From positions 1-64,000 of the forward strand of contig JAHJEG010000015.1 of the NCBI GenBank assembly GCA_018825665.1: a DNA stretch of 64,000 nt. Reading direction: 5' to 3'. Source of the stretch: a bacterium (lineage in GTDB: Bacteria > Campylobacterota > Campylobacteria > Campylobacterales > Sulfurimonadaceae). Position numbers and translations under genes: made by a program. The notes beneath the pieces are model-generated. The model saw nothing but the letters and a program-made list of their open reading frames with translations, did no database searches and was not told the origin of the DNA. Shown here one piece after another: positions 1-64,000 of the stretch (the stretch's first letter is position 1; every line of letters begins with the position of its first letter).

Positions 1-159
1 AACACTTCAGAATCTGCAAATGCATATTATACAGATCCTGCAAAACTTGGAATGAACGGATTCAATATCCTGACTGATACTACATGTACAGGTGCAACCG
101 AAGCCAATATCTGGAAAGGTAAAGCCGGTTCTAATGATGCATTAGAAAGCGCAATCTAG
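1..159 (+). CDS. C-terminal end of an unidentified protein (partial)
   Basis: Frame 1 is open from the window edge to a TAG stop at 157-159, giving the last 52 residues of a protein that starts outside the window. The fragment is rich in Asn, Ala, Thr and Gly, has one Cys and ends in DALESAI. This composition suits an exported or surface protein, but no family motif can be seen. It is followed at once by a strong intrinsic terminator, which supports it as a real gene end. Function unknown. Confidence 0.6.
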   Translation, partial: NTSESANAYYTDPAKLGMNGFNILTDTTCTGATEANIWKGKAGSNDALESAI

Positions 160-169
160 TAAGACCCTT

Positions 170-206
170 GAGACCAAGAGAGTTTTCTTGGTCTCCTCTC
201 TTTTTT
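170..206 (+). terminator. Rho-independent terminator
   Basis: A perfect 10-bp stem, GAGACCAAGA (170-179) with TCTTGGTCTC (186-195), has a 6-nt loop and is followed by a pyrimidine run ending in six T residues (to 206). It lies 11 nt after the stop of the partial gene at 1-159 and separates it from the TonB operon. Confidence 0.9.
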
Positions 207-353
207 AAAACTTCCAGACTCTTCGCATAAAAATACCTTCTTTTCGATTTGATTACAGTCAAGGATTAATGTTTCCAAACTGTCACTAAAAAGTAATTTT
301 AAAGTAATCATCTTTTTCTATTATTCCACCATCTTAAATTATATGGGGAGTCC

Positions 354-1112
354 ATGTCTACTAAAACAATCAGCATTGCCTTGAGTATGTTATTAAGCAC
401 TACTACACTCATGGCAAGCTCTGACAATATGGCAGAATCTTTAATGAAACTTCGTGCAGAGGTGGAGCAGTTAGATAGTCAGATAAGCGATGAAAAAGAT
501 GCATATAAAGCACAAATGAAATCACTTACTATGCAAAAAAGCGAACTTGATGCAATGGTGTCTCGTGAAGAGCTTAAAATCAAGCAGATAGAAAAAGAGT
601 TGGCAAAAGTAAAAGAGAACATACGAAAAGCTTCTAAAAACTCTGAGGGACTGAATCCAATCGTCAATGATGCGATTGAGAGTCTTGTGCGCATGATACA
701 GGATTCTATCCCATTTAAAACAAATGACAGAATAGCCTCAGTTTTAAAAATAAAAGAGGATTTGAAAAACTCTTTGCTAACGCCTCAGAAAGCTCTTTTG
801 CTTGTTTATAACGCATATGCGGATGAAATAAGAATGACAAAAGAAAACGGAATATTCAAACAGAGTATAGAACTTGACGGTACATCAAAGCTTGTTGAAG
901 TAGCTCGTATAGGAAGTGTTATGATGTACTTCAAAACTCCTAACGAACGTGTCGGTTATGTTACAAAAGATAATGGCATGTGGAAATACAAAGAAGAACT
1001 AAACAAAGAGAACCAAACCCAGATTTTAAACATATTCGATGCATTTAAAAAACAGATAAGAACAGGCTATTTTACACTGCCTAATGCATTAGCAGTAAGT
1101 GAGGTAAAGTAA
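354..1112 (+). CDS. DUF3450-family periplasmic protein of a TonB energising cluster
   Basis: A 252-aa protein with an N-terminal signal peptide (about residues 1-22, ending MAS), a long charged coiled coil (about 25-95) and a globular C-terminal half. The pattern and position fit DUF3450 proteins, which are encoded beside ExbB/ExbD/TonB genes in many proteobacteria and are thought to act in the periplasm with the energiser complex; their exact job is not settled. It is the first gene of a seven-gene operon. Its TAA stop overlaps the next ATG by one base, so translation is probably coupled. A purine-rich GGGGAG precedes the ATG. One copy of the dispersed 10-mer lies inside it (975-983). Confidence 0.8.
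   Translation: MSTKTISIALSMLLSTTTLMASSDNMAESLMKLRAEVEQLDSQISDEKDAYKAQMKSLTMQKSELDAMVSREELKIKQIEKELAKVKENIRKASKNSEGLNPIVNDAIESLVRMIQDSIPFKTNDRIASVLKIKEDLKNSLLTPQKALLLVYNAYADEIRMTKENGIFKQSIELDGTSKLVEVARIGSVMMYFKTPNERVGYVTKDNGMWKYKEELNKENQTQILNIFDAFKKQIRTGYFTLPNALAVSEVK
975..983 (-). repeat. TCCACATGCC dispersed motif, copy 1
   Basis: GGCATGTGG on the + strand, followed by AAAT, so the oriented context is ATTTCCACATGCCA. It lies in the DUF3450 gene and encodes Gly-Met-Trp. Confidence 0.9.
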
Positions 1113-2443
1113 TGTGCTGTAAAACGAATACCCTTGGGGTGAAAAAAATAATATTGGCATTATTAATCATGTCGGCAACTCTCTTTGGATCAAGTGAAGT
1201 GCAAAACGCCTATGCAAAAGAGTTTGCATTTTTAAAAGCTCAAAAAGAGATGCTTAAAAAAAGAGTGGATGAGATAAAACAATCAAATATCTCTAAAATA
1301 GCAACAGCAAAAAACGAGATAGACAAGCTTCAGCAAAATGTGTTGGCAAAAGAATCACTCAGCCAGAGACTAAGTGAAGATCTGTTTAAATCTCAGCAGA
1401 ATTTGGAGCTTATCCATGATGACACTTCCCTTATAGAAGCCGTTGTGTCTCAGGGTGTCTCCTCTTTGAAACCATACGGTGTCGGTATAAGCATACAGAG
1501 CAAAGACTATCCTAAAACACTTCAGGAGATATTTGCAAAATCACTGGATTTGACAAAAGAGCTCTCATCATTGCGTACAGTGGATGGAGAGTTTTATCTT
1601 CAAGACGGTTCGTCTCAAAAAGCAAAGCTGATTAAGATTGGAAATATTGCGACTTACGGTGTTTCTGACACTGTTTCGGGAGCATTGATCCCAGCCGGGG
1701 ACAACAAGTTTAAAATCTGGAGCGATGATGCATCTTCTCTTACGGCGAAAGCTTTATCCTCTGCATCAAAACCGCAGAATCTGAATATCTTCATTTATGA
1801 GAATGCAAACAAAGAGATAGCAGACAAAGAGGAACAGACGCTACTGAATGTAATCGATTCTGCAGGAGTAATCGGCTGGGTCATTGTCGTCCTCGGTGCA
1901 ATCGGCGCATTATTCTTGGTCCTTAGAATTGTATTTTTACAGTCGAGTACAGGTACAAAGTCTTTGCCGGCAGAGACTTTAGGCTCATTACTTTCCAAGG
2001 GTGTCGATGAAACACTTGAATTCTTAAAACCTAAAAAAGGCTCAACGGCAAGGGTCTTAAAAGCTACCATCAGAAATATTGACAGGGACAGAGAGCATAT
2101 CGAAGATATCATCTCTGAATCTATCATGCATGAAAGCACAAGACTTGACAAGCTCAGTTCGACTATCCTGGTAATTGCGGCAGTTGCCCCTCTTCTTGGT
2201 CTGCTTGGTACCGTAACGGGTATGATCGCTACTTTTGACATCATCACGGAGTTTGGTACGGGTGATCCGAAACTTCTCTCAGGAGGTATCGCTATCGCTC
2301 TTGTTACGACTGAACTGGGTCTGATTGTTGCGATTCCATTGTTGCTGGGAGGCAACTTGCTCAACAGCTGGTCTGAGAGTATAAAAGACAGCATGGAGCA
2401 CTCAGCTTTACATATAGTAAATGAGTACAGCAAGCAAAAATAA
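1112..2443 (+). CDS. MotA/TolQ/ExbB proton channel family protein with long periplasmic extension
   Basis: A 443-aa protein. A signal-like hydrophobic N-terminus (about 12-28) is followed by a coiled-coil and mixed periplasmic region (about 35-245), a transmembrane segment (about 250-272), and a TolQ/ExbB-type domain with two further membrane helices (about 345-375 and 390-415; motifs APLLGLLGTVTGMI and TTELGLIVAIPLLL). The layout matches the TtpC-type energisers of Vibrio TonB2 systems, which work with a second, short ExbB. It overlaps its neighbours by one base on each side (TAATG). It probably passes proton-motive force to the TonB encoded downstream. Family assignment is firm; partner specificity is inferred from gene order. 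Confidence 0.88.
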   Translation: MCCKTNTLGVKKIILALLIMSATLFGSSEVQNAYAKEFAFLKAQKEMLKKRVDEIKQSNISKIATAKNEIDKLQQNVLAKESLSQRLSEDLFKSQQNLELIHDDTSLIEAVVSQGVSSLKPYGVGISIQSKDYPKTLQEIFAKSLDLTKELSSLRTVDGEFYLQDGSSQKAKLIKIGNIATYGVSDTVSGALIPAGDNKFKIWSDDASSLTAKALSSASKPQNLNIFIYENANKEIADKEEQTLLNVIDSAGVIGWVIVVLGAIGALFLVLRIVFLQSSTGTKSLPAETLGSLLSKGVDETLEFLKPKKGSTARVLKATIRNIDRDREHIEDIISESIMHESTRLDKLSSTILVIAAVAPLLGLLGTVTGMIATFDIITEFGTGDPKLLSGGIAIALVTTELGLIVAIPLLLGGNLLNSWSESIKDSMEHSALHIVNEYSKQK

Positions 2444-3060
2444 TGGAGGCTTTAATAACTTTATTTAATCAGTTCCTTGCCTATATGAATAGCGGCGGCT
2501 TTGTTATGTGGCCGCTGTTTATTTTGGTTTTTGCTTTATGGTACGGGCTTGGATACAGATACCATACTATACAAAGAGGAACGCAAAAAAGTGTTCGTGT
2601 ATTGATTAGAAAATTTGCGTCGGGAAAAAGAGAAGCGGCACGGGGCTTTATTGATTCAGCCGTCGTCGATGGACTTGAAATCCTAAATACGACAAAAGAC
2701 ACGAAATTCCTGAGAAAACTTCTGGATGACAAATTTTTTGATTATTTAAAAGAGCTCAACAGATATAAGAAACTGGTTCGCACGATTGTAGTCGTTGCCC
2801 CGCTTATAGGTCTTTTGGGAACCGTGATCGGAATGATCGAAACCTTTAACTCTTTAGCTTCGATGAGTCTTTTCTCTCAGAGCGGAGGTATTGCAGGCGG
2901 TATATCACAGGCCTTGTTTACAACGCAGCTGGGCTTGGTTGTGGCGGTTCCTGGTTTGGTTATAGGAAGACTCTTGGACAAAAAAGCTGCGAACATGGAA
3001 ACAGATTTAGAACAGATAAAAGATATTTTATGCAGTGAAGGAAATTTAGATGAGATTTAG
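2443..3060 (+). CDS. exbB: ExbB-type biopolymer transport protein
   Basis: A 205-aa inner-membrane protein with three predicted helices (about 20-40, 110-135 and 155-180) and the canonical TolQ/ExbB motifs APLIGLLGTVIGMI and FTTQLGLVVAVPGLV. It forms the proton channel with ExbD and drives TonB. It is the second ExbB paralogue in the operon and lacks the long periplasmic extension of the gene before it. Its ATG overlaps the upstream stop by one base, and its 3' end overlaps the ExbD start by 11 bases. Confidence 0.92.
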   Translation: MEALITLFNQFLAYMNSGGFVMWPLFILVFALWYGLGYRYHTIQRGTQKSVRVLIRKFASGKREAARGFIDSAVVDGLEILNTTKDTKFLRKLLDDKFFDYLKELNRYKKLVRTIVVVAPLIGLLGTVIGMIETFNSLASMSLFSQSGGIAGGISQALFTTQLGLVVAVPGLVIGRLLDKKAANMETDLEQIKDILCSEGNLDEI

Positions 3061-3454
3061 ACGAAAAAAGGATGAGATCAGCGATGTAGATATGTCGCCG
3101 CTTATCGATATGGTATTTATTCTTTTAATCTTTTTCATGGTTAGTTCAACTTTTGTAAAAGATATGAAACTAGACTTAGAGCGTCCGGGTGCTTCATCTG
3201 CGAGCAAGGCTTCAAGCAAGGTGATACGGGTATATATAGATAACCAGGCGGAAGTCTATGTAGACAATCAGCCTGTAAAACTTTGGGCGGTGCAGAGCAA
3301 ACTCAGAGAGATGTTGAGAGCTTCGACAAACAAGTCTGTTTTGGTGATTACGGATAATTCCATCGCGGTTGAAAAACTTATAGAGCTGGTGGATCAGTGC
3401 AGACTCTCAGGTGCCAAAGATGTAGCCGTCGCTACGAAAAAAGAGGTAAGTTGA
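3050..3454 (+). CDS. exbD: ExbD-type biopolymer transport protein
   Basis: A 134-aa protein with one membrane helix (about 18-37) and the diagnostic ExbD/TolR sequence DMSPLIDMVFILLIFFMV. The Asp in PLIDMVFILL is the known proton-carrying residue of the family. The rest is a periplasmic ExbD fold. It forms the stator with the two ExbB proteins. The start overlaps exbB, and the stop runs into the TonB start region. Confidence 0.94.
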   Translation: MRFRRKKDEISDVDMSPLIDMVFILLIFFMVSSTFVKDMKLDLERPGASSASKASSKVIRVYIDNQAEVYVDNQPVKLWAVQSKLREMLRASTNKSVLVITDNSIAVEKLIELVDQCRLSGAKDVAVATKKEVS

Positions 3455-3456
3455 TC

Positions 3457-4095
3457 GTGAGTACTACACACTCGGTTTTTAAGCATATCAAGGCATTTTT
3501 ATGGTCAATCTTTGGGCTGTTCTTTGTATTTATCGTGGTTATAGAGATGAATGACGAGAGTATGATGCCTGAACAAAAAAAGGACAAAAGCGGTATGAAC
3601 TTTGAGGTTCAAAAGCTTGAACAGCCAAAACCAAAACCAAAGCCAAAACCAAAGCCAAAACCGACAAAGCCAAAACCGCAGCGAAGCTCAGCGACACCCA
3701 ATATTAGTTCGAGTTTAAGCGGTATCGACACGGGATTGGAATCTTTTATGAGTGATGATATGAATATGGATGACACTCTGCTTGGAGATGTCGGTAAAGA
3801 TGTGATTATGAGTGAGGGCAGTGTTGATAAAGCACCTTTGCCTTCTCAAAGGTCCGCAATGGAGTATCCTAAAAAAGCCAAAAAAATGGGTTTAAACGGA
3901 TACGTACTTCTAAATCTTCTCATAGACGATACGGGAAATGTGGTGAAGGTGAAAGTTCTAGAGAGTGAGCCGGAGGGGGTATTTGATGAAGTGGCATCCG
4001 AAGGTGTCAAATCATGGAAATTTACACCGGGTGAATACAAAGGCAAGGCTGTAAAGGTTTGGGCAAAACAAAAAATCAGATTTGATTTTCAATAA
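3457..4095 (+). CDS. tonB: TonB energy transducer
   Basis: About 212 aa from GTG at 3457, with an AAGAGG site 10 nt upstream; TTG at 3451 is possible, and a longer reading from 3397 would run deep into exbD and is unlikely. It has one N-terminal membrane helix (about 10-30), a Pro-Lys spacer with six or more consecutive Lys-Pro pairs (about 55-75), a linker, and a C-terminal TonB domain beginning at MEYPKKAKKMGLNGYV and ending in KIRFDFQ. It spans the periplasm and opens TonB-dependent receptors, presumably the one encoded two genes downstream. Confidence 0.92.
   Translation: MSTTHSVFKHIKAFLWSIFGLFFVFIVVIEMNDESMMPEQKKDKSGMNFEVQKLEQPKPKPKPKPKPKPTKPKPQRSSATPNISSSLSGIDTGLESFMSDDMNMDDTLLGDVGKDVIMSEGSVDKAPLPSQRSAMEYPKKAKKMGLNGYVLLNLLIDDTGNVVKVKVLESEPEGVFDEVASEGVKSWKFTPGEYKGKAVKVWAKQKIRFDFQ
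3624..3678 (+). repeat. 6-bp tandem repeat encoding the TonB Pro-Lys spacer
   Basis: CCAAAA/CCAAAG units repeat in tandem with one interruption (CCGACA). Because the unit is six bases, length changes add or remove Pro-Lys pairs without shifting the frame. Confidence 0.85.
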
Positions 4096-4106
4096 GAGAT
4101 AAGAAC

Positions 4107-5258
4107 ATGAAAATATTTTTAACAATACTCCTGACACTATGTATAAACAGTGCTATTTTTGCAGCTGATAAAAAAGCAAAAGATGAGATTGACTCTATCG
4201 CGCTCGCAACTGTTCTTTTAAAAGACGGCTATTATTCCCGTGCCCATGATGCTCTCAATAATGTTGATTTGGAAGATGCGCAACTTGATAAAGCGCAGTA
4301 CTATACGCTTATGGGGCTGGTCAAATCAAAACTTCTACAGTATGAAGAATCCAATAAAAACTTTTATCTGGCCATACAAAACGGACAGAGCGAAAAAAGT
4401 ATCTATATCTATATTGCCCAAAACAGTTTCAAACTTCAAAAATACGATGAAGCGGTAGAAGCGCTTGAAAATGCAAGAGAACTGGTAGACAAAACACCCA
4501 AGCTGGCGGCTCTTAAGGCGGAGTGTTTTTACAGGCTTAAAGAGTATGAGAGTGCTTTGTCTACATTAAAAGAGCTAAACAGACTGCACCCGAAATATTA
4601 CGATGCATACAGACAAAGATTCGTCTACCTTGTATCTCTTGGGCTTTATCAAAGTGCCTTGGATGATGCGGAAGTCTATATGAAAAATGCAGAGCCCAAT
4701 GAAAAGGTGACCCTTTCCTTTATCAATGCTCTGAGAAAATCAAAACAGACCACAAAAGCTATCGTATTAGCGGAAAATGCGCATCTGATGTATTCCAAAA
4801 ATGCGACTATCACCGTTTTGCTTGCAAGTCTGTATATTGACAAAGATATGATTCAAGCAGCGGCAGACCTGTTTGATCAGGCCTCACTTCAGGACGAAAA
4901 GTATATCAAAGACTCTTCAGAGATGTTTAGACGTGCAAAAGAGTACATTCAGGCTCTGTATAAGAATTCTCAGATTTTGGACTCAAAAGAGAAATATAAA
5001 CAAAAAATAGCAATCTATCTGGAGTTTGGAAACTACGAGAAAGTGGTTTCGGCAAAAGATGCACTCGATAGAAACGGGCTTTTAAAAGAGCAAAATATCA
5101 TGTATGCCCTGGCGTATTCCTATTATATGATCGGTGATTTCCAAAGCAGTGAAAAATATCTCAAAATGATTACCCGCTCGGATCTTTTCCAAAAAGCGGT
5201 GGAGCTTAGAAAAAATATGAATAAATGTAAAAACAACCCTTGGGAGTGCACATTATGA
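4107..5258 (+). CDS. Exported tetratricopeptide repeat (TPR) protein
   Basis: A 383-aa protein with a signal peptide (about 1-20, ending IFAAD) followed by repeated helix-turn-helix units of TPR type along its length (for example around 60-95, 96-130, 131-165 and 320-355). It lies between tonB and the receptor gene, and its stop overlaps the receptor ATG (ATGA). TPR proteins occur at this position in comparable DUF3450/ExbB/TonB/receptor clusters, probably as periplasmic scaffolds; the binding partner is inferred, not seen. Confidence 0.82.
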   Translation: MKIFLTILLTLCINSAIFAADKKAKDEIDSIALATVLLKDGYYSRAHDALNNVDLEDAQLDKAQYYTLMGLVKSKLLQYEESNKNFYLAIQNGQSEKSIYIYIAQNSFKLQKYDEAVEALENARELVDKTPKLAALKAECFYRLKEYESALSTLKELNRLHPKYYDAYRQRFVYLVSLGLYQSALDDAEVYMKNAEPNEKVTLSFINALRKSKQTTKAIVLAENAHLMYSKNATITVLLASLYIDKDMIQAAADLFDQASLQDEKYIKDSSEMFRRAKEYIQALYKNSQILDSKEKYKQKIAIYLEFGNYEKVVSAKDALDRNGLLKEQNIMYALAYSYYMIGDFQSSEKYLKMITRSDLFQKAVELRKNMNKCKNNPWECTL

Positions 5259-8200
5259 GAACTCTATATCTGATACTACTACTGCTGATGACCTCTTTGT
5301 ATGCATCAGAACCGGGAAATATTTCCTTAATTGTCCTAAAAGATGGCAAACCTCTTGCAAATCAGACTGTTGAGATATTTGAGTTGTCCGGTGCTTCAAA
5401 GGCTAAAATAATAGTTGCTAAAACAGATACGGACGGTTATTTTTTTACAAAGGTAAAAGCCGGAAAATATCAGGTGCATCTCTTGGCAAAAGATAATAAA
5501 ACGGCTCAGGCATTTGTGAGAAAAAATGTTCTTGTTGAAGCAGGCAAAGATTCCCAGCTTATTGTTTCGCTGAAAAAGAATAATGAGATCGCCTTTGTTG
5601 ATACGGAAGCTCCAAAAGACACAAATACAAGTGTAGCGGTTGAAGAGAAAAAAGTTCAGCAGAGTGTTCTGCTTTTAACCCTTCACTCCAGTGACGAAAA
5701 GAAAAAGATAGCCGGTGCGGCTATCTATGTCAAAGGCTTAAACACAGAGGCCAAGACGGATAAAAATGGTTTTGTTCAGTTGACTTTGCCCGTAGGTGAG
5801 CAGACGCTCTCTATCATTCATCAGGACTTCAGCGCACAGACGCTTAAAGTAACCCTTGTTGCCAAAGAGGAGGTATCCAAGTATGTTGAACTGACTCCGG
5901 CGGCTATGGAACTTGAAGAGTTTGTTGTTCTGGCTCCTCATATCCAAGGAAGTGTTGCAGCCGTTATAGCCGAGGAGAGAAACAGCGAGGCTGTAGGAAA
6001 TGTCCTTGGAAGCGAGCAGTTTGGCAAAAGCGGAGACAGCAGTGTTGCTTCCGCCCTTAAGAGAGTCAGCGGTATCACTATTGTCGGCGGCAAATATGTC
6101 TATGTAAGGGGTTTGGGTGATCGTTACTCGACGGTGATGTTGAATGATTTGCATATCCCTTCTCCTGAGCCGACAAAAAGGGTAGTACCTTTGGATATCT
6201 TTCCGACATCTGTAGTGCAGAGTATTACGATTCAAAAGTCTTATACGGGAGACTTGCCTGCTTCATTTGGAGGCGGTACCGTCTTGATAAAGAGCAAGGA
6301 TATTCCTAAGGACGATGAGGGATACGTGTCTTTGGGATTGGAACTGATTGCAAACAGTTCTACGGGAAAAGATGTGATTATCAACAGCAGTAACTCTACT
6401 CCTATCCCTTCAAGTGCTCTTTTGGGCGGCAATAATGTCGGGGGATTCACGGTGACCAAAGATGTGCTAAACAGCAGAACATTAAATCATGAACAAAGCA
6501 CTTTGAGCCCGGGAATGAAAGTTGAACTATCAGCAGGTAAAAGCTTTGCTTTATCGGATGATTTCAGTATCGGCGCCTCGGGAACCGTTTTTTACAAAAA
6601 TACATCTGACAACGAAAAGGTGCAATACGATAAATATTTTTATGACATAAATGCAGAAAAGGTGGTGCATGATAATAACACTCAGACGGATAGCACAACC
6701 ATAGAGACACAAATGGGCGGAATGCTTAATGTGGGTATGAATTATTATGATACGAATAAAATAAAATATACTTTTTTTACAACCCAAAAGACAAGTGACA
6801 CCACCACACTTGCATCAGTCAATTACACAGGGGATACAGAAGACAGAGAAAAGACATATTATGAATATGTGGAAAAAGCATTGAGCTCACACCAGATTAC
6901 GGGTGAGAACGATTTGAGGTTTTCAGATTCTACCGAGGGATACTTTGATAATCTAAAAATCGACTGGGCCTTTGAGAACGCCCAGGCAACGAGGGATGAA
7001 CCGGGAACTGTAGAATATAATTATCTGAATCAGACTTCCGGTCTGAACTGGGACAGAAAGAACTGGTATTACTATTTTATCCTGGATGACAAGGTCAATA
7101 ACTACAGAGCGGATTTCAGCCTGCCGTTTGAGTATAACGATAATGAGAACTATACGAAATTCGGTGTTTTTATGTATGACAAAAGCAGGGATTTTGACAG
7201 TAGAAGATTTAAAATGTTAAGCAACAATTTCAGCGATATGAACGAGGATATGGATACTATCTACAGCAAATACGCAAACAGTCTTGATTTTTCCGCATCC
7301 TACAGAAATACCGATTCCTATTCGGCTACCCAGGATGTGAGTGCATTTTATATAAAACAGCTGTTCTCCGTAACACATGATTTTGATGTTATTGCTTCAC
7401 TCAGACAGGAAGATTCCAGCCAACAGCTTGTCGACGCGGCAGCAAGCTATGCACCTTTGGAGACTTCGGATTTGTTTCCGAGTCTGGGTTTGACGTATAG
7501 ATTTGACAATGATGCGATGCAGGTAAGATTTGCTTATGCGACGACGATAAGCAGACCCGATTTCCGTGAATTCAGCAACAGCAGATATAAAGACCCCGTG
7601 ACTGAGAACATTGTTTTTGGTAATCCGGATTTAAAGGCAACCTATATAAATCACCTGGATTTAAAATATGAGTGGTACCTCTCATCGGATGAAGTATTCT
7701 CTTTTGCCCTGTTTTCCAAAGAGTTTACAAATCCTATAGAAAAAGTTATCAAGCTTGATGATTCACAGGACAATATCTTTCAAGAGACCTATCAAAATGC
7801 GGATTCAGCTACGAGTTACGGTATCGAACTTGATTACAGAAAAAGATTCGGTTTTATAGACGAGTCTTTAGACAAGCTTCTTTTTGCGACCAATATCGCA
7901 TTGATAGAGTCGAATATCAAATTAAATACCGATCCAAACAATGAGTACACAAGCAGACTGACAACAAAAGACAGAGCTATGCAGGGGCAGTCTCCCTATG
8001 TTGCGAACTTTACTCTGGGGTATGATGATGCAGATACGGGAAACAGCGCATTATTTTTATTTAATCAGATCGGGGAGCGTATCGTCTCTTTGGGTACGGA
8101 TAAAAATGAAGATATCTATGAGCAGCCGTTCGCCAAACTTGATTTTGTCACAAAATGGAAAATAAGCGAGAAAGCAAAAGATGATATCTTTGGATACTCC

Positions 8201-8320
8201 CTTAGATTTAAAGTGGAAAACCTGCTTGATAGTGAGATTAAATATACGCAGGGCTCCAATACTACCAGTCTGAAAAAACCGGGAAGCACATACTCTTTTA
8301 AACTGGATATCAAATACTAA
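5255..8320 (+). CDS. TonB-dependent outer-membrane receptor with carboxypeptidase-regulatory-like N-terminus
   Basis: The start at ATG 5255 has GGGAG 8 nt upstream; a TTG at 5240 is less likely. The product is 1021 aa: signal peptide (1-18), two Ig-like carboxypeptidase-regulatory or CNA-B-like modules (about 22-100 and 130-215), a TonB plug (about 230-345, with YVYVRGLGDRYSTVMLN and GGGTVLIKSK), then a long beta-barrel ending in the aromatic C-terminus FKLDIKY. It takes up an unknown ligand across the outer membrane, powered by the TonB system encoded in the same operon. Two N-terminal regulatory-like domains are more than most receptors carry. An inverted pair of the dispersed 10-mer follows the stop. 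Confidence 0.92.
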   Translation: MRTLYLILLLLMTSLYASEPGNISLIVLKDGKPLANQTVEIFELSGASKAKIIVAKTDTDGYFFTKVKAGKYQVHLLAKDNKTAQAFVRKNVLVEAGKDSQLIVSLKKNNEIAFVDTEAPKDTNTSVAVEEKKVQQSVLLLTLHSSDEKKKIAGAAIYVKGLNTEAKTDKNGFVQLTLPVGEQTLSIIHQDFSAQTLKVTLVAKEEVSKYVELTPAAMELEEFVVLAPHIQGSVAAVIAEERNSEAVGNVLGSEQFGKSGDSSVASALKRVSGITIVGGKYVYVRGLGDRYSTVMLNDLHIPSPEPTKRVVPLDIFPTSVVQSITIQKSYTGDLPASFGGGTVLIKSKDIPKDDEGYVSLGLELIANSSTGKDVIINSSNSTPIPSSALLGGNNVGGFTVTKDVLNSRTLNHEQSTLSPGMKVELSAGKSFALSDDFSIGASGTVFYKNTSDNEKVQYDKYFYDINAEKVVHDNNTQTDSTTIETQMGGMLNVGMNYYDTNKIKYTFFTTQKTSDTTTLASVNYTGDTEDREKTYYEYVEKALSSHQITGENDLRFSDSTEGYFDNLKIDWAFENAQATRDEPGTVEYNYLNQTSGLNWDRKNWYYYFILDDKVNNYRADFSLPFEYNDNENYTKFGVFMYDKSRDFDSRRFKMLSNNFSDMNEDMDTIYSKYANSLDFSASYRNTDSYSATQDVSAFYIKQLFSVTHDFDVIASLRQEDSSQQLVDAAASYAPLETSDLFPSLGLTYRFDNDAMQVRFAYATTISRPDFREFSNSRYKDPVTENIVFGNPDLKATYINHLDLKYEWYLSSDEVFSFALFSKEFTNPIEKVIKLDDSQDNIFQETYQNADSATSYGIELDYRKRFGFIDESLDKLLFATNIALIESNIKLNTDPNNEYTSRLTTKDRAMQGQSPYVANFTLGYDDADTGNSALFLFNQIGERIVSLGTDKNEDIYEQPFAKLDFVTKWKISEKAKDDIFGYSLRFKVENLLDSEIKYTQGSNTTSLKKPGSTYSFKLDIKY

Positions 8321-8322
8321 AC

Positions 8323-8355
8323 ATTTCCACATGCCGAGGTTTGGCATGTGGAAAT
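8323..8355. terminator. Inverted pair of the TCCACATGCC motif (copies 2 and 3) forming a hairpin
   Basis: ATTTCCACATGCC (8323-8335) and its exact reverse complement (8343-8355) form a 13-bp perfect stem with a 7-nt loop, two bases after the receptor stop codon. There is no T-run, so termination is inferred from the hairpin and position. The two 9-mer cores are at 8327-8335 and 8343-8351. Confidence 0.7.
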
Positions 8356-8421
8356 AGACCCGTATCCCTCAAGTACTTTCTTTCTTTCATCGCATAGCCT
8401 CCAAGGTAAAACGATTATTAA

Positions 8422-8427
8422 TATAAT
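8422..8427 (+). promoter_or_regulatory. Candidate -10 element for ilvE
   Basis: TATAAT in an AT-rich stretch about 60 nt before the ilvE ATG. No clear -35 is visible, which is usual in Campylobacterota. Weak evidence. Confidence 0.35.
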
Positions 8428-8488
8428 ATAAACATCATTTTGGATAAAATACAAAAATTTTAAAATGCAAAAATTATCGGAGAACTTT

Positions 8489-9409
8489 ATGGACGCTGCC
8501 AAATATATTTGGATGAATGGAGAGTTTAAAGCTTGGAATGATGCTCAGACTCATGTACTTTCACATACACTGCACTATGGAAACGGAGTGATTGAAGGAA
8601 CAAAAGCTTATAAAACAGAAAAAGGTTATGCTATCTTTCGTCTGAATGACCACACAAAAAGATTGATAGAATCTGCAAAAATGACTCTTATGAAAATACC
8701 TTACAGTGTAGAAGAGCTCAATAAGGTTCAAGTGGAACTTTTAAGAAAAAATGAATTCACGGGTGACAATGTATATCTTCGTCCTTTTGCGTTTTTAGGG
8801 TATGGCGTAATGGGCATTTATCATAAAAATGCCCCTGTGGAGACCGTAATCGCAGCTTGGGAATGGGGTGCTTACCTTGGTGAAGAGGGGATGCGCAAAG
8901 GTATAAAACTTAAGATTGTATCTATGACAAGACCTGCAAACACTTCCAATATGGGTAAAGCCAAGGCCACTGCAAATTATTTGAACTCCCAGATGGCAAA
9001 ATATGAAGCTATTGACTGCGGATATGATGAAGCACTGCTTTTGGATGATCAGGGCTATGTAGCCGAAGCAAGCGGTGCAAGCTTTTTCATGATAGTCGAT
9101 GGCGAACTCATTACACCTCCTAGCGATAACGCTTTGGTCTCTATCACCCAAAAAACTGTCATAGAGATGGCGGAAAAAATGGGTATCAAAGTTACCCGCC
9201 GCCGCATTACGCGTGAAGAGGTATATATAGCCGATGAAGCATTTTTAACAGGAACTGCCGCTGAGATCACACCGGTTGCGATAGTTGATGCCAGAGAGAT
9301 AGGCAGCGGTTCCCGCGGTCCGATTACAGAAAAAATTCAAAGTGCATATTTTGATATAGTCTTTGGCCGTAACAAAGAGTATGAGCATTATTTAACATAT
9401 ATCGACTAG
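8489..9409 (+). CDS. ilvE: Branched-chain amino acid aminotransferase
   Basis: 306 aa from ATG 8489, with a CGGAGA site 5 nt upstream; an earlier ATG at 8465 has no better site. A class IV PLP aminotransferase, of near-normal length for the family, that interconverts Val/Leu/Ile and their 2-oxo acids. Visible family features are the substrate loop LHYGNGVIEG, the PLP lysine in NMGKAKATANYL, and the C-terminal EAFLTGTAAEITPV motif. Monocistronic, between two hairpins. Confidence 0.95.
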   Translation: MDAAKYIWMNGEFKAWNDAQTHVLSHTLHYGNGVIEGTKAYKTEKGYAIFRLNDHTKRLIESAKMTLMKIPYSVEELNKVQVELLRKNEFTGDNVYLRPFAFLGYGVMGIYHKNAPVETVIAAWEWGAYLGEEGMRKGIKLKIVSMTRPANTSNMGKAKATANYLNSQMAKYEAIDCGYDEALLLDDQGYVAEASGASFFMIVDGELITPPSDNALVSITQKTVIEMAEKMGIKVTRRRITREEVYIADEAFLTGTAAEITPVAIVDAREIGSGSRGPITEKIQSAYFDIVFGRNKEYEHYLTYID

Positions 9410-9444
9410 TCTGCGAAAAGAACTTGTTTCTCTTTGCTTCATTC

Positions 9445-9462
9445 AGGTCGTCTAAACGACCT
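9445..9462. other. Small inverted repeat after ilvE
   Basis: AGGTCGT/ACGACCT form a 7-bp stem with a CTAA loop in the ilvE-SPFH intergenic gap. There is no T-run on either strand, so it is not called a terminator. Possibly an RNA hairpin or a protein site. Confidence 0.4.
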
Positions 9463-9509
9463 AAACTCGCCGACATACAGGCACAATACTTACAAGGAAA
9501 ATAGAGATT

Positions 9510-10619
9510 ATGAAGGAAAATATTATTATGGCATCAGATATGAACGATTATTTTAACAAGAAAAAAAGTGAAAACAGCAACTTCGGTAAAAAACCGGGCA
9601 GCGGTTCAGGCGGCGGAGGCGGTGGCCCTCAACTACCGAAAATTGATATGAACTTTGGCGGCGGTAAAGCCGGAGTCATTTACTTTCTGATAGCTGTTGT
9701 CGTTATGTTGGTCTTGGCAAAGCCTTTTACTATTATCCAGGAGGGTGAAAGAGGTATTTTAAGTACAAACGGTAAATACCAGGATCAGGCACTTCTTCCG
9801 GGACTTCACTTTATAATCCCCGTAATTCAAAAAGTGTATATCGTGGATACGAAAGTGCGTATTATCAACTATGCTTCTCGTATAGAAGCTACGGGCGGCA
9901 CTTCATCGGGAATCAATGTGAAGCCTGCTATTACTGTTCTTGATAAGCGCGGTCTTCCTGTTTCTATAGAGCTTACGGTTCAGTACAGACTTAATTCGCA
10001 GTTTGCAGCGCAGACTATTTCAAACTGGGGATTTAGCTGGGAAGATAAGATTATCAATCCTGTTGTTCGTGATGTTGTTCGTAACGTTGTAGGGAAGTAT
10101 GATGCAGAATCATTGCCGCAGATGAGAAATCAGATAGCGCAGGAAATTGATAAAAGTGTTAGAGAGAGTGTAACAGGTCTTCAAAATGCTCCGGCTGATC
10201 TTCAGTCTGTTCAACTTCGTGAGATAGGTTTGCCACAAAAGGTAAAAGAGCAGATTGAGCGTGTTCAAGTAGCAAAACAAGAGGTTCAAAAAGCAGAGCA
10301 GGATGTTCAGCGTGCGAAACAAGAGGCTCTTAAACGTGCCGCAGAAGCAGAGGGTGTGGCTCAAAAAGCAAGAATCGAAGCACAGGGTCTAGCAGATGCT
10401 GTAACGATTGAAGCGGATGCAAAAGCAAAAGCGAACTACTTGATCTCAAAATCACTGACTCCTCAGCTTTTACAGTTGGAGCAGCTTCAGGTTCAGGGCA
10501 AGTTTAATGATGCGCTTCGTGACAACACAGATGCGAAGATTTTCCTAACACCTGGCGGTTCAACTCCAAATATCTGGGTTGACATGAAAGATGCCAAACA
10601 AAGAACTACAGCCCAGTAG
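9510..10619 (+). CDS. SPFH/Band 7 (prohibitin-like) membrane protein
   Basis: 369 aa from ATG 9510; ATG 9528 (MASDMNDYF) is an equally good start, since both have AAGGA 10-11 nt upstream. A Gly-rich linker (about 30-45) is followed by one membrane helix (about 52-75), the SPFH domain (about 75-255) and a charged Ala/Glu/Lys/Gln coiled coil (about 250-310). The family builds oligomeric rings at membranes and often regulates FtsH-type proteases, as HflK/C and prohibitin do. No HflC partner or NfeD gene lies nearby, so the role is given at family level only. Confidence 0.88.
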   Translation: MKENIIMASDMNDYFNKKKSENSNFGKKPGSGSGGGGGGPQLPKIDMNFGGGKAGVIYFLIAVVVMLVLAKPFTIIQEGERGILSTNGKYQDQALLPGLHFIIPVIQKVYIVDTKVRIINYASRIEATGGTSSGINVKPAITVLDKRGLPVSIELTVQYRLNSQFAAQTISNWGFSWEDKIINPVVRDVVRNVVGKYDAESLPQMRNQIAQEIDKSVRESVTGLQNAPADLQSVQLREIGLPQKVKEQIERVQVAKQEVQKAEQDVQRAKQEALKRAAEAEGVAQKARIEAQGLADAVTIEADAKAKANYLISKSLTPQLLQLEQLQVQGKFNDALRDNTDAKIFLTPGGSTPNIWVDMKDAKQRTTAQ

Positions 10620-10684
10620 GGATACATGATTCTTCTCGTCCATACCTGCTTAGGTTGTACGGGATTCAACAGTAAGAGAGAGAT

Positions 10685-11365
10685 ATGCAAGAAACAATAA
10701 ACAAAATAGACTGGCAGAAAATTGATCTTTTGCCGGTCATAGTTCAAGACAGTGCAAGCAATGAGGTCCTTATGATGGCTTATATGGATAAAGAGGCTCT
10801 TGAACTCTCCCTGACTACAAAAACAGCACATTACTTTTCCCGCTCAAAACAGCGCATCTGGAAAAAAGGTGAGAGCAGCGGTCATACGCAGGCTATCCAT
10901 TCTTTTAACATCGATTGCGATAACGATACACTGCTTATAAAAGTCACACAAGAAGGGGTTGCGTGTCATACAGGCCGTCGTTCATGCTTTTTTACGGAGC
11001 TTGAGAGCGGTGCGGTTACCTCGGAAGTCGAAGTGAGTTCTGAGGCTTTGTACGGAGTAATAGATACGCTCTACCATACAATCCAGGAGCGTAAGAATGC
11101 CGACCCTTCATCCTCGTGGACAGCCAAGCTTTTTTCCAAGGGTGACAATACTATTTTGAAAAAAGTTGTAGAAGAAGCCGGCGAGTTCAGCTTTGCCTAC
11201 AAAGACAATGATGAGGCTGAGATGGTGTATGAAGCAGCGGATTTGACGTACCATATGCTGGTTGCCCTGGCTGCAAAAAACATCTCTCCAGATAGAATAA
11301 AACAAGAGCTTGCTCGTAGATTCAACATGAGCGGAATAGCCGAGAAAAACGCAAGACCAAGCTGA
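10685..11365 (+). CDS. hisIE: Bifunctional phosphoribosyl-AMP cyclohydrolase / phosphoribosyl-ATP pyrophosphatase
   Basis: 226 aa. The N-terminal HisI domain (about 1-115) carries CHTGRRSCFF with the zinc-binding cysteines. The C-terminal HisE domain (about 130-226) carries the KKVVEEAGEFSFAYK and EAADLTYH metal-site motifs. The fused enzyme performs steps 2 and 3 of histidine synthesis. GAGAG lies just before the ATG. The stop overlaps the next ATG by one base. Confidence 0.96.
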   Translation: MQETINKIDWQKIDLLPVIVQDSASNEVLMMAYMDKEALELSLTTKTAHYFSRSKQRIWKKGESSGHTQAIHSFNIDCDNDTLLIKVTQEGVACHTGRRSCFFTELESGAVTSEVEVSSEALYGVIDTLYHTIQERKNADPSSSWTAKLFSKGDNTILKKVVEEAGEFSFAYKDNDEAEMVYEAADLTYHMLVALAAKNISPDRIKQELARRFNMSGIAEKNARPS

Positions 11366-11877
11366 TGAAAGAAAAAATCACCGCCTTTATACACAATCTA
11401 ATCCTCTATGATTATATTCTTTTTGGCAGTGTTTTCGTGCTCTTTATACTTTTTATCGTTTTGAGCATTTTAATGAGAAAGAAACTTTTTTTTTCAATCT
11501 TTTTGGTCCTGCTCTCTTTTGCGATTCTAACACTTGGCTCCACAATCGGATACATTGCGATGCATCAGTATCTGTTTAAAAACAGTGTAGCTCTCTCAAG
11601 CCAGAAGCAGCTTACATTTACACAGGCTGTCGTAGTAAAAGGCACCCTTTTAAATGAATCAAAATTTGATTTTAAAAGCTGCAATGTACGTGCAAGTGTT
11701 TATAAGGTCAGCGGCAATCCCATCAAGGATTATATCTTTACATTTAATCCATTTCAAAAAATGTCGATGTTAGAACATAATATCTCCATTGGAGAAACAC
11801 GGTACTTTAAGATGATAATCGAGCCTTTTACGTACTCAGGTGATTACAATATCTCATTGGGAGCAAAATGCAGATGA
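11365..11877 (+). CDS. DUF2393-family membrane protein (first of pair)
   Basis: 170 aa with two N-terminal membrane helices (about 17-38 and 42-65) and an extracytoplasmic beta-rich domain. This fits DUF2393, a family of unknown function usually found in Campylobacterota as two adjacent genes. The start overlaps the hisIE stop and the end overlaps the second copy by 10 bases, so all three are co-translated. The link to histidine synthesis is positional only. Confidence 0.75.
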   Translation: MKEKITAFIHNLILYDYILFGSVFVLFILFIVLSILMRKKLFFSIFLVLLSFAILTLGSTIGYIAMHQYLFKNSVALSSQKQLTFTQAVVVKGTLLNESKFDFKSCNVRASVYKVSGNPIKDYIFTFNPFQKMSMLEHNISIGETRYFKMIIEPFTYSGDYNISLGAKCR

Positions 11878-12419
11878 TAACTTTATTCAATATATGGCAC
11901 TACCTTGTTCTTGGAATAGTCCTTGTGATCTTTATAATAGGACTGATATCCGCATTCAAGCAGCCTAAAAAGAAGCTTGTTTTCCCTATGCTTGTCTCCG
12001 TATCGCTCATTAGTCTCCTTGCCGCAGTTTTTTCTATTTTGGTCGTGGACAAATATACAAAAAACGTAAAACTTTATAAAATGGAAAACAAGAGACTTCT
12101 GAGTATAGAAAAGGTGATATATACGGGAATAGTGAAAAATGAGGGCAAGTATCCTATAGGCGAGGTCACCTTTGAGATAAAACTGGTCAACAAAGGTCAC
12201 GCTACAGGCAATGTGAAGGCAGGTTCTTTTTTCAGTCCAAGCGGTTTTGCCGATTTTTTCAGCGGAGCAGATGTCTTGTACAAACCGCAGTCTATAACAA
12301 AAGAGTTTGTGGTCGCAAAAAATCTAGGTCCGGGTGAGGCCAAATCTTTTAGAGTCTATTTTGACTACCCGCCGTATTTTAGAAGTGTCGCACATTTTGC
12401 AACGGTCAAAGGACACTAA
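11868..12419 (+). CDS. DUF2393-family membrane protein (second of pair)
   Basis: 183 aa, starting at ATG 11868 (ATG 11874 is possible) inside the 3' end of the first copy. It has two membrane helices (about 10-30 and 38-60) and an external domain with NEGKYPIGEVTFEIKLVN and GPGEAKSFRVYF, a pattern like a fibronectin- or FxLYD-type beta fold. It is probably an interacting paralogue of the preceding protein. The stop meets the end of the convergent radical SAM gene without a gap. Confidence 0.75.
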   Translation: MQMITLFNIWHYLVLGIVLVIFIIGLISAFKQPKKKLVFPMLVSVSLISLLAAVFSILVVDKYTKNVKLYKMENKRLLSIEKVIYTGIVKNEGKYPIGEVTFEIKLVNKGHATGNVKAGSFFSPSGFADFFSGADVLYKPQSITKEFVVAKNLGPGEAKSFRVYFDYPPYFRSVAHFATVKGH

Positions 12420-13379
12420 CTAGTATTTAAGTCCTAAAGGCTTCAGTGCTTTATTTATATTTTTGACCTGTGTGTTTTTGTCTCTACACCATTGCGGAGC
12501 CAACAGCGAAGAGTCATTGATTCCCGCCGTAACTCTCTGGACGCTTACGTTCTTGGGTTTCATCTTCAGAGATTCAACCAAGACCTCAAGATAGTCTTCT
12601 TCGTTTATAGGGGTAAAAGCACCTTTGTTAAAATCATTTGCGAGAGCCGTTTTTTTAACCACATAAAGAGGATGGTATTTTACAGAATCAATGCCCCAGC
12701 TGTAAGCCTGTCTGGAGGTCTCAAGCATCATCTCTTTGCTCTCATCGGGGAGCCCGAATATTAGATGCCCGCAGACATTCAGCCCTTTTTCTTTTGATTT
12801 TAAAATCCACTCTTTGACATTGGCGCTGTCATGCCCGCGGTTTATCTTTTCCAGGGTTGTATCGTATACGGACTGTATACCAAACTCAATCCATATCTCT
12901 TTGTCCCGGTTGAGCGCTGCAAGATAGTCAAGCGTCTCTTGCGTAATACTGTCAGAGCGCGTGCCTATGCTCAGACCTATTACGTTTTCAAAGGACAAAG
13001 CTTTCTCATAGAGAGCTTTTAAAGTCTCAAAGGGAGCATAAGTATTTGTAAAAGATTGAAAATACACTATGAACTTTTTAGCGCCGTATTCCTCTGCCTG
13101 TCTTTTGCTGATTGCCTTGAATTGAAATTCAAGCTGTTCGAGCTGTTTTTCAAGGAAGGGATTTTCTGTTGAATTAAGATTAAGATGGAAACCTTTAAGT
13201 GCCTGGACTTCACCCGTACTGGCACTAAAAGAGTCGTTTTCACAAAAAGTACAGCCCCCTTTTGCCACTGTTCCGTCTATATTGGGGCAGGTAAAGCCGG
13301 AGATATTGATACCTACTTTATAAACTTTACAGCCGTATTTATTTGTAAGATAGTTTCCGTAAGTATAAATCTGTTGCAA
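12420..13379 (-). CDS. TIGR01212-family radical SAM protein (YhcC type)
   Basis: 319 aa. Cluster-binding cysteines are C31, C43 and C46 in a C-x11-C-x2-C arrangement (CPNIDGTVAKGGCTFC), the wide spacing typical of the YhcC/Elp3-like group rather than CxxxCxxC. A HL(I/V)FGLP motif and a C-terminal substrate region follow. The substrate of this family is not established. It lies 12 nt downstream of purF on the same strand and probably shares its transcript. Confidence 0.88.
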   Translation of the reverse strand: MQQIYTYGNYLTNKYGCKVYKVGINISGFTCPNIDGTVAKGGCTFCENDSFSASTGEVQALKGFHLNLNSTENPFLEKQLEQLEFQFKAISKRQAEEYGAKKFIVYFQSFTNTYAPFETLKALYEKALSFENVIGLSIGTRSDSITQETLDYLAALNRDKEIWIEFGIQSVYDTTLEKINRGHDSANVKEWILKSKEKGLNVCGHLIFGLPDESKEMMLETSRQAYSWGIDSVKYHPLYVVKKTALANDFNKGAFTPINEEDYLEVLVESLKMKPKNVSVQRVTAGINDSSLLAPQWCRDKNTQVKNINKALKPLGLKY

Positions 13380-13391
13380 AAATATCCCTGA

Positions 13392-14747
13392 TTAAACGAT
13401 GTATTTGCCGGTAAAACAAGCTGTACAGTAATCATCCGTCGTTGCATTTACGCTTCTTAGAAGTGCATCCGAATCAAGGTAGGCAAGTGAATCCGCTTCA
13501 ATAAAGTCACAAATCTCATCTGTGCTCATATTTGAAGCTATAAGTTTCTCTTTGTCGGGTGTATCCACACCGTAAAAACAAGGGTCTGTGGTCGGGGGAG
13601 AAGAGATGCGCATATGCACCTCACTCGCACCCGCCTCTTTTAACATTTTGACGATACGTCTTGAAGTGGTTCCGCGCACTATCGAATCATCTATTACGAT
13701 AACTCTTTTACCCTTGATGATATCAGTCATAGGGGAGAGCTTCATCTTAACTTTTAAGTCACGCATCTCTTGGGTCGGCTCGATAAATGTTCTGCCGATA
13801 TAGTGATTTCTCATGATACCCATCTCGTAAGGTATACCGCTTGCCTGCGAATAGCCGATAGCAGAAGGAACGCCGCCGTCTGGAACAGGGATAACCATAT
13901 CCGCTTCCACGGGTCTTATCTTTGAGAGTTCTGCTCCCATGTTTTTACGCATTTGATAGACGCTCTGACCGAATACTTTTGAGTCTGGTCTGGCAAAATA
14001 AACATATTCAAAAATACATTTTTTAGGAGTCGGCTCAAAGACCTTTACGGAAATAGGTGCTTTATCCTGCTCAAATATCAAAAGTTCACCCGGCTCAACA
14101 TCACGGATAAACTCCGCTCCTATAAGGTCAAAAGCACAGGTCTCACTTGCAACGACATAACCGCCGTTTGCAATTCTTCCAAGGCTCAGAGGACGAAAGC
14201 CGTGACGGTCTCTCATCGCAAACATCTTTGTTCTGCTTAAAAAAACTAATGAAAAAGCACCTTCGATTCTTTTTACTGCATCGATGATTCTGTCTAAGAG
14301 TTTCTCTTTTTCACTTTTTGCAATAAGGTGGATAAGATTTTCGGTATCCATAAAAGTTTGAAAAATTGCACCTTTTTTGATAAGTGCATTGCGAACTTCG
14401 TCGGCATTGGTAAGATTGCCATTATGAACAATCGCCATCTCACCCAAATCATAGCGGGCAAATACAGGCTGGGCATCAAGAATCGAATCATCACCTGCAG
14501 TTGAATAGCGTGTGTGACCTATTGCGTTCGTTCCGCTGAGCGTAGCGAGCTTTTGCTCATTAAAAACTTTCATAACAAGACCACGATCTTTAATAGTGTG
14601 TAGTTTTTCCCCATCTGAAGAGCTTATTCCGGCTGCTTCTTGTCCTCTGTGTTGAAGTGCGTGAAGAGAAAAGTAAGCAAGTTTTGAAGCCTCTTTATGA
14701 CCATATATACCTACTACAGCACACTTTTCATTCATATTTTCAAGCAA
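13392..14747 (-). CDS. purF: Amidophosphoribosyltransferase
   Basis: 451 aa. It catalyses the first committed step of purine synthesis (PRPP + Gln to phosphoribosylamine). The N-terminal glutaminase domain has its nucleophile at Cys9 (CAVVGIYG), so an eight-residue propeptide must be removed. GHTRYST and the PRPP-binding VIVIDDSIVRGTTSR motif are present. The start chosen is TTG at 14747, because AAGGA lies 7 nt upstream (14755-14759); the internal ATG at 14735 would be 19 nt from it. The C-terminus has DDYCTACF. Confidence 0.95.
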   Translation of the reverse strand: MLENMNEKCAVVGIYGHKEASKLAYFSLHALQHRGQEAAGISSSDGEKLHTIKDRGLVMKVFNEQKLATLSGTNAIGHTRYSTAGDDSILDAQPVFARYDLGEMAIVHNGNLTNADEVRNALIKKGAIFQTFMDTENLIHLIAKSEKEKLLDRIIDAVKRIEGAFSLVFLSRTKMFAMRDRHGFRPLSLGRIANGGYVVASETCAFDLIGAEFIRDVEPGELLIFEQDKAPISVKVFEPTPKKCIFEYVYFARPDSKVFGQSVYQMRKNMGAELSKIRPVEADMVIPVPDGGVPSAIGYSQASGIPYEMGIMRNHYIGRTFIEPTQEMRDLKVKMKLSPMTDIIKGKRVIVIDDSIVRGTTSRRIVKMLKEAGASEVHMRISSPPTTDPCFYGVDTPDKEKLIASNMSTDEICDFIEADSLAYLDSDALLRSVNATTDDYCTACFTGKYIV

Positions 14748-14899
14748 ATTAGTATCCTTGTTAATGTTCTTAGAAATTTATATCGCAATTATATCAAAAT
14801 ATATATAAACTCAAATTTTAAATTTATTATTCAAAGATAAATTAATATAGCTCTTCTAAAATATTTATGATACAATCCCTGAATGATAAATGGTAAACA

Positions 14900-15832
14900 A
14901 TGCTAATAGATCAATTCCGTTCATTTTATTTTAGAAACTTTCCTGATGATATGGAAACTCAGATAGAATACTTCTCCGTATTTGGCGGACTCGGATGGGA
15001 TGTAGACACAAGCAAGCCTATCCTCTCTCTCATAGAAGAACTTATCCTGCAAAATTTTGATCTAATCAATGAAAAAATAGAGAATCTGATACTTTTTGAA
15101 GCAAACAATAAAAGACTTTTAAGTGCGCTGGCTACAGGTGACAGACGGATGTTCTCGGCATTTAACAGAGCCGGACTCAACAATGGAAACGGCGGAGCAG
15201 CTGTTAACTTTCTCCAGGAAAAGGGTTTGATTCAAATCGAATATTCCAGAGAGGAAGTCCCAACAAGAAAGAATCCACATGCCAGACTGAAAAAAGAAGA
15301 GGCAAAAAGAAGAATTTCACATAAGGTGTTATTTACGAAACCTTTTTTAAGGTTCTGGTTTTATTTTATCTATCCACATGCCAAAGAGATACAAGAACAT
15401 AATTTTGTAAACGTGCTTAAAAGATTTGAAGAAAGGCAGAACAGTTATACCAGTCTTGTTTTTGAGGAGCTCTCAGAGATATTGCTCAATTACCATCTCA
15501 GAAATTCACAGATACTGAGCACGGGAAGTTACTGGGATGCAAAGGTTGAGATAGACATACTGACTGTTACAAGCAATAACGAGGTGTATGTGGGAGAGTG
15601 TAAGTGGACCAATCACAAGGTAAACAAAAAAGAGCTGCACAAGACACTTGAAAAATGTGAGAAGCTCGGTGTTACTCCGACACAGATAGTCTTATTCTCC
15701 AAAAGAGGTTTTTCAAATGAACTTATGCAGGGTCAGGGAAAAGATCTGGCTCTTTATTCCTCCGAAGATTTTGCGGCTCTTGTAAAAAGCAGTTCCAAAA
15801 ACGAACTTATAGATGATTTTCTCATTGATTAA
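14900..15832 (+). CDS. Stand-alone DUF234 / PD-(D/E)XK nuclease-like protein
   Basis: 310 aa. The C-terminal part contains E217-I-D219 followed after about 13 residues by E233-C-K235, which fits the PD-(D/E)XK core of DUF234. In many genomes DUF234 is fused to an archaeal-type AAA ATPase; no P-loop is present here. The middle (about 70-115) looks like a winged helix (RRMFSAFNRAGL, NFLQEKGLIQIEY). Two copies of the dispersed 10-mer lie within 100 bp inside it. It could be a nuclease or a non-catalytic DNA-binding relative. It converges on the J-domain gene with a 4-base overlap. Confidence 0.65.
   Translation: MLIDQFRSFYFRNFPDDMETQIEYFSVFGGLGWDVDTSKPILSLIEELILQNFDLINEKIENLILFEANNKRLLSALATGDRRMFSAFNRAGLNNGNGGAAVNFLQEKGLIQIEYSREEVPTRKNPHARLKKEEAKRRISHKVLFTKPFLRFWFYFIYPHAKEIQEHNFVNVLKRFEERQNSYTSLVFEELSEILLNYHLRNSQILSTGSYWDAKVEIDILTVTSNNEVYVGECKWTNHKVNKKELHKTLEKCEKLGVTPTQIVLFSKRGFSNELMQGQGKDLALYSSEDFAALVKSSSKNELIDDFLID
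15275..15283 (+). repeat. TCCACATGCC dispersed motif, copy 4
   Basis: Context AATCCACATGCCA; encodes Pro-His-Ala in the DUF234-type gene. Confidence 0.9.
15374..15382 (+). repeat. TCCACATGCC dispersed motif, copy 5
   Basis: Context TATCCACATGCCA; encodes Pro-His-Ala, 99 bp after copy 4 in the same gene and register. Confidence 0.9.
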
Positions 15833-16632
15833 GAGACGATTCTAAGGGCTGTATACGCTTCTTGGAGAAGTTGAAATTTCTGCGTGTAGTGTTCAAGCAT
15901 ATGTGGCTGTTCATGAAACACCTTATCCGGATGATATACCTTTGTCAGTTTCTTGTAGCTTTTTTTAAGTGCATCCTGAGAAGCGCCTATAGGGCATTCA
16001 AGTACGGTATAAAAGTGGACTTTTTCATTTTCCTGCTCATTTTTGCACAGATCCCCGAAACTAAAACCTGCAAAGTCTGAATAGAGTTTGCTTATAAAGC
16101 GGTTGTCATAGGTATATTGCACTTCATAATGAAGGATATGGCGCTTATTTAAAGCCCTCTCAAGCCTTGCTTTGGCCTTGTAGTCACTGACGTCTACGAC
16201 CAAAGAGACGTCGGTTCCTCTTTCAACATAGACCTCGAGTTGAGAGCGCATGTAGTTTAAAACCCATGAATTCGGCTTTTTGAGTGAAATAAGTACGGTG
16301 TTCTTGTTATAGGCATAGAGGTGCACTTCTACGGCTTCAGGGTCTTCTAGTTTGTCCAGTTCTATTTTGATAGGCTGCATCGCATATTTTAACATCGAAC
16401 GCAAAAAGAACTCATGGGAAAAATCGTGTTGTGTGGCATGGTGCCTGCTCAGCTGCTTTAGAAACTCTTTTCTTACTTCGGTCAAAGTCTCATTTCGAAA
16501 TACCAGTACAGCCTTTGGCAAAAAGAGCATGCCGCGTGAATGATGATTGAGAAAATCCTTCATCCACGGAGCATTGAGAGTCTCAAATCCTGTAGTGATA
16601 AGAATGAGATTATTGCGCAAAACTATGTGCAT
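15829..16632 (-). CDS. DnaJ-like protein with C-terminal J domain
   Basis: 267 aa. A recognisable J domain is confined to the C-terminus (about 205-267) with H234-P235-D236 in TKVYHPDKVF, the loop that stimulates Hsp70. The N-terminal 200 residues match no family I recognise; they may recruit a client. The J domain is at the opposite end from classical DnaJ, as in DjlA- or TerB-associated co-chaperones, but no TerB region is evident. It converges with the DUF234-type gene, their stops overlapping by 4 bases. Confidence 0.75.
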   Translation of the reverse strand: MHIVLRNNLILITTGFETLNAPWMKDFLNHHSRGMLFLPKAVLVFRNETLTEVRKEFLKQLSRHHATQHDFSHEFFLRSMLKYAMQPIKIELDKLEDPEAVEVHLYAYNKNTVLISLKKPNSWVLNYMRSQLEVYVERGTDVSLVVDVSDYKAKARLERALNKRHILHYEVQYTYDNRFISKLYSDFAGFSFGDLCKNEQENEKVHFYTVLECPIGASQDALKKSYKKLTKVYHPDKVFHEQPHMLEHYTQKFQLLQEAYTALRIVS

Positions 16633-16694
16633 AGTTCTTACCTTTCATTGGGATATTTAAATTATCCAAGCAAATTAAGTTCCAAAGATACAAA

Positions 16695-17540
16695 TTATTT
16701 GCAGACGGCTCCATAAGCTTTAGGCTGTCTGTCTCTTATGAGCCCCCAGTATTCTCTTTGTTTGGCCTGCTCCTGCAAATCAAAATCAGCATAGAGTATC
16801 TCTTCTTCATCGCGAGAGGCTTCTGCTATTTTGGCTCCCGTATAATCGGTTATAAAAGAGGAGCCGTAAAAATTCAGACTGCAACTCTCACCCCTCTCCT
16901 GTCCGTATCTGTTGGCCACGACGACGGGTACGGTATTTGTAGCGGCATGTCCCATCTGCACACGCTGCCAGTGCTCTTTTGAATCGAGATGGATTTCGGG
17001 TTCACTTCCGATGGCAGTCGGATAAAAGATAATCTCCGCGCCCATAAGCGTTAAAGCTCTTGCGGTCTCACAAAACCATTGGTCCCAGCAGATACCCACG
17101 CCTATTGTCCCATAAGCGGTTTTATACACCTTAAAGCCGGTGTCCCCGGGTTTGAAATAAAATTTTTCTTCGTATCCTGGACCGTCGGGGATATGGGTCT
17201 TTCTGTAATTATCCATAATGCCGCCCTCAGTGTCTATAACTACGAGTGAGTTGAAATATTCATCTTCGCTTTTTTCAAAATAACTAACTAATACAACGAC
17301 TTTTAACTCTTTTGCCAGCAGGGAAAAACGTTTTATTAGTTCGTTGTTTTTTAGCGGTGCAGCCCATGAAAAATATTTTTCGTCCATATCTTTACAAAAA
17401 TACAAACCCTCAAAAAGCTCGGGTAAAAGGATTATCTGCGCACCGTTTTTTGCAGCTTCTCTGACCAGCCTCTCAGCCTTGGAGACATTCTCATTTTTAT
17501 CTTCACTCATGCTCATCTGAATCGCACTGACTTTAACCAT
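16695..17540 (-). CDS. aguB: N-carbamoylputrescine amidase (nitrilase superfamily)
   Basis: 281 aa. The nitrilase-fold catalytic triad is E41 (LLPELFEG), K114 (YRKTHIPDG) and C151 (GVGICWDQWFCE). The CWDQWFPE-like neighbourhood and the FYFKPGDTGF segment are typical of AguB, which hydrolyses N-carbamoylputrescine to putrescine, CO2 and ammonia. The usual partner, agmatine deiminase, is not in the window. Other carbon-nitrogen hydrolases are possible but fit less well. Confidence 0.88.
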   Translation of the reverse strand: MVKVSAIQMSMSEDKNENVSKAERLVREAAKNGAQIILLPELFEGLYFCKDMDEKYFSWAAPLKNNELIKRFSLLAKELKVVVLVSYFEKSEDEYFNSLVVIDTEGGIMDNYRKTHIPDGPGYEEKFYFKPGDTGFKVYKTAYGTIGVGICWDQWFCETARALTLMGAEIIFYPTAIGSEPEIHLDSKEHWQRVQMGHAATNTVPVVVANRYGQERGESCSLNFYGSSFITDYTGAKIAEASRDEEEILYADFDLQEQAKQREYWGLIRDRQPKAYGAVCK

Positions 17541-17572
17541 TATAATCTCCTAAGTCGGCAGGCAGAGAATTT

Positions 17573-17581
17573 CCACATGCC
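17573..17581 (+). repeat. TCCACATGCC dispersed motif, copy 6 (intergenic)
   Basis: Context AATTTCCACATGCCG, in the 49-bp gap just past the parvulin stop codon (minus strand). It is a single copy without an inverted partner. Confidence 0.9.
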
Positions 17582-17589
17582 GGATAAAA

Positions 17590-17868
17590 TTAACCTCTGC
17601 TTGTTACTTCTAAAAGGTGGTAACCAAACTGAGTCTTGATAGGGCCGTACAGCACGCCGACATCACCGCTAAATACAGCTTTGTCAAATTCAGGAACCAT
17701 TTGACCCGGACCGAATTTGCCTAAATCTCCGCCGTTTCTGCTTGAAGGACACTGAGAATAGCTCTTTGCAACGCTCTCAAAAGTTGCTCCGTTTTCTATC
17801 TCCGCTTTTAGAGTGTTACACTCATCCTCACTGCTTACCAATATATGTCTTGCTGTTGCATACGCCAT
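17590..17868 (-). CDS. Parvulin-type peptidyl-prolyl cis-trans isomerase
   Basis: 92 aa, a single rotamase domain without signal peptide or SurA/PrsA extension, so probably cytoplasmic (PpiC/Par10 type). Visible parvulin features are ARHILVSSE, NGGDLGKFGPGQMVPEFDKAVF and QFGYHLLEV. It catalyses prolyl isomerisation in folding proteins. The upstream 150 bp is AT-rich and shared with a divergent lipoprotein gene. Confidence 0.93.
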   Translation of the reverse strand: MAYATARHILVSSEDECNTLKAEIENGATFESVAKSYSQCPSSRNGGDLGKFGPGQMVPEFDKAVFSGDVGVLYGPIKTQFGYHLLEVTSRG

Positions 17869-17984
17869 AAAAAAACCTTTGTTAAAATTTTGTTATGGAA
17901 TTTTACTGTAATTTTAGTTGCTTTGAAAATTATTAACCGATATAACTAAATTTTATTTAGATTATAAATAAATTCCTGTTTTTG

Positions 17985-17990
17985 TATTAT
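17985..17990 (+). promoter_or_regulatory. Candidate -10 element for the lipoprotein gene
   Basis: TATTAT preceded by a T-rich stretch, about 30 nt before the ATG at 18019, in the divergent AT-rich region. A GGAGAG site follows at 18010-18015. Weak evidence. Confidence 0.35.
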
Positions 17991-18018
17991 TAGCCAAATT
18001 TAACTCTATGGAGAGAAT

Positions 18019-18519
18019 ATGAAAAAGATACTATTGGGATTGCTAAGTGTTTTAATGTTGGTCGGCTGTAGTTCAAAAGCCACTTCAGAGCAGGCTGTTG
18101 AGCCAAAACTGGTTCTTGGGATGAGCTTGGAGGATATGAAACTAAAAGATCAGTTTGAAGTTCCACATGCCATAACGCAAGAGACGAAAAAGATTGTCTT
18201 TGCTTTTTCAAAGGATGTAGGACATACATGTAACGATTTTTTTGCTACGAAAAAAGATTCCTACCTTCAAGATAACAAGAGTATCTTTGTAGCGGATGTA
18301 AGCGGCGCTCCCTCTTTGATAAGAAGTATGTTCATAATGCCCGGACTAAAAGAGTTCAAACATACGATCCTGGTGATTGACGATAAGGATATCTCTGCTG
18401 CGTATAAACCTGCCCAGAACCAGGAAAAGATTACCGTGGTTTATGTAGATGCAATGATAATCAAGGATATAAAATATCTGAATTCTACACTAGAGTTGGA
18501 AAAAGAGCTGCAGAAGTAA
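18019..18519 (+). CDS. Lipoprotein of unknown function
   Basis: 166 aa. The signal peptide ends in a lipobox (LMLVGC, Cys17), so the mature protein is lipid-anchored. The body has a thioredoxin-like impression (KKIVFAFSKDVGHTC followed by sheet and helix patterns) but no CxxC, and no family is recognised. It contains one copy of the dispersed 10-mer. Transcribed alone; its stop lies 2 nt from the antiporter remnant on the other strand. Confidence 0.7.
   Translation: MKKILLGLLSVLMLVGCSSKATSEQAVEPKLVLGMSLEDMKLKDQFEVPHAITQETKKIVFAFSKDVGHTCNDFFATKKDSYLQDNKSIFVADVSGAPSLIRSMFIMPGLKEFKHTILVIDDKDISAAYKPAQNQEKITVVYVDAMIIKDIKYLNSTLELEKELQK
18163..18171 (+). repeat. TCCACATGCC dispersed motif, copy 7
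   Basis: Context GTTCCACATGCCA; encodes Pro-His-Ala in the lipoprotein. Confidence 0.9.
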
Positions 18520-18521
18520 GA

Positions 18522-18640
18522 TTATTTGTATAGTGAAAGTACCGCTCCTATAGCCATTCCGGCTTGGGGTAGCAGTGCTATTGCAAGAGAATTCCCAAAT
18601 TGAAAAGAGTATCCATATCTGTTTAAAGCTCCAATAAGAC
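18522..18640 (-). pseudogene. Remnant of the C-terminus of a cation:proton antiporter
   Basis: On the minus strand, in a frame other than recD2, the DNA after the recD2 stop encodes SFQFGNSLAIALLPQAG and then MAIGAVLSLYK followed by a stop at 18522-18524. ALLPQAG-(V/M)-A-(L/I)-G is the last-helix motif of sodium/cation:proton antiporters. The rest of such a gene would lie within recD2, where that frame is not coding, so only a 30-40 residue tail remains. The upstream limit is approximate. Confidence 0.5.
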
Positions 18641-20860
18641 TGTATCGCGTCTGGTGATTTCAAACTTTTTGCAGGCACTCTCAAAAGCACCGCTCTCGCC
18701 TATCAAAATACATTTGTGCTTTGCTCGCGTAATCGCGGTATAAATCAGTTTTGTGTTGTGCATAATGAAATGGGTAAAACTCATTGGAATAACCACTATG
18801 TCATACTCCATCCCCTGCACTTTATGTATAGTCAGAGCATAAGAAAGCATAAGGTGGGATTTTAGCTCCTCATACTCATACACTACGACAATATCCTCAT
18901 TCGGATAGAATACGAACACCTGTTCATCATCCTCTTCTATCTTGAACAGAAGTCCGCTCATACCGTTAAATATACGTCTTTGTGAGGATTCTTCTCCCAT
19001 TTTGAAGCCATCGCCGCTCCATGAGGTCATGTTCTCGTTTTTAGTGTGAACCACTTTATCCATGAGCCTAAACTCAGCTCCCCCTTTTTTTACACATTTT
19101 TTCGGGTTTGGATTAAAGTATTCCTGCAGGACGGTATTGAGATTGTTTGAGCCCAGGATACCGCCTTTCATTGGTGTGATGACCTGAAAATAGTTGAGGT
19201 ATTCTTTTATCTCTTTATTTTTGAGGCGGTATCTTGCTTTTTCTATACTCTCAAGCACTTTATGGACTATTTCCGTGACTATGGCCTTTGAGTTGTCTTC
19301 TCTTAGATCTTTAAGCTCGTCGGGGGAGAGTTGATTTTTAAGGGCATAATAGTTTTGAATAGTGATGTCTATAAACTCAAAATCCTCATAGGTTTTTTTG
19401 TACTGCGGCACCTCACCCTTTCTTATCTCATTCGCTATAAGGGTGATTGCCTGCTCTTCATTTTGGCGGTAGATTTTTGTAAGTTTTACAATCGGAGCGA
19501 TATTGAGAGTAAGCGCGTCACTCAGTACATTTCCTGCTCCTATAGGCGGAAGCTGGGCATCATCTCCTACGATAATCACTATCGCCTTTTTATCTATTTT
19601 TGACATAAGCCTTGCAAAGAGTGATGAGTTTATCATGGAAGCTTCATCTATGAGCATAACCGAAAACGGAAAAAGATCTCTATCCTCATATTTGACCAAA
19701 AGCGATTGTATCGTAGCGCTCTCATATCCCGTAGTGTCGGAGATACGCTGAGACGCTATTCCGCTCAGAGCGCATGTCATAATCTCTTTTTCCTCATATT
19801 TAGTGTTGAGCAGGTTAAGTATAGTCTTTGAAGTGGTGCTTTTCCCGGTTCCGGCATAGCCCACCAAAAAGAGCAGGGATGCTCCGTTGTTAATGGCTGC
19901 GACCGCTTCTTTTTGCTGCTCTCCCAACAAAAGATCGCTTGAGGCCAAAAATTCATCTATGTTCGCTACAAATCCTCCGCTGTCGCGTTTGGCTTTTTCT
20001 TTGAAGCTGTCATATAAAAATTTTTCTGCATCATAGAGCCGGGCAGGGGAAACTCTGTCGTTTTTCATGATAACTATGCTTTGCTCTGCCACTCTCTCAA
20101 TCAGTGCGGCTTCGTAGAGATGATTTTTTTCATGAAAGGAAAGAAGCTCATTCAGTCCTGAGAAAAGGATATCTTTTGAGACACAGCTGTTTCCCTGCTG
20201 TTCACAGTAGTTTAACAGCACATAGTCCATGGCAGAACTGATACGCCCTTCATTCTCTTTGCCGACTCCCATTTTCAGGGCCAGTTCATCTGCCCGTTTG
20301 AAACCTATGGAGTTTATGGATGTCAGGATATAGGGATTGTTTTTGATTTTTGTGCAGGGTTCGTCCACATCCTTCATTGCGGTTGCAATAGTGGTAAGAA
20401 GTGCCGCGGAGACGTCATAGGGGCTCAAAAATTCACCCAGTTCGCGCATGGAGCGGAACTTTTTCCAGGAGTTCTGAATCTTTTTAAGGCGCTTTTCTTT
20501 TATGCCGTTAAATTCGAGAAGTTTTTCTATGTCATTATCTAAAATCTTTACAAGCGCATCCGCTCCAAAATGTTCAATAAGTTCAGCGGTAATTTTTTTG
20601 GTAAACCCTTTGACGATTTTGTTCAAAAAGAAAAACAGTTGGTTCTGATTGACTTTCAAAAACTCAAACTTGAAGCTCTTGCCGTATTTTTTGTGCTCTT
20701 CCCAAACACCTTTGAGTGTTATTGCCGAGCCTTTGAGATGTGATACCTCACTCTCAAAATAGGTACCGCTTATTTTTTCACCGCTTTTTAAAACCGCTAT
20801 AAAAAATCCCTCATCCTCAAAGAGTATCTTGTCAATCTGCCCTATGAGAGTTTCAGTCAT
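18623..20860 (-). CDS. recD2: RecD2-like ATP-dependent DNA helicase
   Basis: 745 aa, normal length for RecD2 (SF1B, 5'-3'). An N-terminal region with an OB-like start (about 1-70) and helix-hairpin-helix-like segments (about 85-190) is followed by helicase domains: Walker A VGYAGTGKST (about 330), Walker B LIDEASMI, the Q-rich VGDDAQLPPIG, and the UvrD_C_2 motif YALTIHKVQGMEYD with AITRAK. There is no RecB/RecC nearby, as expected for a stand-alone RecD2. It overlaps the mutY stop by 8 bases, so the two DNA-maintenance genes are co-translated. Confidence 0.9.
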   Translation of the reverse strand: MTETLIGQIDKILFEDEGFFIAVLKSGEKISGTYFESEVSHLKGSAITLKGVWEEHKKYGKSFKFEFLKVNQNQLFFFLNKIVKGFTKKITAELIEHFGADALVKILDNDIEKLLEFNGIKEKRLKKIQNSWKKFRSMRELGEFLSPYDVSAALLTTIATAMKDVDEPCTKIKNNPYILTSINSIGFKRADELALKMGVGKENEGRISSAMDYVLLNYCEQQGNSCVSKDILFSGLNELLSFHEKNHLYEAALIERVAEQSIVIMKNDRVSPARLYDAEKFLYDSFKEKAKRDSGGFVANIDEFLASSDLLLGEQQKEAVAAINNGASLLFLVGYAGTGKSTTSKTILNLLNTKYEEKEIMTCALSGIASQRISDTTGYESATIQSLLVKYEDRDLFPFSVMLIDEASMINSSLFARLMSKIDKKAIVIIVGDDAQLPPIGAGNVLSDALTLNIAPIVKLTKIYRQNEEQAITLIANEIRKGEVPQYKKTYEDFEFIDITIQNYYALKNQLSPDELKDLREDNSKAIVTEIVHKVLESIEKARYRLKNKEIKEYLNYFQVITPMKGGILGSNNLNTVLQEYFNPNPKKCVKKGGAEFRLMDKVVHTKNENMTSWSGDGFKMGEESSQRRIFNGMSGLLFKIEEDDEQVFVFYPNEDIVVVYEYEELKSHLMLSYALTIHKVQGMEYDIVVIPMSFTHFIMHNTKLIYTAITRAKHKCILIGESGAFESACKKFEITRRDTVLLEL

Positions 20861-21851
20861 GCAGTATTGCCTTGGAGAGTTTGAGAGCCTTTTGTGTCAT
20901 GGAAGAGATTGGAGCGTTGGGGAGCATCTCAAGAGGCAGCCAGAGAACATCCTCCTCTACGGAATCTGCGGTATACACATGCACCTCAAGACGATATCTG
21001 GTCACAGAGTGTTTAAAGGAGCCAATCAAGTTTGTCTCATGGTGATATTTTTCGATATCGGGAAGTTTCAGCATATCTTTATACATCCCCTCTGTTGAAG
21101 TCTTCATAGCAATTTTACCGTCTTGGATACATATTCCAAAATGAAGTGTTTTATTTTCATAAACCTTGCTTTTTGTTTTGTAGTATTTTAGAGGATTGTT
21201 TGCACCCTTGCAGGATTCTATAAAAGGACACTGGCACCCTAGGGGCATCTCTTGGCTATCGTTTAGCGTGCATGAAGGGTTTTTCGGCAGACACACCATC
21301 GCACCCAGATCCATAAGGGCGAGATTGTGGGCTTTTGGCGCTGAAGAGTTTAAAAAGAGTTCCGCCAATTCCCACAAATGTGTTTCTTTCACATTTTCCA
21401 CCCCAAAATAGCGTGCTAAAACCCGGGCGATATTGGTATCGACAACAGAAACTTTTTGATTGTAAGCGAAACTGCATAGGGCACTTGCCGTGTATTTTCC
21501 TATACCGGGAAGTTTTTGCAAAGATTCTAAATCTTTTGGCAGGCCATCACGGGAGAGTATCGCACTCTGATGCAGATTTTTTGCCCGTCTGTAATATCCA
21601 AGCCCGCTCCACATGCCAAAGACCTCTTCCAAAGAAGCTTGAGAAAGAGCCAAGAGGGAAGGAAACTTCAGTAAAAACTGTGGGTAATATTCCTCCATCA
21701 CCCGCTTCACCTGCGTTTGCTGAAGCATGATCTCACTTACATAGATGGAATAAACATCCTCTGTATTTCTCCACGGAAGCTCTTTGCGTCCATGAACCTC
21801 ATACCAGTCCAGAAGTTTTTTCTGTGCATCAAGAAGTTTTGATTTTGACAA
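20853..21851 (-). CDS. mutY: A/G-specific adenine glycosylase
   Basis: 332 aa. It removes adenine mispaired with 8-oxoguanine. The helix-hairpin-helix LQKLPGIGKYTASAL, catalytic E40 (SEIMLQQT) and D138 (VVDTNIARV) are present, with a NUDIX-like C-terminal half (about 230-332). The iron-sulfur ligands are unusual: C187-x6-C194 is normal, but the next ligand C208 (or C206) comes after about 13 residues instead of two, then x5-C214. It lies 5 nt downstream of glyQ. Confidence 0.93.
   Translation of the reverse strand: MSKSKLLDAQKKLLDWYEVHGRKELPWRNTEDVYSIYVSEIMLQQTQVKRVMEEYYPQFLLKFPSLLALSQASLEEVFGMWSGLGYYRRAKNLHQSAILSRDGLPKDLESLQKLPGIGKYTASALCSFAYNQKVSVVDTNIARVLARYFGVENVKETHLWELAELFLNSSAPKAHNLALMDLGAMVCLPKNPSCTLNDSQEMPLGCQCPFIESCKGANNPLKYYKTKSKVYENKTLHFGICIQDGKIAMKTSTEGMYKDMLKLPDIEKYHHETNLIGSFKHSVTRYRLEVHVYTADSVEEDVLWLPLEMLPNAPISSMTQKALKLSKAILHD
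21609..21617 (+). repeat. TCCACATGCC dispersed motif, copy 8
   Basis: Context GCTCCACATGCCA. On the mutY coding strand it encodes Gly-Met-Trp of the conserved GMWSGLGYY segment. Confidence 0.9.
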
Positions 21852-21856
21852 AAGGT

Positions 21857-22738
21857 CTACGCTTTTACTCTCTCAAGTCTCTGCACTTCTTGTGCTTTAT
21901 AAAGCTCTGCACACCCTTTTGAGAGTTCGCGTATCTTGAGTATGTAGTTTTGTCTTTCAGTCTGGCTTATTGCCTTTCGGGCGTCAAGCACATTAAAGGT
22001 GTTGGCCGCCATCATACATAAGTCGTAAGCCGGAAGAGGGAGCCCCGCATCGAGTGCACGTAAACATTCCGCGCTCTTTGCATTAAACTCGGCAAAGAGC
22101 ATCTCTACGTCGGCAACCTCAAAATTGTATTTTGAAAACTCTATCTCGCTTTCTTTGTGAACATCTTTGTATAGTGTCTTTCCGTGCTCGTTTTCATTCC
22201 ATACGATGTCAAAAACATTGTCTACACCTTGGAGATACATGGCAAGTCTTTCTGTTCCGTATGTGATCTCAACTGCTACCGGACTGCATTCAATCCCGCC
22301 AACCTGCTGAAAATAGGTAAACTGTGTGACCTCCATACCGTTGAGCCAAACTTCCCAGCCAAGACCCCAGGCGCCGAGTGTCGGAGATTCCCAGTTGTCT
22401 TCTACGAAACGGATATCATGTTGCGAAACATCAAGACCAAGATATTCCAGTGATTTTAGATAGAGTTCCTGAATATTGTCAGGGGATGGTTTGATAAGAG
22501 CCTGAAACTGGTAGTAAGAACCAAGTCTGTTTGGGTTTTCCCCGTATCTTCCATCCGTAGGACGGCGGCTTGGTGCCACATAGGCAACCGACCAAGGTTG
22601 AGAGTCCAGTGAACGAAGAAATGTAGCAGGGTGAAATGTCCCTGCACCGGCAGGAATATCGTAGGGCTGAACAATATTACACCCCTGTTTCATCCAAAAA
22701 TCTTGTAGTTTTAGTAACATCTCGCTAAAAGTTATCAT
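21857..22738 (-). CDS. glyQ: Glycine--tRNA ligase alpha subunit
   Basis: 293 aa, the usual length for GlyQ. It is the catalytic subunit of the bacterial alpha2-beta2 glycyl-tRNA synthetase, with class II features such as [18 protein letters not shown] and [20 protein letters not shown]. The beta subunit gene (glyS) is not adjacent; here it is followed by mutY and recD2. The first gene of a three-gene operon. Confidence 0.97.
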
Positions 22739-22835
22739 ACAAAGCCTCTTTTAAAAATTTCGTAATTATAGCAACGGCGGGCTTGTTTATTAATAAATGA
22801 GATGTATAATAGTATATATAACGGTAGGAGTTTAT

Positions 22836-24125
22836 ATGATAAAGTTTGTGTTATTATTTTTAACTTTTATAATGTTGGTCGGATGTGGTTCCAGCAGTTC
22901 GGGTGAAGTAGTGGAGGAAGAGGCTTTGCCGGAACCTCATGGAAAGTCTTCGATACCGATGTTGGTGCTTCTGGTGAGTTACAATGATATAAAGGTGAGT
23001 TCGTCTGAGAGTGTGTGGGGTGCAAAGCTTTTTGGCAAGAACCAGCATGAATTAAATCACTATTACATCGAGGTGAGTAATTCAAATTTTGAATTCTCCA
23101 GAGCAGCGGAAAATGACGGGGTGGCGGATGATGGCATTGTTTCCGTGGAACTGGACAAAAATCATCCCGATACCGATATCAACAGTGTGGACTTTGCCGC
23201 CAATGTCTATCCGGATTTAAAGGCGGCACTTGTGGCAGTGGATGCAGAGGTCGATTTTTCAAACTATGACGGGGATGCAAACGGGTATATAAGTCCTGAT
23301 GAGCTTTTACTTACATTTATTATTGCCGGATATGAGGATGCCTATGCCGGTTATCATGTCTCAAAAGGGATATGGGCGCATCAGTACTGCATGACCTCGG
23401 CTGCCAATGTCCCTGTCCTGGATGGGGTGGGTCTTATGGACTGTTATAACGAAGGCAACTTTGCTCTTTTTGGAGAAAGGCATGACAACACACCGTCAAG
23501 GACGCATGATGCAACCATAGGGATTATCGCACATGAGCTTGGACACTCAGCCTTCTCTCTTCCTGATCTTTATAATACAAGTGCAAGTACCGGAGGGATA
23601 GGTTATTTTGGTTTGATGGGTGCGGGAACCTGGTCTATTCAAAACTCAAGTGAGTACTACGGGAACACTCCTACGCATTTTAGTGCATGGAGCAAGCTTT
23701 ACAACGGATGGATCACCCCTGTTGAAGGACAGGGTTATCTCTCTTTGTTTGAAACATCTTCAGCTGATTATAACGTGCTGAAAATTCCTATTGACTCAAG
23801 CAGTTATTATCTTTTGGAAAACAGGAACAACAGCGGATATGACAAAGGTTTATACTCTTTGACAGGAGATTTTAACGGCGGAATGGCACTGTGGCATATC
23901 AATGAATCAAAACTTACAAATTATTATATTGCAAGTAACACAGTGAATGCAGATACAAACAACAAGGGTGTGGATTTGGTCGAAGCCGTATACGGGACAA
24001 TAGACTCAGACGGAAGTGGAGGGGATGAAAGTGCTCTTTTTTACTATGGGAACGTTGACTCCTTTGAAACACTTGTCTCAGATGTATCTGCCAGAGGTTC
24101 GCAGATGACTCTAAATATAAACTAA
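22836..24125 (+). CDS. M6-family metalloprotease lipoprotein
   Basis: 429 aa from ATG 22836, with AGGAG 5 nt upstream; an upstream ATG at 22797 would put the signal peptide out of place. The lipobox LVGC gives Cys17 as the acylation site. The zinc site is H233-E234-L-G-H237-S, followed by LPDLY and the FGLMGAGTWS Met-turn region of M6 (immune inhibitor A type) peptidases. A complete EF-hand-like loop, D145-x-D147-x-N149-x-Y151 to E156, suggests calcium binding. No M6-type propeptide precedes the catalytic domain; a likely one is encoded by the next gene. Confidence 0.88.
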   Translation: MIKFVLLFLTFIMLVGCGSSSSGEVVEEEALPEPHGKSSIPMLVLLVSYNDIKVSSSESVWGAKLFGKNQHELNHYYIEVSNSNFEFSRAAENDGVADDGIVSVELDKNHPDTDINSVDFAANVYPDLKAALVAVDAEVDFSNYDGDANGYISPDELLLTFIIAGYEDAYAGYHVSKGIWAHQYCMTSAANVPVLDGVGLMDCYNEGNFALFGERHDNTPSRTHDATIGIIAHELGHSAFSLPDLYNTSASTGGIGYFGLMGAGTWSIQNSSEYYGNTPTHFSAWSKLYNGWITPVEGQGYLSLFETSSADYNVLKIPIDSSSYYLLENRNNSGYDKGLYSLTGDFNGGMALWHINESKLTNYYIASNTVNADTNNKGVDLVEAVYGTIDSDGSGGDESALFYYGNVDSFETLVSDVSARGSQMTLNIN

Positions 24126-24134
24126 GGGGTTATT

Positions 24135-24494
24135 ATGAGATTTATAGTATTGCTTATATGTGCTGCGAATATTGTGTTTTCGGCACCGGCTTTAAATGTA
24201 GTAAGAGAATTCAAACAGTCAGATAACACGAGGTTTATGGCAAAGGCGGAGGGTAATCAGCATTTAAACTGGATACGAACGCAAGAGGGAGAGATTTTAA
24301 AATACAGTGAAAAAAGTAAAAATTTCGAGTATGCATCTATTAAGCAAAACAATCTAAAAGCTTCGGGAACAAGATATGAAAAAAACAATTCCATAAGAGC
24401 AAGATCCATCGCAAGAATCAATAAAATAGACAAAAAAGAGCTACATACCCTTTGGCTTAAAAAACAAAAAGAAGCTGAAGAAAATAAACATTAA
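24135..24494 (+). CDS. Small exported protein resembling the propeptide of M6 metalloproteases
   Basis: 119 aa with a signal peptide (about 1-17, ending VFSAP). Residues about 30-75 follow the pattern common at the N-terminus of M6 protease precursors: Gly-(Asn/Asp)-x-x-hydrophobic-x-Trp-x-x-Thr-x-x-Gly, then FEYASI and a short SGTRY-like end. Here these are GNQHLNWIRTQEGEIL, NFEYA and ASGTRY. The C-terminus is charged and helical. It starts 9 nt after the protease stop with an AAGGGG site. Proposed role: folding helper or inhibitor acting in trans; this is inference. Confidence 0.6.
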   Translation: MRFIVLLICAANIVFSAPALNVVREFKQSDNTRFMAKAEGNQHLNWIRTQEGEILKYSEKSKNFEYASIKQNNLKASGTRYEKNNSIRARSIARINKIDKKELHTLWLKKQKEAEENKH

Positions 24495-24544
24495 TCTAAA
24501 AGTCGCTATTATATACTAAAATTTTTTATAATAAGTTGGACTGC

Positions 24545-25315
24545 ATGAAGATTGATGAAATTGTACTTTTAAATAAGATTATTGATATTCAGTCCTGTAT
24601 CATTGCCGGGCATAGTTTCAAAGCTATTTTACGTAAAGAGACTGCATTTTTTAAAAAAGAAAGCGGAGCTGATATTATTGCGGTGTGTATAGCAAATGAA
24701 AATCAGATGGGTGTGGAGTTTATATTGGAAGAGAGAAGAGAGTTTATCTCTTTGCTGCGAAAACATAATCTTTTGCTCAAGCATATCGATCTTAATAAAT
24801 TTATGGAACAGTGTAACAAACACTATCTAAAACACAGGGAAAGTGTTCAGATAAAGAGTTTATATGAAATTTTCGAAGGAACTGCTTCCAAGAAAAAAAC
24901 AATTCTTTTTGAAAAAGAGATGAGTTTTAATCTTGCCCAGATATTTCCTATTCATAACAAAGAGAGAAAAAAAATAGGATTTGTGGTCTATTTTTCAACA
25001 AAAGAGACTCAGTTGCTGGAAAAAAAATTACCGCAGATCACTCAAGTTTTTGAAACTTTAATCAGCCCTTTTTATGATGAAAGATTACACCTTTTGCATG
25101 CAAAATGTATACAGGTGGACAGCAAGATGAGTCACCTGACGGAGAAAGAAAAAGAGATAGCAAGAAGTGTACTGCAAGGCAAAGCATACAAGCTTATCGC
25201 ATATGAGATGGATATAACGATCAATACCCTTAAAACGCATATGAAGAATATCTTTTCCAAATATGGTGTCAGTTCCAAAGCAGAGCTCTTTAATAAGCTC
25301 ATCGGAAATATTTAA
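24545..25315 (+). CDS. LuxR-type transcriptional regulator
   Basis: About 256 aa from ATG 24545 (TTG 24536 possible; no strong ribosome site for either). The C-terminal 60 residues are a GerE/LuxR helix-turn-helix (LTEKEKEIARSVLQGKAYK, INTLKTHMKNIFSKYGV). The N-terminal 190 residues are not a receiver domain (no Asp pocket) and match no sensor family I can name; a GAF-like fold is possible. It converges on the two Cyc2-like genes and is the only regulator in this locus, so it may control them. Confidence 0.82.
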   Translation: MKIDEIVLLNKIIDIQSCIIAGHSFKAILRKETAFFKKESGADIIAVCIANENQMGVEFILEERREFISLLRKHNLLLKHIDLNKFMEQCNKHYLKHRESVQIKSLYEIFEGTASKKKTILFEKEMSFNLAQIFPIHNKERKKIGFVVYFSTKETQLLEKKLPQITQVFETLISPFYDERLHLLHAKCIQVDSKMSHLTEKEKEIARSVLQGKAYKLIAYEMDITINTLKTHMKNIFSKYGVSSKAELFNKLIGNI

Positions 25316-25343
25316 GCGCTGTATGTATTACGCATCTCTGCCC

Positions 25344-26660
25344 CTAAAAGGCGAGAGTGGCAGAGAGGTAGAGGTCGTAATATGTTTTGATTGTGTCGAG
25401 CTTGGGCAGAGTATGGGAATACTCTAAATCTATAAGTATATTCTGGCGAAGAAGATAGTTAAAGCCAAGCGAATAAGAACTGAAGTCATAAGTTTTTATA
25501 AACTCTTTATTGGCAGCTGTTTCATAATTATTATCATAGAACAAATATGCAAGCTTTATCCCAAGAGGTGTTACAGGGTTTACCTGAAACTCAAGCGATG
25601 CCGCATTATTGTCTGTTGTCTGCAGATTGGTGCTTAGAAGCAGATTTGAAGGCTCTACGTCTACTATGTTCTTCATCACTATATTTAGGGTCGTCATACT
25701 CGGCATGCCGGCTATATCCCCCGTGGCTTCGAGATCAAAACCGTAAGCTTCTTTGTGGATATTAATAAGGTTTGCCCCGCTGGTAATGAGTCCTCCATCA
25801 AGGCTTTGATCGCTTGCTTTTACATCTCCGTTGATCCCATAGGCTCCGAGCATAAAGTTCCATTGTCCGATTGTCTGATTATAGGCAATTCTGCCAAAGG
25901 GAATCATACTTCTTCCTGCATCAATACCCTCATTATTTTGAGAAGGGACAGTGATACCCACGGTTGCAAAGAGTGTATCATCCCCGTAGTATATCTGCAG
26001 ACCTGTTGCCGGGCCACGTGCTATGCCTGTAGCCTGAGCCGCATTTGTCATATTTGCATTTTCAAATTGTCTAAGAGGCGCATTCAAACCCGTATTGTAA
26101 TTTTCCATCCCGGCAAATGTACCGTTGATCTGAGTGGAAGATAGGGAGATACCCGTAAATCCGTTGAATGCAGGATAAGCGACTACCGCTTTTCCTCCAA
26201 AAACCACATCGTTTTCTTTTGAAGGATCGCCATTTAAAGATATGATACCGCCGACATTATCAGCAAAACGTCCTCCAAAATAGATGCCGGAGCCCTCTAA
26301 AACACGAAGCTCACCACGTTGAGCTCCTACGATATCCGTACTATTGACATCCTGAGGCTGAGAAGTTTTATTGTAGTTTGCTTTTAAAACAGCGGATACA
26401 TTGAGAACGGGCGGCAGGCCAAGAGCGATTTCGCTTCCCTCGATTAACGGTTTTGTCTCAGTCGGATCTGCATAAAGGGTGTAGCCCGATAGAGCAAAGT
26501 GTCGCCCTTCACTATTGAGTTTAGGCATATTCTGTGTGTGACAAGAGATACAGGTCTTTCCGGTCTGGCGCGCAAATCCAGGTAAAGCACTCGCAGATTC
26601 CGGAATCATAAAAAGTAGGGCACTTGAAAGTAAAAGTAAGTTTTTATTTAATTTTTTCAT
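25344..26660 (-). CDS. Cyc2-like fused cytochrome c-porin (downstream copy)
   Basis: 438 aa. A signal peptide ends near Ala25, then LPGFARQTG and one haem site C37-x-x-C40-H41, LNSEGRHFALSGY, and about 370 residues of alternating beta-strand pattern ending in LYLSATLAF, a typical barrel C-terminus. The F(A/S)RQTGxxCxxCH start followed by an outer-membrane barrel is the architecture of Cyc2, the outer-membrane Fe(II)-oxidising cytochrome of iron oxidisers, and the length fits. It lies 12 nt after its paralogue. Fe(II) as substrate is inference; the gene may serve another extracellular donor or acceptor. Confidence 0.78.
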   Translation of the reverse strand: MKKLNKNLLLLSSALLFMIPESASALPGFARQTGKTCISCHTQNMPKLNSEGRHFALSGYTLYADPTETKPLIEGSEIALGLPPVLNVSAVLKANYNKTSQPQDVNSTDIVGAQRGELRVLEGSGIYFGGRFADNVGGIISLNGDPSKENDVVFGGKAVVAYPAFNGFTGISLSSTQINGTFAGMENYNTGLNAPLRQFENANMTNAAQATGIARGPATGLQIYYGDDTLFATVGITVPSQNNEGIDAGRSMIPFGRIAYNQTIGQWNFMLGAYGINGDVKASDQSLDGGLITSGANLINIHKEAYGFDLEATGDIAGMPSMTTLNIVMKNIVDVEPSNLLLSTNLQTTDNNAASLEFQVNPVTPLGIKLAYLFYDNNYETAANKEFIKTYDFSSYSLGFNYLLRQNILIDLEYSHTLPKLDTIKTYYDLYLSATLAF

Positions 26661-26672
26661 TGGATACTCCTT

Positions 26673-28019
26673 TTAAAATGAGATTGTTAAAACTGACAAA
26701 ATATCACCGTAATCAGCTATATTTTCTTTGGTGGGTCTAACCATGGAATACTCCATAGTAAACTTTACATTTTGACGGAAAGAATAGTCAAATCCCAAGG
26801 TGAAAGCCCTTTTGTCCTTGACATCAATCTTGTCAGGTTCAAAAATATGCAAGCCCTTATCATCCAGCTCTAAATAAGAGAACTTAAGACCCAGCGAAGA
26901 GACAGGATAGAGCTCAAAAGAAATGGAATATGCTTTTGTGTGGGCATCCTCAGGTTCACCTAAAACGTCAATTATAGGATCTCCCATTAAATAAGGATTG
27001 TCCAGGCTGGTTTTATTCTTAAGCACGGCATTCATGGTAAGCTGTGTATACATGTCAAGCATTGTGCCTTCGAGTTGGAGGTCCAGACCGTAGGCTTCCT
27101 TTTTGATTTCAACAAGTGCTCTTGGAATATAACCCGATATGGAAGGGTCAAAGCTTGTATTGCTGGCTTTTGTCTTTCCGCTTATACCGTAGGCACCAAG
27201 GATAAGCGTCAGATCGCCAAGAGGCTGTTCGTATGCAAGACGGGAAAACATAATCATAGAGGCTCTGATATCTATGCCGTCAGGATTGTGTACGGGTACG
27301 TAGGCTCCAAAGGTAGCGAAAATATTTTGCCCTGCGTAAAAGAGTTGCAGTCCGGTTGCTGCTCCGGTTCCAAGATCCGCAGCTTGGGCGGCATTTGTAA
27401 GCTTATGGTTTTCAAACTGACGAAGCGGTTTGTAAAGACCTGTATTGTAGGTTTCCATACCGGTAAAAGGTCCATACGTATCCGTGGAAAAAATACTAAG
27501 ACCGGAATATCCTTCTCCTGTTTCAAAAGAGGCAATCGCTTTGGCTCCGATTATAGCTTTGCCCTGTTTCTCGCGAACCTCGATAAGCGTTCCTACATTG
27601 TCTGCGACTTTACCCGCTAGATTGATTGTGGAAGTTTTAAATATTTCATAAATCCCCCTGTTGCTCTCAACCAGATCCCCGTCTGCCGTATAAACTATTT
27701 TTCCCTTGCCGTTGACTTCATTATATGATTTATCATACCTTGCTTTAAGCATTAAGGACATGTTTAAAGTCATAGGCATGCCAAGCTTGAGTTCCTCGCC
27801 GACAATTAGGGACTGAGAACCATCCTCCGTGCTCATGGAATAAGCAGTACGGGCAAAATTCCGCCCGAAGCCATTGAGCTGTGTCTGACTTTGTGCATGG
27901 CACATCATACAATCAAGCCCGGTTTGTCTTGAAAAACCGGGTACAGCACGAGCATTTTCTAAAAAACCAAATAAGATTAGAAAACAAGAAAACAAAAAAA
28001 TATGATTTGCATGTTTCAT
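26673..28019 (-). CDS. Cyc2-like fused cytochrome c-porin (upstream copy)
   Basis: 448 aa from ATG 28019, with AAGGGG 5 nt upstream; an earlier ATG at 28037 would place that site inside the gene. Signal peptide, then VPGFSRQTG, haem site C37-x-x-C40-H41 (same residue numbers as the paralogue), LNGFGRNFARTAY, and a beta-barrel ending LSVLTISF. The two proteins share many blocks (for example MxxYNTGLxxPLRQFEN, NAAQAxxxxxGxATGLQ) and arose by duplication. First gene of a two-gene operon reading away from the cytochrome c gene. Confidence 0.78.
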   Translation of the reverse strand: MKHANHIFLFSCFLILFGFLENARAVPGFSRQTGLDCMMCHAQSQTQLNGFGRNFARTAYSMSTEDGSQSLIVGEELKLGMPMTLNMSLMLKARYDKSYNEVNGKGKIVYTADGDLVESNRGIYEIFKTSTINLAGKVADNVGTLIEVREKQGKAIIGAKAIASFETGEGYSGLSIFSTDTYGPFTGMETYNTGLYKPLRQFENHKLTNAAQAADLGTGAATGLQLFYAGQNIFATFGAYVPVHNPDGIDIRASMIMFSRLAYEQPLGDLTLILGAYGISGKTKASNTSFDPSISGYIPRALVEIKKEAYGLDLQLEGTMLDMYTQLTMNAVLKNKTSLDNPYLMGDPIIDVLGEPEDAHTKAYSISFELYPVSSLGLKFSYLELDDKGLHIFEPDKIDVKDKRAFTLGFDYSFRQNVKFTMEYSMVRPTKENIADYGDILSVLTISF

Positions 28020-28052
28020 AATGACCCCTTTCACCATCTTCTATAAGGCTTT

Positions 28053-28058
28053 ATTATA
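28053..28058 (-). promoter_or_regulatory. Candidate -10 element for the Cyc2-like operon
   Basis: TATAAT on the minus strand (ATTATA on +), preceded by GTG, about 33 nt upstream of ATG 28019. Confidence 0.5.
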
Positions 28059-28091
28059 CACTATAAAATATAAAAATGAATCACACAAAGG

Positions 28092-28110
28092 GGTTAATAT
28101 ATAATTAACC
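28092..28110. promoter_or_regulatory. Palindromic operator candidate between divergent cytochrome genes
   Basis: GGTTAAT-ATATA-ATTAACC is a perfect 7-bp inverted repeat with a 5-bp spacer. It lies between the candidate -10 boxes of the Cyc2-like operon (28053-28058) and the cytochrome c gene (28130-28135), placed to control both. It is not the TTAAC-N4-GTTAA site of the Campylobacter NssR type. The binding protein is unknown. Confidence 0.5.
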
Positions 28111-28129
28111 TTAATAAATTATTTTTAAT

Positions 28130-28135
28130 TATAAT
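28130..28135 (+). promoter_or_regulatory. Candidate -10 element for the cytochrome c gene
   Basis: TATAAT in T-rich DNA 47 nt before the ATG at 28183. Confidence 0.5.
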
Positions 28136-28182
28136 TTAAGTGAAGCTATTCTAAACTTTTTTAAAGTACAAAGGTTGACAAG

Positions 28183-28482
28183 ATGAAAAGATTTATCGCA
28201 TTATTATTTTTAAGCAGTTTGGCTTTGATGGCCTTTGATGGCGACAAGGCATATAAAAATTGTATCATGTGTCATGGTAAAACAGGTGAAAAGGTGGCGC
28301 TGAGCTCTTCTCCGAAACTTAACACCTTAGCTGAGCAGGATCTGCAAAACAAGATACAGGCTATCTTGAACGGCTCAAGCGGGATGTCAAAAAAATACCT
28401 TAGCATGCACAAGGCAAAACTCAAAGGTGTTGAAGAGGCTGATGCAGCAGCTTTTGCGGCGTATATTTTGAACCTAAAATAG
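28183..28482 (+). CDS. Periplasmic monohaem cytochrome c (c553 type)
   Basis: 99 aa with a signal peptide (about 1-17) and one haem site C27-x-x-C30-H31 (NCIMCHGKTG). The C-terminus AAAFAAYILNLK is the usual closing helix of small class I cytochromes; a Met in the MSKKYLSMHK region may be the second haem ligand. It reads away from the Cyc2-like operon and could carry electrons between an outer-membrane cytochrome and the respiratory chain, as Cyc1-type carriers do. AAAGG precedes the ATG. Confidence 0.9.
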   Translation: MKRFIALLFLSSLALMAFDGDKAYKNCIMCHGKTGEKVALSSSPKLNTLAEQDLQNKIQAILNGSSGMSKKYLSMHKAKLKGVEEADAAAFAAYILNLK

Positions 28483-28529
28483 TTGGGGGGGCGGTATTTT
28501 CTGCTAACACTTCGCTAATACTTCTTGCA

Positions 28530-28535
28530 TATAAT
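28530..28535 (+). promoter_or_regulatory. Candidate -10 element for the DUF2202 gene
   Basis: TATAAT within TTGCATATAATT, about 26 nt before ATG 28561, suggesting that the DUF2202 gene has its own promoter. Confidence 0.5.
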
Positions 28536-28560
28536 TTTCTATCTTAAAAACAGAGGTTAT

Positions 28561-29148
28561 ATGATGAGATCAGAGACTACACAGAATAAGCGTAGAAACT
28601 TTATTAAAATAATTGGGGCAGGTGCCATCATTACTGCCACGTCTGCATTCGCGGCTCGCGGCGGAAAAACCAAAACCACTACGACGGCAGAGTTGAGCGA
28701 AGAGCAAAAAGATACGCTTTTTTTCATATTTCAGGAAGAAAAAGTGGCGAGGGATGTCTACATCACACTCGGCAAGCTCTATCCCGATGAGTCTACATTT
28801 GCAAATATCCAGCTTTCAGAACAAGAACACATACTCTCAGCCCAGGTGCTTTGTGAGCGTTACGGAATTGACACTTCGAGTGTAAATCTGTCACAGGATG
28901 ATGACTACGTTGGACAGTTTGAGTTGTTGAGTATGCAGGAATTATACAATCAATGTATCGAACTAGGGCAGGTTTCTTTGCTTGATGGGCTGAAAGTGGG
29001 GCGTCTTATCGAAGTTACGGATATAGATGATCTTGAAAAAGCTGCAGAGGGGATGCCGTCTGATGTTGTAAATACCTACGAGAACTTAAAAGAGGGAAGT
29101 CTAAACCACTTGGACGCTTTTGAAAAAGCGATAGCAAGAGAAGAATAA
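28561..29148 (+). CDS. Tat-exported DUF2202 (ferritin-like) protein
   Basis: 195 aa from ATG 28561 (ATG 28564 equally possible; AGAGG at 28552-28556). The N-terminus has a twin-arginine signal, RRNFIKIIGAG, then a hydrophobic stretch ending AFAA, so it is exported folded, often a sign of a metal cofactor. The body has the DUF2202 ferritin-like pattern with Glu-rich helices (FQEEKVARDVYITLGKLY, SEQEHILSAQ). It may bind iron or another metal in the periplasm; no activity is established for the family. It sits beside the Cyc2-like locus. Confidence 0.85.
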   Translation: MMRSETTQNKRRNFIKIIGAGAIITATSAFAARGGKTKTTTTAELSEEQKDTLFFIFQEEKVARDVYITLGKLYPDESTFANIQLSEQEHILSAQVLCERYGIDTSSVNLSQDDDYVGQFELLSMQELYNQCIELGQVSLLDGLKVGRLIEVTDIDDLEKAAEGMPSDVVNTYENLKEGSLNHLDAFEKAIAREE

Positions 29149-29171
29149 TATTTTGCCAATACGGAGATTGT

Positions 29172-29588
29172 ATGCTAAAAATTGATGAGAAGACGCAAGA
29201 GAGTCTTACAGGGGCTCTCTTCTCCTATTATGAGAATATAAGACGCGGCAATCTTCAGGTACTTTCTGCTCTTATGAGCGAAGAGTCTTATTTTATTACG
29301 CTTGAGTCCTTTGGATTCAGGCATGTGTTTAAGGAGAGTGCTTTTAAAGAACTCCTCAATAATATCGGGAATGACGAAGCGTCTTTGAAAAAAGTTGAGA
29401 CTGTTATTTCGGATGATTTGAAAAAAGAATCAAGAGAACATACGATAGAAGTTGTCTCATTTGAGCCAAAAGCCCCCGAACGGATTACTCTGCACTACAA
29501 AGAGGACGGACATCCCAAAAAACTTTATTTTTCATTTTCGGATGGCATGTGGAAGATAGATTATAAGGCCGGAAGAGAAAAACTCTAG
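29172..29588 (+). CDS. Hypothetical protein, NTF2-like pattern
   Basis: 138 aa with no signal peptide. Alternating helices and a C-terminal curved-sheet pattern (ITLHYKEDGHPKKLYFSF, GMWKIDY) resemble SnoaL/NTF2-like small proteins, but no diagnostic motif is visible. It follows DUF2202 by 23 nt, probably on the same transcript. It contains one copy of the dispersed 10-mer (Gly-Met-Trp near the C-terminus). Confidence 0.65.
   Translation: MLKIDEKTQESLTGALFSYYENIRRGNLQVLSALMSEESYFITLESFGFRHVFKESAFKELLNNIGNDEASLKKVETVISDDLKKESREHTIEVVSFEPKAPERITLHYKEDGHPKKLYFSFSDGMWKIDYKAGREKL
29544..29552 (-). repeat. TCCACATGCC dispersed motif, copy 9
   Basis: GGCATGTGGAAGA on the + strand; encodes Gly-Met-Trp in the NTF2-like protein. 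Confidence 0.9.
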
Positions 29589-29590
29589 AA

Positions 29591-29619
29591 GAAACATTCA
29601 TTATTATAATGAATGTTTC
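29591..29619. terminator. Bidirectional hairpin between convergent genes
   Basis: GAAACATTCATTA (29591-29603) pairs exactly with TAATGAATGTTTC (29607-29619): a 13-bp stem with a 3-nt loop between two convergent genes. The T-runs are short, so it probably works in both directions with moderate strength. Confidence 0.75.
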
Positions 29620-29630
29620 CTGCCTATATG

Positions 29631-30917
29631 TTACCAGCGAGAGATAAGTGCCAGATTGACTTTTGTATATTGAGGGAAGGTCGTATCGCCTACCGTTTCA
29701 GATTTACTTGACATCTGAGCAGATAAATCCACCTGCAGCCATTTAAGTCCAAACCCTATACCGGCTGTGTATATCATCCCTGCCTGATCGTTTGTATCAA
29801 GATTTTGCATGAGACCGCCGCGAATTGCGAACCATGATGCAGGATGAAAGTTTAATCCTCCCCCTACCATTTGATTTTCGGCGCCTGAGACGAATGTTTT
29901 ATTTTTTGTAAGATCCATGTCCGCTGCAATCTCCAAAGACTCGAAAATATCGTATGCGATACCTGCTCTGATCATTGGATCAATCTTGACTACACTGCCA
30001 TCAACAAAGCTAAATTCAGGAGAGTTAAGGTTTTTTGCTACAACAGCAAGTGTGAGATCGTTGGATATTGAAGGCTCATAAGCCAAACCTAAATCCACAC
30101 CGAAGCTTGAGCTTGTTTTGTCAAGTTGTTCTTCTGTAGAATCATTTGAATTGTCTATTCTGAGGTTTTCCTGATAGGTTACCGCCTGCATATACTTGAG
30201 AGAACCTCCAATCATTACATTCCCGCCGCTTAGTTCAAACTTATGTCCGTATGCCACAGGCACTTCGGCAAGAGCTATCGCTTCTGCTTTTATGTAGGTT
30301 AAACCGTTGTTTACAGCGTACTCTACAGATTCATTCACGTATTCTGCAGCGGTGGGAGTAAATGATATTGTGTTGGCATCTACTACTTCATAGTACGTTC
30401 CGGGCGTAGAGGAATCTTCAAATATCAGTCTGTCATGCGCCTGGTCGACCATAGCAGTGGCCACAACGTCCGAAGAGCCGAAAATACCTATACCAAAACC
30501 GGATATCTGTGCTGAAAAATACGCATGGGGTGCAATCTCCAGAGCATTTCCATCCATGGCGATAATAATATTCGCACCCGATACCAGGGTTTCGCGGACT
30601 GACTGGTTTGTCAACAGAGTCGTATCATTATTTACGGCATCCACAGTATCTATGAACTTGATATCATCCAGCTCTTGTAAAGAGGCACCTGCACCGTGGT
30701 CTTGAATAGACAAACCGCCGCCAAGAGAGATCTCAACATCATATTCGGCTTTTGCCAAAAGAGCCGGATTGTTATAGGTTGCCACCGAACCGGATGAGCT
30801 GGCTACACCGGCTCCACCCATAGCGATGGATTTGTAACCCAAGGTCTGAAACTGCATCGCACTGGCTGAAGTAATACAAAGAGCTGCGATAACGGCTAAG
30901 GATAATTTATTTTTCAT
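29631..30917 (-). CDS. Outer-membrane beta-barrel protein (TraF_2 / PorV-FadL-like)
   Basis: 428 aa with a signal peptide (about 1-20, ASA-M) followed by QFQTLGYKSIAMGGAGVASS and TYNNPALL. This GGAG(V/T)A...NPA(L/A) beginning is shared by FadL/PorV-like barrels and by proteins labelled TraF_2 (conjugal transfer protein TraF). The rest alternates short strands and ends in VNLALISRW. No conjugation genes are nearby, so a transfer role is unlikely; it is best read as an outer-membrane channel of unknown substrate. Monocistronic. Confidence 0.75.
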   Translation of the reverse strand: MKNKLSLAVIAALCITSASAMQFQTLGYKSIAMGGAGVASSSGSVATYNNPALLAKAEYDVEISLGGGLSIQDHGAGASLQELDDIKFIDTVDAVNNDTTLLTNQSVRETLVSGANIIIAMDGNALEIAPHAYFSAQISGFGIGIFGSSDVVATAMVDQAHDRLIFEDSSTPGTYYEVVDANTISFTPTAAEYVNESVEYAVNNGLTYIKAEAIALAEVPVAYGHKFELSGGNVMIGGSLKYMQAVTYQENLRIDNSNDSTEEQLDKTSSSFGVDLGLAYEPSISNDLTLAVVAKNLNSPEFSFVDGSVVKIDPMIRAGIAYDIFESLEIAADMDLTKNKTFVSGAENQMVGGGLNFHPASWFAIRGGLMQNLDTNDQAGMIYTAGIGFGLKWLQVDLSAQMSSKSETVGDTTFPQYTKVNLALISRW

Positions 30918-31026
30918 TTTTTCCCCTTTTTAGTAATAATGTACTCAATCATAGCATGATATATGAAAAAATAAAATAAAATTATTTTTCATTCTTTGAT
31001 TTGAATCTGCTGTACCTATATGAAAC

Positions 31027-31884
31027 TCATAGAATTTTACAGATTATATCTCCTATATTTTTACCCAGGGATTTTGCGACAACGGCACATTTTACTTTGA
31101 GCAAAAAGCAGATATTTTCTTTATGGGAGTCGTTTAGACATTCATAATTGCCCATCCCTTTTGATATTACAAGGTCTGCACCGTCAAAAAGTTCCTTGGC
31201 ATGTGGATTTGCACGGGAATACGCAAATCCGGGTGTGTTGACTCCGCTGTCTACCAGGTTGCACAGCCTTTCAAAGCCTGCTTCTTTGGCTTCTTTCATC
31301 GTCACATCGTTAATGATAGGATTTCCCCGTACCATATAAGAGTAGTCGGCATGTGGAAACAGCTCTTTTAGGGTCTCTATAAAAAGATAGTCAAAAATAT
31401 GCTCACCGACATTATCCCCTATAATCAAGACACTGCTGGCATGTGGAAGTTTATTCTTTAGGAGTTCAAAGTCATTGTGTGCGAAATCGGTGTCGAAGAT
31501 TTTTTCAAGCTCTTCTTCCAAATCAAACTCGACCTCCGCTGCGAGGTCGATCACATTACCGGCAACCGCAATCTTTGTAGAGGTTAAAAGTTTGTTCTGG
31601 CTTTGAAGAAGTTTTTCTTTTAAAAGGGGTATAAAAGTCAGTGCTTTTTGCGTAGAGAGCTCTTTTACTTCCTCATAAAGATCTGTTTTATTGGCTAAAA
31701 AAGCCATTTTTTCATAAACGTCGGCAGCTATTTCGGTGGGATTGAGCGAGAATGAAAAATCTTTGCTCATCTCTTCAACCGTCGAGGTCAGTTCCTCTGA
31801 CAAGGAATCAGAAGCATGGATGGCATTTGCTACTTTTGCACTTTGGTTGATGATACAAGTGACGCAGGCTTCATCTATATTCAT
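31027..31884 (-). CDS. DUF89 / ARMT1-like damage-control phosphatase family protein
   Basis: 285 aa. Family features are an N-terminal CxxC (CVTCIINQ), the metal-site motif LIIGDNVGEHIFD, and RGNPIINDVTMKEA. DUF89 enzymes are metal-dependent phosphatases that remove damaged or excess phospho-metabolites; the substrate here cannot be told. The ATG overlaps the stop of the DUF3972 gene by one base. Three copies of the dispersed 10-mer occur within 250 bp, all as Pro-His-Ala, the densest coding cluster in the window. Confidence 0.88.
   Translation of the reverse strand: MNIDEACVTCIINQSAKVANAIHASDSLSEELTSTVEEMSKDFSFSLNPTEIAADVYEKMAFLANKTDLYEEVKELSTQKALTFIPLLKEKLLQSQNKLLTSTKIAVAGNVIDLAAEVEFDLEEELEKIFDTDFAHNDFELLKNKLPHASSVLIIGDNVGEHIFDYLFIETLKELFPHADYSYMVRGNPIINDVTMKEAKEAGFERLCNLVDSGVNTPGFAYSRANPHAKELFDGADLVISKGMGNYECLNDSHKENICFLLKVKCAVVAKSLGKNIGDIICKIL
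31198..31206 (-). repeat. TCCACATGCC dispersed motif, copy 10
   Basis: Oriented context AAATCCACATGCCA; Pro-His-Ala in the DUF89 protein. Confidence 0.9.
31348..31356 (-). repeat. TCCACATGCC dispersed motif, copy 11
   Basis: Oriented context GTTTCCACATGCCG; Pro-His-Ala in the DUF89 protein. Confidence 0.9.
31438..31446 (-). repeat. TCCACATGCC dispersed motif, copy 12
   Basis: Oriented context ACTTCCACATGCCA; Pro-His-Ala in the DUF89 protein, 90 bp from copy 11. Confidence 0.9.
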
Positions 31885-32357
31885 TATTTGTCGGTATGGT
31901 CTTCTATGGCTTTATTCCACATGAGTTTATATTTTCTTCTCATAAATTCAACTTCCTGCTGTGAAAGTTTGAGCTGTTCTTGAAGGGTGTGGATGGTTTT
32001 TCTGTCTTCATCATAAAGCTCCTGAAGTGAAGAGAGGGCTTCTTTTAGGAAGGTGTTTTCATTCTTGACGGAGACAATGGTCTCATCTTTGGCGTCAAGG
32101 ACTTTTTCATGAAGATTGATGATAGTCCCGATAGTCTTTTCAACAAATTGGGGCTGTACTATCATCTCTGAAGTGTTATGAGCGGAGAGTATCTTTAGTT
32201 GGGCAGGGACAACCTCACCTGTACCTTTTGAAGGATCTATATAACGGATTCCGTCTTGTACTTTGATAGTAAGTTTGCCTCTTTCACACAACTCGTCAAT
32301 GGCTTGAATGTCCAAACCCGTTAATTCACTGTACTCCTCATCACTCATCCACTTCAT
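31884..32357 (-). CDS. DUF3972-family protein
   Basis: 157 aa. The N-terminus (about 1-45; YSELTGLDIQAIDELCERGKL then IRYIDPSKG) looks like a MerR/excisionase-type helix-turn-helix. The C-terminal half is a long coiled coil (about 75-150). This matches DUF3972, known mainly from Campylobacterota and of unknown function; DNA binding is inferred from the N-terminus. It overlaps the DUF89 gene by one base and follows purE by 33 nt. Confidence 0.75.
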   Translation of the reverse strand: MKWMSDEEYSELTGLDIQAIDELCERGKLTIKVQDGIRYIDPSKGTGEVVPAQLKILSAHNTSEMIVQPQFVEKTIGTIINLHEKVLDAKDETIVSVKNENTFLKEALSSLQELYDEDRKTIHTLQEQLKLSQQEVEFMRRKYKLMWNKAIEDHTDK

Positions 32358-32390
32358 TCTATCTCCTAGTATGAAAAATTCGTATCTTCT

Positions 32391-32891
32391 TTATTTTTTG
32401 ATAATTGTCTCAATCTCTAAAGAATCCATTTCAACCTTTTTAGCTTTTGCTATACGGTCTTCTTTTAGCTTAACAGAGAGTTCTTCATTGTCCAGCGCTA
32501 AAATCTGCATAGCCAAATATGCTGAATTGATCGCTCCTGCTTTTCCTATAGCTACTGTAGCAACAGGCATTCCAGCAGGCATCTGTACCGTTGATAGAAG
32601 AGCATCGATTCCGCTAAGAGCAGATGCACTCATGGGTACACCTATGATAGGTTTTACAGTTTTAGAAGAAAGAACACCGGCTAAGTGAGCAGCCATACCT
32701 GCTGCGGCTATGAAAACTTGAGCACCTTTTTTCTCAGCTGCTTCAATATAAGCTTTTGTTCGCTCTGGTGAACGGTGTGCGGAAGAGATAACCAATTCAT
32801 AATTAACGCCAAACGCCTCAAGCGTATCCGAACAAGACTTCATAACCTCAAAATCACTTTTACTTCCAATAACAATTGATACAAATTTCAT
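32391..32891 (-). CDS. purE: 5-(carboxyamino)imidazole ribonucleotide mutase
   Basis: 166 aa, the usual class I PurE length. It converts N5-CAIR to CAIR in purine synthesis. The active-site motifs GSKSDFEVM, VISSAHRSPERT and AAAGMAAHLAGVLSSKTVKPIIGVP are present. It lies 50 nt downstream of the U32 gene and may be co-transcribed with it and with the following DUF3972 and DUF89 genes. Confidence 0.97.
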   Translation of the reverse strand: MKFVSIVIGSKSDFEVMKSCSDTLEAFGVNYELVISSAHRSPERTKAYIEAAEKKGAQVFIAAAGMAAHLAGVLSSKTVKPIIGVPMSASALSGIDALLSTVQMPAGMPVATVAIGKAGAINSAYLAMQILALDNEELSVKLKEDRIAKAKKVEMDSLEIETIIKK

Positions 32892-32941
32892 TTTGTATTT
32901 TCCTCTAATTTTATTTTCGAAATTATACCATTATATTTCGT

Positions 32942-34234
32942 TTAACTTTTAGGATAGGTGCCCATCTCCTCATGTGCGGGAATTCTAAAAAAGGTATAGG
33001 AAGGGAATCTTGTAGGTAATTGTATAGGATTTGTATTTCCGCTGTGCACCTCTTCCCAAATTTTCCCGTTTTGTGCTTTAAGCTGATACAGCCTCATAAA
33101 AATCTTCCCATCTCTTTCATACGTACAGCCCGTCTCGTTGTCCACAAATTCAAGCTTTGAACCCAATGGGGATACAACTTCCATCTCGTCGTTTGGAAGA
33201 GTTTTATATTTGCATAAGAAGTGTGTACCCTCTTCGTTCACCACACCGCTTACCTGATGTGTTCCAAGCTGCATGGTAAAATCAAGACTTTGCGTGTCAT
33301 GTTTTTCAAAGGGTCTTGAGACAAGGTATGCATCGGTGTATCCGCGGTTTTGAAGGGATTGCAGTTCATACTGGTACTTATCTATATCTTCGATGCCATT
33401 ATAATAATCATCAATCGCCATTCTATAGGCTTTGGCCGTCGTCGCCGCATAGTAGGCGGTCTTTGTCCGTCCCTCTATTTTTACGGAGTCGACGGCTCCG
33501 CTGTCTAGAATCTCTTTAAGATGTGAGGCAAGGTTCAAATCTTTTGAATTCATAATATATGTACCGACACCCTCATCTTCTTCGAGTTTGAAGAGTGTTC
33601 CCGTTTCCGGATTTGCAGCGTACATCTCATAAGGAAATCTGCAGTCATTTGCACATGAACCGCGATTTGGCACTCTTCCGCTTTGAAGGGTGGAGATAAG
33701 ACATCTGCCGCTGTATGCAAAACACATAGAACCGTGGACAAATACTTCAAGTTCCAAATCCGGAAGCTCTTTTTTAATCTCTTTTAAATCTTTCAAAGAG
33801 ATCTCTCTGGCAGTAATGATACGTGTAGCACCCATCTCATAGTAAACCTGAGCGTCCAAGACATTCATGACATTAGCCTGGGTGGAAAGATGCAGAGGCA
33901 TATCCGGTGCCAACTCGTGGCAAAGCTTGAGCACGCCCGGAGTGGCTACGATGAAAGCATCCGGTTGGAGCGCAGCCATTGCGACGATATGTTTTTTTAG
34001 AAGATTTAGCTGTGAATTAAAAGGAAAACCGTTTATTGTCGCATAAACTTTTTTGCCTCTTTCGTGTGCGTATTCTATACCCTCTTTAAACTCTTCCATG
34101 CTAAACTCTTTGCCGGAGCGTATGCGAAGTGAAAAATGGCTGACACCGCCGTAAACGGCATCGGCACCAAAATCAAGTGCTATTTTCAGTTTTTCCAAGG
34201 TTCCCGCAGGAGAGAGGAGCTCTACTTTTTGCAT
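32942..34234 (-). CDS. U32-family protein, TrhP (YegQ)-like tRNA hydroxylation factor
   Basis: 430 aa. It begins ELLSPAGTLEKLKIALDFGADAVY and carries the U32 cysteine signature FVHGSMCFAYSGRCLIST followed by CANDCRFPYEM, close to E. coli YegQ/TrhP, with a C-terminal beta domain (about 335-430). TrhP acts in prephenate-dependent 5-hydroxyuridine formation in tRNA. The family is often called a collagenase-like peptidase, but no peptidase activity should be assumed. Confidence 0.85.
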   Translation of the reverse strand: MQKVELLSPAGTLEKLKIALDFGADAVYGGVSHFSLRIRSGKEFSMEEFKEGIEYAHERGKKVYATINGFPFNSQLNLLKKHIVAMAALQPDAFIVATPGVLKLCHELAPDMPLHLSTQANVMNVLDAQVYYEMGATRIITAREISLKDLKEIKKELPDLELEVFVHGSMCFAYSGRCLISTLQSGRVPNRGSCANDCRFPYEMYAANPETGTLFKLEEDEGVGTYIMNSKDLNLASHLKEILDSGAVDSVKIEGRTKTAYYAATTAKAYRMAIDDYYNGIEDIDKYQYELQSLQNRGYTDAYLVSRPFEKHDTQSLDFTMQLGTHQVSGVVNEEGTHFLCKYKTLPNDEMEVVSPLGSKLEFVDNETGCTYERDGKIFMRLYQLKAQNGKIWEEVHSGNTNPIQLPTRFPSYTFFRIPAHEEMGTYPKS

Positions 34235-34332
34235 TTTTTTCTCATTGTATATCTTTAAGCTGTAAAACTATAAAGATGAAATTTTTATGAAATTTTAGCC
34301 AAAAGAGTTGGTTTACAGATTAAAAGTATAAA

Positions 34333-35037
34333 TTACTTCGCTTGGGCAAATTGTTCCAAAAGGGCTTCTATATCATCCGTGGAAGCTAATTCCTTGTGTG
34401 TATCACCTTGGATGTGTTTTGCTGATGAAGCCCGTTTGTCATCCTCTATCTTTCCTTCAAAAAGTGTATTCATATATTTTGAAAGTGCCCGCATTACATT
34501 AATGACACGCTCTATTTTCTGGCGGTGGATATCTTGATATTGCATAATATCCATAACACTCATTATAGAATCACTGCTTGTTTGAAGCATTGCCTTTACA
34601 TCATCGGCATCGTTTAACGCAGACTCATTTGTTGCCAAGGAAGTTTTAAATGCCTCAACATCAGGAAATTTTGTGTTTAAAGTCTTAAAGAGTTCTATAT
34701 TTTCACTCAGAGTGGCTGCTATTTTTTCTATAGTGCTCTCTTTTTCCATCAAATCATTGTTGATATGTTCTATGATGTCAAAAATCTGACTCGCTTTTTC
34801 TTCACTCTCTTTTGTTACATTGTCAAGCTGATGAACCATTTTGTTTTCATCTGTCGCAGGAAGAGGCCAGTGGTGCGATGTGTCTTCAGTATATTGCTCG
34901 GGTGTTTTTTGCGTATCAGGAGAGTCTGAGAGTTCCTCGTTTTGAGTCTCTTCCAAAGGCGTTTGGGGTTCCTCTTCAAGCGCATCAATATCGTCTATAT
35001 CTCCACTCATTAAGGCGTCTAATTCTTCTTGAGTCAT
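34333..35037 (-). CDS. CheZ-like chemotaxis phosphatase
   Basis: 234 aa. A long four-helix-type coiled-coil region (about 70-195) contains IMQYQDIHRQKIERVINVMR, which resembles the CheZ catalytic helix that inserts Asp and Gln into the CheY active site. The N-terminus MTQEELDALMSG resembles the FliM/FliY CheY-binding peptide, and the C-terminal STDDIEALLEQFAQ resembles a second such peptide. Remote CheZ homologues of this kind are known in Helicobacter and Campylobacter. No other chemotaxis gene lies nearby. Confidence 0.65.
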   Translation of the reverse strand: MTQEELDALMSGDIDDIDALEEEPQTPLEETQNEELSDSPDTQKTPEQYTEDTSHHWPLPATDENKMVHQLDNVTKESEEKASQIFDIIEHINNDLMEKESTIEKIAATLSENIELFKTLNTKFPDVEAFKTSLATNESALNDADDVKAMLQTSSDSIMSVMDIMQYQDIHRQKIERVINVMRALSKYMNTLFEGKIEDDKRASSAKHIQGDTHKELASTDDIEALLEQFAQAK

Positions 35038-35117
35038 GAAAACTTCTCCACTTGGTAAATTGGCTAAATTTATTTTTTGTCACTATAATATCATAAAATA
35101 ATATAAATGGGGTAACT

Positions 35118-35897
35118 ATGATAGTTGATTTACACAACCATACTCCGCTTTGTAATCATGCCCAAGGCGAGATATCTGAATATGTGGAAAAAGCTATAGA
35201 GATGGGTGTCAAATATTTCGGTTTTTCAGACCATGCACCCATGGATTTTGATCCCAAGTACCGAATGGGCTTTGATGAGATGCAAAAATACGAGAAGGAT
35301 GTCTTAGAAGCCAAAGAAAAATATAAAGACAAGATCACTATCCTCCTTGGTTATGAAGTAGATTATCTCAAGGGTCATATGGATGAGAGGATTTTAAACG
35401 CAAAAGTGGATTATCTGATAGGCTCAGTGCATTTCATAGGGGAATGGGGATTTGACAATCCCGAGTTTATAGGAAGGTATGAGCATGAGGATATAGATGA
35501 GATTTGGCAGAAATATTTCGATACGGTAGAAAATATGGCCAAAAGCAAGCTCTTTGATATAGCGGGACATCTTGATTTGATAAAAGTTTTCAAGTTTATG
35601 CCCAAAAGGGATATCAGCGAGATTGCAAAAAATGCTCTTATTGCGATAAAAGAAGCGGATATGGTTTTGGAGATAAATGTTGCCGGGTACAGAAAACCCA
35701 TTGGCGAGGCATATCCCTCTGTTTCACTTTTGAAACAGGCGTATGATTTGGGTATACCGATCACATTTGCATCCGATGCCCATAGTCCCGAGCAGATCGG
35801 AATTTTTAACGATGAGGTTTCTCAAATGGCAAAGAGTGCAGGATATACGCAATGTGCCATTTTCAAGGATAGAAAAAGAGAACTTATTAACTTTTAG
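35118..35897 (+). CDS. PHP-family histidinol-phosphatase
   Basis: 259 aa. PHP metal-site motifs are present: DLHNHTPLCNHA, FSDHAPM, the conserved GYEVDYL, SVHFI, GHLDL and ASDAHSP. This order and length match HisJ/HisK-type histidinol-phosphatases, which remove phosphate from L-histidinol phosphate; other PHP phosphoesterases remain possible. It converges with the globin gene and overlaps it by 11 bases. Confidence 0.82.
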   Translation: MIVDLHNHTPLCNHAQGEISEYVEKAIEMGVKYFGFSDHAPMDFDPKYRMGFDEMQKYEKDVLEAKEKYKDKITILLGYEVDYLKGHMDERILNAKVDYLIGSVHFIGEWGFDNPEFIGRYEHEDIDEIWQKYFDTVENMAKSKLFDIAGHLDLIKVFKFMPKRDISEIAKNALIAIKEADMVLEINVAGYRKPIGEAYPSVSLLKQAYDLGIPITFASDAHSPEQIGIFNDEVSQMAKSAGYTQCAIFKDRKRELINF

Positions 35898-36330
35898 TAT
35901 TCACAAGCCACATAGAAAAAATATCCAGATAGTTCCAGAAAGATTCTATATATTCGGGGGTGATTCCCTCATCGACCAAAGCCTCCAAAAGAGGGATATA
36001 AAGAGTAAGCCAGCTCACGCGGGAGGCTTCATCAATCCTAAAAGGTGCGTGGCGGCCGACCATTTGATGCTCTCCGCGGCTTTGTGTGAAATAATCAGGT
36101 CCGCCGCAAATCTCTATTAGAAAGTCGGCAGCATGTTTTTGGGCTTCAATAAAATCATCATCATCGTTTACCGGAAATAAAAAAGCTATGTCACTTGTCT
36201 TAATCTCTTCATAATGACTGTAAACCAGCTTTCTGAATCTTTCTTCACCAACCTCATAGAAAAACCCCGGATGCGGCTTTGCTACAGGCGGTCTAACACC
36301 TATCTCACCATGACTGACTGTAAGTTTCAT
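35887..36330 (-). CDS. Group II-type truncated haemoglobin
   Basis: 147 aa. GGPDYFTQSRGEHQMVGRHAPF followed by RxxW-L (R104, W107) is the truncated-globin EF-loop/F-helix pattern, with H94 as the likely proximal haem ligand and the G8 Trp typical of group II. An N-terminal extension of about 20 residues is unusual. These globins bind O2 or NO and often serve in NO or oxidative stress handling. It diverges from a multi-spanning membrane protein across 93 bp. Confidence 0.8.
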   Translation of the reverse strand: MKLTVSHGEIGVRPPVAKPHPGFFYEVGEERFRKLVYSHYEEIKTSDIAFLFPVNDDDDFIEAQKHAADFLIEICGGPDYFTQSRGEHQMVGRHAPFRIDEASRVSWLTLYIPLLEALVDEGITPEYIESFWNYLDIFSMWLVNTKS

Positions 36331-36423
36331 TTAAATTCCCTTGAACTCTTTTTGGGTAATTTTATAGAAAAATTTGTTACATTCATATAAAATGTGCATA
36401 TCTTTAATCGCAAGTGGTAAAAA

Positions 36424-37656
36424 ATGAATGTATCGCCAAGCTTCTCGCCCTCCATAAAACTTATGAAACCATACTTTCTTCTCAGCAGTTTTTTGTACCT
36501 TTTAAGCATGTTTGCACTTTTGTTTATAGATCCACATGCCGGGCTTGGTGATTTTAGTGTAATAGCCTGGGTGCATCTGTATATGATAGGTTTTGTCATG
36601 ATGGCCATTTTCTCGGCAATGGCACAGCTTGGAGTGGTAATAGTAGAGGTAAAACACAGAAGTGTGAATATTTTTAAATATCTATGGATCTTACTTTTAG
36701 GCGGTTTGTTTACAATGCTTGGCGGGTTTTATATTGAGATTGGGCTTCTCCCTTTTGGGGGCTTTTTGGTTTTGATTGCTATGAGTGTTTATACTGTAGA
36801 GTTTTTACTCACACTCAAAGATGCCAAGAGAAAAACAAGTGTTACAAAAGCGATGAAGATGAGCAGTGTTTTTTTGCTGCTGGGGATAATGAGCGGCATA
36901 TTTATGTCGCTTGGGCTGAGCGGAGTCTTTGAATTCAATCCACATGCCATACTCAAAACACATGTGTTTGGACTCATAGCGGGTTTTGTGCTTATGTTGA
37001 TTATGGGGATATCCATAATCCTGATACCCATGTTTGGCACATCCAAAAGAATAAGCGACAATGAATTTTCCTACAGCTTTATAACTCTAAGCGCAGGTGT
37101 CGTCTCAATGCTGTTATCCCCATTTATTTTCACAAAACTGCTGGAAAATGCAGCATATTTTTTTACCGTTATTGCGGTAGTCTTATACTTTTGGCAACTC
37201 TTCAAGATGGCAAATTCCAGAGTAAAAGTGATGCATGATATCTGGGCGAAATCCATGTATGTAGGATTTTTTTCATTTATCGTATCCTTCTTGCTGCTTA
37301 GCTCTTATCTCCTGACACACAGCGATTTGATTTTGAAGCTTGGCATGTGGATATTGTTTACAGGTTTTTTCGGATTTTTAATTATCGGAAATCTTTATAA
37401 GATAATCCCCTTTCTTGTATGGTTTCATATTTACTCACCCTTGATAGAGGAGCGGGCTGTTCCTATGCTCCATGAACTGCTGCCGGAAAGATTGGCAAAT
37501 CTTCAGTGGCTGTTTGGCACCTTCGGTTTGGCGGTCTCATCTCTTGGACTCTCTCTTGGGAATGAAATGATTTTTTATTCGGGTGCCGTTCTTATGATAA
37601 TCGGGGGAGTTCTGTTTTTTATTGTAATTAATAAAATGGTAAAACTAAATTTATAA
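36424..37656 (+). CDS. Polytopic membrane protein, NnrS / haem-copper oxidase subunit I-like
   Basis: 410 aa with 11-12 membrane helices. Conserved-looking His residues sit in helices in WVHLYMIGFVMMA, KTHVFGLIAGFVLMLIMG and VWFHIYSPL, as expected for haem or metal ligands in NnrS-like or oxidase-I-like proteins. The exact family is uncertain. It shares its upstream region with the globin gene, which points to a joint role with O2 or NO. Three copies of the dispersed 10-mer occur inside it, two as Pro-His-Ala and one as Gly-Met-Trp, so two of its His residues coincide with the motif. Confidence 0.6.
   Translation: MNVSPSFSPSIKLMKPYFLLSSFLYLLSMFALLFIDPHAGLGDFSVIAWVHLYMIGFVMMAIFSAMAQLGVVIVEVKHRSVNIFKYLWILLLGGLFTMLGGFYIEIGLLPFGGFLVLIAMSVYTVEFLLTLKDAKRKTSVTKAMKMSSVFLLLGIMSGIFMSLGLSGVFEFNPHAILKTHVFGLIAGFVLMLIMGISIILIPMFGTSKRISDNEFSYSFITLSAGVVSMLLSPFIFTKLLENAAYFFTVIAVVLYFWQLFKMANSRVKVMHDIWAKSMYVGFFSFIVSFLLLSSYLLTHSDLILKLGMWILFTGFFGFLIIGNLYKIIPFLVWFHIYSPLIEERAVPMLHELLPERLANLQWLFGTFGLAVSSLGLSLGNEMIFYSGAVLMIIGGVLFFIVINKMVKLNL
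36532..36540 (+). repeat. TCCACATGCC dispersed motif, copy 13
   Basis: Context AGATCCACATGCCG; Pro-His-Ala in the membrane protein. Confidence 0.9.
36940..36948 (+). repeat. TCCACATGCC dispersed motif, copy 14
   Basis: Context CAATCCACATGCCA; Pro-His-Ala in the same membrane protein. Confidence 0.9.
37342..37350 (-). repeat. TCCACATGCC dispersed motif, copy 15
   Basis: GGCATGTGGATAT on +; Gly-Met-Trp in the same membrane protein. Confidence 0.9.
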
Positions 37657-37680
37657 AGATGTATTTAAAGATAGCACATG

Positions 37681-37686
37681 TATAAT
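37681..37686 (+). promoter_or_regulatory. -10 element of the trxA-trxB operon
   Basis: TATAAT preceded directly by ATG (CATGTATAAT), 32 nt before the trxA ATG, with AAGGA at 37706-37710 as ribosome site. Position and sequence agree well. Confidence 0.6.
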
Positions 37687-37717
37687 GCCTTCATTACATA
37701 TTTAAAAGGAAACCTTA

Positions 37718-38038
37718 ATGGGAAAATATATAGACTTAACTGCTGCAAATTTTGAAGCAACTTTAGCTGATGGTGTATCTTTGGTGGACTTCTGGGCACC
37801 TTGGTGTGGGCCGTGTCGTATGATTGCTCCTGTAATCGAAGAATTAGCTGCTGATTACGACGGTAAGGCAAACATCTGTAAGGTAAATACAGATGAAGAG
37901 CAAGATATCGCAGTAAAATTTGGTATCCGTTCAATCCCAACTATCATGTTCTTTAAAAACGGAGAGATGGTAGACCAAGTTGTTGGAGCACAATCAAAAC
38001 AAGCTCTGGCTGAAAAAATCGACGCTCTTTTAGCGTAA
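37718..38038 (+). CDS. trxA: Thioredoxin
   Basis: 106 aa, a single thioredoxin domain with the active site W-C30-G-P-C33 and the cis-proline loop in IRSIPTIMFF. It is reduced by thioredoxin reductase encoded two genes downstream and supplies electrons to ribonucleotide reductase, peroxiredoxins and other targets. First gene of a three-gene operon. Confidence 0.97.
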   Translation: MGKYIDLTAANFEATLADGVSLVDFWAPWCGPCRMIAPVIEELAADYDGKANICKVNTDEEQDIAVKFGIRSIPTIMFFKNGEMVDQVVGAQSKQALAEKIDALLA

Positions 38039-38056
38039 TTTAAAGGCATATCGAAA

Positions 38057-38545
38057 GTGGTGAAAAAAGGGGGCAAAAGCCTCTTTTCACTTTCTACTCT
38101 TCTTGCTTCATTCTTTGGCGCGGCCATGATAGCTGCCGCCTTTGCATACTTCAACTACAAATTCTCGGAATACAAGTTTATCGACTTCAAAGAGTGGGTT
38201 TACTATGAAAAAAGTGATATATTTCAGCCAAAATCCGATAAATATATAGTGGTGTTTTATTCATCAAAAGAAAAAGATACGGCAAAACTGCTTGCGCAGA
38301 CAAGACTCAATATCCCAATTCTGGCAATTGATTATTATAATGAAGTTCAGCAAAACAGCGAAGATGTCACTTTTTTGAGAAGCGGAACAAAAAACTCTTT
38401 AAGCTTTATCCAGCGCTTTAATATCTATGAATCCCCATCTATTTTTTTTATAAAAAAAGTCAAAGACTCTCTTTATAAACAAGATAGTATGATACGCAAA
38501 CTCGATAATTTAGATGAATTATCAAAAGAAATAGAAACTTTATAA
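38057..38545 (+). CDS. Membrane-anchored thioredoxin-fold protein lacking the CxxC site
   Basis: 162 aa from GTG 38057 (or GTG 38060). One N-terminal membrane helix (about 12-32) is followed by a thioredoxin-like domain: [17 protein letters not shown] occupies the place where CxxC would be expected, and [10 protein letters not shown] resembles the cis-proline strand. There are no cysteines, so it cannot be a classical redox enzyme. It is encoded between trxA and trxB, 18 and 13 nt from them, implying shared expression. Role unknown; a docking or regulatory function is a guess. Confidence 0.65.
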
Positions 38546-38558
38546 AAGGAAAATATTT

Positions 38559-39500
38559 ATGTTAGATTGCGCAATTATAGGCGGTGGACCGGCTGGTCTT
38601 ACTGCAGGACTTTATACGACTCGCGGCGGATTGGAAAATGTTACTATGTTTGAAAAAGGAATGCCCGGGGGACAGATTACGCAAAGCAGCGAGATAGAAA
38701 ACTATCCTGGTGTTACCGGTGAGATAACGGGTATGGATTTGATGATTCCATGGCCGGAACAGTGTCAAAAATTCGGTCTCAAACATGCTATGGTTGAAGT
38801 AAAGCGTGTGAGCAAAGAGGGTGATGTATTTAAGATCCATAAAGGTGACGGAACCGTAGAAGAAGCGCATAGTGTGATTATCGGTACGGGATCTTCACCT
38901 CGTCGTGCGGGTTTTACAGGCGAAGATGAGTTTTTCGGCAAGGGCGTAAGCACCTGTGCAACATGTGACGGATTTTTCTATAAAGGAAAAGAGGTCGCAG
39001 TAGTAGGAGGCGGTGATACAGCTCTTGAAGAAGCGCTTTACCTGGCAAAAATCTGTGCTAAAGTGTATTTGATACACAGAAGAGATACTTTTCGTTCAGC
39101 ACCAAATACGGTTGCGCGTATAAAAAGAACTGAGAATATAGAACTTGTTCTAAACTCGGTTCCAGAAGAAGTGTACGGCGATAAAATGGGTGTGACGGGG
39201 ATTCGTGTCAAAAATAATGCCGGTGAGACTCGCGATATAACTGTTCCTGGGGTATTCACATTTGTCGGAAATGATGTAAATAATCAAACTCTTATCCAAG
39301 AAGACGGCAGTTTTTTATGTGAGATGACAAAGTCGGGCGAGGTTATAGTCGACATCAGCATGAAGACTTCGGTTCCCGGACTTTTTGCTACGGGAGATAT
39401 GCGTATAGCAGCTCCAAAACAGGTAGTAAGTGCGGCCGGAGACGGTGCCGTTGCAGCACTTCAGGCCATCTCTTATGTAGATGAGTTGTTAAACCACTAA
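38559..39500 (+). CDS. trxB: Thioredoxin-disulfide reductase
   Basis: 313 aa, the normal bacterial TrxB length. FAD site [10 protein letters not shown] (about 8-17), NADPH site [12 protein letters not shown], redox centre C133-A-T-C136-D, and C-terminal FAD motif FATGDMR. It transfers electrons from NADPH to the thioredoxin encoded at the start of the operon. AAAAGGAAA precedes the ATG. A rho-independent terminator follows. Confidence 0.97.
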
Positions 39501-39510
39501 ATATTCCGCA

Positions 39511-39540
39511 AAGCCACCTTTTTGGGTGGCTTCTCTTATT
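39511..39540 (+). terminator. Rho-independent terminator after trxB
   Basis: AAGCCACC (39511-39518) pairs with GGTGGCTT (39525-39532): an 8-bp stem with a TTTTTG loop, followed by a T-rich tail. Confidence 0.88.
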
Positions 39541-39617
39541 TCCTCAGATAAAATTTAATTAAAATAAAACGAATTATTCGGTATTATTCAGGCAATACAC
39601 ATTAAAGGATAACAGTT

Positions 39618-40385
39618 ATGATAAAAGTTGGTGTTTTTGGTGCGAGCGGAAGAGTTGGCAAGTTACTATTGGAAGATTTGAAAACAACTCCTGATATGAG
39701 TGTGGGCAGTGTGTATGTTCGTAACAGTTTGGATTTTTCGATTGACCCGTCCATTTTAGTGACATCGGATATGAAATCATTCCTTAACAGTTGTGACATA
39801 GTGATAGATTTTTCCCTTCCCGATGCCTGCGAGACTCTTTTGGAAGAGGCTGTAAAAACACCGAGACCTTTAGTGATAGGAACTACAGGCTTAAATACCC
39901 ATCAGCTCAATTTATTAAAAGATGCGAGTGAAATCATGCCTATCCTTTATGCTACAAATATGTCTTTGGGTGTCGCTATGCTCAACAAGCTGGTATATCA
40001 GGCTTCTGCTGCCTTGAAAGATTTTGACATAGAGATCGTGGAGATGCACCATAAGCATAAAAAAGATGCACCCAGCGGAACGGCTCTGACACTTTCAGAA
40101 TCCGCAGCAGCCGGTCGCGGGCTTGATATAGACAAGGTCCGTGTGAGCGGCAGAGACGGAAATATCGGCGAGCGAACAAAAGATGAGATAGCCGTAATGG
40201 CACTCAGAGGCGGTGATATAGTGGGCCGTCATACTGTAGGCTTTTATAATGATGGCGAATTTATAGAGCTCAATCACACAGCAACATCAAGAAATACTTT
40301 CTCAAAAGGCGCAATAAGAGCCGGTGCCTGGCTGGCAGATAAAGAGCCTGGACTCTACTCGATAAGCGATTGTCTGGAATTATAA
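39618..40385 (+). CDS. dapB: 4-hydroxy-tetrahydrodipicolinate reductase
   Basis: 255 aa. It reduces HTPA to tetrahydrodipicolinate in the lysine/diaminopimelate pathway. Visible features: the NAD(P)-binding start VGVFGASGRVGKLL, IGTTGL, the catalytic EMHHKHKKDAPSGTAL, and the C-terminal FIELNHTATSR. An AAAGGA site precedes the ATG. The gene is single and is closed by an inverted pair of the dispersed motif. Confidence 0.97.
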   Translation: MIKVGVFGASGRVGKLLLEDLKTTPDMSVGSVYVRNSLDFSIDPSILVTSDMKSFLNSCDIVIDFSLPDACETLLEEAVKTPRPLVIGTTGLNTHQLNLLKDASEIMPILYATNMSLGVAMLNKLVYQASAALKDFDIEIVEMHHKHKKDAPSGTALTLSESAAAGRGLDIDKVRVSGRDGNIGERTKDEIAVMALRGGDIVGRHTVGFYNDGEFIELNHTATSRNTFSKGAIRAGAWLADKEPGLYSISDCLEL

Positions 40386-40392
40386 TCTTTAC

Positions 40393-40432
40393 TTTCCACA
40401 TGCCGGGCTAGAGAGATTCGGGCATGTGGAAA
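40393..40432. terminator. Inverted pair of the TCCACATGCC motif (copies 16 and 17) between convergent genes
   Basis: TTTCCACATGCC (40393-40404) and its exact complement (40421-40432) form a 12-bp stem with a 16-nt loop, filling the 50-bp gap between dapB and the convergent DinB-type gene. The 9-mer cores are 40396-40404 and 40421-40429. A likely bidirectional terminator. Confidence 0.72.
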
Positions 40433-40435
40433 TAT

Positions 40436-41707
40436 TTATAATTCACTTCCCCATTTGAGTGCGTCTATCCCGTATTTTTCCCTTAATCTTTGTGAGTTGT
40501 CGGTAAGAATTTTCATCTTTTGCTCCTCTGCAAAACCTATGAGCGATAACTCTTTTTTTGAATCTCTTGTGAAGCTTGAACAATGGATACTCACCCGTAT
40601 CACATGAAGACGTTTATGGATGTCTGCTTCGTTAAAAAGAGCAAGACACAGGGTGTCAAACTTTTTTTCCGTAAATATCTCGCAAAGAGAGATGTTTTTA
40701 TGAGATTTTTGATTCATCTCATACGATATACTCAGATGAAATACGGTTGGAATGACATTGAGTTTGAGTATGGCAAAACTTAGATGGCGGGCAAGCACAT
40801 GGATTCTTCTTTTTAGCTCGCTTCGGTCATAAAGCGGGTCGAAAGTTCTTGAAATGCCTATGGACTTTCTTTTGTGTCTGGTCTGAATCGGTGCGTCGCT
40901 TATGCCGCATACACGTTTATACAGTTCTTTTGCATAAGGTCCCCAGGATTCGACTGTACCGCGCCTTTTTTTTAATTCGCCCAGAGTATGGATTTGGGCT
41001 GATTTGAGCCTTTGGGCCATACTCTTGCCGATTCCTGCAAACTCTTCAACTTTCATATGATTGATAAAATCATCAAATTCATGAGGATATATGGTTTTAC
41101 AGCCAAAGGGTTTGGCATATGTTGTGGCGAGTTTGGCAATGTATCTTGTCTTTGAAGCTCCTATGGAAACAGGGAGTTTGATCTCTTTTTTTATTTCATG
41201 TCTAAGATTGTCAATAAACTGTTCAATATCCTCATCTTCCACCCATCCGCTTAAATCACCGTAAAACTCATCTATGCTGGCTTGTTCTATAAGCGGAATC
41301 CTGGTTTGCAAGAACTCATGAAGTTTATGGGAAAGCTCTTGATAAAGTGACATATTCGGGGCTTTAATAATAAGGTCCGGGCATAAGGCAAGCGCTTCTT
41401 GTATGCTCATGGCAGTTTTAACACCAAATTTTCGGGCTTCATAGCTTGAGGTAGTAAGAATCCCTCTGATTTTTCCTTTTTCATCTCTAAAGGCATCTAT
41501 GTCATCATCTTTTTCCTCATAAGCCTTATAAAAAGTGGGCACGAAAGAGCCTGAATTTTCCAAGTTTACAGTCTGGTTTTTGGCCTCTTTATTAAATATC
41601 TTCGTATCGCTTCTGCCTCCGATGGCGACAGGCTTATGCTCAAGAGAAGTGTCAACAATCCTGGCAGCGGAAACAAAAAAGCAGTCTATATCTATATGTA
41701 TCTTCAT
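40436..41707 (-). CDS. dinB: Y-family DNA polymerase (DinB / Pol IV type)
   Basis: 423 aa. The catalytic metal motifs IDIDCFFVSAA (start) and QASIDEFYGDLSG are present, followed by the thumb helix-hairpin-helix (EEFAGIGKSMAQRLKSA) and a little-finger domain (about 290-400). The sequence between fingers and palm is longer than in E. coli DinB (an acidic EEKDDDIDAFRDEKGK insertion near residue 70). It performs translesion synthesis. No beta-clamp motif was confirmed at the C-terminus. Confidence 0.88.
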   Translation of the reverse strand: MKIHIDIDCFFVSAARIVDTSLEHKPVAIGGRSDTKIFNKEAKNQTVNLENSGSFVPTFYKAYEEKDDDIDAFRDEKGKIRGILTTSSYEARKFGVKTAMSIQEALALCPDLIIKAPNMSLYQELSHKLHEFLQTRIPLIEQASIDEFYGDLSGWVEDEDIEQFIDNLRHEIKKEIKLPVSIGASKTRYIAKLATTYAKPFGCKTIYPHEFDDFINHMKVEEFAGIGKSMAQRLKSAQIHTLGELKKRRGTVESWGPYAKELYKRVCGISDAPIQTRHKRKSIGISRTFDPLYDRSELKRRIHVLARHLSFAILKLNVIPTVFHLSISYEMNQKSHKNISLCEIFTEKKFDTLCLALFNEADIHKRLHVIRVSIHCSSFTRDSKKELSLIGFAEEQKMKILTDNSQRLREKYGIDALKWGSEL

Positions 41708-41726
41708 AGTTTAATTATAGTTAAAT

Positions 41727-41735
41727 CCACATGCC
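41727..41735 (+). repeat. TCCACATGCC dispersed motif, copy 18 (intergenic)
   Basis: Context AAATCCACATGCCA, in the 79-bp divergent gap between dinB and the lipoprotein gene; single copy, not paired. Confidence 0.9.
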
Positions 41736-41786
41736 AAGATAAAAAGTATGACAATTTGAAAATAAAATATAGATATAATTCTCCCC

Positions 41787-42254
41787 ATGAAATATATTGT
41801 ACTTGTTTTTACCCTCTTGTTCAGCGCATGCAGCATAAAAAATTATGAGCATACACACTCGAAGATCTTGATTATTAAATCTCCAAAGATAAAGTTTGCA
41901 GATTTGGGATATGTACGCAACAGCAGCAAAAGCATAGAGCTGGAGCTCTTTGTTGCCGGACAAAGCATAGAGAAAATCACCATCAATCATCTGATTTGTG
42001 TGCGTGAAGGCTGTATGAGCAAGGGCGGATTCAATACAGACTATTTACACCCCTCATATCCTGCGGAGCTACTTCAAAACATACTTCTGGGTCAAAGCAT
42101 ATACGAGGGGAAGAATAGAGTCAAATCCAACGAGGGGTTTGAGCAGTATATCAAAGACGAAGAGGTAGATATACTCTATAAAGTGTCTTCGGATACGGTT
42201 TATTTTAAAGATAAAAAAAACAAGATACTATTTAAAATCAAGGATACGAAATAA
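41787..42254 (+). CDS. Lipoprotein of unknown function
   Basis: 155 aa. The signal peptide ends in a lipobox (LLFSAC, Cys14). The mature part has two further Cys close together (LICVREGC) and a beta-rich pattern. It resembles small conserved lipoproteins of Helicobacter and Campylobacter, but no function is known to me. The last base of its stop overlaps the nfo ATG (TAATG), so translation is coupled with nfo. Confidence 0.7.
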
Positions 42255-43102
42255 TGAATAAGAAGTTTGTAGGGGCACATACCAGTGCGAGCGGAGGAGT
42301 TTTTAATGCGGTTCTCAATGCACAGGCAATAGGTGCAAAAGCCTTTGCCCTTTTTACTAAAAACCAAAAAAGATGGGAAGCAAAACCACTTGACACTGCG
42401 ACGATAGATAAGTTTAAAAAAACACTTCACGAGAGCGGTATTTTGCCCAAACATGTTCTTCCCCATGACTCATATCTTATAAACCTTGGGCATCCAGAAG
42501 ATGAAAAACGGGAAAAATCAATGGCGGCTTTTTTGGATGAGGTACAAAGATGTGATTTACTGGGACTCGACAGATTGAATTTTCATCCCGGAAGCCATCT
42601 CAAAAAGATTACAGAGGATGCATGTCTTGATAAAATAGCAGAAGCTATGAACAGAACAATAGATAAAACCAAAAATGTGTCTCTGGTTCTTGAAAATACA
42701 GCCGGGCAGGGAAGCAACCTTGGTTGGAGATTTGAACATTTGGCATATATCATTGACAAGATAGAGGATAAATCCCGGGTGGGTGTATGTATAGATACCT
42801 GTCATATGTTTACGGCAGGCTATGATATCAGAACACGTGAAGCGTATGATAAAACCTGGGCAGAGTTTGAAAAAGTGGTAGGCTTTAAATATCTGATGGG
42901 GATGCATATAAACGACTCCAAACCTGATTTGGGAAGTCGTGTGGACAGACACGATTCTCTTGGCAAAGGCAAAATAGGTCTCGATGCCTTTAGATTTATA
43001 ATGAATGACGAGAGAATGGATGATATCCCTCTTGTGCTTGAGACCATAGATGAAACGATCTGGAAGCAGGAGATAGAACTGCTTTATTCTTTTATAGAGT
43101 AA
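42254..43102 (+). CDS. nfo: Endonuclease IV (AP endonuclease)
   Basis: 282 aa, the normal Nfo length. TIM-barrel zinc-site motifs: [64 protein letters not shown]. It cuts DNA 5' of abasic sites. Together with mutY, recD2 and dinB, the window is fairly rich in DNA repair genes. A weak hairpin with a run of T residues follows the stop. Confidence 0.97.
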
Positions 43103-43220
43103 GACAATAATTGTTTTTTTCAGGTAAATATGTATTAATTATGAACAGTATTTAATAAAAACAAGAGTATAAATAGTGATGATTTTAAAATTTAATCTTT
43201 TTTTGGTTACACTGCAGGAT

Positions 43221-43234
43221 TATAATTTAAGGAG
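43221..43234 (+). promoter_or_regulatory. TATAAT box and ribosome site before the GTG start at 43241
   Basis: TATAAT at 43221-43226 is followed by AAGGAG at 43229-43234, 6 nt before the GTG. The ribosome site supports the GTG start. The TATAAT is too close for a normal leader, so its promoter role is doubtful. Confidence 0.4.
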
Positions 43235-43240
43235 TCTGTT

Positions 43241-44572
43241 GTGGTTAAATATTTAAAATTGGGCTATGTATATGCTTTAAGCCTATCTGTTTTGGTTTTT
43301 TTTAGCGCTTGCGGTGATATGGAAAACACCGGTTCGAATGTAGTCGGAAATAATCTGATAAAGGCGACATTGCTTGAAGATGTAAATACTTCAACAATGC
43401 TGAGTGTAGTAAAAGCGAGTATAAATCCTGCTGCTACAAATGCTTTTGGGTACAAGGCGGTTAAGATTGATTACGAGACAACGAACCAGAGCGGAAACAG
43501 TATAACCGCTTCGGGCTTGTTGGTTATCCCAAGTGCTTCGGATGCCTATAAACAGTATTTGGCAACGCTGGGCAAGACATACTCAATATCTATGATATGT
43601 GATAATCACGGAACAATTTTTACAGAGGCTGAAGCCCCTACAAATGTTGAAGTCACAAACGGATTGCCTGACTATTCCATAGCCGTACTCATGACGGGTT
43701 ATGCCGGTTTTGCTGCTGTTTTACCCGATTATACGGGGTATGGAAGTTCAGATGCGCAAAATCATCCCTATATTTTAAAAGATGCTTCTGCCAAAGCATC
43801 TTTGGATATGATAAAAGCCAGTGTGCGCTATATGACTGACAATAATGTTTTGTTCAATGGACAGCTGTACGTATCGGGCTATTCAGAGGGCGGCTATACC
43901 GCGATGGCTCTGGCAAAAGAGATAGAAGAAAACCATGCTTCGGACTTTACGCTCAAAGGTGTTGCTCCGATGGCGGGGCCTCATAACGTGGAGGCTCTGG
44001 GTGATATTGAGATCGATGCAAACCGCACAATGCTGTATCCCGCATTTTTAGCATATTTGGCAGATTCTTATTCCCAGGCATACAGCGATATTGCCTTGAG
44101 TGACCTGGTAAACGAGACAAATACCACGATGTTTCATTCATTATTTGACGGTTCAAAAACAAACGTGGAGATCCATGCTGCTCTTGGACTTACTGTAAAC
44201 TACGGATTTGCCGCATATGATGCGAACGTATTGTTTAAAGACAGTTTTATAAGCGACTATTCCAATAATCTTAATAATTCATTTAGAGTGAGATTGAACG
44301 AAAACAACGTAAACAACTGGACTCCAAAAGCCAGAATGAACTTAATCCACTGTGCGGAGGATGAGATAATACCTTTTAGCATGTCTCAAGGCGCATATGA
44401 TAATTTTATTACTAACGGTGTAAGCAGTACAAATATTACTCTGACCTCTATACCGACCGCCGCACTGACACAGCAGCAGGATGCGTCGCATCCGTTTATA
44501 CACGCAAACTGCGGAAATGATGCCTATGGCGTAGCTGTTGGTTGGTTTGATTCTATAAGACAAGGAAACTAA
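43241..44572 (+). CDS. Lipase-like alpha/beta-hydrolase lipoprotein
   Basis: 443 aa from GTG 43241. The lipobox FFSAC gives Cys24 as anchor. The nucleophile elbow G-Y-S215-E-G (VSGYSEGGYT) and the strand-loop LPDYTGYGSSD fit secretory-lipase (LIP) type alpha/beta-hydrolases; candidate Asp and His lie in HCAEDEIIPF and DASHPFIH. The likely substrates are esters or lipids at the cell surface. It is followed one base later by a FadL-type porin, which would import released fatty acids or other hydrophobic products. Confidence 0.78.
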   Translation: MVKYLKLGYVYALSLSVLVFFSACGDMENTGSNVVGNNLIKATLLEDVNTSTMLSVVKASINPAATNAFGYKAVKIDYETTNQSGNSITASGLLVIPSASDAYKQYLATLGKTYSISMICDNHGTIFTEAEAPTNVEVTNGLPDYSIAVLMTGYAGFAAVLPDYTGYGSSDAQNHPYILKDASAKASLDMIKASVRYMTDNNVLFNGQLYVSGYSEGGYTAMALAKEIEENHASDFTLKGVAPMAGPHNVEALGDIEIDANRTMLYPAFLAYLADSYSQAYSDIALSDLVNETNTTMFHSLFDGSKTNVEIHAALGLTVNYGFAAYDANVLFKDSFISDYSNNLNNSFRVRLNENNVNNWTPKARMNLIHCAEDEIIPFSMSQGAYDNFITNGVSSTNITLTSIPTAALTQQQDASHPFIHANCGNDAYGVAVGWFDSIRQGN

Positions 44573-44573
44573 T

Positions 44574-45779
44574 ATGAAAAAAATACTTTTAAGAACATCG
44601 GCAGCTGTTATATTCTCAAGCGGTATTGTTTTTGCAGGCGGCTATAAGATTCCGGAAACATCTCTCAACTCTTTGGCTCTGAGTGCGGCGAATGTGGCAT
44701 ATTCCCAAGGTTCTGATGCAGCGTATTACAATCCTGCAAATATGGCGTTTATGCAAGATGAAAACAGCTTAAATGCGAACATTATGTATATAGGGATCGA
44801 ACCTACACATTTTAAAGGTTCAGGAAGTATGGCAGGTGTAGAGATCGATGCTGAAGCTGAAGCCTTTATCGTTCCCTCTATACATTACGTCTCAAATGAA
44901 ATAAGCGGAATGCGATTTGGACTAAGTATTGTTTCACCCGGAGGTCTGACAAAAAGATGGACGGATTCTCCGGCGGTCGACAAGGCTGAACAGTTTACGC
45001 TTCAGGTGATAGAGGTTAATCCCACAGTAGCCATAAAACTCAACGATGAGGTTTCGGTAGCCCTTGGACTAAGAGCTCTTCACTCTTCAGGTATTGTAAA
45101 AAGTACATCCACCGCATCTCGTGACTTAGAGGGGGAGAGTTATGATTTTGGCTATAATGTCGCCTTGTCCTATAAGCCGACATCAGATATACATATGGCT
45201 CTTACGTACAGATCGAATGTAGACTTAAGCGTGGAAGGAAATGCCAAGCTGTATGTAAGCGGGACCAAGGTGTATGACGGCGGAGCCAGTGTCTCTGTTC
45301 CTCTTCCCGGATTACTTAATCTAGCCCTTGCATACACATTGCCAAGTAAGACTACGGTTGAATTTGTATATGAGAGAAATTTTTGGTCTTCATATAAAGA
45401 ACTGGATTTTGATTATGTAAGTACCATTCCGCTTGCCATACAACCGTATTTTGATGATCCTATAGCAAAAAACTGGAAAGATTCGAATTCATATCGTTTA
45501 GGCGTGACACAGAATATGGATGCGCTAACGCTTATGGCGGGGATTGTTTATGACGAAACACCTGTGCCTGAGCAATCCGCAAGTTTTGAACTGCCTGACT
45601 CTAACTCGCTTGCTGTGTCTTTTGGCGGGCGTTATCAAATAAATGAAAAGCTTGACGCCGGTCTGGCGGCTCTATACTCTGTAAAAGAAGATCGCAGCAT
45701 TGCGAATGATGATTTAAGCGGAGAATTTTCAAACGGCAAGATATTTTTGGTATCAGCAGGTATTGAATATAAATTTTAA
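44574..45779 (+). CDS. FadL-family outer-membrane transporter of hydrophobic compounds
   Basis: 401 aa with a signal peptide (about 1-21, ending VFAG). GGYKIPETSLNSLALSAANVAYSQGSDAAYYNPANM is the FadL-type hatch start (described here in two parts: GGYKIPETSLNSLAL, then DAAYYNPANM), and the sequence continues as a beta-barrel ending in VSAGIEYKF. FadL proteins move fatty acids or hydrocarbons across the outer membrane. Operon with the lipase-like gene; an AAGGGG site for the next gene overlaps its stop. Confidence 0.88.
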   Translation: MKKILLRTSAAVIFSSGIVFAGGYKIPETSLNSLALSAANVAYSQGSDAAYYNPANMAFMQDENSLNANIMYIGIEPTHFKGSGSMAGVEIDAEAEAFIVPSIHYVSNEISGMRFGLSIVSPGGLTKRWTDSPAVDKAEQFTLQVIEVNPTVAIKLNDEVSVALGLRALHSSGIVKSTSTASRDLEGESYDFGYNVALSYKPTSDIHMALTYRSNVDLSVEGNAKLYVSGTKVYDGGASVSVPLPGLLNLALAYTLPSKTTVEFVYERNFWSSYKELDFDYVSTIPLAIQPYFDDPIAKNWKDSNSYRLGVTQNMDALTLMAGIVYDETPVPEQSASFELPDSNSLAVSFGGRYQINEKLDAGLAALYSVKEDRSIANDDLSGEFSNGKIFLVSAGIEYKF

Positions 45780-45787
45780 GGGGACTT

Positions 45788-47524
45788 TTGAAAACATTAG
45801 TTGATTTTTTACAAACAAAAGAGATTGAAAAATCTCAAATATTTATACATTTGAAATGTGGTACTACTGAGGCTTTTATGCTTCAGTATTTAGCGAAGAA
45901 ATATATGCAGGGTCAGGACGATGTGGTTGTGCTTGATCTTTTGCAGGACCTGTATACGGACGAAGACTATAAATATCTGGACTATTTAAAAGAACTGAAA
46001 AGTCTTTTGGAACTTGGCTGGCTGCATCAGCAAAGTTTTACTCCCATAAAGATTTCAGAGCTTACTCCGCTAGAACTTCTCAATACTGCCGTGGGTCTTT
46101 CCCCCTCATTCTTAAAGCTTTTACAAGAGGGAACCTTGGAAGTGGACCTGCCTGATATTAAACCATATGCGGACCATCTGGAATACCTTCAAGACCAGTT
46201 TTTTAGAATAGAACTTTATCAGAAGATGAGTATCATTCGTCAAAACACGCATGAGCACTCTTTGGGAATCGACAGAATTCAGAATAAACTTCAGCTGCTT
46301 GAAAAAAGGATAGAAGAGCGTATTGCGCAAACTTCAGAGAGCCTTGTCCTGGATAAGTTCTTTAAACAGAAAAAGATGAAGGACAAAGAGCAGGTGATAT
46401 TTATAGCCCTCCTTAGAGAAGAGTACAGTGCTACAGATGCCTCTTTGCGTGAGATGAATACGCTTATCGACCTGATTTCCCTTGATGAATATGAGAGAAT
46501 AAAAAATCGTTCGCTTTTGGAAGACGGTTCAAACCTTATCGGTGAAGGGATTATTGACTACGAGGAGATGTTAAATCCTTTTGGCGGTATTTCTCGTGCT
46601 TTTTATATCGTGGATGAGGTTCTTCAAAGTATCATCCATCCGCAAAAAAATAAAAAAGTGCGCCGTTTAAAACTCAATGCCCTGATGGATGAACAGGATA
46701 TATTTGAACTTATCGAGCCTGAGACATCTTTGGAAGATGTCGTTTTAAATGCAAAAACACAAGAAACACTTGAAAATCTGATGCGTCAAGTCGACAAGGA
46801 AGTTATCAGCCGTCTCGTAGAGTGGGGTATCAAAGATAAAAAAAGCGGGATTGATGCCAGAATTATTTTTTATGGAGCAGCCGGAACAGGCAAGACTATG
46901 ACGGCGTACTCTCTTGCCAAGTCTCTCAAGCGTCAGGTCTTGGCATTTGACTGTTCAAAAATTTTATCCATGTATGTGGGTGAGAGTGAAAAAAATGTTC
47001 GCAAGATATTTGATACTTTTTATGATTTAAGCAACAAGACAAAGTCAGAACCTATCTTGCTTTTAAATGAAGCAGACCAGTTTTTAAGTTCACGTTCGAG
47101 TGGTATAAGTTCAAGTGCAGATCAGATGCATAACCAGATGCAAAATATCTTTTTGGAGCAGATAGAAAATTTCAAGGGAATGCTGATTGCTACGACAAAC
47201 TTATTGGAAAACATAGACAAAGCATTCTCAAGAAGATTCAACTACAAGATAGAATTTAAAAAACCTGATGAAGCCCAAAGGGCAAAACTTTGGGAGATGA
47301 TGTTGCCAGAAGGCGCACCGTATGAAAAAGATATGGATATAGCCAAGCTGGCCAAATACTCACTGACGGGCGGACAAATCAATCTAATCATAAAGAATAC
47401 AGCCTATAAAGTAGCCGTACGCGATACGCCTGTTTTTTCAATAAAAGATTTTTTAGAAGAGATAGACAGAGAAAAAGATGCAAATTTTGACAGTGAAAAA
47501 TCAATGGGTTTTTTAAGCAAATAA
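45788..47524 (+). CDS. AAA-family ATPase with long N-terminal region
   Basis: 578 aa from TTG 45788, with AAGGGG 4 nt upstream. The AAA module is in the C-terminal third: Walker A GAAGTGKT (about 362-369), Walker B ILLLNEADQF, an arginine-finger-like RRFNYKIEF. The N-terminal 330 residues are helical and match no family I recognise. Similar proteins are often annotated simply as ATP-binding protein or cell-division ATPase. It lies 9 nt after the FadL gene and is closed by an imperfect inverted pair of the dispersed motif. Confidence 0.8.
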   Translation: MKTLVDFLQTKEIEKSQIFIHLKCGTTEAFMLQYLAKKYMQGQDDVVVLDLLQDLYTDEDYKYLDYLKELKSLLELGWLHQQSFTPIKISELTPLELLNTAVGLSPSFLKLLQEGTLEVDLPDIKPYADHLEYLQDQFFRIELYQKMSIIRQNTHEHSLGIDRIQNKLQLLEKRIEERIAQTSESLVLDKFFKQKKMKDKEQVIFIALLREEYSATDASLREMNTLIDLISLDEYERIKNRSLLEDGSNLIGEGIIDYEEMLNPFGGISRAFYIVDEVLQSIIHPQKNKKVRRLKLNALMDEQDIFELIEPETSLEDVVLNAKTQETLENLMRQVDKEVISRLVEWGIKDKKSGIDARIIFYGAAGTGKTMTAYSLAKSLKRQVLAFDCSKILSMYVGESEKNVRKIFDTFYDLSNKTKSEPILLLNEADQFLSSRSSGISSSADQMHNQMQNIFLEQIENFKGMLIATTNLLENIDKAFSRRFNYKIEFKKPDEAQRAKLWEMMLPEGAPYEKDMDIAKLAKYSLTGGQINLIIKNTAYKVAVRDTPVFSIKDFLEEIDREKDANFDSEKSMGFLSK

Positions 47525-47532
47525 ATAATGTA

Positions 47533-47559
47533 CGGCATGTGGAATATCTTCACATGTCG
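47533..47559. terminator. Imperfect inverted pair of the TCCACATGCC motif (copy 19 plus a degenerate copy)
   Basis: CGGCATGTG (47533-47541) pairs with CACATGTCG (47551-47559) with one G-U pair, 9 nt past the AAA ATPase stop. The perfect 9-mer is 47534-47542; the second arm, TTCACATGTC, is a degraded copy. It separates the upstream operon from the nuo leader. Confidence 0.6.
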
Positions 47560-47816
47560 CAGTAACCCGTATTACAATTCTACACACTCTTTCATATACA
47601 AAAAAATCAGTGTTCCTTTTAGTGACATGTCTTTGCACTTAATTTTCCCAACTCTTTTATTTAATACTCTTTTTGTTATAGTGCAAGTAACTGTTTTTTC
47701 AAATATATTTATATAAGGCAATGGGCTAAAAACCATTGTTTTAAGTATTTGAAAACAAAATATTACTTGAGGCTGTATTTTTAAGGGTATGGTTTTAAAA
47801 AATAAAGGTAGGTTAT
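47560..47816 (+). other. Leader region of the nuo operon
   Basis: AT-rich, 257 bp, no convincing gene; a 62-codon open frame across it (47528-47716) lacks a ribosome site and a protein-like composition. A weak hairpin (CAATGG 47719-47724 with CCATTG 47733-47738, then TTTT) may attenuate or terminate. The nuo promoter should lie here, but no single -10 stands out. GGTAGG precedes the nuoA ATG. Confidence 0.5.
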
Positions 47817-48206
47817 ATGGAGCACATCGCTACTGCAAATCCGTATTTTGGGGTATTTGTACTTTTCGTTATAACATTTGGTGCGTTTATAGGGACAACT
47901 ATAATCGCTCGTCTGGCAAGCCGCGCATTAGCTGCTAAAGATTCTGAGAAGATTAAACTTTCAGTCTATGAGTGTGGACCGGAGATAACAAAACAGCCAA
48001 ATAGAGTGTCACCGCAGTTTTACCTGTTTGCACTTTTATTTTTGCTGTTTGATGTTGAAATCGTTTTCATGTTTCCATGGGCGGTTGATTTCAAACTTCT
48101 CGGCTGGTTCGGTTTTGCTGAGATGCTGATGTTTATATTGTTACTGACAATTGGTTTTGTATATGCATGGAAAAAAGGAGCGCTTGAATGGCACAACATA
48201 AAATAA
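47817..48206 (+). CDS. nuoA: Complex I subunit A
   Basis: 129 aa with three membrane helices (about 12-35, 60-85, 95-118) and the NuoA signature SVYECGPE and [15 protein letters not shown]. It is a membrane-arm subunit next to the quinone site. First gene of the nuo operon, overlapping nuoB by 19 bases. Confidence 0.97.
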
Positions 48207-48697
48207 ATTATACGCAAGATGGCGGTTTACCTGTAGCACTTACAAGTATTGATAAAATAGTAAACTGGGGTCGTTCAAATTCACTTTGGGCACTTACCTA
48301 CGGCTTGGCCTGTTGTGGTATTGAGATGATGGCATCGGGTGCATCCAGATTTGACTTTGACCGTTACGGGACTATTTTTCGTGCGTCTCCTCGTCAGGCT
48401 GATGTTATGATAGTTGCAGGAACACTAACCAAGAAGCATGCTGAGTTTATTAAAAGACTGTATGACCAGATGACTGAGCCTAGATGGGTTATCTCAATGG
48501 GTTCATGTGCAAACACGGGAGGTATGTTCAATACCTATGCAACTGTTCAGGGAGCGGATAGAATAATCCCTGTTGATTTGTATCTTCCGGGTTGTGCACC
48601 TCGTCCTGAAACACTTCAGTACGGTGTTATGTTATTACAGAAAAAAATCCGTGAAAATAAAGCGGGTAATGCACAAAGACCAAAAAGGCTAATGTAA
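48188..48697 (+). CDS. nuoB: Complex I subunit B
   Basis: 169 aa. It carries the N2 [4Fe-4S] ligands: the tandem Cys in [10 protein letters not shown], then GSCANTGG and LPGCAPRPE. It transfers electrons to quinone at the junction with NuoD and NuoH. Its stop overlaps the nuoC ATG by one base. Confidence 0.97.
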
Positions 48698-49503
48698 TGA
48701 GAGCTTATGTACCTAAAGACGATGTTCAGGCAAAAGCGTATTATACTGACAGATATTATGTTGCGCCGCAAGTACCAAAAAGTGATGTTTCGACTGATGA
48801 AGTTTTTTCAGCGGACCTGGAAGCTATAAAAGCTAAATTCGAAGTCATCGACTCATTTATTCAAATGGGACAAATGGTTGTGTATATCAATGCCAAAGAT
48901 AATTACGGTGTGCTTGAGTTAATGAGAGATGAACTTAAATACACGCAGCTTTCAGAGATGAGCGCTATTGACTGGCTGGCAAAAGAAAATAAATTTGAAA
49001 TTTTTTATCAGATGTTAAGCATGCATAAACGCAAGCGCATCCGTATTAAAATGTTTATAGAAAATGGTCAGGCTGTCAATTCTGTAGAAAAACTTTTCCG
49101 TTCGGCTGACTGGTCTGAACGCGAAATGTTTGATATGTTCGGCATAGAAGCGAACAACCATCCGTTTATGAAAAGAATTCTTATGCCTTACGACTGGCAG
49201 GGATTCCCTCTTTTAAAAACGTATCCTTTAGAGGGAGATGAATTTGCCGCATGGTATGAAGTGGACAAGATCTACGGAAAAGAGGCGAGAGATATTATCG
49301 GACCGGAACTTCGTGATACTTCCAGAGTAGACAGATACGATTCAGAGAGATTTGCCCGTTTAGGACATGAAGTGCCTAAGGGAACAAAAATCACAGGAAA
49401 TGAGCCAAAAACTGAGCAAAGCTACCAAGAAGAGGGTGGTGTTTTCTTGATTAAAAAATTCGATAAAGAGTCATCAGTTGTTGTTGATGATCCTCAAAGA
49501 TAG
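48697..49503 (+). CDS. nuoC: Complex I subunit C
   Basis: 268 aa. The family core [19 protein letters not shown] and [12 protein letters not shown] is present. The N-terminus is extended by about 50 residues and the C-terminus by about 40 compared with typical NuoC. Separate from NuoD (no CD fusion). Confidence 0.95.
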
Positions 49504-49514
49504 GTGGTAGAAAT

Positions 49515-50756
49515 ATGGCACAGGTAACAAATAGGTTAACACCGTTTTTTGAAAATATTACATTTGACAGAGTGGATAATGAGCTTATATTAAACTTTGG
49601 TCCTCAGCACCCTTCGGCGCACGGACAGCTTCGTCTAATGCTTCACCTTCAGCAAGAGCAGATAACAAAGGCTCATCCGGATATCGGATATCTTCACCGC
49701 GGTATGGAGAAGATGGCTGAGAATATGATATATAACGAGTTTATGCCGACAACTGACCGTATGGACTATATCGCTTCATCATCAAACAATTACGGTTTTG
49801 CATTGGCAGTTGAAAAACTTATCGATGTAGAAGTACCTCGTCGTGCAAAAGTTATCCGTATGATGCTTTTAGAGATAAACCGTTTGATGTCCCACCTTTT
49901 CTGGTTGGCTACGACGGCTCTTGACATTGGTGCTATGACGGTATTCCTTTTTGCTTTCCGCGAAAGAGAATATTTGATGGATATCATTGAGGGCTATTGT
50001 GGGGCCAGACTTACACATGCCGCGATTCGTATCGGCGGCGTGCCATTGGATCTGCAAGACGGCTTTATAGCGCAGTTGAAAGATTTCCTGGATAAACTGC
50101 CTCAAAATATTAAAGATTATGAAGACCTGCTTGATACAAACCGTGTATGGCTGATGAGAATGGAAGAGGTTGGAACGATTTCAACTGAGCTTGCACTTTC
50201 ATGGGGTTGTACAGGTCCAATGCTTCGTGCATCGGGTGTAGCATGGGATATTCGCAAAGAAGAGCCTTATGAACTTTATGATGAAGTAGAGTTTAATGTA
50301 CCTTATTCTGATAAGGGTGACAACTTTGCACGCTATCGTATATACATGGAAGAGATGAGAGAATCTGCAAAAATTCTTTATCAGACAATAGATATGTATG
50401 AAGAGACGGTTAAAAATAATCAGACGGAATTAATGGCGCATGCACCGAAATATATCTCAGCTCCAAAGCTTGATATCATGACGCAAAACTATTCTTTGAT
50501 GCAGCACTTTGTACTCGTTACTCAGGGAATGCGACCTCCTGTTGGAGAAGTTTATGTGGCTACTGAATCACCAAAAGGTGAGTTGGGCTTCTTTATAAAT
50601 TCTCAGGGTGGACCATATCCGTACAGACTTAAGCTTCGTGCTCCGTCGTTTTGGCATACGGGGATTTTGACTGATCTTCTGCCTGGTCACTATATTCCGG
50701 ATGTTGTTTCAATTATCGGTACTACAAACATTGTATTTGGTGAGGTTGATAGATAA
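49515..50756 (+). CDS. nuoD: Complex I subunit D (49 kDa)
   Basis: 413 aa. Quinone-site subunit with [39 protein letters not shown] and the C-terminal DIVFGEVDR-like end (NIVFGEVDR). The fold derives from hydrogenase large subunits. Overlaps the next gene by one base. Confidence 0.97.
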
Positions 50757-50977
50757 TGAAAAGATATGATTTAAGACATTTGAAAAATGAATTTGAGCCT
50801 AGAATGAAAGATATTTTAGCTTCTCATAAAGCTGGCGAAGTGGCAATCTTTTTATTTGAAATTGGTGATTTTTCACCGGTTCAAAGATCGGCTGATCTAG
50901 TAAAAGAGTGTGGATATGAGTTAATGAACTCTTTAAAGTTTAACGAAGTCGATTGGACTGTCGTTTGCAAAAAATAG
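50756..50977 (+). CDS. Small protein in the nuoE position
   Basis: 73 aa. It occupies the place of nuoE but is less than half the normal length and lacks the four-Cys N1a [2Fe-2S] site; only two Cys are present (KECGYE, VVCKK). Equivalent short proteins stand at this position in Campylobacter and Wolinella complex I operons, which do not use NADH in the usual way. Probably a structural partner of the following FAD protein. Confidence 0.8.
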   Translation: MKRYDLRHLKNEFEPRMKDILASHKAGEVAIFLFEIGDFSPVQRSADLVKECGYELMNSLKFNEVDWTVVCKK

Positions 50978-50992
50978 TGATAGGATTGAATC

Positions 50993-53026
50993 GTGAGTAA
51001 AGTCTATTTTTCTACTTGGAATGGGGAGCTGATCAATAATGTCGGCAAACCCGAAGAAGAGTGGGAAGAATCAGCATATAACCTACCGGCACAATATGAT
51101 GATCACCGTGATTCCAAAGCCTTTATAGGCTGGGACGGTGTTTCATTGTTTAATGCAGATGTTGATGTAATCCGTTTAGCTATGGAATATGCTGCACAAT
51201 ATCAAGAGTACTCTGAGGCATGTGGAAGATGTGCACCCGGTCGTTGGGGTGGACGAATTTTATATGACCAACTAGATAAGATAGCTCGCGGTGAAGGTAA
51301 TGTGCAAGATTTGGATCACTTGAAAGAGATTGGCAAAAGTATGCAAGTTACTTCAAAATGTGAAATCGGCAAAACCGTTCCCAATCCTATATTGGATTTG
51401 ATGACACATTTCGAAGATGAGTTTATGGCTTGCATCAATGAGCAAAAACCATCAAAGCACTATAATGATTCTATCGGATATATTGCAAAGATTACGGCTC
51501 CATGTACGGATGCGTGTCCTGCACATGTAGATATACCGGGCTATATAGAGGGCGTAAGAGATTTAAGATTTGATGATTCACTTGAAGCTACCCGTCAGAC
51601 TATGCCTCTGGCACATGTTTGCGGACGCGTTTGTCCTCACCCGTGTGAAGATGCATGCCGCCGTACAAACCTGGATGAACCTATTTCAATTATGGCGCTC
51701 AAGCGTCTTGGTGCAGACTGGGAAACCGATCATGGTTTTGACTTTTTTCATCCAATGGAGAAAAAACCTGATACAGGCAAAAAAGTAGCTATAGTCGGAG
51801 CTGGTCCTGCGGGTCTGACTACGGCATACTATTTGGCAGCCGATGGTGTCGCTGTGGATGTTTATGAAGAATTGCCTGTTCTTGGAGGGGAAGTAACCGT
51901 CGGTGTACCTGAATATCGTATGCCGTGGGATAAATATCTCCAGGATATTGAGTGTGTCAGAGATATGGGTGTAAACTTCATAATGAATCATAAAGTATCT
52001 GCTGATGATATGAGAAGATTTGAAAAAGAGTACGATGCTACGATGATCGCATCTGGGACCAGAATCTCCAAAAAAGTATATTGTGACAATGAAGACCCTT
52101 CAATCACAGGTTACTGGGGTGCTATTGATTTTCTTGACCGTGTAAATCTTTATGAAAAATTTGACATTAAGCTTACAGAAGCTCAAAAAAAAGAGTATGC
52201 GATAGACGCCGATTATGTTGATTTGACCGGAAAAACAGTTGCATGTGTAGGGGGTGGATTTACCTCTATGGACGTTGTTCGCTGCTCTATCCGTGCGGGT
52301 GCCAAAAAAGTGGTTATGATCTATCGCCGTGATGAAAAAACTATCATACGCAATACTACCTATGAAGAGTATCATGAAGCGGTGGAAGAGGGCGTAGAAT
52401 TTTATTTTCACTCTGCCGTTGCCGAGATGAAAGATGAAGAGGGTGTGCTTAAGTCACTGATTATAGACAAGTTTGAGCTTGTTCCGGACCCAGACGGCGG
52501 ACGCCCGCAGTTAGTAAAAATTGAGGGTGAGTCTTATGAGATGGAAGTGGATTATTTAATTCCTGCAGTATCTCAAAGTGCAGATCTGAAATTTTTGCCA
52601 GAAGAGTGGGAGATAGAGAAAACCTCCTGGGCGACTATAAAGACAAACGGCAAAGACTATATGACATCACGCAATGGTATTTTTGCTTCAGGTGACTGTG
52701 AATACGGACCGATGACAATCGTAAATGCAGTTGGACAGGCAAAACGCGGTGCCTCTGTTATGAGCAGATATGTTCAGACCGGGGAAATCACCCTAACTGA
52801 TGATGAGATTATGGAAGACCATCTTCGTAAACTTCGCGTTTATGATAAGAAAGAAAAAGTAACAGGATGGTTGCCTGGATTGCCAAGACAGCACAGTATG
52901 GTTCTTGAAGCTGATGAGCGTAAATATAACAACAAAGAAGTAAACCTGGGCTTTACACAGGAAGAAGCTTTAAGTGAAGCTGAGCGTTGTATGCGTTGTT
53001 ACTATATTGCAATGATAGCTACATAG
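50993..53026 (+). CDS. NuoF C-terminal-like domain fused to GltD-like FAD oxidoreductase
   Basis: 677 aa from GTG 50993. Residues about 70-145 resemble the C-terminal iron-sulfur domain of NuoF (C77-G-R-C80-A-P-G83 and C123), but the third cluster Cys is replaced by Gly83, and the FMN/NADH-binding part of NuoF is absent. From about 165 on it is GltD-like: cysteines 171, 175, 210, 214, 218 and 222 for two [4Fe-4S] clusters, FAD site GAGPAG (269-274), a second dinucleotide motif VACVGGGFTSMD, and FASGDCEYGP. It probably replaces NuoF as the electron entry of complex I; the donor (NAD(P)H, ferredoxin or flavodoxin) cannot be read from sequence. Confidence 0.88.
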   Translation: MSKVYFSTWNGELINNVGKPEEEWEESAYNLPAQYDDHRDSKAFIGWDGVSLFNADVDVIRLAMEYAAQYQEYSEACGRCAPGRWGGRILYDQLDKIARGEGNVQDLDHLKEIGKSMQVTSKCEIGKTVPNPILDLMTHFEDEFMACINEQKPSKHYNDSIGYIAKITAPCTDACPAHVDIPGYIEGVRDLRFDDSLEATRQTMPLAHVCGRVCPHPCEDACRRTNLDEPISIMALKRLGADWETDHGFDFFHPMEKKPDTGKKVAIVGAGPAGLTTAYYLAADGVAVDVYEELPVLGGEVTVGVPEYRMPWDKYLQDIECVRDMGVNFIMNHKVSADDMRRFEKEYDATMIASGTRISKKVYCDNEDPSITGYWGAIDFLDRVNLYEKFDIKLTEAQKKEYAIDADYVDLTGKTVACVGGGFTSMDVVRCSIRAGAKKVVMIYRRDEKTIIRNTTYEEYHEAVEEGVEFYFHSAVAEMKDEEGVLKSLIIDKFELVPDPDGGRPQLVKIEGESYEMEVDYLIPAVSQSADLKFLPEEWEIEKTSWATIKTNGKDYMTSRNGIFASGDCEYGPMTIVNAVGQAKRGASVMSRYVQTGEITLTDDEIMEDHLRKLRVYDKKEKVTGWLPGLPRQHSMVLEADERKYNNKEVNLGFTQEEALSEAERCMRCYYIAMIAT

Positions 53027-53037
53027 GAGGTATGAAT

Positions 53038-55290
53038 ATGGATAAAATGATTAATTTTACAATTGACGGTATCTCTGTAGAAGCTAAGAAGGGTGAGTCG
53101 ATTTTAACCGTAGCCCGTAAAAATGATATTTACATACCGACTATGTGTTATATCTCCAAGACTACGCCGTGTGCTTCATGCCGTATGTGTGTAGTTGAAG
53201 CAAAAGATGTAGAGGGGTTTGTACTTTCGTGTAATACACCGCCGACAGAGGGGATAGAGATTACGACAAACTCGGCCGAACTTGAAAATGAAAGAACAAA
53301 CATCATGAAGCTCTATGATGTAAACCATCCCTTGGAGTGTGGTGTTTGTGATAAGTCAGGCGAATGTGACCTACAAAACAAAACATTGGAGTTTGGAGTA
53401 TCTCAACAAAACTTCAGTGCACGTGAGCAGCACCGTAAAATAGAGAACTGGGGACTTATCAACTATGACCCGACTTTATGTATTATGTGTGAGAAATGTG
53501 TTCACGTATGTAATGAGGTTATAGGTGACGATGCTATCGATGTTAAATTTGGAGGATACAGTTCAACAATTATTCCTAAAAACAATGATACTCTTGACTG
53601 TACCTATTGTGGAGAATGTATTGCAGTCTGCCCTGTTGGAGCACTTGTAAGCTCAAACTTCCAGTACTCTGCAAATGCGTGGGAACTAACACGTGTACCG
53701 GCAACATGTGCACACTGTTCCGGCGGTTGTTCTTTGGAGTATGAAACAAGACACCTTGGCATAAACGGCGGAGATTCTATATTGAGAGTCAAAAACAACT
53801 TTGAATATACATCATTATGCGGAGCAGGACGTTTTGGTTTTGACTTTTCCAATAATGTACTCAATAAAGATGAAGCAGCCTTTCGCAAGGCTGTTGAAGC
53901 AGTCAAAAATGCTAAAGCAATTCGTTTTTCTTCTATGATTACAAACGAAGAAGCACATATTTTAGAATTGTTGAAAGACAAACTCGACATTAAATTATTT
54001 AATGAAGATGCAAGAAAGTTTAAAGAGTTTATGAGCGCTTACAGTTCTGTAAGTGCCAAAAAACATCACAGCGGTTCATTGGATGCAGTCAAACAGTGCG
54101 ATGCCGCAGTTGTTATAGGCTCTAGAATAGCTACTGATAATCCTGCCCTGAGATACGCTTTGACAACTGCATCTAAACATAATGGTGCTAAAATACTCTA
54201 TGCGCATCCTGTAGAAGATGCTCTGATGCAAAATACGGTGACACAGTTTATTAAGTATGAAGTCGGTACGGAAGAGGGTGTGATTGCATTGTTTGCAAAT
54301 GCGATTTTAAAAGACCTTGACCTGTCTGAGGATGAGCGTGCGTTTTTTGATGAGCTTGATTTAGGATATCTTGAAGCTGAGACAAATGTCGGTGATGATG
54401 AATTGGCTTTGATGATAAAATCATTTAATAGAGCTGCCAAACGTGTTCTTATCGTCGGAAATGATCTGATAAGTCACGAACGTTCGTCTAATATTGCCAA
54501 GCTTGCGGCAATGATAGAAAAATATACTGACTTTTCTATCATAATCGTTCCAAATGAAGTAAATACTTTAGGGGTGTCTTTGATCTGTAACTTAGACAAA
54601 GATGAAGAAATCTCTAATGTTGTCGGCTATAACGCGAAGGGTGATTTTGTAATCTCCTCTTTGGCCGGAGCTGATTTGGCTGTCCCGGCACTCAACCAGC
54701 AAGAGGGCACGTTTGTAAGTATTGACAATAAGGTTCTTCCTACAAATGTGGCACTTTCTTTCAAGGGATATACGCTAAACGATATCGCTGCCGCACACGG
54801 CATAGTTAAAGAAACTACAGTTGATTATACTAAAGAGCTAAACACCGAAGCAGGTTTTAAAAATATCGACTTTGATTCTCTGGAAAACTTTTTATCAGCG
54901 CACGGGGATGATGTCAGAGGATATTTACTTGATGAAGTTGAATGTGAATCCAACGGAAAACTTGAGAGCGTAAGTGAATTGCCTGAGTTTAACGGCACGG
55001 TAATCTATCATTCAAATCCTGTTTTGCAGTTTAATGCGTATACCAATATAACGAAGCAATTGGAAAAAGATACTTCGCTAAGAGGTTCTGCCCAGTTTGC
55101 AGCTGCTGCAAAAATTTCTGATGGAGATGAAGTTGAGATTAGTTTCGGCAAAAGATCTATAAACAGAAAATTTAAGCTTGATAGTGAATTAAAAGGTACT
55201 ATTGCATTAAACCCTACTTTTGATGATGTGTCTGATGCCAGCAGATATAAATTTGAAAAATCCAAAATAGTGAGAGTAATACATGAGTAA
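53038..55290 (+). CDS. nuoG: Complex I subunit G, first copy
   Basis: 750 aa from ATG 53038 (AGGAGG 7 nt upstream; ATG 53032 is only 1 nt from it). An N-terminal [2Fe-2S] domain (C residues in TMCYISKTTPCASCRMC), the His-Cys cluster HPLECGVCDKSGECDLQ, two ferredoxin-type clusters (CIMCEKCVHVCNEV, CTYCGECIAVCPVG), then a molybdopterin-oxidoreductase-like domain with its own cluster site (CAHCSGGC, N7-like). It carries electrons from the input module toward NuoI and NuoB. A second copy follows directly, overlapping by 8 bases. Confidence 0.93.
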   Translation: MDKMINFTIDGISVEAKKGESILTVARKNDIYIPTMCYISKTTPCASCRMCVVEAKDVEGFVLSCNTPPTEGIEITTNSAELENERTNIMKLYDVNHPLECGVCDKSGECDLQNKTLEFGVSQQNFSAREQHRKIENWGLINYDPTLCIMCEKCVHVCNEVIGDDAIDVKFGGYSSTIIPKNNDTLDCTYCGECIAVCPVGALVSSNFQYSANAWELTRVPATCAHCSGGCSLEYETRHLGINGGDSILRVKNNFEYTSLCGAGRFGFDFSNNVLNKDEAAFRKAVEAVKNAKAIRFSSMITNEEAHILELLKDKLDIKLFNEDARKFKEFMSAYSSVSAKKHHSGSLDAVKQCDAAVVIGSRIATDNPALRYALTTASKHNGAKILYAHPVEDALMQNTVTQFIKYEVGTEEGVIALFANAILKDLDLSEDERAFFDELDLGYLEAETNVGDDELALMIKSFNRAAKRVLIVGNDLISHERSSNIAKLAAMIEKYTDFSIIIVPNEVNTLGVSLICNLDKDEEISNVVGYNAKGDFVISSLAGADLAVPALNQQEGTFVSIDNKVLPTNVALSFKGYTLNDIAAAHGIVKETTVDYTKELNTEAGFKNIDFDSLENFLSAHGDDVRGYLLDEVECESNGKLESVSELPEFNGTVIYHSNPVLQFNAYTNITKQLEKDTSLRGSAQFAAAAKISDGDEVEISFGKRSINRKFKLDSELKGTIALNPTFDDVSDASRYKFEKSKIVRVIHE

Positions 55291-57775
55291 AATTACTATA
55301 AATATTGACGGAAAAGAAGTACAGACGCAAGAGGGCGAGTATATCTTAAATGCTGCCCGTGCGAATGATATTTTTATTCCTGCTATATGTTATTTAACAA
55401 GATGTAGTCCTACTTTAGCTTGTCGTATATGTCTTGTTGAGGCTGATGGAAAACAAGTGTATGCTTGTAATGCCAAAGCCAAAGACGGGATGAATATTAC
55501 AACATCAACCGAGACTATTGAAGCTGAAAAACGCGCAATCATGGAAGTCTATGATGTAAATCACCCACTTCAATGCGGTGTATGTGATCAATCAGGTGAA
55601 TGTGAGTTGCAGAACTATACACTTGAAATAGGTGTAGATTCTCAAAGTTACGCAATCAAAGATGTAGACAGATCCTCTAAAGACTGGGGTCATATACATT
55701 ATGATGCCGGCTTATGTATTGTGTGTGAAAGATGTGTAACGGTATGTAAGGATATGATTGGTGACAACTCTCTTAAAACTGTTGCTCGCGGTGCCGATGC
55801 TCTGGATGAACAGTATAAAGAAAGTATGCCAAAAGATGCGTACAGCATGTGGAACAAACTTAACAAATCCGTAATCGGTCTTACAAGCGGCGGCGAAATG
55901 CTTGACTGTACATCTTGTGGTGAGTGTGCGGCAGTGTGTCCTGTTGGAGCTTTGGTCGATACTGATTTTATGTATAAGTCAAATGCGTGGGAGCTTAAAC
56001 AGGTTCCGGCTACCTGCGGACATTGTTCTGCAGGCTGTCAGATATCTTATGATATCAAGCATACAAGTATTGAAAATACTGAAGATAAAATCTATCGTGT
56101 TATGAATGAATGGAACTATGTATCTCTTTGCGGTGCCGGCCGTTACGGATATGATTATGAGAATAAAGTTCAGGCGAAAGATGAAGCAGCATTTGCAAGA
56201 GCCGTAGAAGCCTTTAAAAAAGCTGATACTGTAGAGTTTACTTCTACAATTACGAATGAAGAAGCTTATATCCTCCAGTCTTTAAAAGAAAAACTTGGAC
56301 TGAAACTGGTGAACAAAGAAGCTAAGGCATTTCAAACTTTCTTGAAAGATTATAGTCAAATCAGCGGAACGGCACTTTACGGCAGCGACCTTAAAGTTGT
56401 TCATAACTCTAACTTCGTCGTCTCCGTCGGTTCTGCCTTAAAGAGCGACAATCCGAATGCAAGATACGCACTAAATAACTCTATGACGGTGAACAAGGGT
56501 GCGGGTATATATTTTCATCCTGTAAGTGACCCTGTCATAGATGGTATGGGCAAAAGTATTATGAGTGTGAACCATGCGCCTTTACAAGAGGAAGCAGTTT
56601 TGTATCTGATACTGGATCTGTTTGCCGACAAATCAAAACTTCCGTCTTCCGTGGTAGATTATTTGGCATCGTTCCATAAAGAAAAAACCATAACTGTTGA
56701 AGAGACTATCAAAGAAAAGGTAGTTGAAATAGTAAAAGAGATGAAAGTCAATGAAGAAACGGGTGAAGAAGAAGAGGTTGAAGTAGAAAAGTCGAAGATG
56801 GTTCCAAAGAAGGTATCCAAAGAAGTGCAGATAGATGAAAACACTCTTTTGGCTCTCGTTGGTGCTGATGCTAAATTTGAAGAAAATTTAGAAAAAAATC
56901 TGAAGAAAAAAGATGCATTTGCTTTAATGGTCGGACCTGACCTGTACACACATCCAAGATCTGGAAATTTAGCTCGTCTGGTAGCTTTGGTAGAAAAATA
57001 TTCTGATTTTGAAGTGACTATGATTCCGCCATTGACAAACTCGCTGGGCGTTGCGCTTATTTGTGAACTTGACGATGAAAAAGGCTCCTATACTGTAGGA
57101 TACAATACAAAAGCGGACTTTACTTTATCCGCTTTGGGTAATGGTGAGTGTGATCTGGATATGCCTGCTATGAATCAGCAGGAAGGGACGTTAACAAGTA
57201 TAAACAAGCGTGTTAATCCAACCAATGCTGCTCTGGCTTATAAAGGGTATGAGCTAAACGATATCGCTAATGCACTTGGAATGAGTGCAGCGAATGTTAT
57301 CGACTATACGGCTGCTTTACCAACTTCTGCAGGATTTAAATCAGAAGCATTCGATAATCTCCCCAACCATTATGAAAATGACGGTACGGAGGTCAGAGGG
57401 TATCTTTTAGAGAATAAAGAAGTTGAAGTAAGCTCAGACGAAAGTGTAGAACCTTTCCTTGCCGACACACTTGAAGGTGCGGTTATCTATCTTGCAAATC
57501 CTGTAAGACAGTTCACTGAATTTACCAATAAAACTACGGGACTTGATGAAATTGCCGGTGTTTACATGAGTGAAGCATATTTAAGTAAGTCTGAATTAAA
57601 CGGCGGAGACAGTGTAAAAATCAAGAATGACAACGGTGAACTTGTTGCTACTGTTATCAGTGACAATAAAATTGCCGGAGATATAGTTCTTCTTCCAACA
57701 TTTGATTCTAAATTAAACTCAGAAGCTCTGTTTAGCTCATATCGCTTTGCAACAGCTTCGATACAAAAGGTGTAA
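55283..57775 (+). CDS. nuoG: Complex I subunit G, second copy
   Basis: 830 aa, a paralogue of the preceding protein with all cluster motifs retained: TRCSPTLACRIC, HPLQCGVCDQSGECELQ, CIVCERCVTVCKDM, CTSCGECAAVCPVG, CGHCSAGC. It is longer because of inserts, one of about 40 residues after the fourth cluster-binding pair and a highly charged Glu/Lys/Val stretch at about 472-520. Two complete nuoG genes in one operon is unusual; either both are in the complex or each serves a different donor. Confidence 0.92.
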   Translation: MSKITINIDGKEVQTQEGEYILNAARANDIFIPAICYLTRCSPTLACRICLVEADGKQVYACNAKAKDGMNITTSTETIEAEKRAIMEVYDVNHPLQCGVCDQSGECELQNYTLEIGVDSQSYAIKDVDRSSKDWGHIHYDAGLCIVCERCVTVCKDMIGDNSLKTVARGADALDEQYKESMPKDAYSMWNKLNKSVIGLTSGGEMLDCTSCGECAAVCPVGALVDTDFMYKSNAWELKQVPATCGHCSAGCQISYDIKHTSIENTEDKIYRVMNEWNYVSLCGAGRYGYDYENKVQAKDEAAFARAVEAFKKADTVEFTSTITNEEAYILQSLKEKLGLKLVNKEAKAFQTFLKDYSQISGTALYGSDLKVVHNSNFVVSVGSALKSDNPNARYALNNSMTVNKGAGIYFHPVSDPVIDGMGKSIMSVNHAPLQEEAVLYLILDLFADKSKLPSSVVDYLASFHKEKTITVEETIKEKVVEIVKEMKVNEETGEEEEVEVEKSKMVPKKVSKEVQIDENTLLALVGADAKFEENLEKNLKKKDAFALMVGPDLYTHPRSGNLARLVALVEKYSDFEVTMIPPLTNSLGVALICELDDEKGSYTVGYNTKADFTLSALGNGECDLDMPAMNQQEGTLTSINKRVNPTNAALAYKGYELNDIANALGMSAANVIDYTAALPTSAGFKSEAFDNLPNHYENDGTEVRGYLLENKEVEVSSDESVEPFLADTLEGAVIYLANPVRQFTEFTNKTTGLDEIAGVYMSEAYLSKSELNGGDSVKIKNDNGELVATVISDNKIAGDIVLLPTFDSKLNSEALFSSYRFATASIQKV

Positions 57776-57778
57776 TAT

Positions 57779-58768
57779 ATGGATACAGCATATTTAATTG
57801 AGACGATTATAAAAGTCGTAGTAGTTTTACTTATATTTTCTGCTTTAGCGGGTATTGGAACATATTTTGAGAGAAAAGTACTGGCATTTATGCAACGCCG
57901 TCTTGGACCTATGAATGTTGGTCCTTACGGACTCCTGCAAGTGGCGGCTGATGGTATCAAGCTTTTTACAAAAGAGGATATCATACCTACGAATGTAGTA
58001 GCTAGAATTTTTAAGATTGCACCGGTAATCACAGCTGCAACTGCTTTTATGGCAGCTGCGGCAATTCCGTTTTTACCTCAGTTTACTCTCTTTGGATACA
58101 CGGTTCATCCAATAGTTGCGGATATCAATATTGGTATTCTTTATATCCTTGGTATTATGGGTGTAGGCTTATACGGTCCTTTGCTTGGCGGTATGGCTTC
58201 AGCCAATAAATTTTCACTTCTCTCAGCAGCACGTGGTGCTGCTGTATTTATCTCTTATGAGGTCATTACAGGCTTGTCAATCTTGGCTCCGATTATGATG
58301 GTTGGTTCATTGTCTTTAATCGATTTCAATGAGTATCAGGCCGGTGGTATCGGTGACTGGATCATATGGTCTCAGCCGGTAGCCTTTATCTTGTTCTGGA
58401 TAGCTGCTTTTGCTGAAACCGGGCGTACACCGTTTCACCTGATAGCAAATGACCATGAGATTATCGATGGTTTTGGTACTGAGTATTCAGGTATGAGATG
58501 GGGCCTTTTCTTTATTGGTGAATATGCCAACATGTTCTTTATCTCATTCGTAATTCCTTTACTTTTCCTAGGCGGTTATGGTGATGGAAGTTTACTTGGA
58601 GCGCTAGGTTTACTTGCTAAGATGGCATTTTTCTTCTTCTTCTTCTTATGGACTAGAGCTGCATGGCCGGATGTAAGACCTGACCAATTGATGTGGTTAT
58701 GTTGGAAAGTGCTAATGCCTATAGCGGTGATTAATGTTGTAATCACTGGCTTAGTGATGATGTTTTAA
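57779..58768 (+). CDS. nuoH: Complex I subunit H
   Basis: 329 aa with eight predicted membrane helices. Family signatures ERKVLAFMQRRLGPMNVGPYG, ADGIKLFTKED, AETGRTPFHLIAND and EYSGMRWGLFFIGEY are present (quoted singly). It forms the quinone-binding heel of the membrane arm. Three nt after nuoG. Confidence 0.97.
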   Translation: MDTAYLIETIIKVVVVLLIFSALAGIGTYFERKVLAFMQRRLGPMNVGPYGLLQVAADGIKLFTKEDIIPTNVVARIFKIAPVITAATAFMAAAAIPFLPQFTLFGYTVHPIVADINIGILYILGIMGVGLYGPLLGGMASANKFSLLSAARGAAVFISYEVITGLSILAPIMMVGSLSLIDFNEYQAGGIGDWIIWSQPVAFILFWIAAFAETGRTPFHLIANDHEIIDGFGTEYSGMRWGLFFIGEYANMFFISFVIPLLFLGGYGDGSLLGALGLLAKMAFFFFFFLWTRAAWPDVRPDQLMWLCWKVLMPIAVINVVITGLVMMF

Positions 58769-58780
58769 AAGGGGATATGA

Positions 58781-59398
58781 ATGAATAATGAACAATTTAA
58801 CAACAGAAATGTTAGTGAAAATGCTTACTATTTAGTAGACATTGAAGATTATCCTACTGATGGTTGGGGTAAGTTTAAAAGGGTTTTGAAAAGAACTTTC
58901 AGAGGTGAGCTTTTTGTCGGATTATGGGTAGTTCTTCGTGAGATGATCAAGTTTGACATCCACACTATCCAGTATCCGCAGGAAAAAATGCCGATAGGTC
59001 CGAGATACCGTGCTGTTCATGAGATGAAAAGATTATGGGAATCGGGCACTGAGAGATGTATCGGATGCGGATTATGCGAAAAGATATGTATTTCTGACTG
59101 TATAAGAATGGATACAAAGATTGATGAGAATTCTCGTAAAGAAGTAAGTGAGTACAGTATCAATCTTGGACGTTGTATCTTTTGTGGTTATTGTGCTGAA
59201 GTTTGTCCGGAACTTGCCATTACACACGGTGGAAGGTATGAGAACGGATCAGAGCAAAGAGAACACTTTGTAATGTATGAAGATATGTTAACGCCTATTG
59301 ATCAGTTAAAAGCTGGTAATCAATTGGAGTTTGACGGTTTTGGTGCTATTACACCACATGAAGATGAGCGTGTTAAGAAAACACCTCTAGCATATTAA
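58781..59398 (+). CDS. nuoI: Complex I subunit I
   Basis: 205 aa. Two ferredoxin-type [4Fe-4S] sites, CIGCGLCEKICISDC and CIFCGYCAEVCPELA, for clusters N6a and N6b linking NuoG to NuoB. N- and C-terminal tails are longer than in E. coli. Confidence 0.97.
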   Translation: MNNEQFNNRNVSENAYYLVDIEDYPTDGWGKFKRVLKRTFRGELFVGLWVVLREMIKFDIHTIQYPQEKMPIGPRYRAVHEMKRLWESGTERCIGCGLCEKICISDCIRMDTKIDENSRKEVSEYSINLGRCIFCGYCAEVCPELAITHGGRYENGSEQREHFVMYEDMLTPIDQLKAGNQLEFDGFGAITPHEDERVKKTPLAY

Positions 59399-59409
59399 GG
59401 AGATAGGTT

Positions 59410-59985
59410 ATGTTTGAAGCGATAGCTTTTTATCTGTTTGCATTTTTAACAATTTCGATGTTTTATATAACTGTAACAACATCACAGGCGTTGTATGCAT
59501 TAACAGCTTTAGCTGCAGGGATGATTTTTATATCAGCATTTTTCTTTATTTTAGGTGCTGACTTTTTGGGTGCGATTCAAATCGTTGTTTATTCTGGTGC
59601 AGTCATGGCACTTTACGCATTTGGTATGATGTTCTTTGATACGACAAGAGACGTCAAGGAAAAGAGCGGCAACAAATATATAGTGTCCGGATTAAGTATT
59701 TTGGCTGCAATTTTGGTTGTTGTTATATTTGCAGCTCCAATGGTTTCAACAAATATTACTGCCAACTATCCAATCGTTGAAGGTATCGGAAATACTCAGG
59801 AAGTGGGGATGGTTTTATTTACGAAATACTTGATTCCTTTTGAGGTTGCTGCTGTTATGTTGCTTGTAGCAATGATAGCCGGAATCGTACTAGCGGGTAA
59901 AAAAATGGATTTATCTCTTACTCTTATGAGCGGAGAAGAGATTCAACATGCAATGGAAGAACAAAATAAAAAGGTGCTTGTATGA
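59410..59985 (+). CDS. nuoJ: Complex I subunit J
   Basis: 191 aa with five membrane helices; the characteristic LGADFLGAIQIVVYSGAVM and VMLLVAMIAGIVLA segments are visible. Membrane-arm subunit. Overlaps nuoK by 4 bases. Confidence 0.95.
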   Translation: MFEAIAFYLFAFLTISMFYITVTTSQALYALTALAAGMIFISAFFFILGADFLGAIQIVVYSGAVMALYAFGMMFFDTTRDVKEKSGNKYIVSGLSILAAILVVVIFAAPMVSTNITANYPIVEGIGNTQEVGMVLFTKYLIPFEVAAVMLLVAMIAGIVLAGKKMDLSLTLMSGEEIQHAMEEQNKKVLV

Positions 59986-60290
59986 TGGAAATAGGACTGA
60001 ATCACTACCTCGTACTCTCAACTATCCTTTTTGCAATAGGTTTAGTGGGTGTAATGCGTCGTAAAAACCTTCTTTTACTGTTTTTCGCTACTGAGATATT
60101 ACTAAACTCTGTAAATATCGCTTTTGCTGCGATTTCACACTATTATGGTGACTTGACCGGGCAGATGTTCGCATTCTTTGTAATTGCGATCGCTGCTTCT
60201 GAAGTAGCTGTAGGACTCGGTTTATTGATTGTATGGCACAAACGCCATGGCAAAATCGATTTAGATCAAATGTCAACGATGAAAGGATAA
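59982..60290 (+). CDS. nuoK: Complex I subunit K
   Basis: 102 aa with three helices. GLNHYLVLSTILFAIGLVG, ATEILLNSVNIAF (with the conserved membrane Glu) and FFVIAIAASEVAVGLGL are typical. An antiporter-like small subunit (MrpC type). Confidence 0.96.
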   Translation: MMEIGLNHYLVLSTILFAIGLVGVMRRKNLLLLFFATEILLNSVNIAFAAISHYYGDLTGQMFAFFVIAIAASEVAVGLGLLIVWHKRHGKIDLDQMSTMKG

Positions 60291-60293
60291 GCA

Positions 60294-62219
60294 ATGGAAA
60301 TTTATTTATATCTTGCACTGTTTTCACCATTAGCAGGTTCTTTATTCGCTGCACTTTTTGGTGCATCACCTAGAACAAAAATAGCCGGGATTGTTCCGAG
60401 TTTTTTACTGTTTGTATCTTTTGTGAGCAGTACTGTTCTTTTGACACATATACTTTCAGGCGGAGACATAGTACAGGTCGAGATGATGACCTGGATGGCT
60501 ACGGGTGATTTGTATATACCGTTTGGTTTTGTAGTAGATCAGGTTTCTGTCACGATGATGATGGTTGTAACTGTAGTATCAACGGTAGTTCATATCTATT
60601 CAATCGGTTATATGGATCATGACAAAGGTTTTAACAGATTTTTCTCTTACCTTTCAGCCTTCGTATTTTCTATGATGGTTCTTGTTATGAGTGACAACTT
60701 TGCAGGTCTATTTATAGGCTGGGAAGGTGTTGGTCTTTGTTCATGGCTGCTTATCGGTTTCTGGTATCACAAAGAAAGCGCTACCTGGGCTGCAAACGAA
60801 GCATTTATTATGAACCGTATAGCTGACCTTGGGATGTTGATCGGTATCTTCCTGGTTTACTGGAATACAGGCACATTGCAATATGCAGAGGCTTTTGCAG
60901 CGATGGGTGATCTCGATACTGAAATCCTTACTTGGATGGGTATATTCTTATTTATCGGAGCTATGGGTAAATCGGCACAGTTCCCATTACATACATGGCT
61001 TGCAGATGCGATGGAGGGTCCAACTCCTGTTTCAGCCCTTATCCACGCCGCGACAATGGTAACAGCGGGTGTGTATCTTGTAGTTCGTGCGAATCCTTTA
61101 TATGATCTGATTCCGCATGTAGGATTGTTTATAGCAAGTCTTGGAGCATTTGTCGCATTATTTGCCGCGTCTATGGCTCTTGTAAACCGTGATATGAAAA
61201 GAATCATTGCGTACTCGACGCTTTCTCAGTTAGGCTATATGTTTGTTGCCGCTGGTTTAGGGGCGTATTGGGTGGCATTATTTCACCTAATGGCACACGC
61301 ATTCTTCAAAGCACTTCTTTTCCTTGGCGCAGGTAATGTTATGCACGCAATGCATGATGAATTGGATCCGTTTAAGATGGGTGGTCTCAAAAAGGCTATG
61401 AAGTGGACGTTTATCATGATGACGCTTGCTTCCGTAGCACTTGCGGGTATCTATCCTTTTGCAGGGTTCTTCTCAAAAGATCTGATCTTGGAAGTTGCGA
61501 TGATTGAACATCATTACATTATCTACTCTGTACTTTTATTCACTGCAGGTTTAACGGCATTCTATTCATTTAGACTGGTCGCATTGATTTTCCACGGTGA
61601 AGAGAGATACAAATTGTTTGGCGTGCATCCGCATGAAGCATATAAATTTATGCTTATCGCAATGAGCCCGTTATTGATTCTTGCAATTATTGCAGGTTCG
61701 TTCAAAATGACTTATTTTGAGATGGTAACAGCAGTTCTTCCCGCTACAGAGTATCATGTACACAGTGCAGTCACTTATTGGATCATGACTATTGGAACGC
61801 AGGTATTTGTTATTTTAGCGATTGCATTCGCATATAAAAAATATGCAAACAGCAGTGTGCAGGTTCCAGACGGTACATCTGTTATGGAAAACCGTTTTTG
61901 CTACAAGGTATTGAGCAATCAATACTATATTCCATACTTTTTTGAAGAGTACCTGGTCAAACCCTACAGAGAACTCTCAACAGTATTCTGGAAACAGGTT
62001 GACCTTAAAGTTGTGGATGCGACTGTAGACGGAATAGCAAAAGCTATATATGGTACAGGTGAGAAAACCAGAGGGATGCAAAGTGGTAATCTGTCTACGA
62101 TGCTTAAATGGATGGTAGCAGGTACTGTTGCTTTATTATCATTAGCTGTGGTTTTTGGACTGGCAGTTAGATACTCTGGTGAAATTAAAACAATTTTATC
62201 AGGCTTAGGAGTTCAATAG
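60294..62219 (+). CDS. nuoL: Complex I subunit L
   Basis: 641 aa, proton-pumping MrpA/antiporter-like subunit with about 15-16 helices and the lateral C-terminal helix. Signatures: VGLCSWLLIGFWY, GKSAQFPLHTWLADAMEG, PTPVSALIHAATMVTAGVY, AYSTLSQLGYMFVAAGLG. It starts 3 nt after nuoK and ends one base before nuoM. Confidence 0.97.
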   Translation: MEIYLYLALFSPLAGSLFAALFGASPRTKIAGIVPSFLLFVSFVSSTVLLTHILSGGDIVQVEMMTWMATGDLYIPFGFVVDQVSVTMMMVVTVVSTVVHIYSIGYMDHDKGFNRFFSYLSAFVFSMMVLVMSDNFAGLFIGWEGVGLCSWLLIGFWYHKESATWAANEAFIMNRIADLGMLIGIFLVYWNTGTLQYAEAFAAMGDLDTEILTWMGIFLFIGAMGKSAQFPLHTWLADAMEGPTPVSALIHAATMVTAGVYLVVRANPLYDLIPHVGLFIASLGAFVALFAASMALVNRDMKRIIAYSTLSQLGYMFVAAGLGAYWVALFHLMAHAFFKALLFLGAGNVMHAMHDELDPFKMGGLKKAMKWTFIMMTLASVALAGIYPFAGFFSKDLILEVAMIEHHYIIYSVLLFTAGLTAFYSFRLVALIFHGEERYKLFGVHPHEAYKFMLIAMSPLLILAIIAGSFKMTYFEMVTAVLPATEYHVHSAVTYWIMTIGTQVFVILAIAFAYKKYANSSVQVPDGTSVMENRFCYKVLSNQYYIPYFFEEYLVKPYRELSTVFWKQVDLKVVDATVDGIAKAIYGTGEKTRGMQSGNLSTMLKWMVAGTVALLSLAVVFGLAVRYSGEIKTILSGLGVQ

Positions 62220-63773
62220 ATGTTAGATCATATTTTATCGATTTTAATTTTCTTTCCGGCATTGGCGGCAATGTTCGGATTTATGATTCAAAAAGATAGT
62301 ATTCGTGCTTATGGTGTGGCGGTAGCTACTATTGAGTTCGTTTTATCTTTATGGTTATGGTTCGCTTTTGATTCAAATGTATCTGGTATGCAGTTTATGG
62401 AGCAGCTTCCTTTAATTCCTGCGTTTGGAATTAACTATATTCTGGGTGTAGACGGGATATCTTTATTTATTATTATCCTCTCGGCATTTTTTACAATGAT
62501 AGGTATCGCGTCTTTGACGGATACGAAGAACGTAAAGAACATGATTGTAACACTTCTGTTTTTACAGATGACAATGGTTGGTGTATTTGCTGCGCTTGAT
62601 GCTATCGTATTTTACATATTCTGGGAGCTTTCACTTGTTCCGATGCTTTATATCATCGGTGCATGGGGTGGACCTTTAAGAGTGTATGCATCAGTGAAGT
62701 TCTTCTTATACACATTTGCCGGTTCATTAGTTATGTTGGTAGGTATGTTGTTCATGGCATATTTCTATTATCAGGCAACCGGCATGTGGAGTTTTGCTAT
62801 TCTTGACTGGTACAGACTTATCTTGCCTGAGACCTTCCAGCTTTGGTTGTTTGCGGCATTCTTTATAGGTTTTGCCATCAAAGTTCCAATGTTTCCTTTT
62901 CATACATGGTTACCGTATGCGCACGGACAGGCACCGACTATCGGTTCTGTAATACTGGCTGCAATCTTACTTAAAATGGGTACCTATGCGTTTATCCGTT
63001 TTTCATTGCCGATGTTCCCGGATGCATCTGTGTTCTTTATGTTCCCGATAGCTATAATCGCAATTATAATGATTATCTATACGGCGATGGTGGCATATGC
63101 GCAAGAAGATGTTAAACAGGTTGTTGCCTATTCATCTGTATCGCATATGGGTGTTATTATTATCGGTACTTTTGCTTTGAATGTTGAAGGCATCTCAGGT
63201 TCGATCTTCCTGATGATAGCGCACGGAGTTGTTTCCGGTGCACTGTTCTTGCTCGTTGGTGTTATATATGACAGACGTCATACTAAGATGATGAGCGAAT
63301 TTGGAGGTCTTGCACACGTTATGCCTAGATACGCGACTATCTTTGGTTTAATGCTGATGGCTTCAGTAGGTATGCCTCTTACAATCAACTTTGTAGGGGA
63401 ATTTTTAAGTTTACTCGGATTTTACCAACAGTCTCATATCTTAACTCTTTTAGCGGGAATAGCAATTGTCGTAGGTGCCATCTATATGCTGGCAGCATAC
63501 AAAAAAATGTTCTTCGGTGAAGTTACAAATGAGAAGAACAGTAATCTTCCTGACGTAAACAAAAGAGAGTTATTGGCTTTAATTCCTTTGTCGATTATCA
63601 CTATTTGGTTAGGTGTATACCCAAAACCTGTATTGGAGCCGATCAACAACTCCGTTGAGTCTATTGTGCAGCTTATGCACGATAAATCAATTACACAAGA
63701 AGCTAAATCAAGAATCCCTAACCTTGTAAAAGGTGTAGAGATTTCTAGAACTACAGCAGGGGAGGCACACTAA
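62220..63773 (+). CDS. nuoM: Complex I subunit M
   Basis: 517 aa, about 14 helices, antiporter-like proton pump. Signatures FYIFWELSLVPMLYIIGAWG, PMFPFHTWLPYAHGQAPTIG and VAYSSVSHMGVIIIG are present. It holds the only copy of the dispersed 10-mer inside the nuo genes (62781-62789, Gly-Met-Trp). Its stop overlaps the nuoN ATG by one base. Confidence 0.97.
   Translation: MLDHILSILIFFPALAAMFGFMIQKDSIRAYGVAVATIEFVLSLWLWFAFDSNVSGMQFMEQLPLIPAFGINYILGVDGISLFIIILSAFFTMIGIASLTDTKNVKNMIVTLLFLQMTMVGVFAALDAIVFYIFWELSLVPMLYIIGAWGGPLRVYASVKFFLYTFAGSLVMLVGMLFMAYFYYQATGMWSFAILDWYRLILPETFQLWLFAAFFIGFAIKVPMFPFHTWLPYAHGQAPTIGSVILAAILLKMGTYAFIRFSLPMFPDASVFFMFPIAIIAIIMIIYTAMVAYAQEDVKQVVAYSSVSHMGVIIIGTFALNVEGISGSIFLMIAHGVVSGALFLLVGVIYDRRHTKMMSEFGGLAHVMPRYATIFGLMLMASVGMPLTINFVGEFLSLLGFYQQSHILTLLAGIAIVVGAIYMLAAYKKMFFGEVTNEKNSNLPDVNKRELLALIPLSIITIWLGVYPKPVLEPINNSVESIVQLMHDKSITQEAKSRIPNLVKGVEISRTTAGEAH
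62781..62789 (-). repeat. TCCACATGCC dispersed motif, copy 20
   Basis: GGCATGTGGAGTT on +; Gly-Met-Trp in NuoM. The only perfect copy within the 16-kb nuo operon. Confidence 0.9.
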
Positions 63774-64000
63774 TGTTAGAGCCAGTTAATGTTTCAATGG
63801 AGTCATTAAATCTAATGACTCTGGCACCAATGCTCATTCCGATTATTGGTGCACTTTTGATTATTGTTATCGATATAATCAAGGGTGGTTTAGATAAAAC
63901 CTTATATGTAGGTTTAAGTTTACTATTTTTATTAATGGATTTTGGTTCACTTTTAGAAGCATCAGGCGTATTCGCACAAAGCGGTACCGTTATGGGTGTG
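63773..64000 (+). CDS. nuoN: Complex I subunit N (partial, runs off the window)
   Basis: The ATG at 63773 overlaps the nuoM stop (TAATG), and the frame stays open for 76 codons to the window edge. The start LEPVNVSMESLNLMTLAP is followed by a first hydrophobic helix (LIPIIGALLIIVIDII) and a second beginning at YVGLSLLFLLMDF, as expected for NuoN, the last antiporter-like subunit, in its usual place after nuoM. Confidence 0.93.
   Translation, partial: MLEPVNVSMESLNLMTLAPMLIPIIGALLIIVIDIIKGGLDKTLYVGLSLLFLLMDFGSLLEASGVFAQSGTVMGV

Follow-up and report, generated by a model that had tools for sequence, protein, structure and literature searches.

Cyc2 and other outer membrane electron conduits

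The closest described relatives of the genes presented here are the Cyc2 proteins of Cluster 1, found in Mariprofundus, Gallionellaceae, and Chlorobium (PMC7029218, PMC8406198). These combine a signal peptide, a single CxxCH in a PxFxRQT context, a 16-strand barrel related to OprP/OprO with an acidic loop 3, and a length above 365 aa. The tandem genes A and B have all of these in common with Cluster 1, to which they form a sister clade at about 21–28% identity; they differ in missing the GRxFK lysine (B is also without FAR and PxL) and in having a regulator, an operator, and a cytochrome c cassette of their own. MtoAB and PioAB embody the same idea of an outer membrane electron conduit, but as two proteins, with a decaheme component and 26 strands (PMC8406198).

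Cyc2 has already been reported in Campylobacterota, nested in Zetaproteobacteria (PMC12442345); those proteins share phylum and superfamily with A and B, so the presence of Cyc2 in the phylum is not new. In the trees built here, a Sulfurimonas group (L015–L018 and L087) lies inside the Cluster 1 clade, unlike A and B. Single-copy Campylobacterota Cyc2-like proteins (L013, L014, L030, L033, and L034) do fall into the supported clade of A and B, with a common loop-3 motif (TGLYxPxRQFEN), but they keep the GRxFK lysine and FARQM, and their loci have neither a LuxR regulator nor a tandem. Two genome studies describe the Sulfurimonas that they examined as having no Cyc2 or iron-oxidation genes (PMC10066037, PMC11411561), and members of the genus occur in abundance on submerged steel as well as at vents (PMC10066037, PMC10608953). 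The lineage, cassette, and operator of A and B look like a new variant of Cyc2, and a patchy, regulated module of this type in some species would alter assumptions about electron donors in both habitats.

Layout of the cassette

The host of the 64,000-nucleotide stretch of DNA analyzed here (the window) is almost certainly a member of the genus Sulfurimonas, within the Campylobacterota. On the plus strand, a LuxR-type (GerE HTH) one-component regulator begins at 24536 (TTG) or 24545 (ATG) and ends at 25315 (PF00196, E 1.2e-12), converging across a 28-bp gap on A (25344–26660, minus strand; 438 aa). B (26673–28037, minus strand; 454 aa) is the first gene of the B-A operon, separated from A by 12 bp. 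Motif, structural model, and trees identify both as Cyc2-type fused monoheme cytochrome-porins, joined by column analysis for A and a fold search for B. A candidate operator, TAACCCCTTTGTGTGATT (28079–28096, minus strand; 16-bp core at 28081–28096; TATAAT follows after 22 nt), occupies the divergent promoter between B and a periplasmic monoheme cytochrome c of 99 aa (28183–28482, plus strand; PF00034, E 8.2e-9). The Pfam assignments agree with the initial annotation on both the cytochrome and the regulator.

The cassette continues to 29588, beyond the limit of 28482 set in that annotation. The additional genes, both on the plus strand, encode a DUF2202 protein (28525–29148; PF09968, E 6e-29) that bears a Tat-like signal, RRNFIKIIGAGA, and is homologous to the solved MJ0754 (PDB 3q4o, E 2.7e-22), as well as its 138-aa partner (29172–29588), which is present in all five cassettes. 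A and B are the only two such cytochrome-porin genes in the genome, which also holds CcoO- and CcoP-like genes; for the one decaheme family searched, no member exceeded the cut-off.

Sequence motifs and predicted structure

A and B are 39–40% identical, and each has a signal peptide, recognized by eye, and a single N-terminal CXXCH. The heme motif occupies residues 37–41 in A (ALPGFARQTGKTCISCH) and also in B (AVPGFSRQTGLDCMMCH) when B is counted from an internal ATG at 28019, the likely start, which agrees with the start of B orthologues. The fused monoheme pair first described for this locus is upheld by the sequence and by its orthologues.

Against the published features of the Cyc2 superfamily (PMC8406198), which include a length of at least 365 aa, both proteins are long enough, and A carries the expected AXPXFAR[Q/K][T/Y] upstream of CXXCH as ALPGFARQT; its orthologues elsewhere read FSRQT, FTRQT, or FSSQT. 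B departs from this pattern (AVPGFSRQT), whereas B orthologues of other species keep FAR; of the 60 Cluster 1-type rows in the column analysis, 7 likewise have serine at the alanine position. Both forms, FAR in A and PGFSRQT in B, fall within the PGF(A/S)RQT start originally noted. Four residues past CXXCH, the PXL motif is PKL in A and TQL in B, and column analysis finds its proline absent from every B orthologue and the GYTM methionine mostly lost in A. The GRxFK lysine, present in nearly all other Cyc2, is replaced by alanine or serine in 12 of 12 proteins of the A/B lineage. Loop-3 acidic positions are held in common with Cluster 1 (E186 of A in 48/60 and E200 in 46/60). The start motif alone, from which Fe(II) oxidation had tentatively been read, does not prove it: both proteins lie outside the Cyc2 clade of neutrophilic iron oxidizers and are without a near-universal lysine, and B misses two published positions.

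AlphaFold2 predicts a 16-strand barrel in both A (pLDDT 78) and B (pLDDT 80), in keeping with the full outer membrane barrel anticipated from the letters. The fold neighbors of these predicted barrels are OprP/OprO/OprB, OmpF, and PorB, with B reaching a VIA Z of 22 against OprB/OprP/OprO in the fold search and about 20–22 across its porin matches; OprP and OprO served as templates for Cyc2-PV1 (PMC8406198). A PDB sequence search with a Cyc2 profile returned no relative, although the fold search did match porins. The heme region of A is modeled at pLDDT 41–55, in a model without heme coordinates.

Phylogenetic placement

Trees and homology, including homology to Cyc2 from named iron-oxidizer genera, place A and B as members of the Cyc2 superfamily that lie outside Cluster 1. 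Two trees put their clade, which also takes in other Campylobacterota and three proteobacterial proteins, as sister to a clade of Gallionellaceae, Chlorobiaceae, Zetaproteobacteria, and Nitrospirota (support 98/94 and 99/96). Towards Clusters 2 and 3, the clusters of A. ferrooxidans Cyc2 and Leptospirillum Cyt572, the trees covered plasmid-borne Acidithiobacillus, Caballeronia, Methylocystis, and Ideonella relatives, from which A and B stand apart. The initial annotation had named a Cyc2 phylogeny as one check, and a position outside every Cyc2 cluster with kinship to porins outside electron transfer as one outcome that would overturn it; the pair does fall outside Cluster 1, but its nearest relatives are other heme-bearing Cyc2-like proteins, so that outcome did not arise. 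Genomes were scanned with a narrower alignment, the broad one being conserved over no stretch that would serve; a search of viral contigs gave no match. A tandem of Cyc2 genes is not unique to this lineage, since adjacent Cyc2 genes occur in L075, L095, and L116.

Distribution and conservation

Orthologues of A and B, 55–68% identical, occur in four further species, and together with the homology to Cyc2 of iron oxidizers they argue that the layout is not due to chance. The tandem, the divergent monoheme cytochrome c, and the LuxR-type regulator are common to all five species, in cassettes that stand at differing genomic sites. The regulator adjoins the tandem block in 5/5 species and is found in 5 of 397 genomes of the phylum, each with A/B-type genes (Fisher p 7e-11, kinship ignored). 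Each of the five tandem genomes has an orthologue of the cytochrome c at the corresponding place, where G222 also has a cytochrome c. Most genomes of the genus are without the module.

DUF2202 adjoins the tandem in four of the five species (77–82% identical) and is absent from the G032 cassette. The 138-aa protein lies beside DUF2202 in 10 of the 10 phylum genomes that have it, some of them without the tandem; because the pair occurs without Cyc2, it is not dedicated to Cyc2, and that assignment was rejected.

Proposed function and alternatives

A and B probably form a regulated outer membrane module for electron uptake from a soluble donor, with Fe(II) the foremost candidate; such an uptake route, as first suggested for this locus, remains the most economical reading. 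We infer the heme placement, the direction of electron flow, and the donor as follows. The N-terminal heme peptide would plug the periplasmic mouth of the 16-strand barrel, whose loop 3 would present the conserved acidic residues (E186 and E200 in A). The donor, a soluble reduced species that is most likely Fe2+, would enter the pore and pass one electron to the heme, and the divergently encoded cytochrome c would hand it on towards a cbb3 oxidase. In principle, electrons could also flow outward. Several points weigh against this reading: the position outside Cluster 1; the changes at the GRxFK lysine, the PxL proline of B, and the GYTM methionine of A; the low pLDDT of the heme region in A; and the absence of the module from most genomes of the genus.

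A smaller but substantial share of our belief goes to the same machine serving a donor other than dissolved Fe(II), be it Mn(II), a reduced sulfur or organic compound, a surface, or a different cell. For Mn(II) lithotrophy, too, Cyc2 is a candidate (PMC9040806), lineage-specific changes near the heme could tune potential or substrate, and the retention of two divergent paralogues as neighbors suggests two substrates or potentials; moreover, the Cyc2 paper confines confident inference of Fe(II) oxidation to kin of characterized proteins. Against these points stand the loop-3 acidic residues in common with Cluster 1, and no positive sign of a donor other than Fe(II) emerged.

It is improbable that the module instead performs redox sensing at the outer membrane, or metal or oxidant detoxification with DUF2202, with no energy gain. 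The high conservation of the adjoining Tat-type protein, the dedicated one-component regulator, and the large surface lipoprotein in the regulon (see “A candidate operator and its regulon”) would fit such a role, but DUF2202 and its partner travel without the tandem, DUF2202 is missing from one cassette, and the divergent periplasmic cytochrome c points towards electron transfer. That A and B are ordinary porins carrying a degenerate heme remnant is hardly credible despite the general-porin fold and the low-confidence heme peptide, for CxxCH is intact in all collected sequences and both paralogues are kept with their cytochrome c partner in five species, the latter being the stronger point because CxxCH was a condition of collection.

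A candidate operator and its regulon

The palindrome TCACCC-N4-GKGTGA lies at the B promoter in 5/5 species and, in five genomes, at the promoter of a gene encoded elsewhere for a choice-of-anchor O lipoprotein, a large surface protein. Its distance to a TATAAT-like box is exactly 22 nt in ten promoters, with 0 of 5,000 shuffles as good. The occurrence at both promoters implies, on sequence grounds, that the B-A operon and the choice-of-anchor O gene belong to one predicted regulon; the palindrome, its spacing, and the regulon are new here. The LuxR-type regulator would bind the palindrome just upstream of the promoter, turning on the module and the lipoprotein together.

More tentatively, and with somewhat greater doubt than confidence, this may be a further distinct kind of Cyc2 in Sulfurimonas, in which two specialized paralogues in one operon come under a dedicated LuxR-type switch that co-induces the lipoprotein as a partner outside the cell; an organism living on sulfur and hydrogen oxidation might in this way switch to taking up electrons from Fe(II) or some other external donor. 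Through the operator and the regulator, the conditions under which a Cyc2-type protein is produced become accessible, together with a shortlist of genes that can be tested jointly. The upstream region of the choice-of-anchor O gene of G397 has no convincing operator. In a plasmid search with the lipoprotein, matches fell mainly on its Ig-like part.

Tandem cytochrome-porin genes and their predicted fold

The initial annotation's gene content for positions 24536-28482 of the window is borne out. A LuxR-type regulator gene on the forward strand converges on A (25344-26660, reverse strand, 438 aa) with 28 bp between them; B (26673-28037, reverse strand, 454 aa) is first in the operon, 12 bp from the downstream A, and a 99-aa monohaem cytochrome c gene, divergent from B, ends at 28482. 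Orthologues suggest that translation of B starts at 28019, so that A and B would both carry their haem motif at 37-41. Neither protein has a Pfam or NCBIfam model, and the two are the sole genes of their type in the window genome. This genome of 2.34 Mb belongs to Campylobacterota and, almost certainly, to Sulfurimonas. An M6-type metalloprotease-domain lipoprotein gene (22797-24125) adjoins the cassette, with none seen at the relatives' loci. Elsewhere (52987-57775), two large consecutive genes of 767 and 830 aa with similar starts, NuoG-like by eye, sit within an apparent complex I cluster.

The full barrel initially proposed for each protein is also predicted: AlphaFold2 models built from 39-row alignments have 16 strands in both A and B (mean pLDDT 78.2 and 79.8), with the haem peptide falling in a low-confidence region, most of all in A. 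Both match OprO, OmpF, PorB and other 16-strand porins in Foldseek, and VIA-align, applied to B, gives Z of about 20-22 with OprB, OprP and OprO as best matches. The published model of Cyc2-PV1, based on OprO/OprP, has 16 strands (PMC8406198).

A lineage beside Cluster 1

Placement among Cyc2-like proteins, as initially claimed, is upheld, with A and B standing in a clade that is sister to a Cluster 1-type clade, and not inside the latter, in either of two trees, both built without characterised Cluster 2 and 3 proteins. In the first (86 Cyc2-like proteins, LG+C20), A, B and their orthologues make up one clade (support 100/97) together with L028 and L029, two single proteins from genomes that are not of the host's genus. 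A Campylobacterota group (L013 and others) and three proteins of proteobacteria (L055-L057) join this clade in a larger one (98/94). The sister of the larger clade has 50 members (100/97) and contains Gallionella, Sideroxydans, Ferrigenium, Chlorobiaceae, one zetaproteobacterium, Nitrospirota and, as a second group from Campylobacterota, L015-L018; the marker taxa of Cluster 1 are Gallionellaceae, Chlorobium and Zetaproteobacteria (PMC7029218). The second tree, with long branches removed and a different alignment, reproduces the sister-clade topology (99/96 and 100/99). Acidithiobacillus, Caballeronia, Methylocystis and Ideonella plasmid relatives fall outside this grouping (100/100), as does a third group from Campylobacterota.

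Diagnostic residues were compared across an alignment of 107 sequences. The GRxFK lysine is present in 58 of the 60 Cluster 1-type rows and throughout four other groups, but each of the 12 A/B-lineage rows has alanine (once serine) in its place; the PxL proline is absent from B proteins, and the GYTM methionine is missing in most A proteins. E186 and E200 of A, in the strand 5-6 loop (A 177-217), are common to most Cluster 1 rows and may be metal-contact residues.

Cyc2 is already known in Campylobacterota (PMC12442345), and the Sulfurimonas genomes examined in two studies were stated to be without it (PMC10066037, PMC11411561). Our searches of the open-licence literature turned up no account of the A/B lineage or of the cassette and operator that go with it; these look new, whereas Cyc2 in the phylum is not. 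Campylobacterota have three or more other, distinct groups of Cyc2-like cytochrome-porin fusions (L015-L018, L019, L035-L040, L020, L041), some of them in Sulfurimonas. Adjacent duplicate Cyc2 genes are also seen in Cluster 1-type genomes, in a gammaproteobacterial MAG and Gallionella MAGs (L075:7929-10373, L095:23-2891, L116:6205-9347).

A shared cassette that has moved

The tandem, divergent cytochrome c, regulator and a 138-aa protein occur together in five species (G000, the window genome, with G032, G016, G373 and G397), and a DUF2202 gene joins the cassette in four of them. Three cassettes have flanking genes in common, including an 875-aa valS-like gene; the flanks of the window and G032 differ from these, and the block has therefore changed its place. 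The regulator is found in five of 397 phylum genomes (E up to 1e-12), namely four tandem genomes and G270, where one A/B-type gene lies about 3 kb from it. A/B-type genes occur in six phylum genomes, and their co-occurrence with the regulator gives a Fisher p of 7e-11, uncorrected for relatedness.

The DUF2202 gene and its 138-aa partner (28525-29588) are an independent module. The Tat-type DUF2202 gene adjoins the partner in all 10 phylum genomes holding the latter. A small secreted Q/D/R-rich low-complexity protein with a Gly-rich C-terminal tail adjoins A in four relatives (L137:8177-8548, L140:6796-7173 and L139:10319-10741 among its loci) and is absent beside A in the window.

A candidate operator shared with a surface lipoprotein gene

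Between B and the cytochrome c gene, each of the five species carries a version of the imperfect palindrome TCACCCTTTTGTGTGATT (0 to 2 mismatches), with which the regulator presumably pairs. The 17-base pattern, allowing up to 2 mismatches, has only three matches in the window genome: the B/cytochrome c promoter, an intragenic site, and C30:50160-50176, which precedes a choice-of-anchor O lipoprotein gene (NF040591; gene match C30:50591-52831; loci L173, L179). The operator likewise stands at both the B promoter and this lipoprotein gene in G016, G032 and G373. No such site was found for the single Cyc2-type gene of G270; there the regulator and lipoprotein genes have a near-perfect palindrome, TCACCCGAATGGGTGA, between them, just upstream of the Cyc2-type gene.

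A TATAAT-like hexamer begins exactly 22 nt past the 16-bp core in 10 of 10 promoters, as TATAAT in the five B promoters and with one mismatch in each of the others. The summed mismatch is 5, against 19 for the best of 5000 shuffles, which assume independence among promoters that are related. Such spacing would suit an activator overlapping the -35 position. The choice-of-anchor O lipoprotein occurs in three of 298 phylum genomes (G000, G016, G270), to which a protein search adds G032, G373 and G397. For the main part of this protein, sequence search returned no relative of solved structure; it probably serves the Cyc2 module as a surface partner, as yet unstudied.

A putative electron route

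Homology, predicted fold, linkage, co-occurrence and the operator form the basis of the proposed mechanism, for which we infer haem position, electron direction, donor and regulator-operator match. Most likely, a soluble donor would enter the barrel pore and reduce the haem, and the periplasmic cytochrome c would carry the electron on to a cbb3 oxidase. By family, Fe(II) is the first candidate donor; Mn(II) or another donor is possible. The CcoO- and CcoP-like genes of this oxidase, named by eye from sequence, are adjacent in the window genome.
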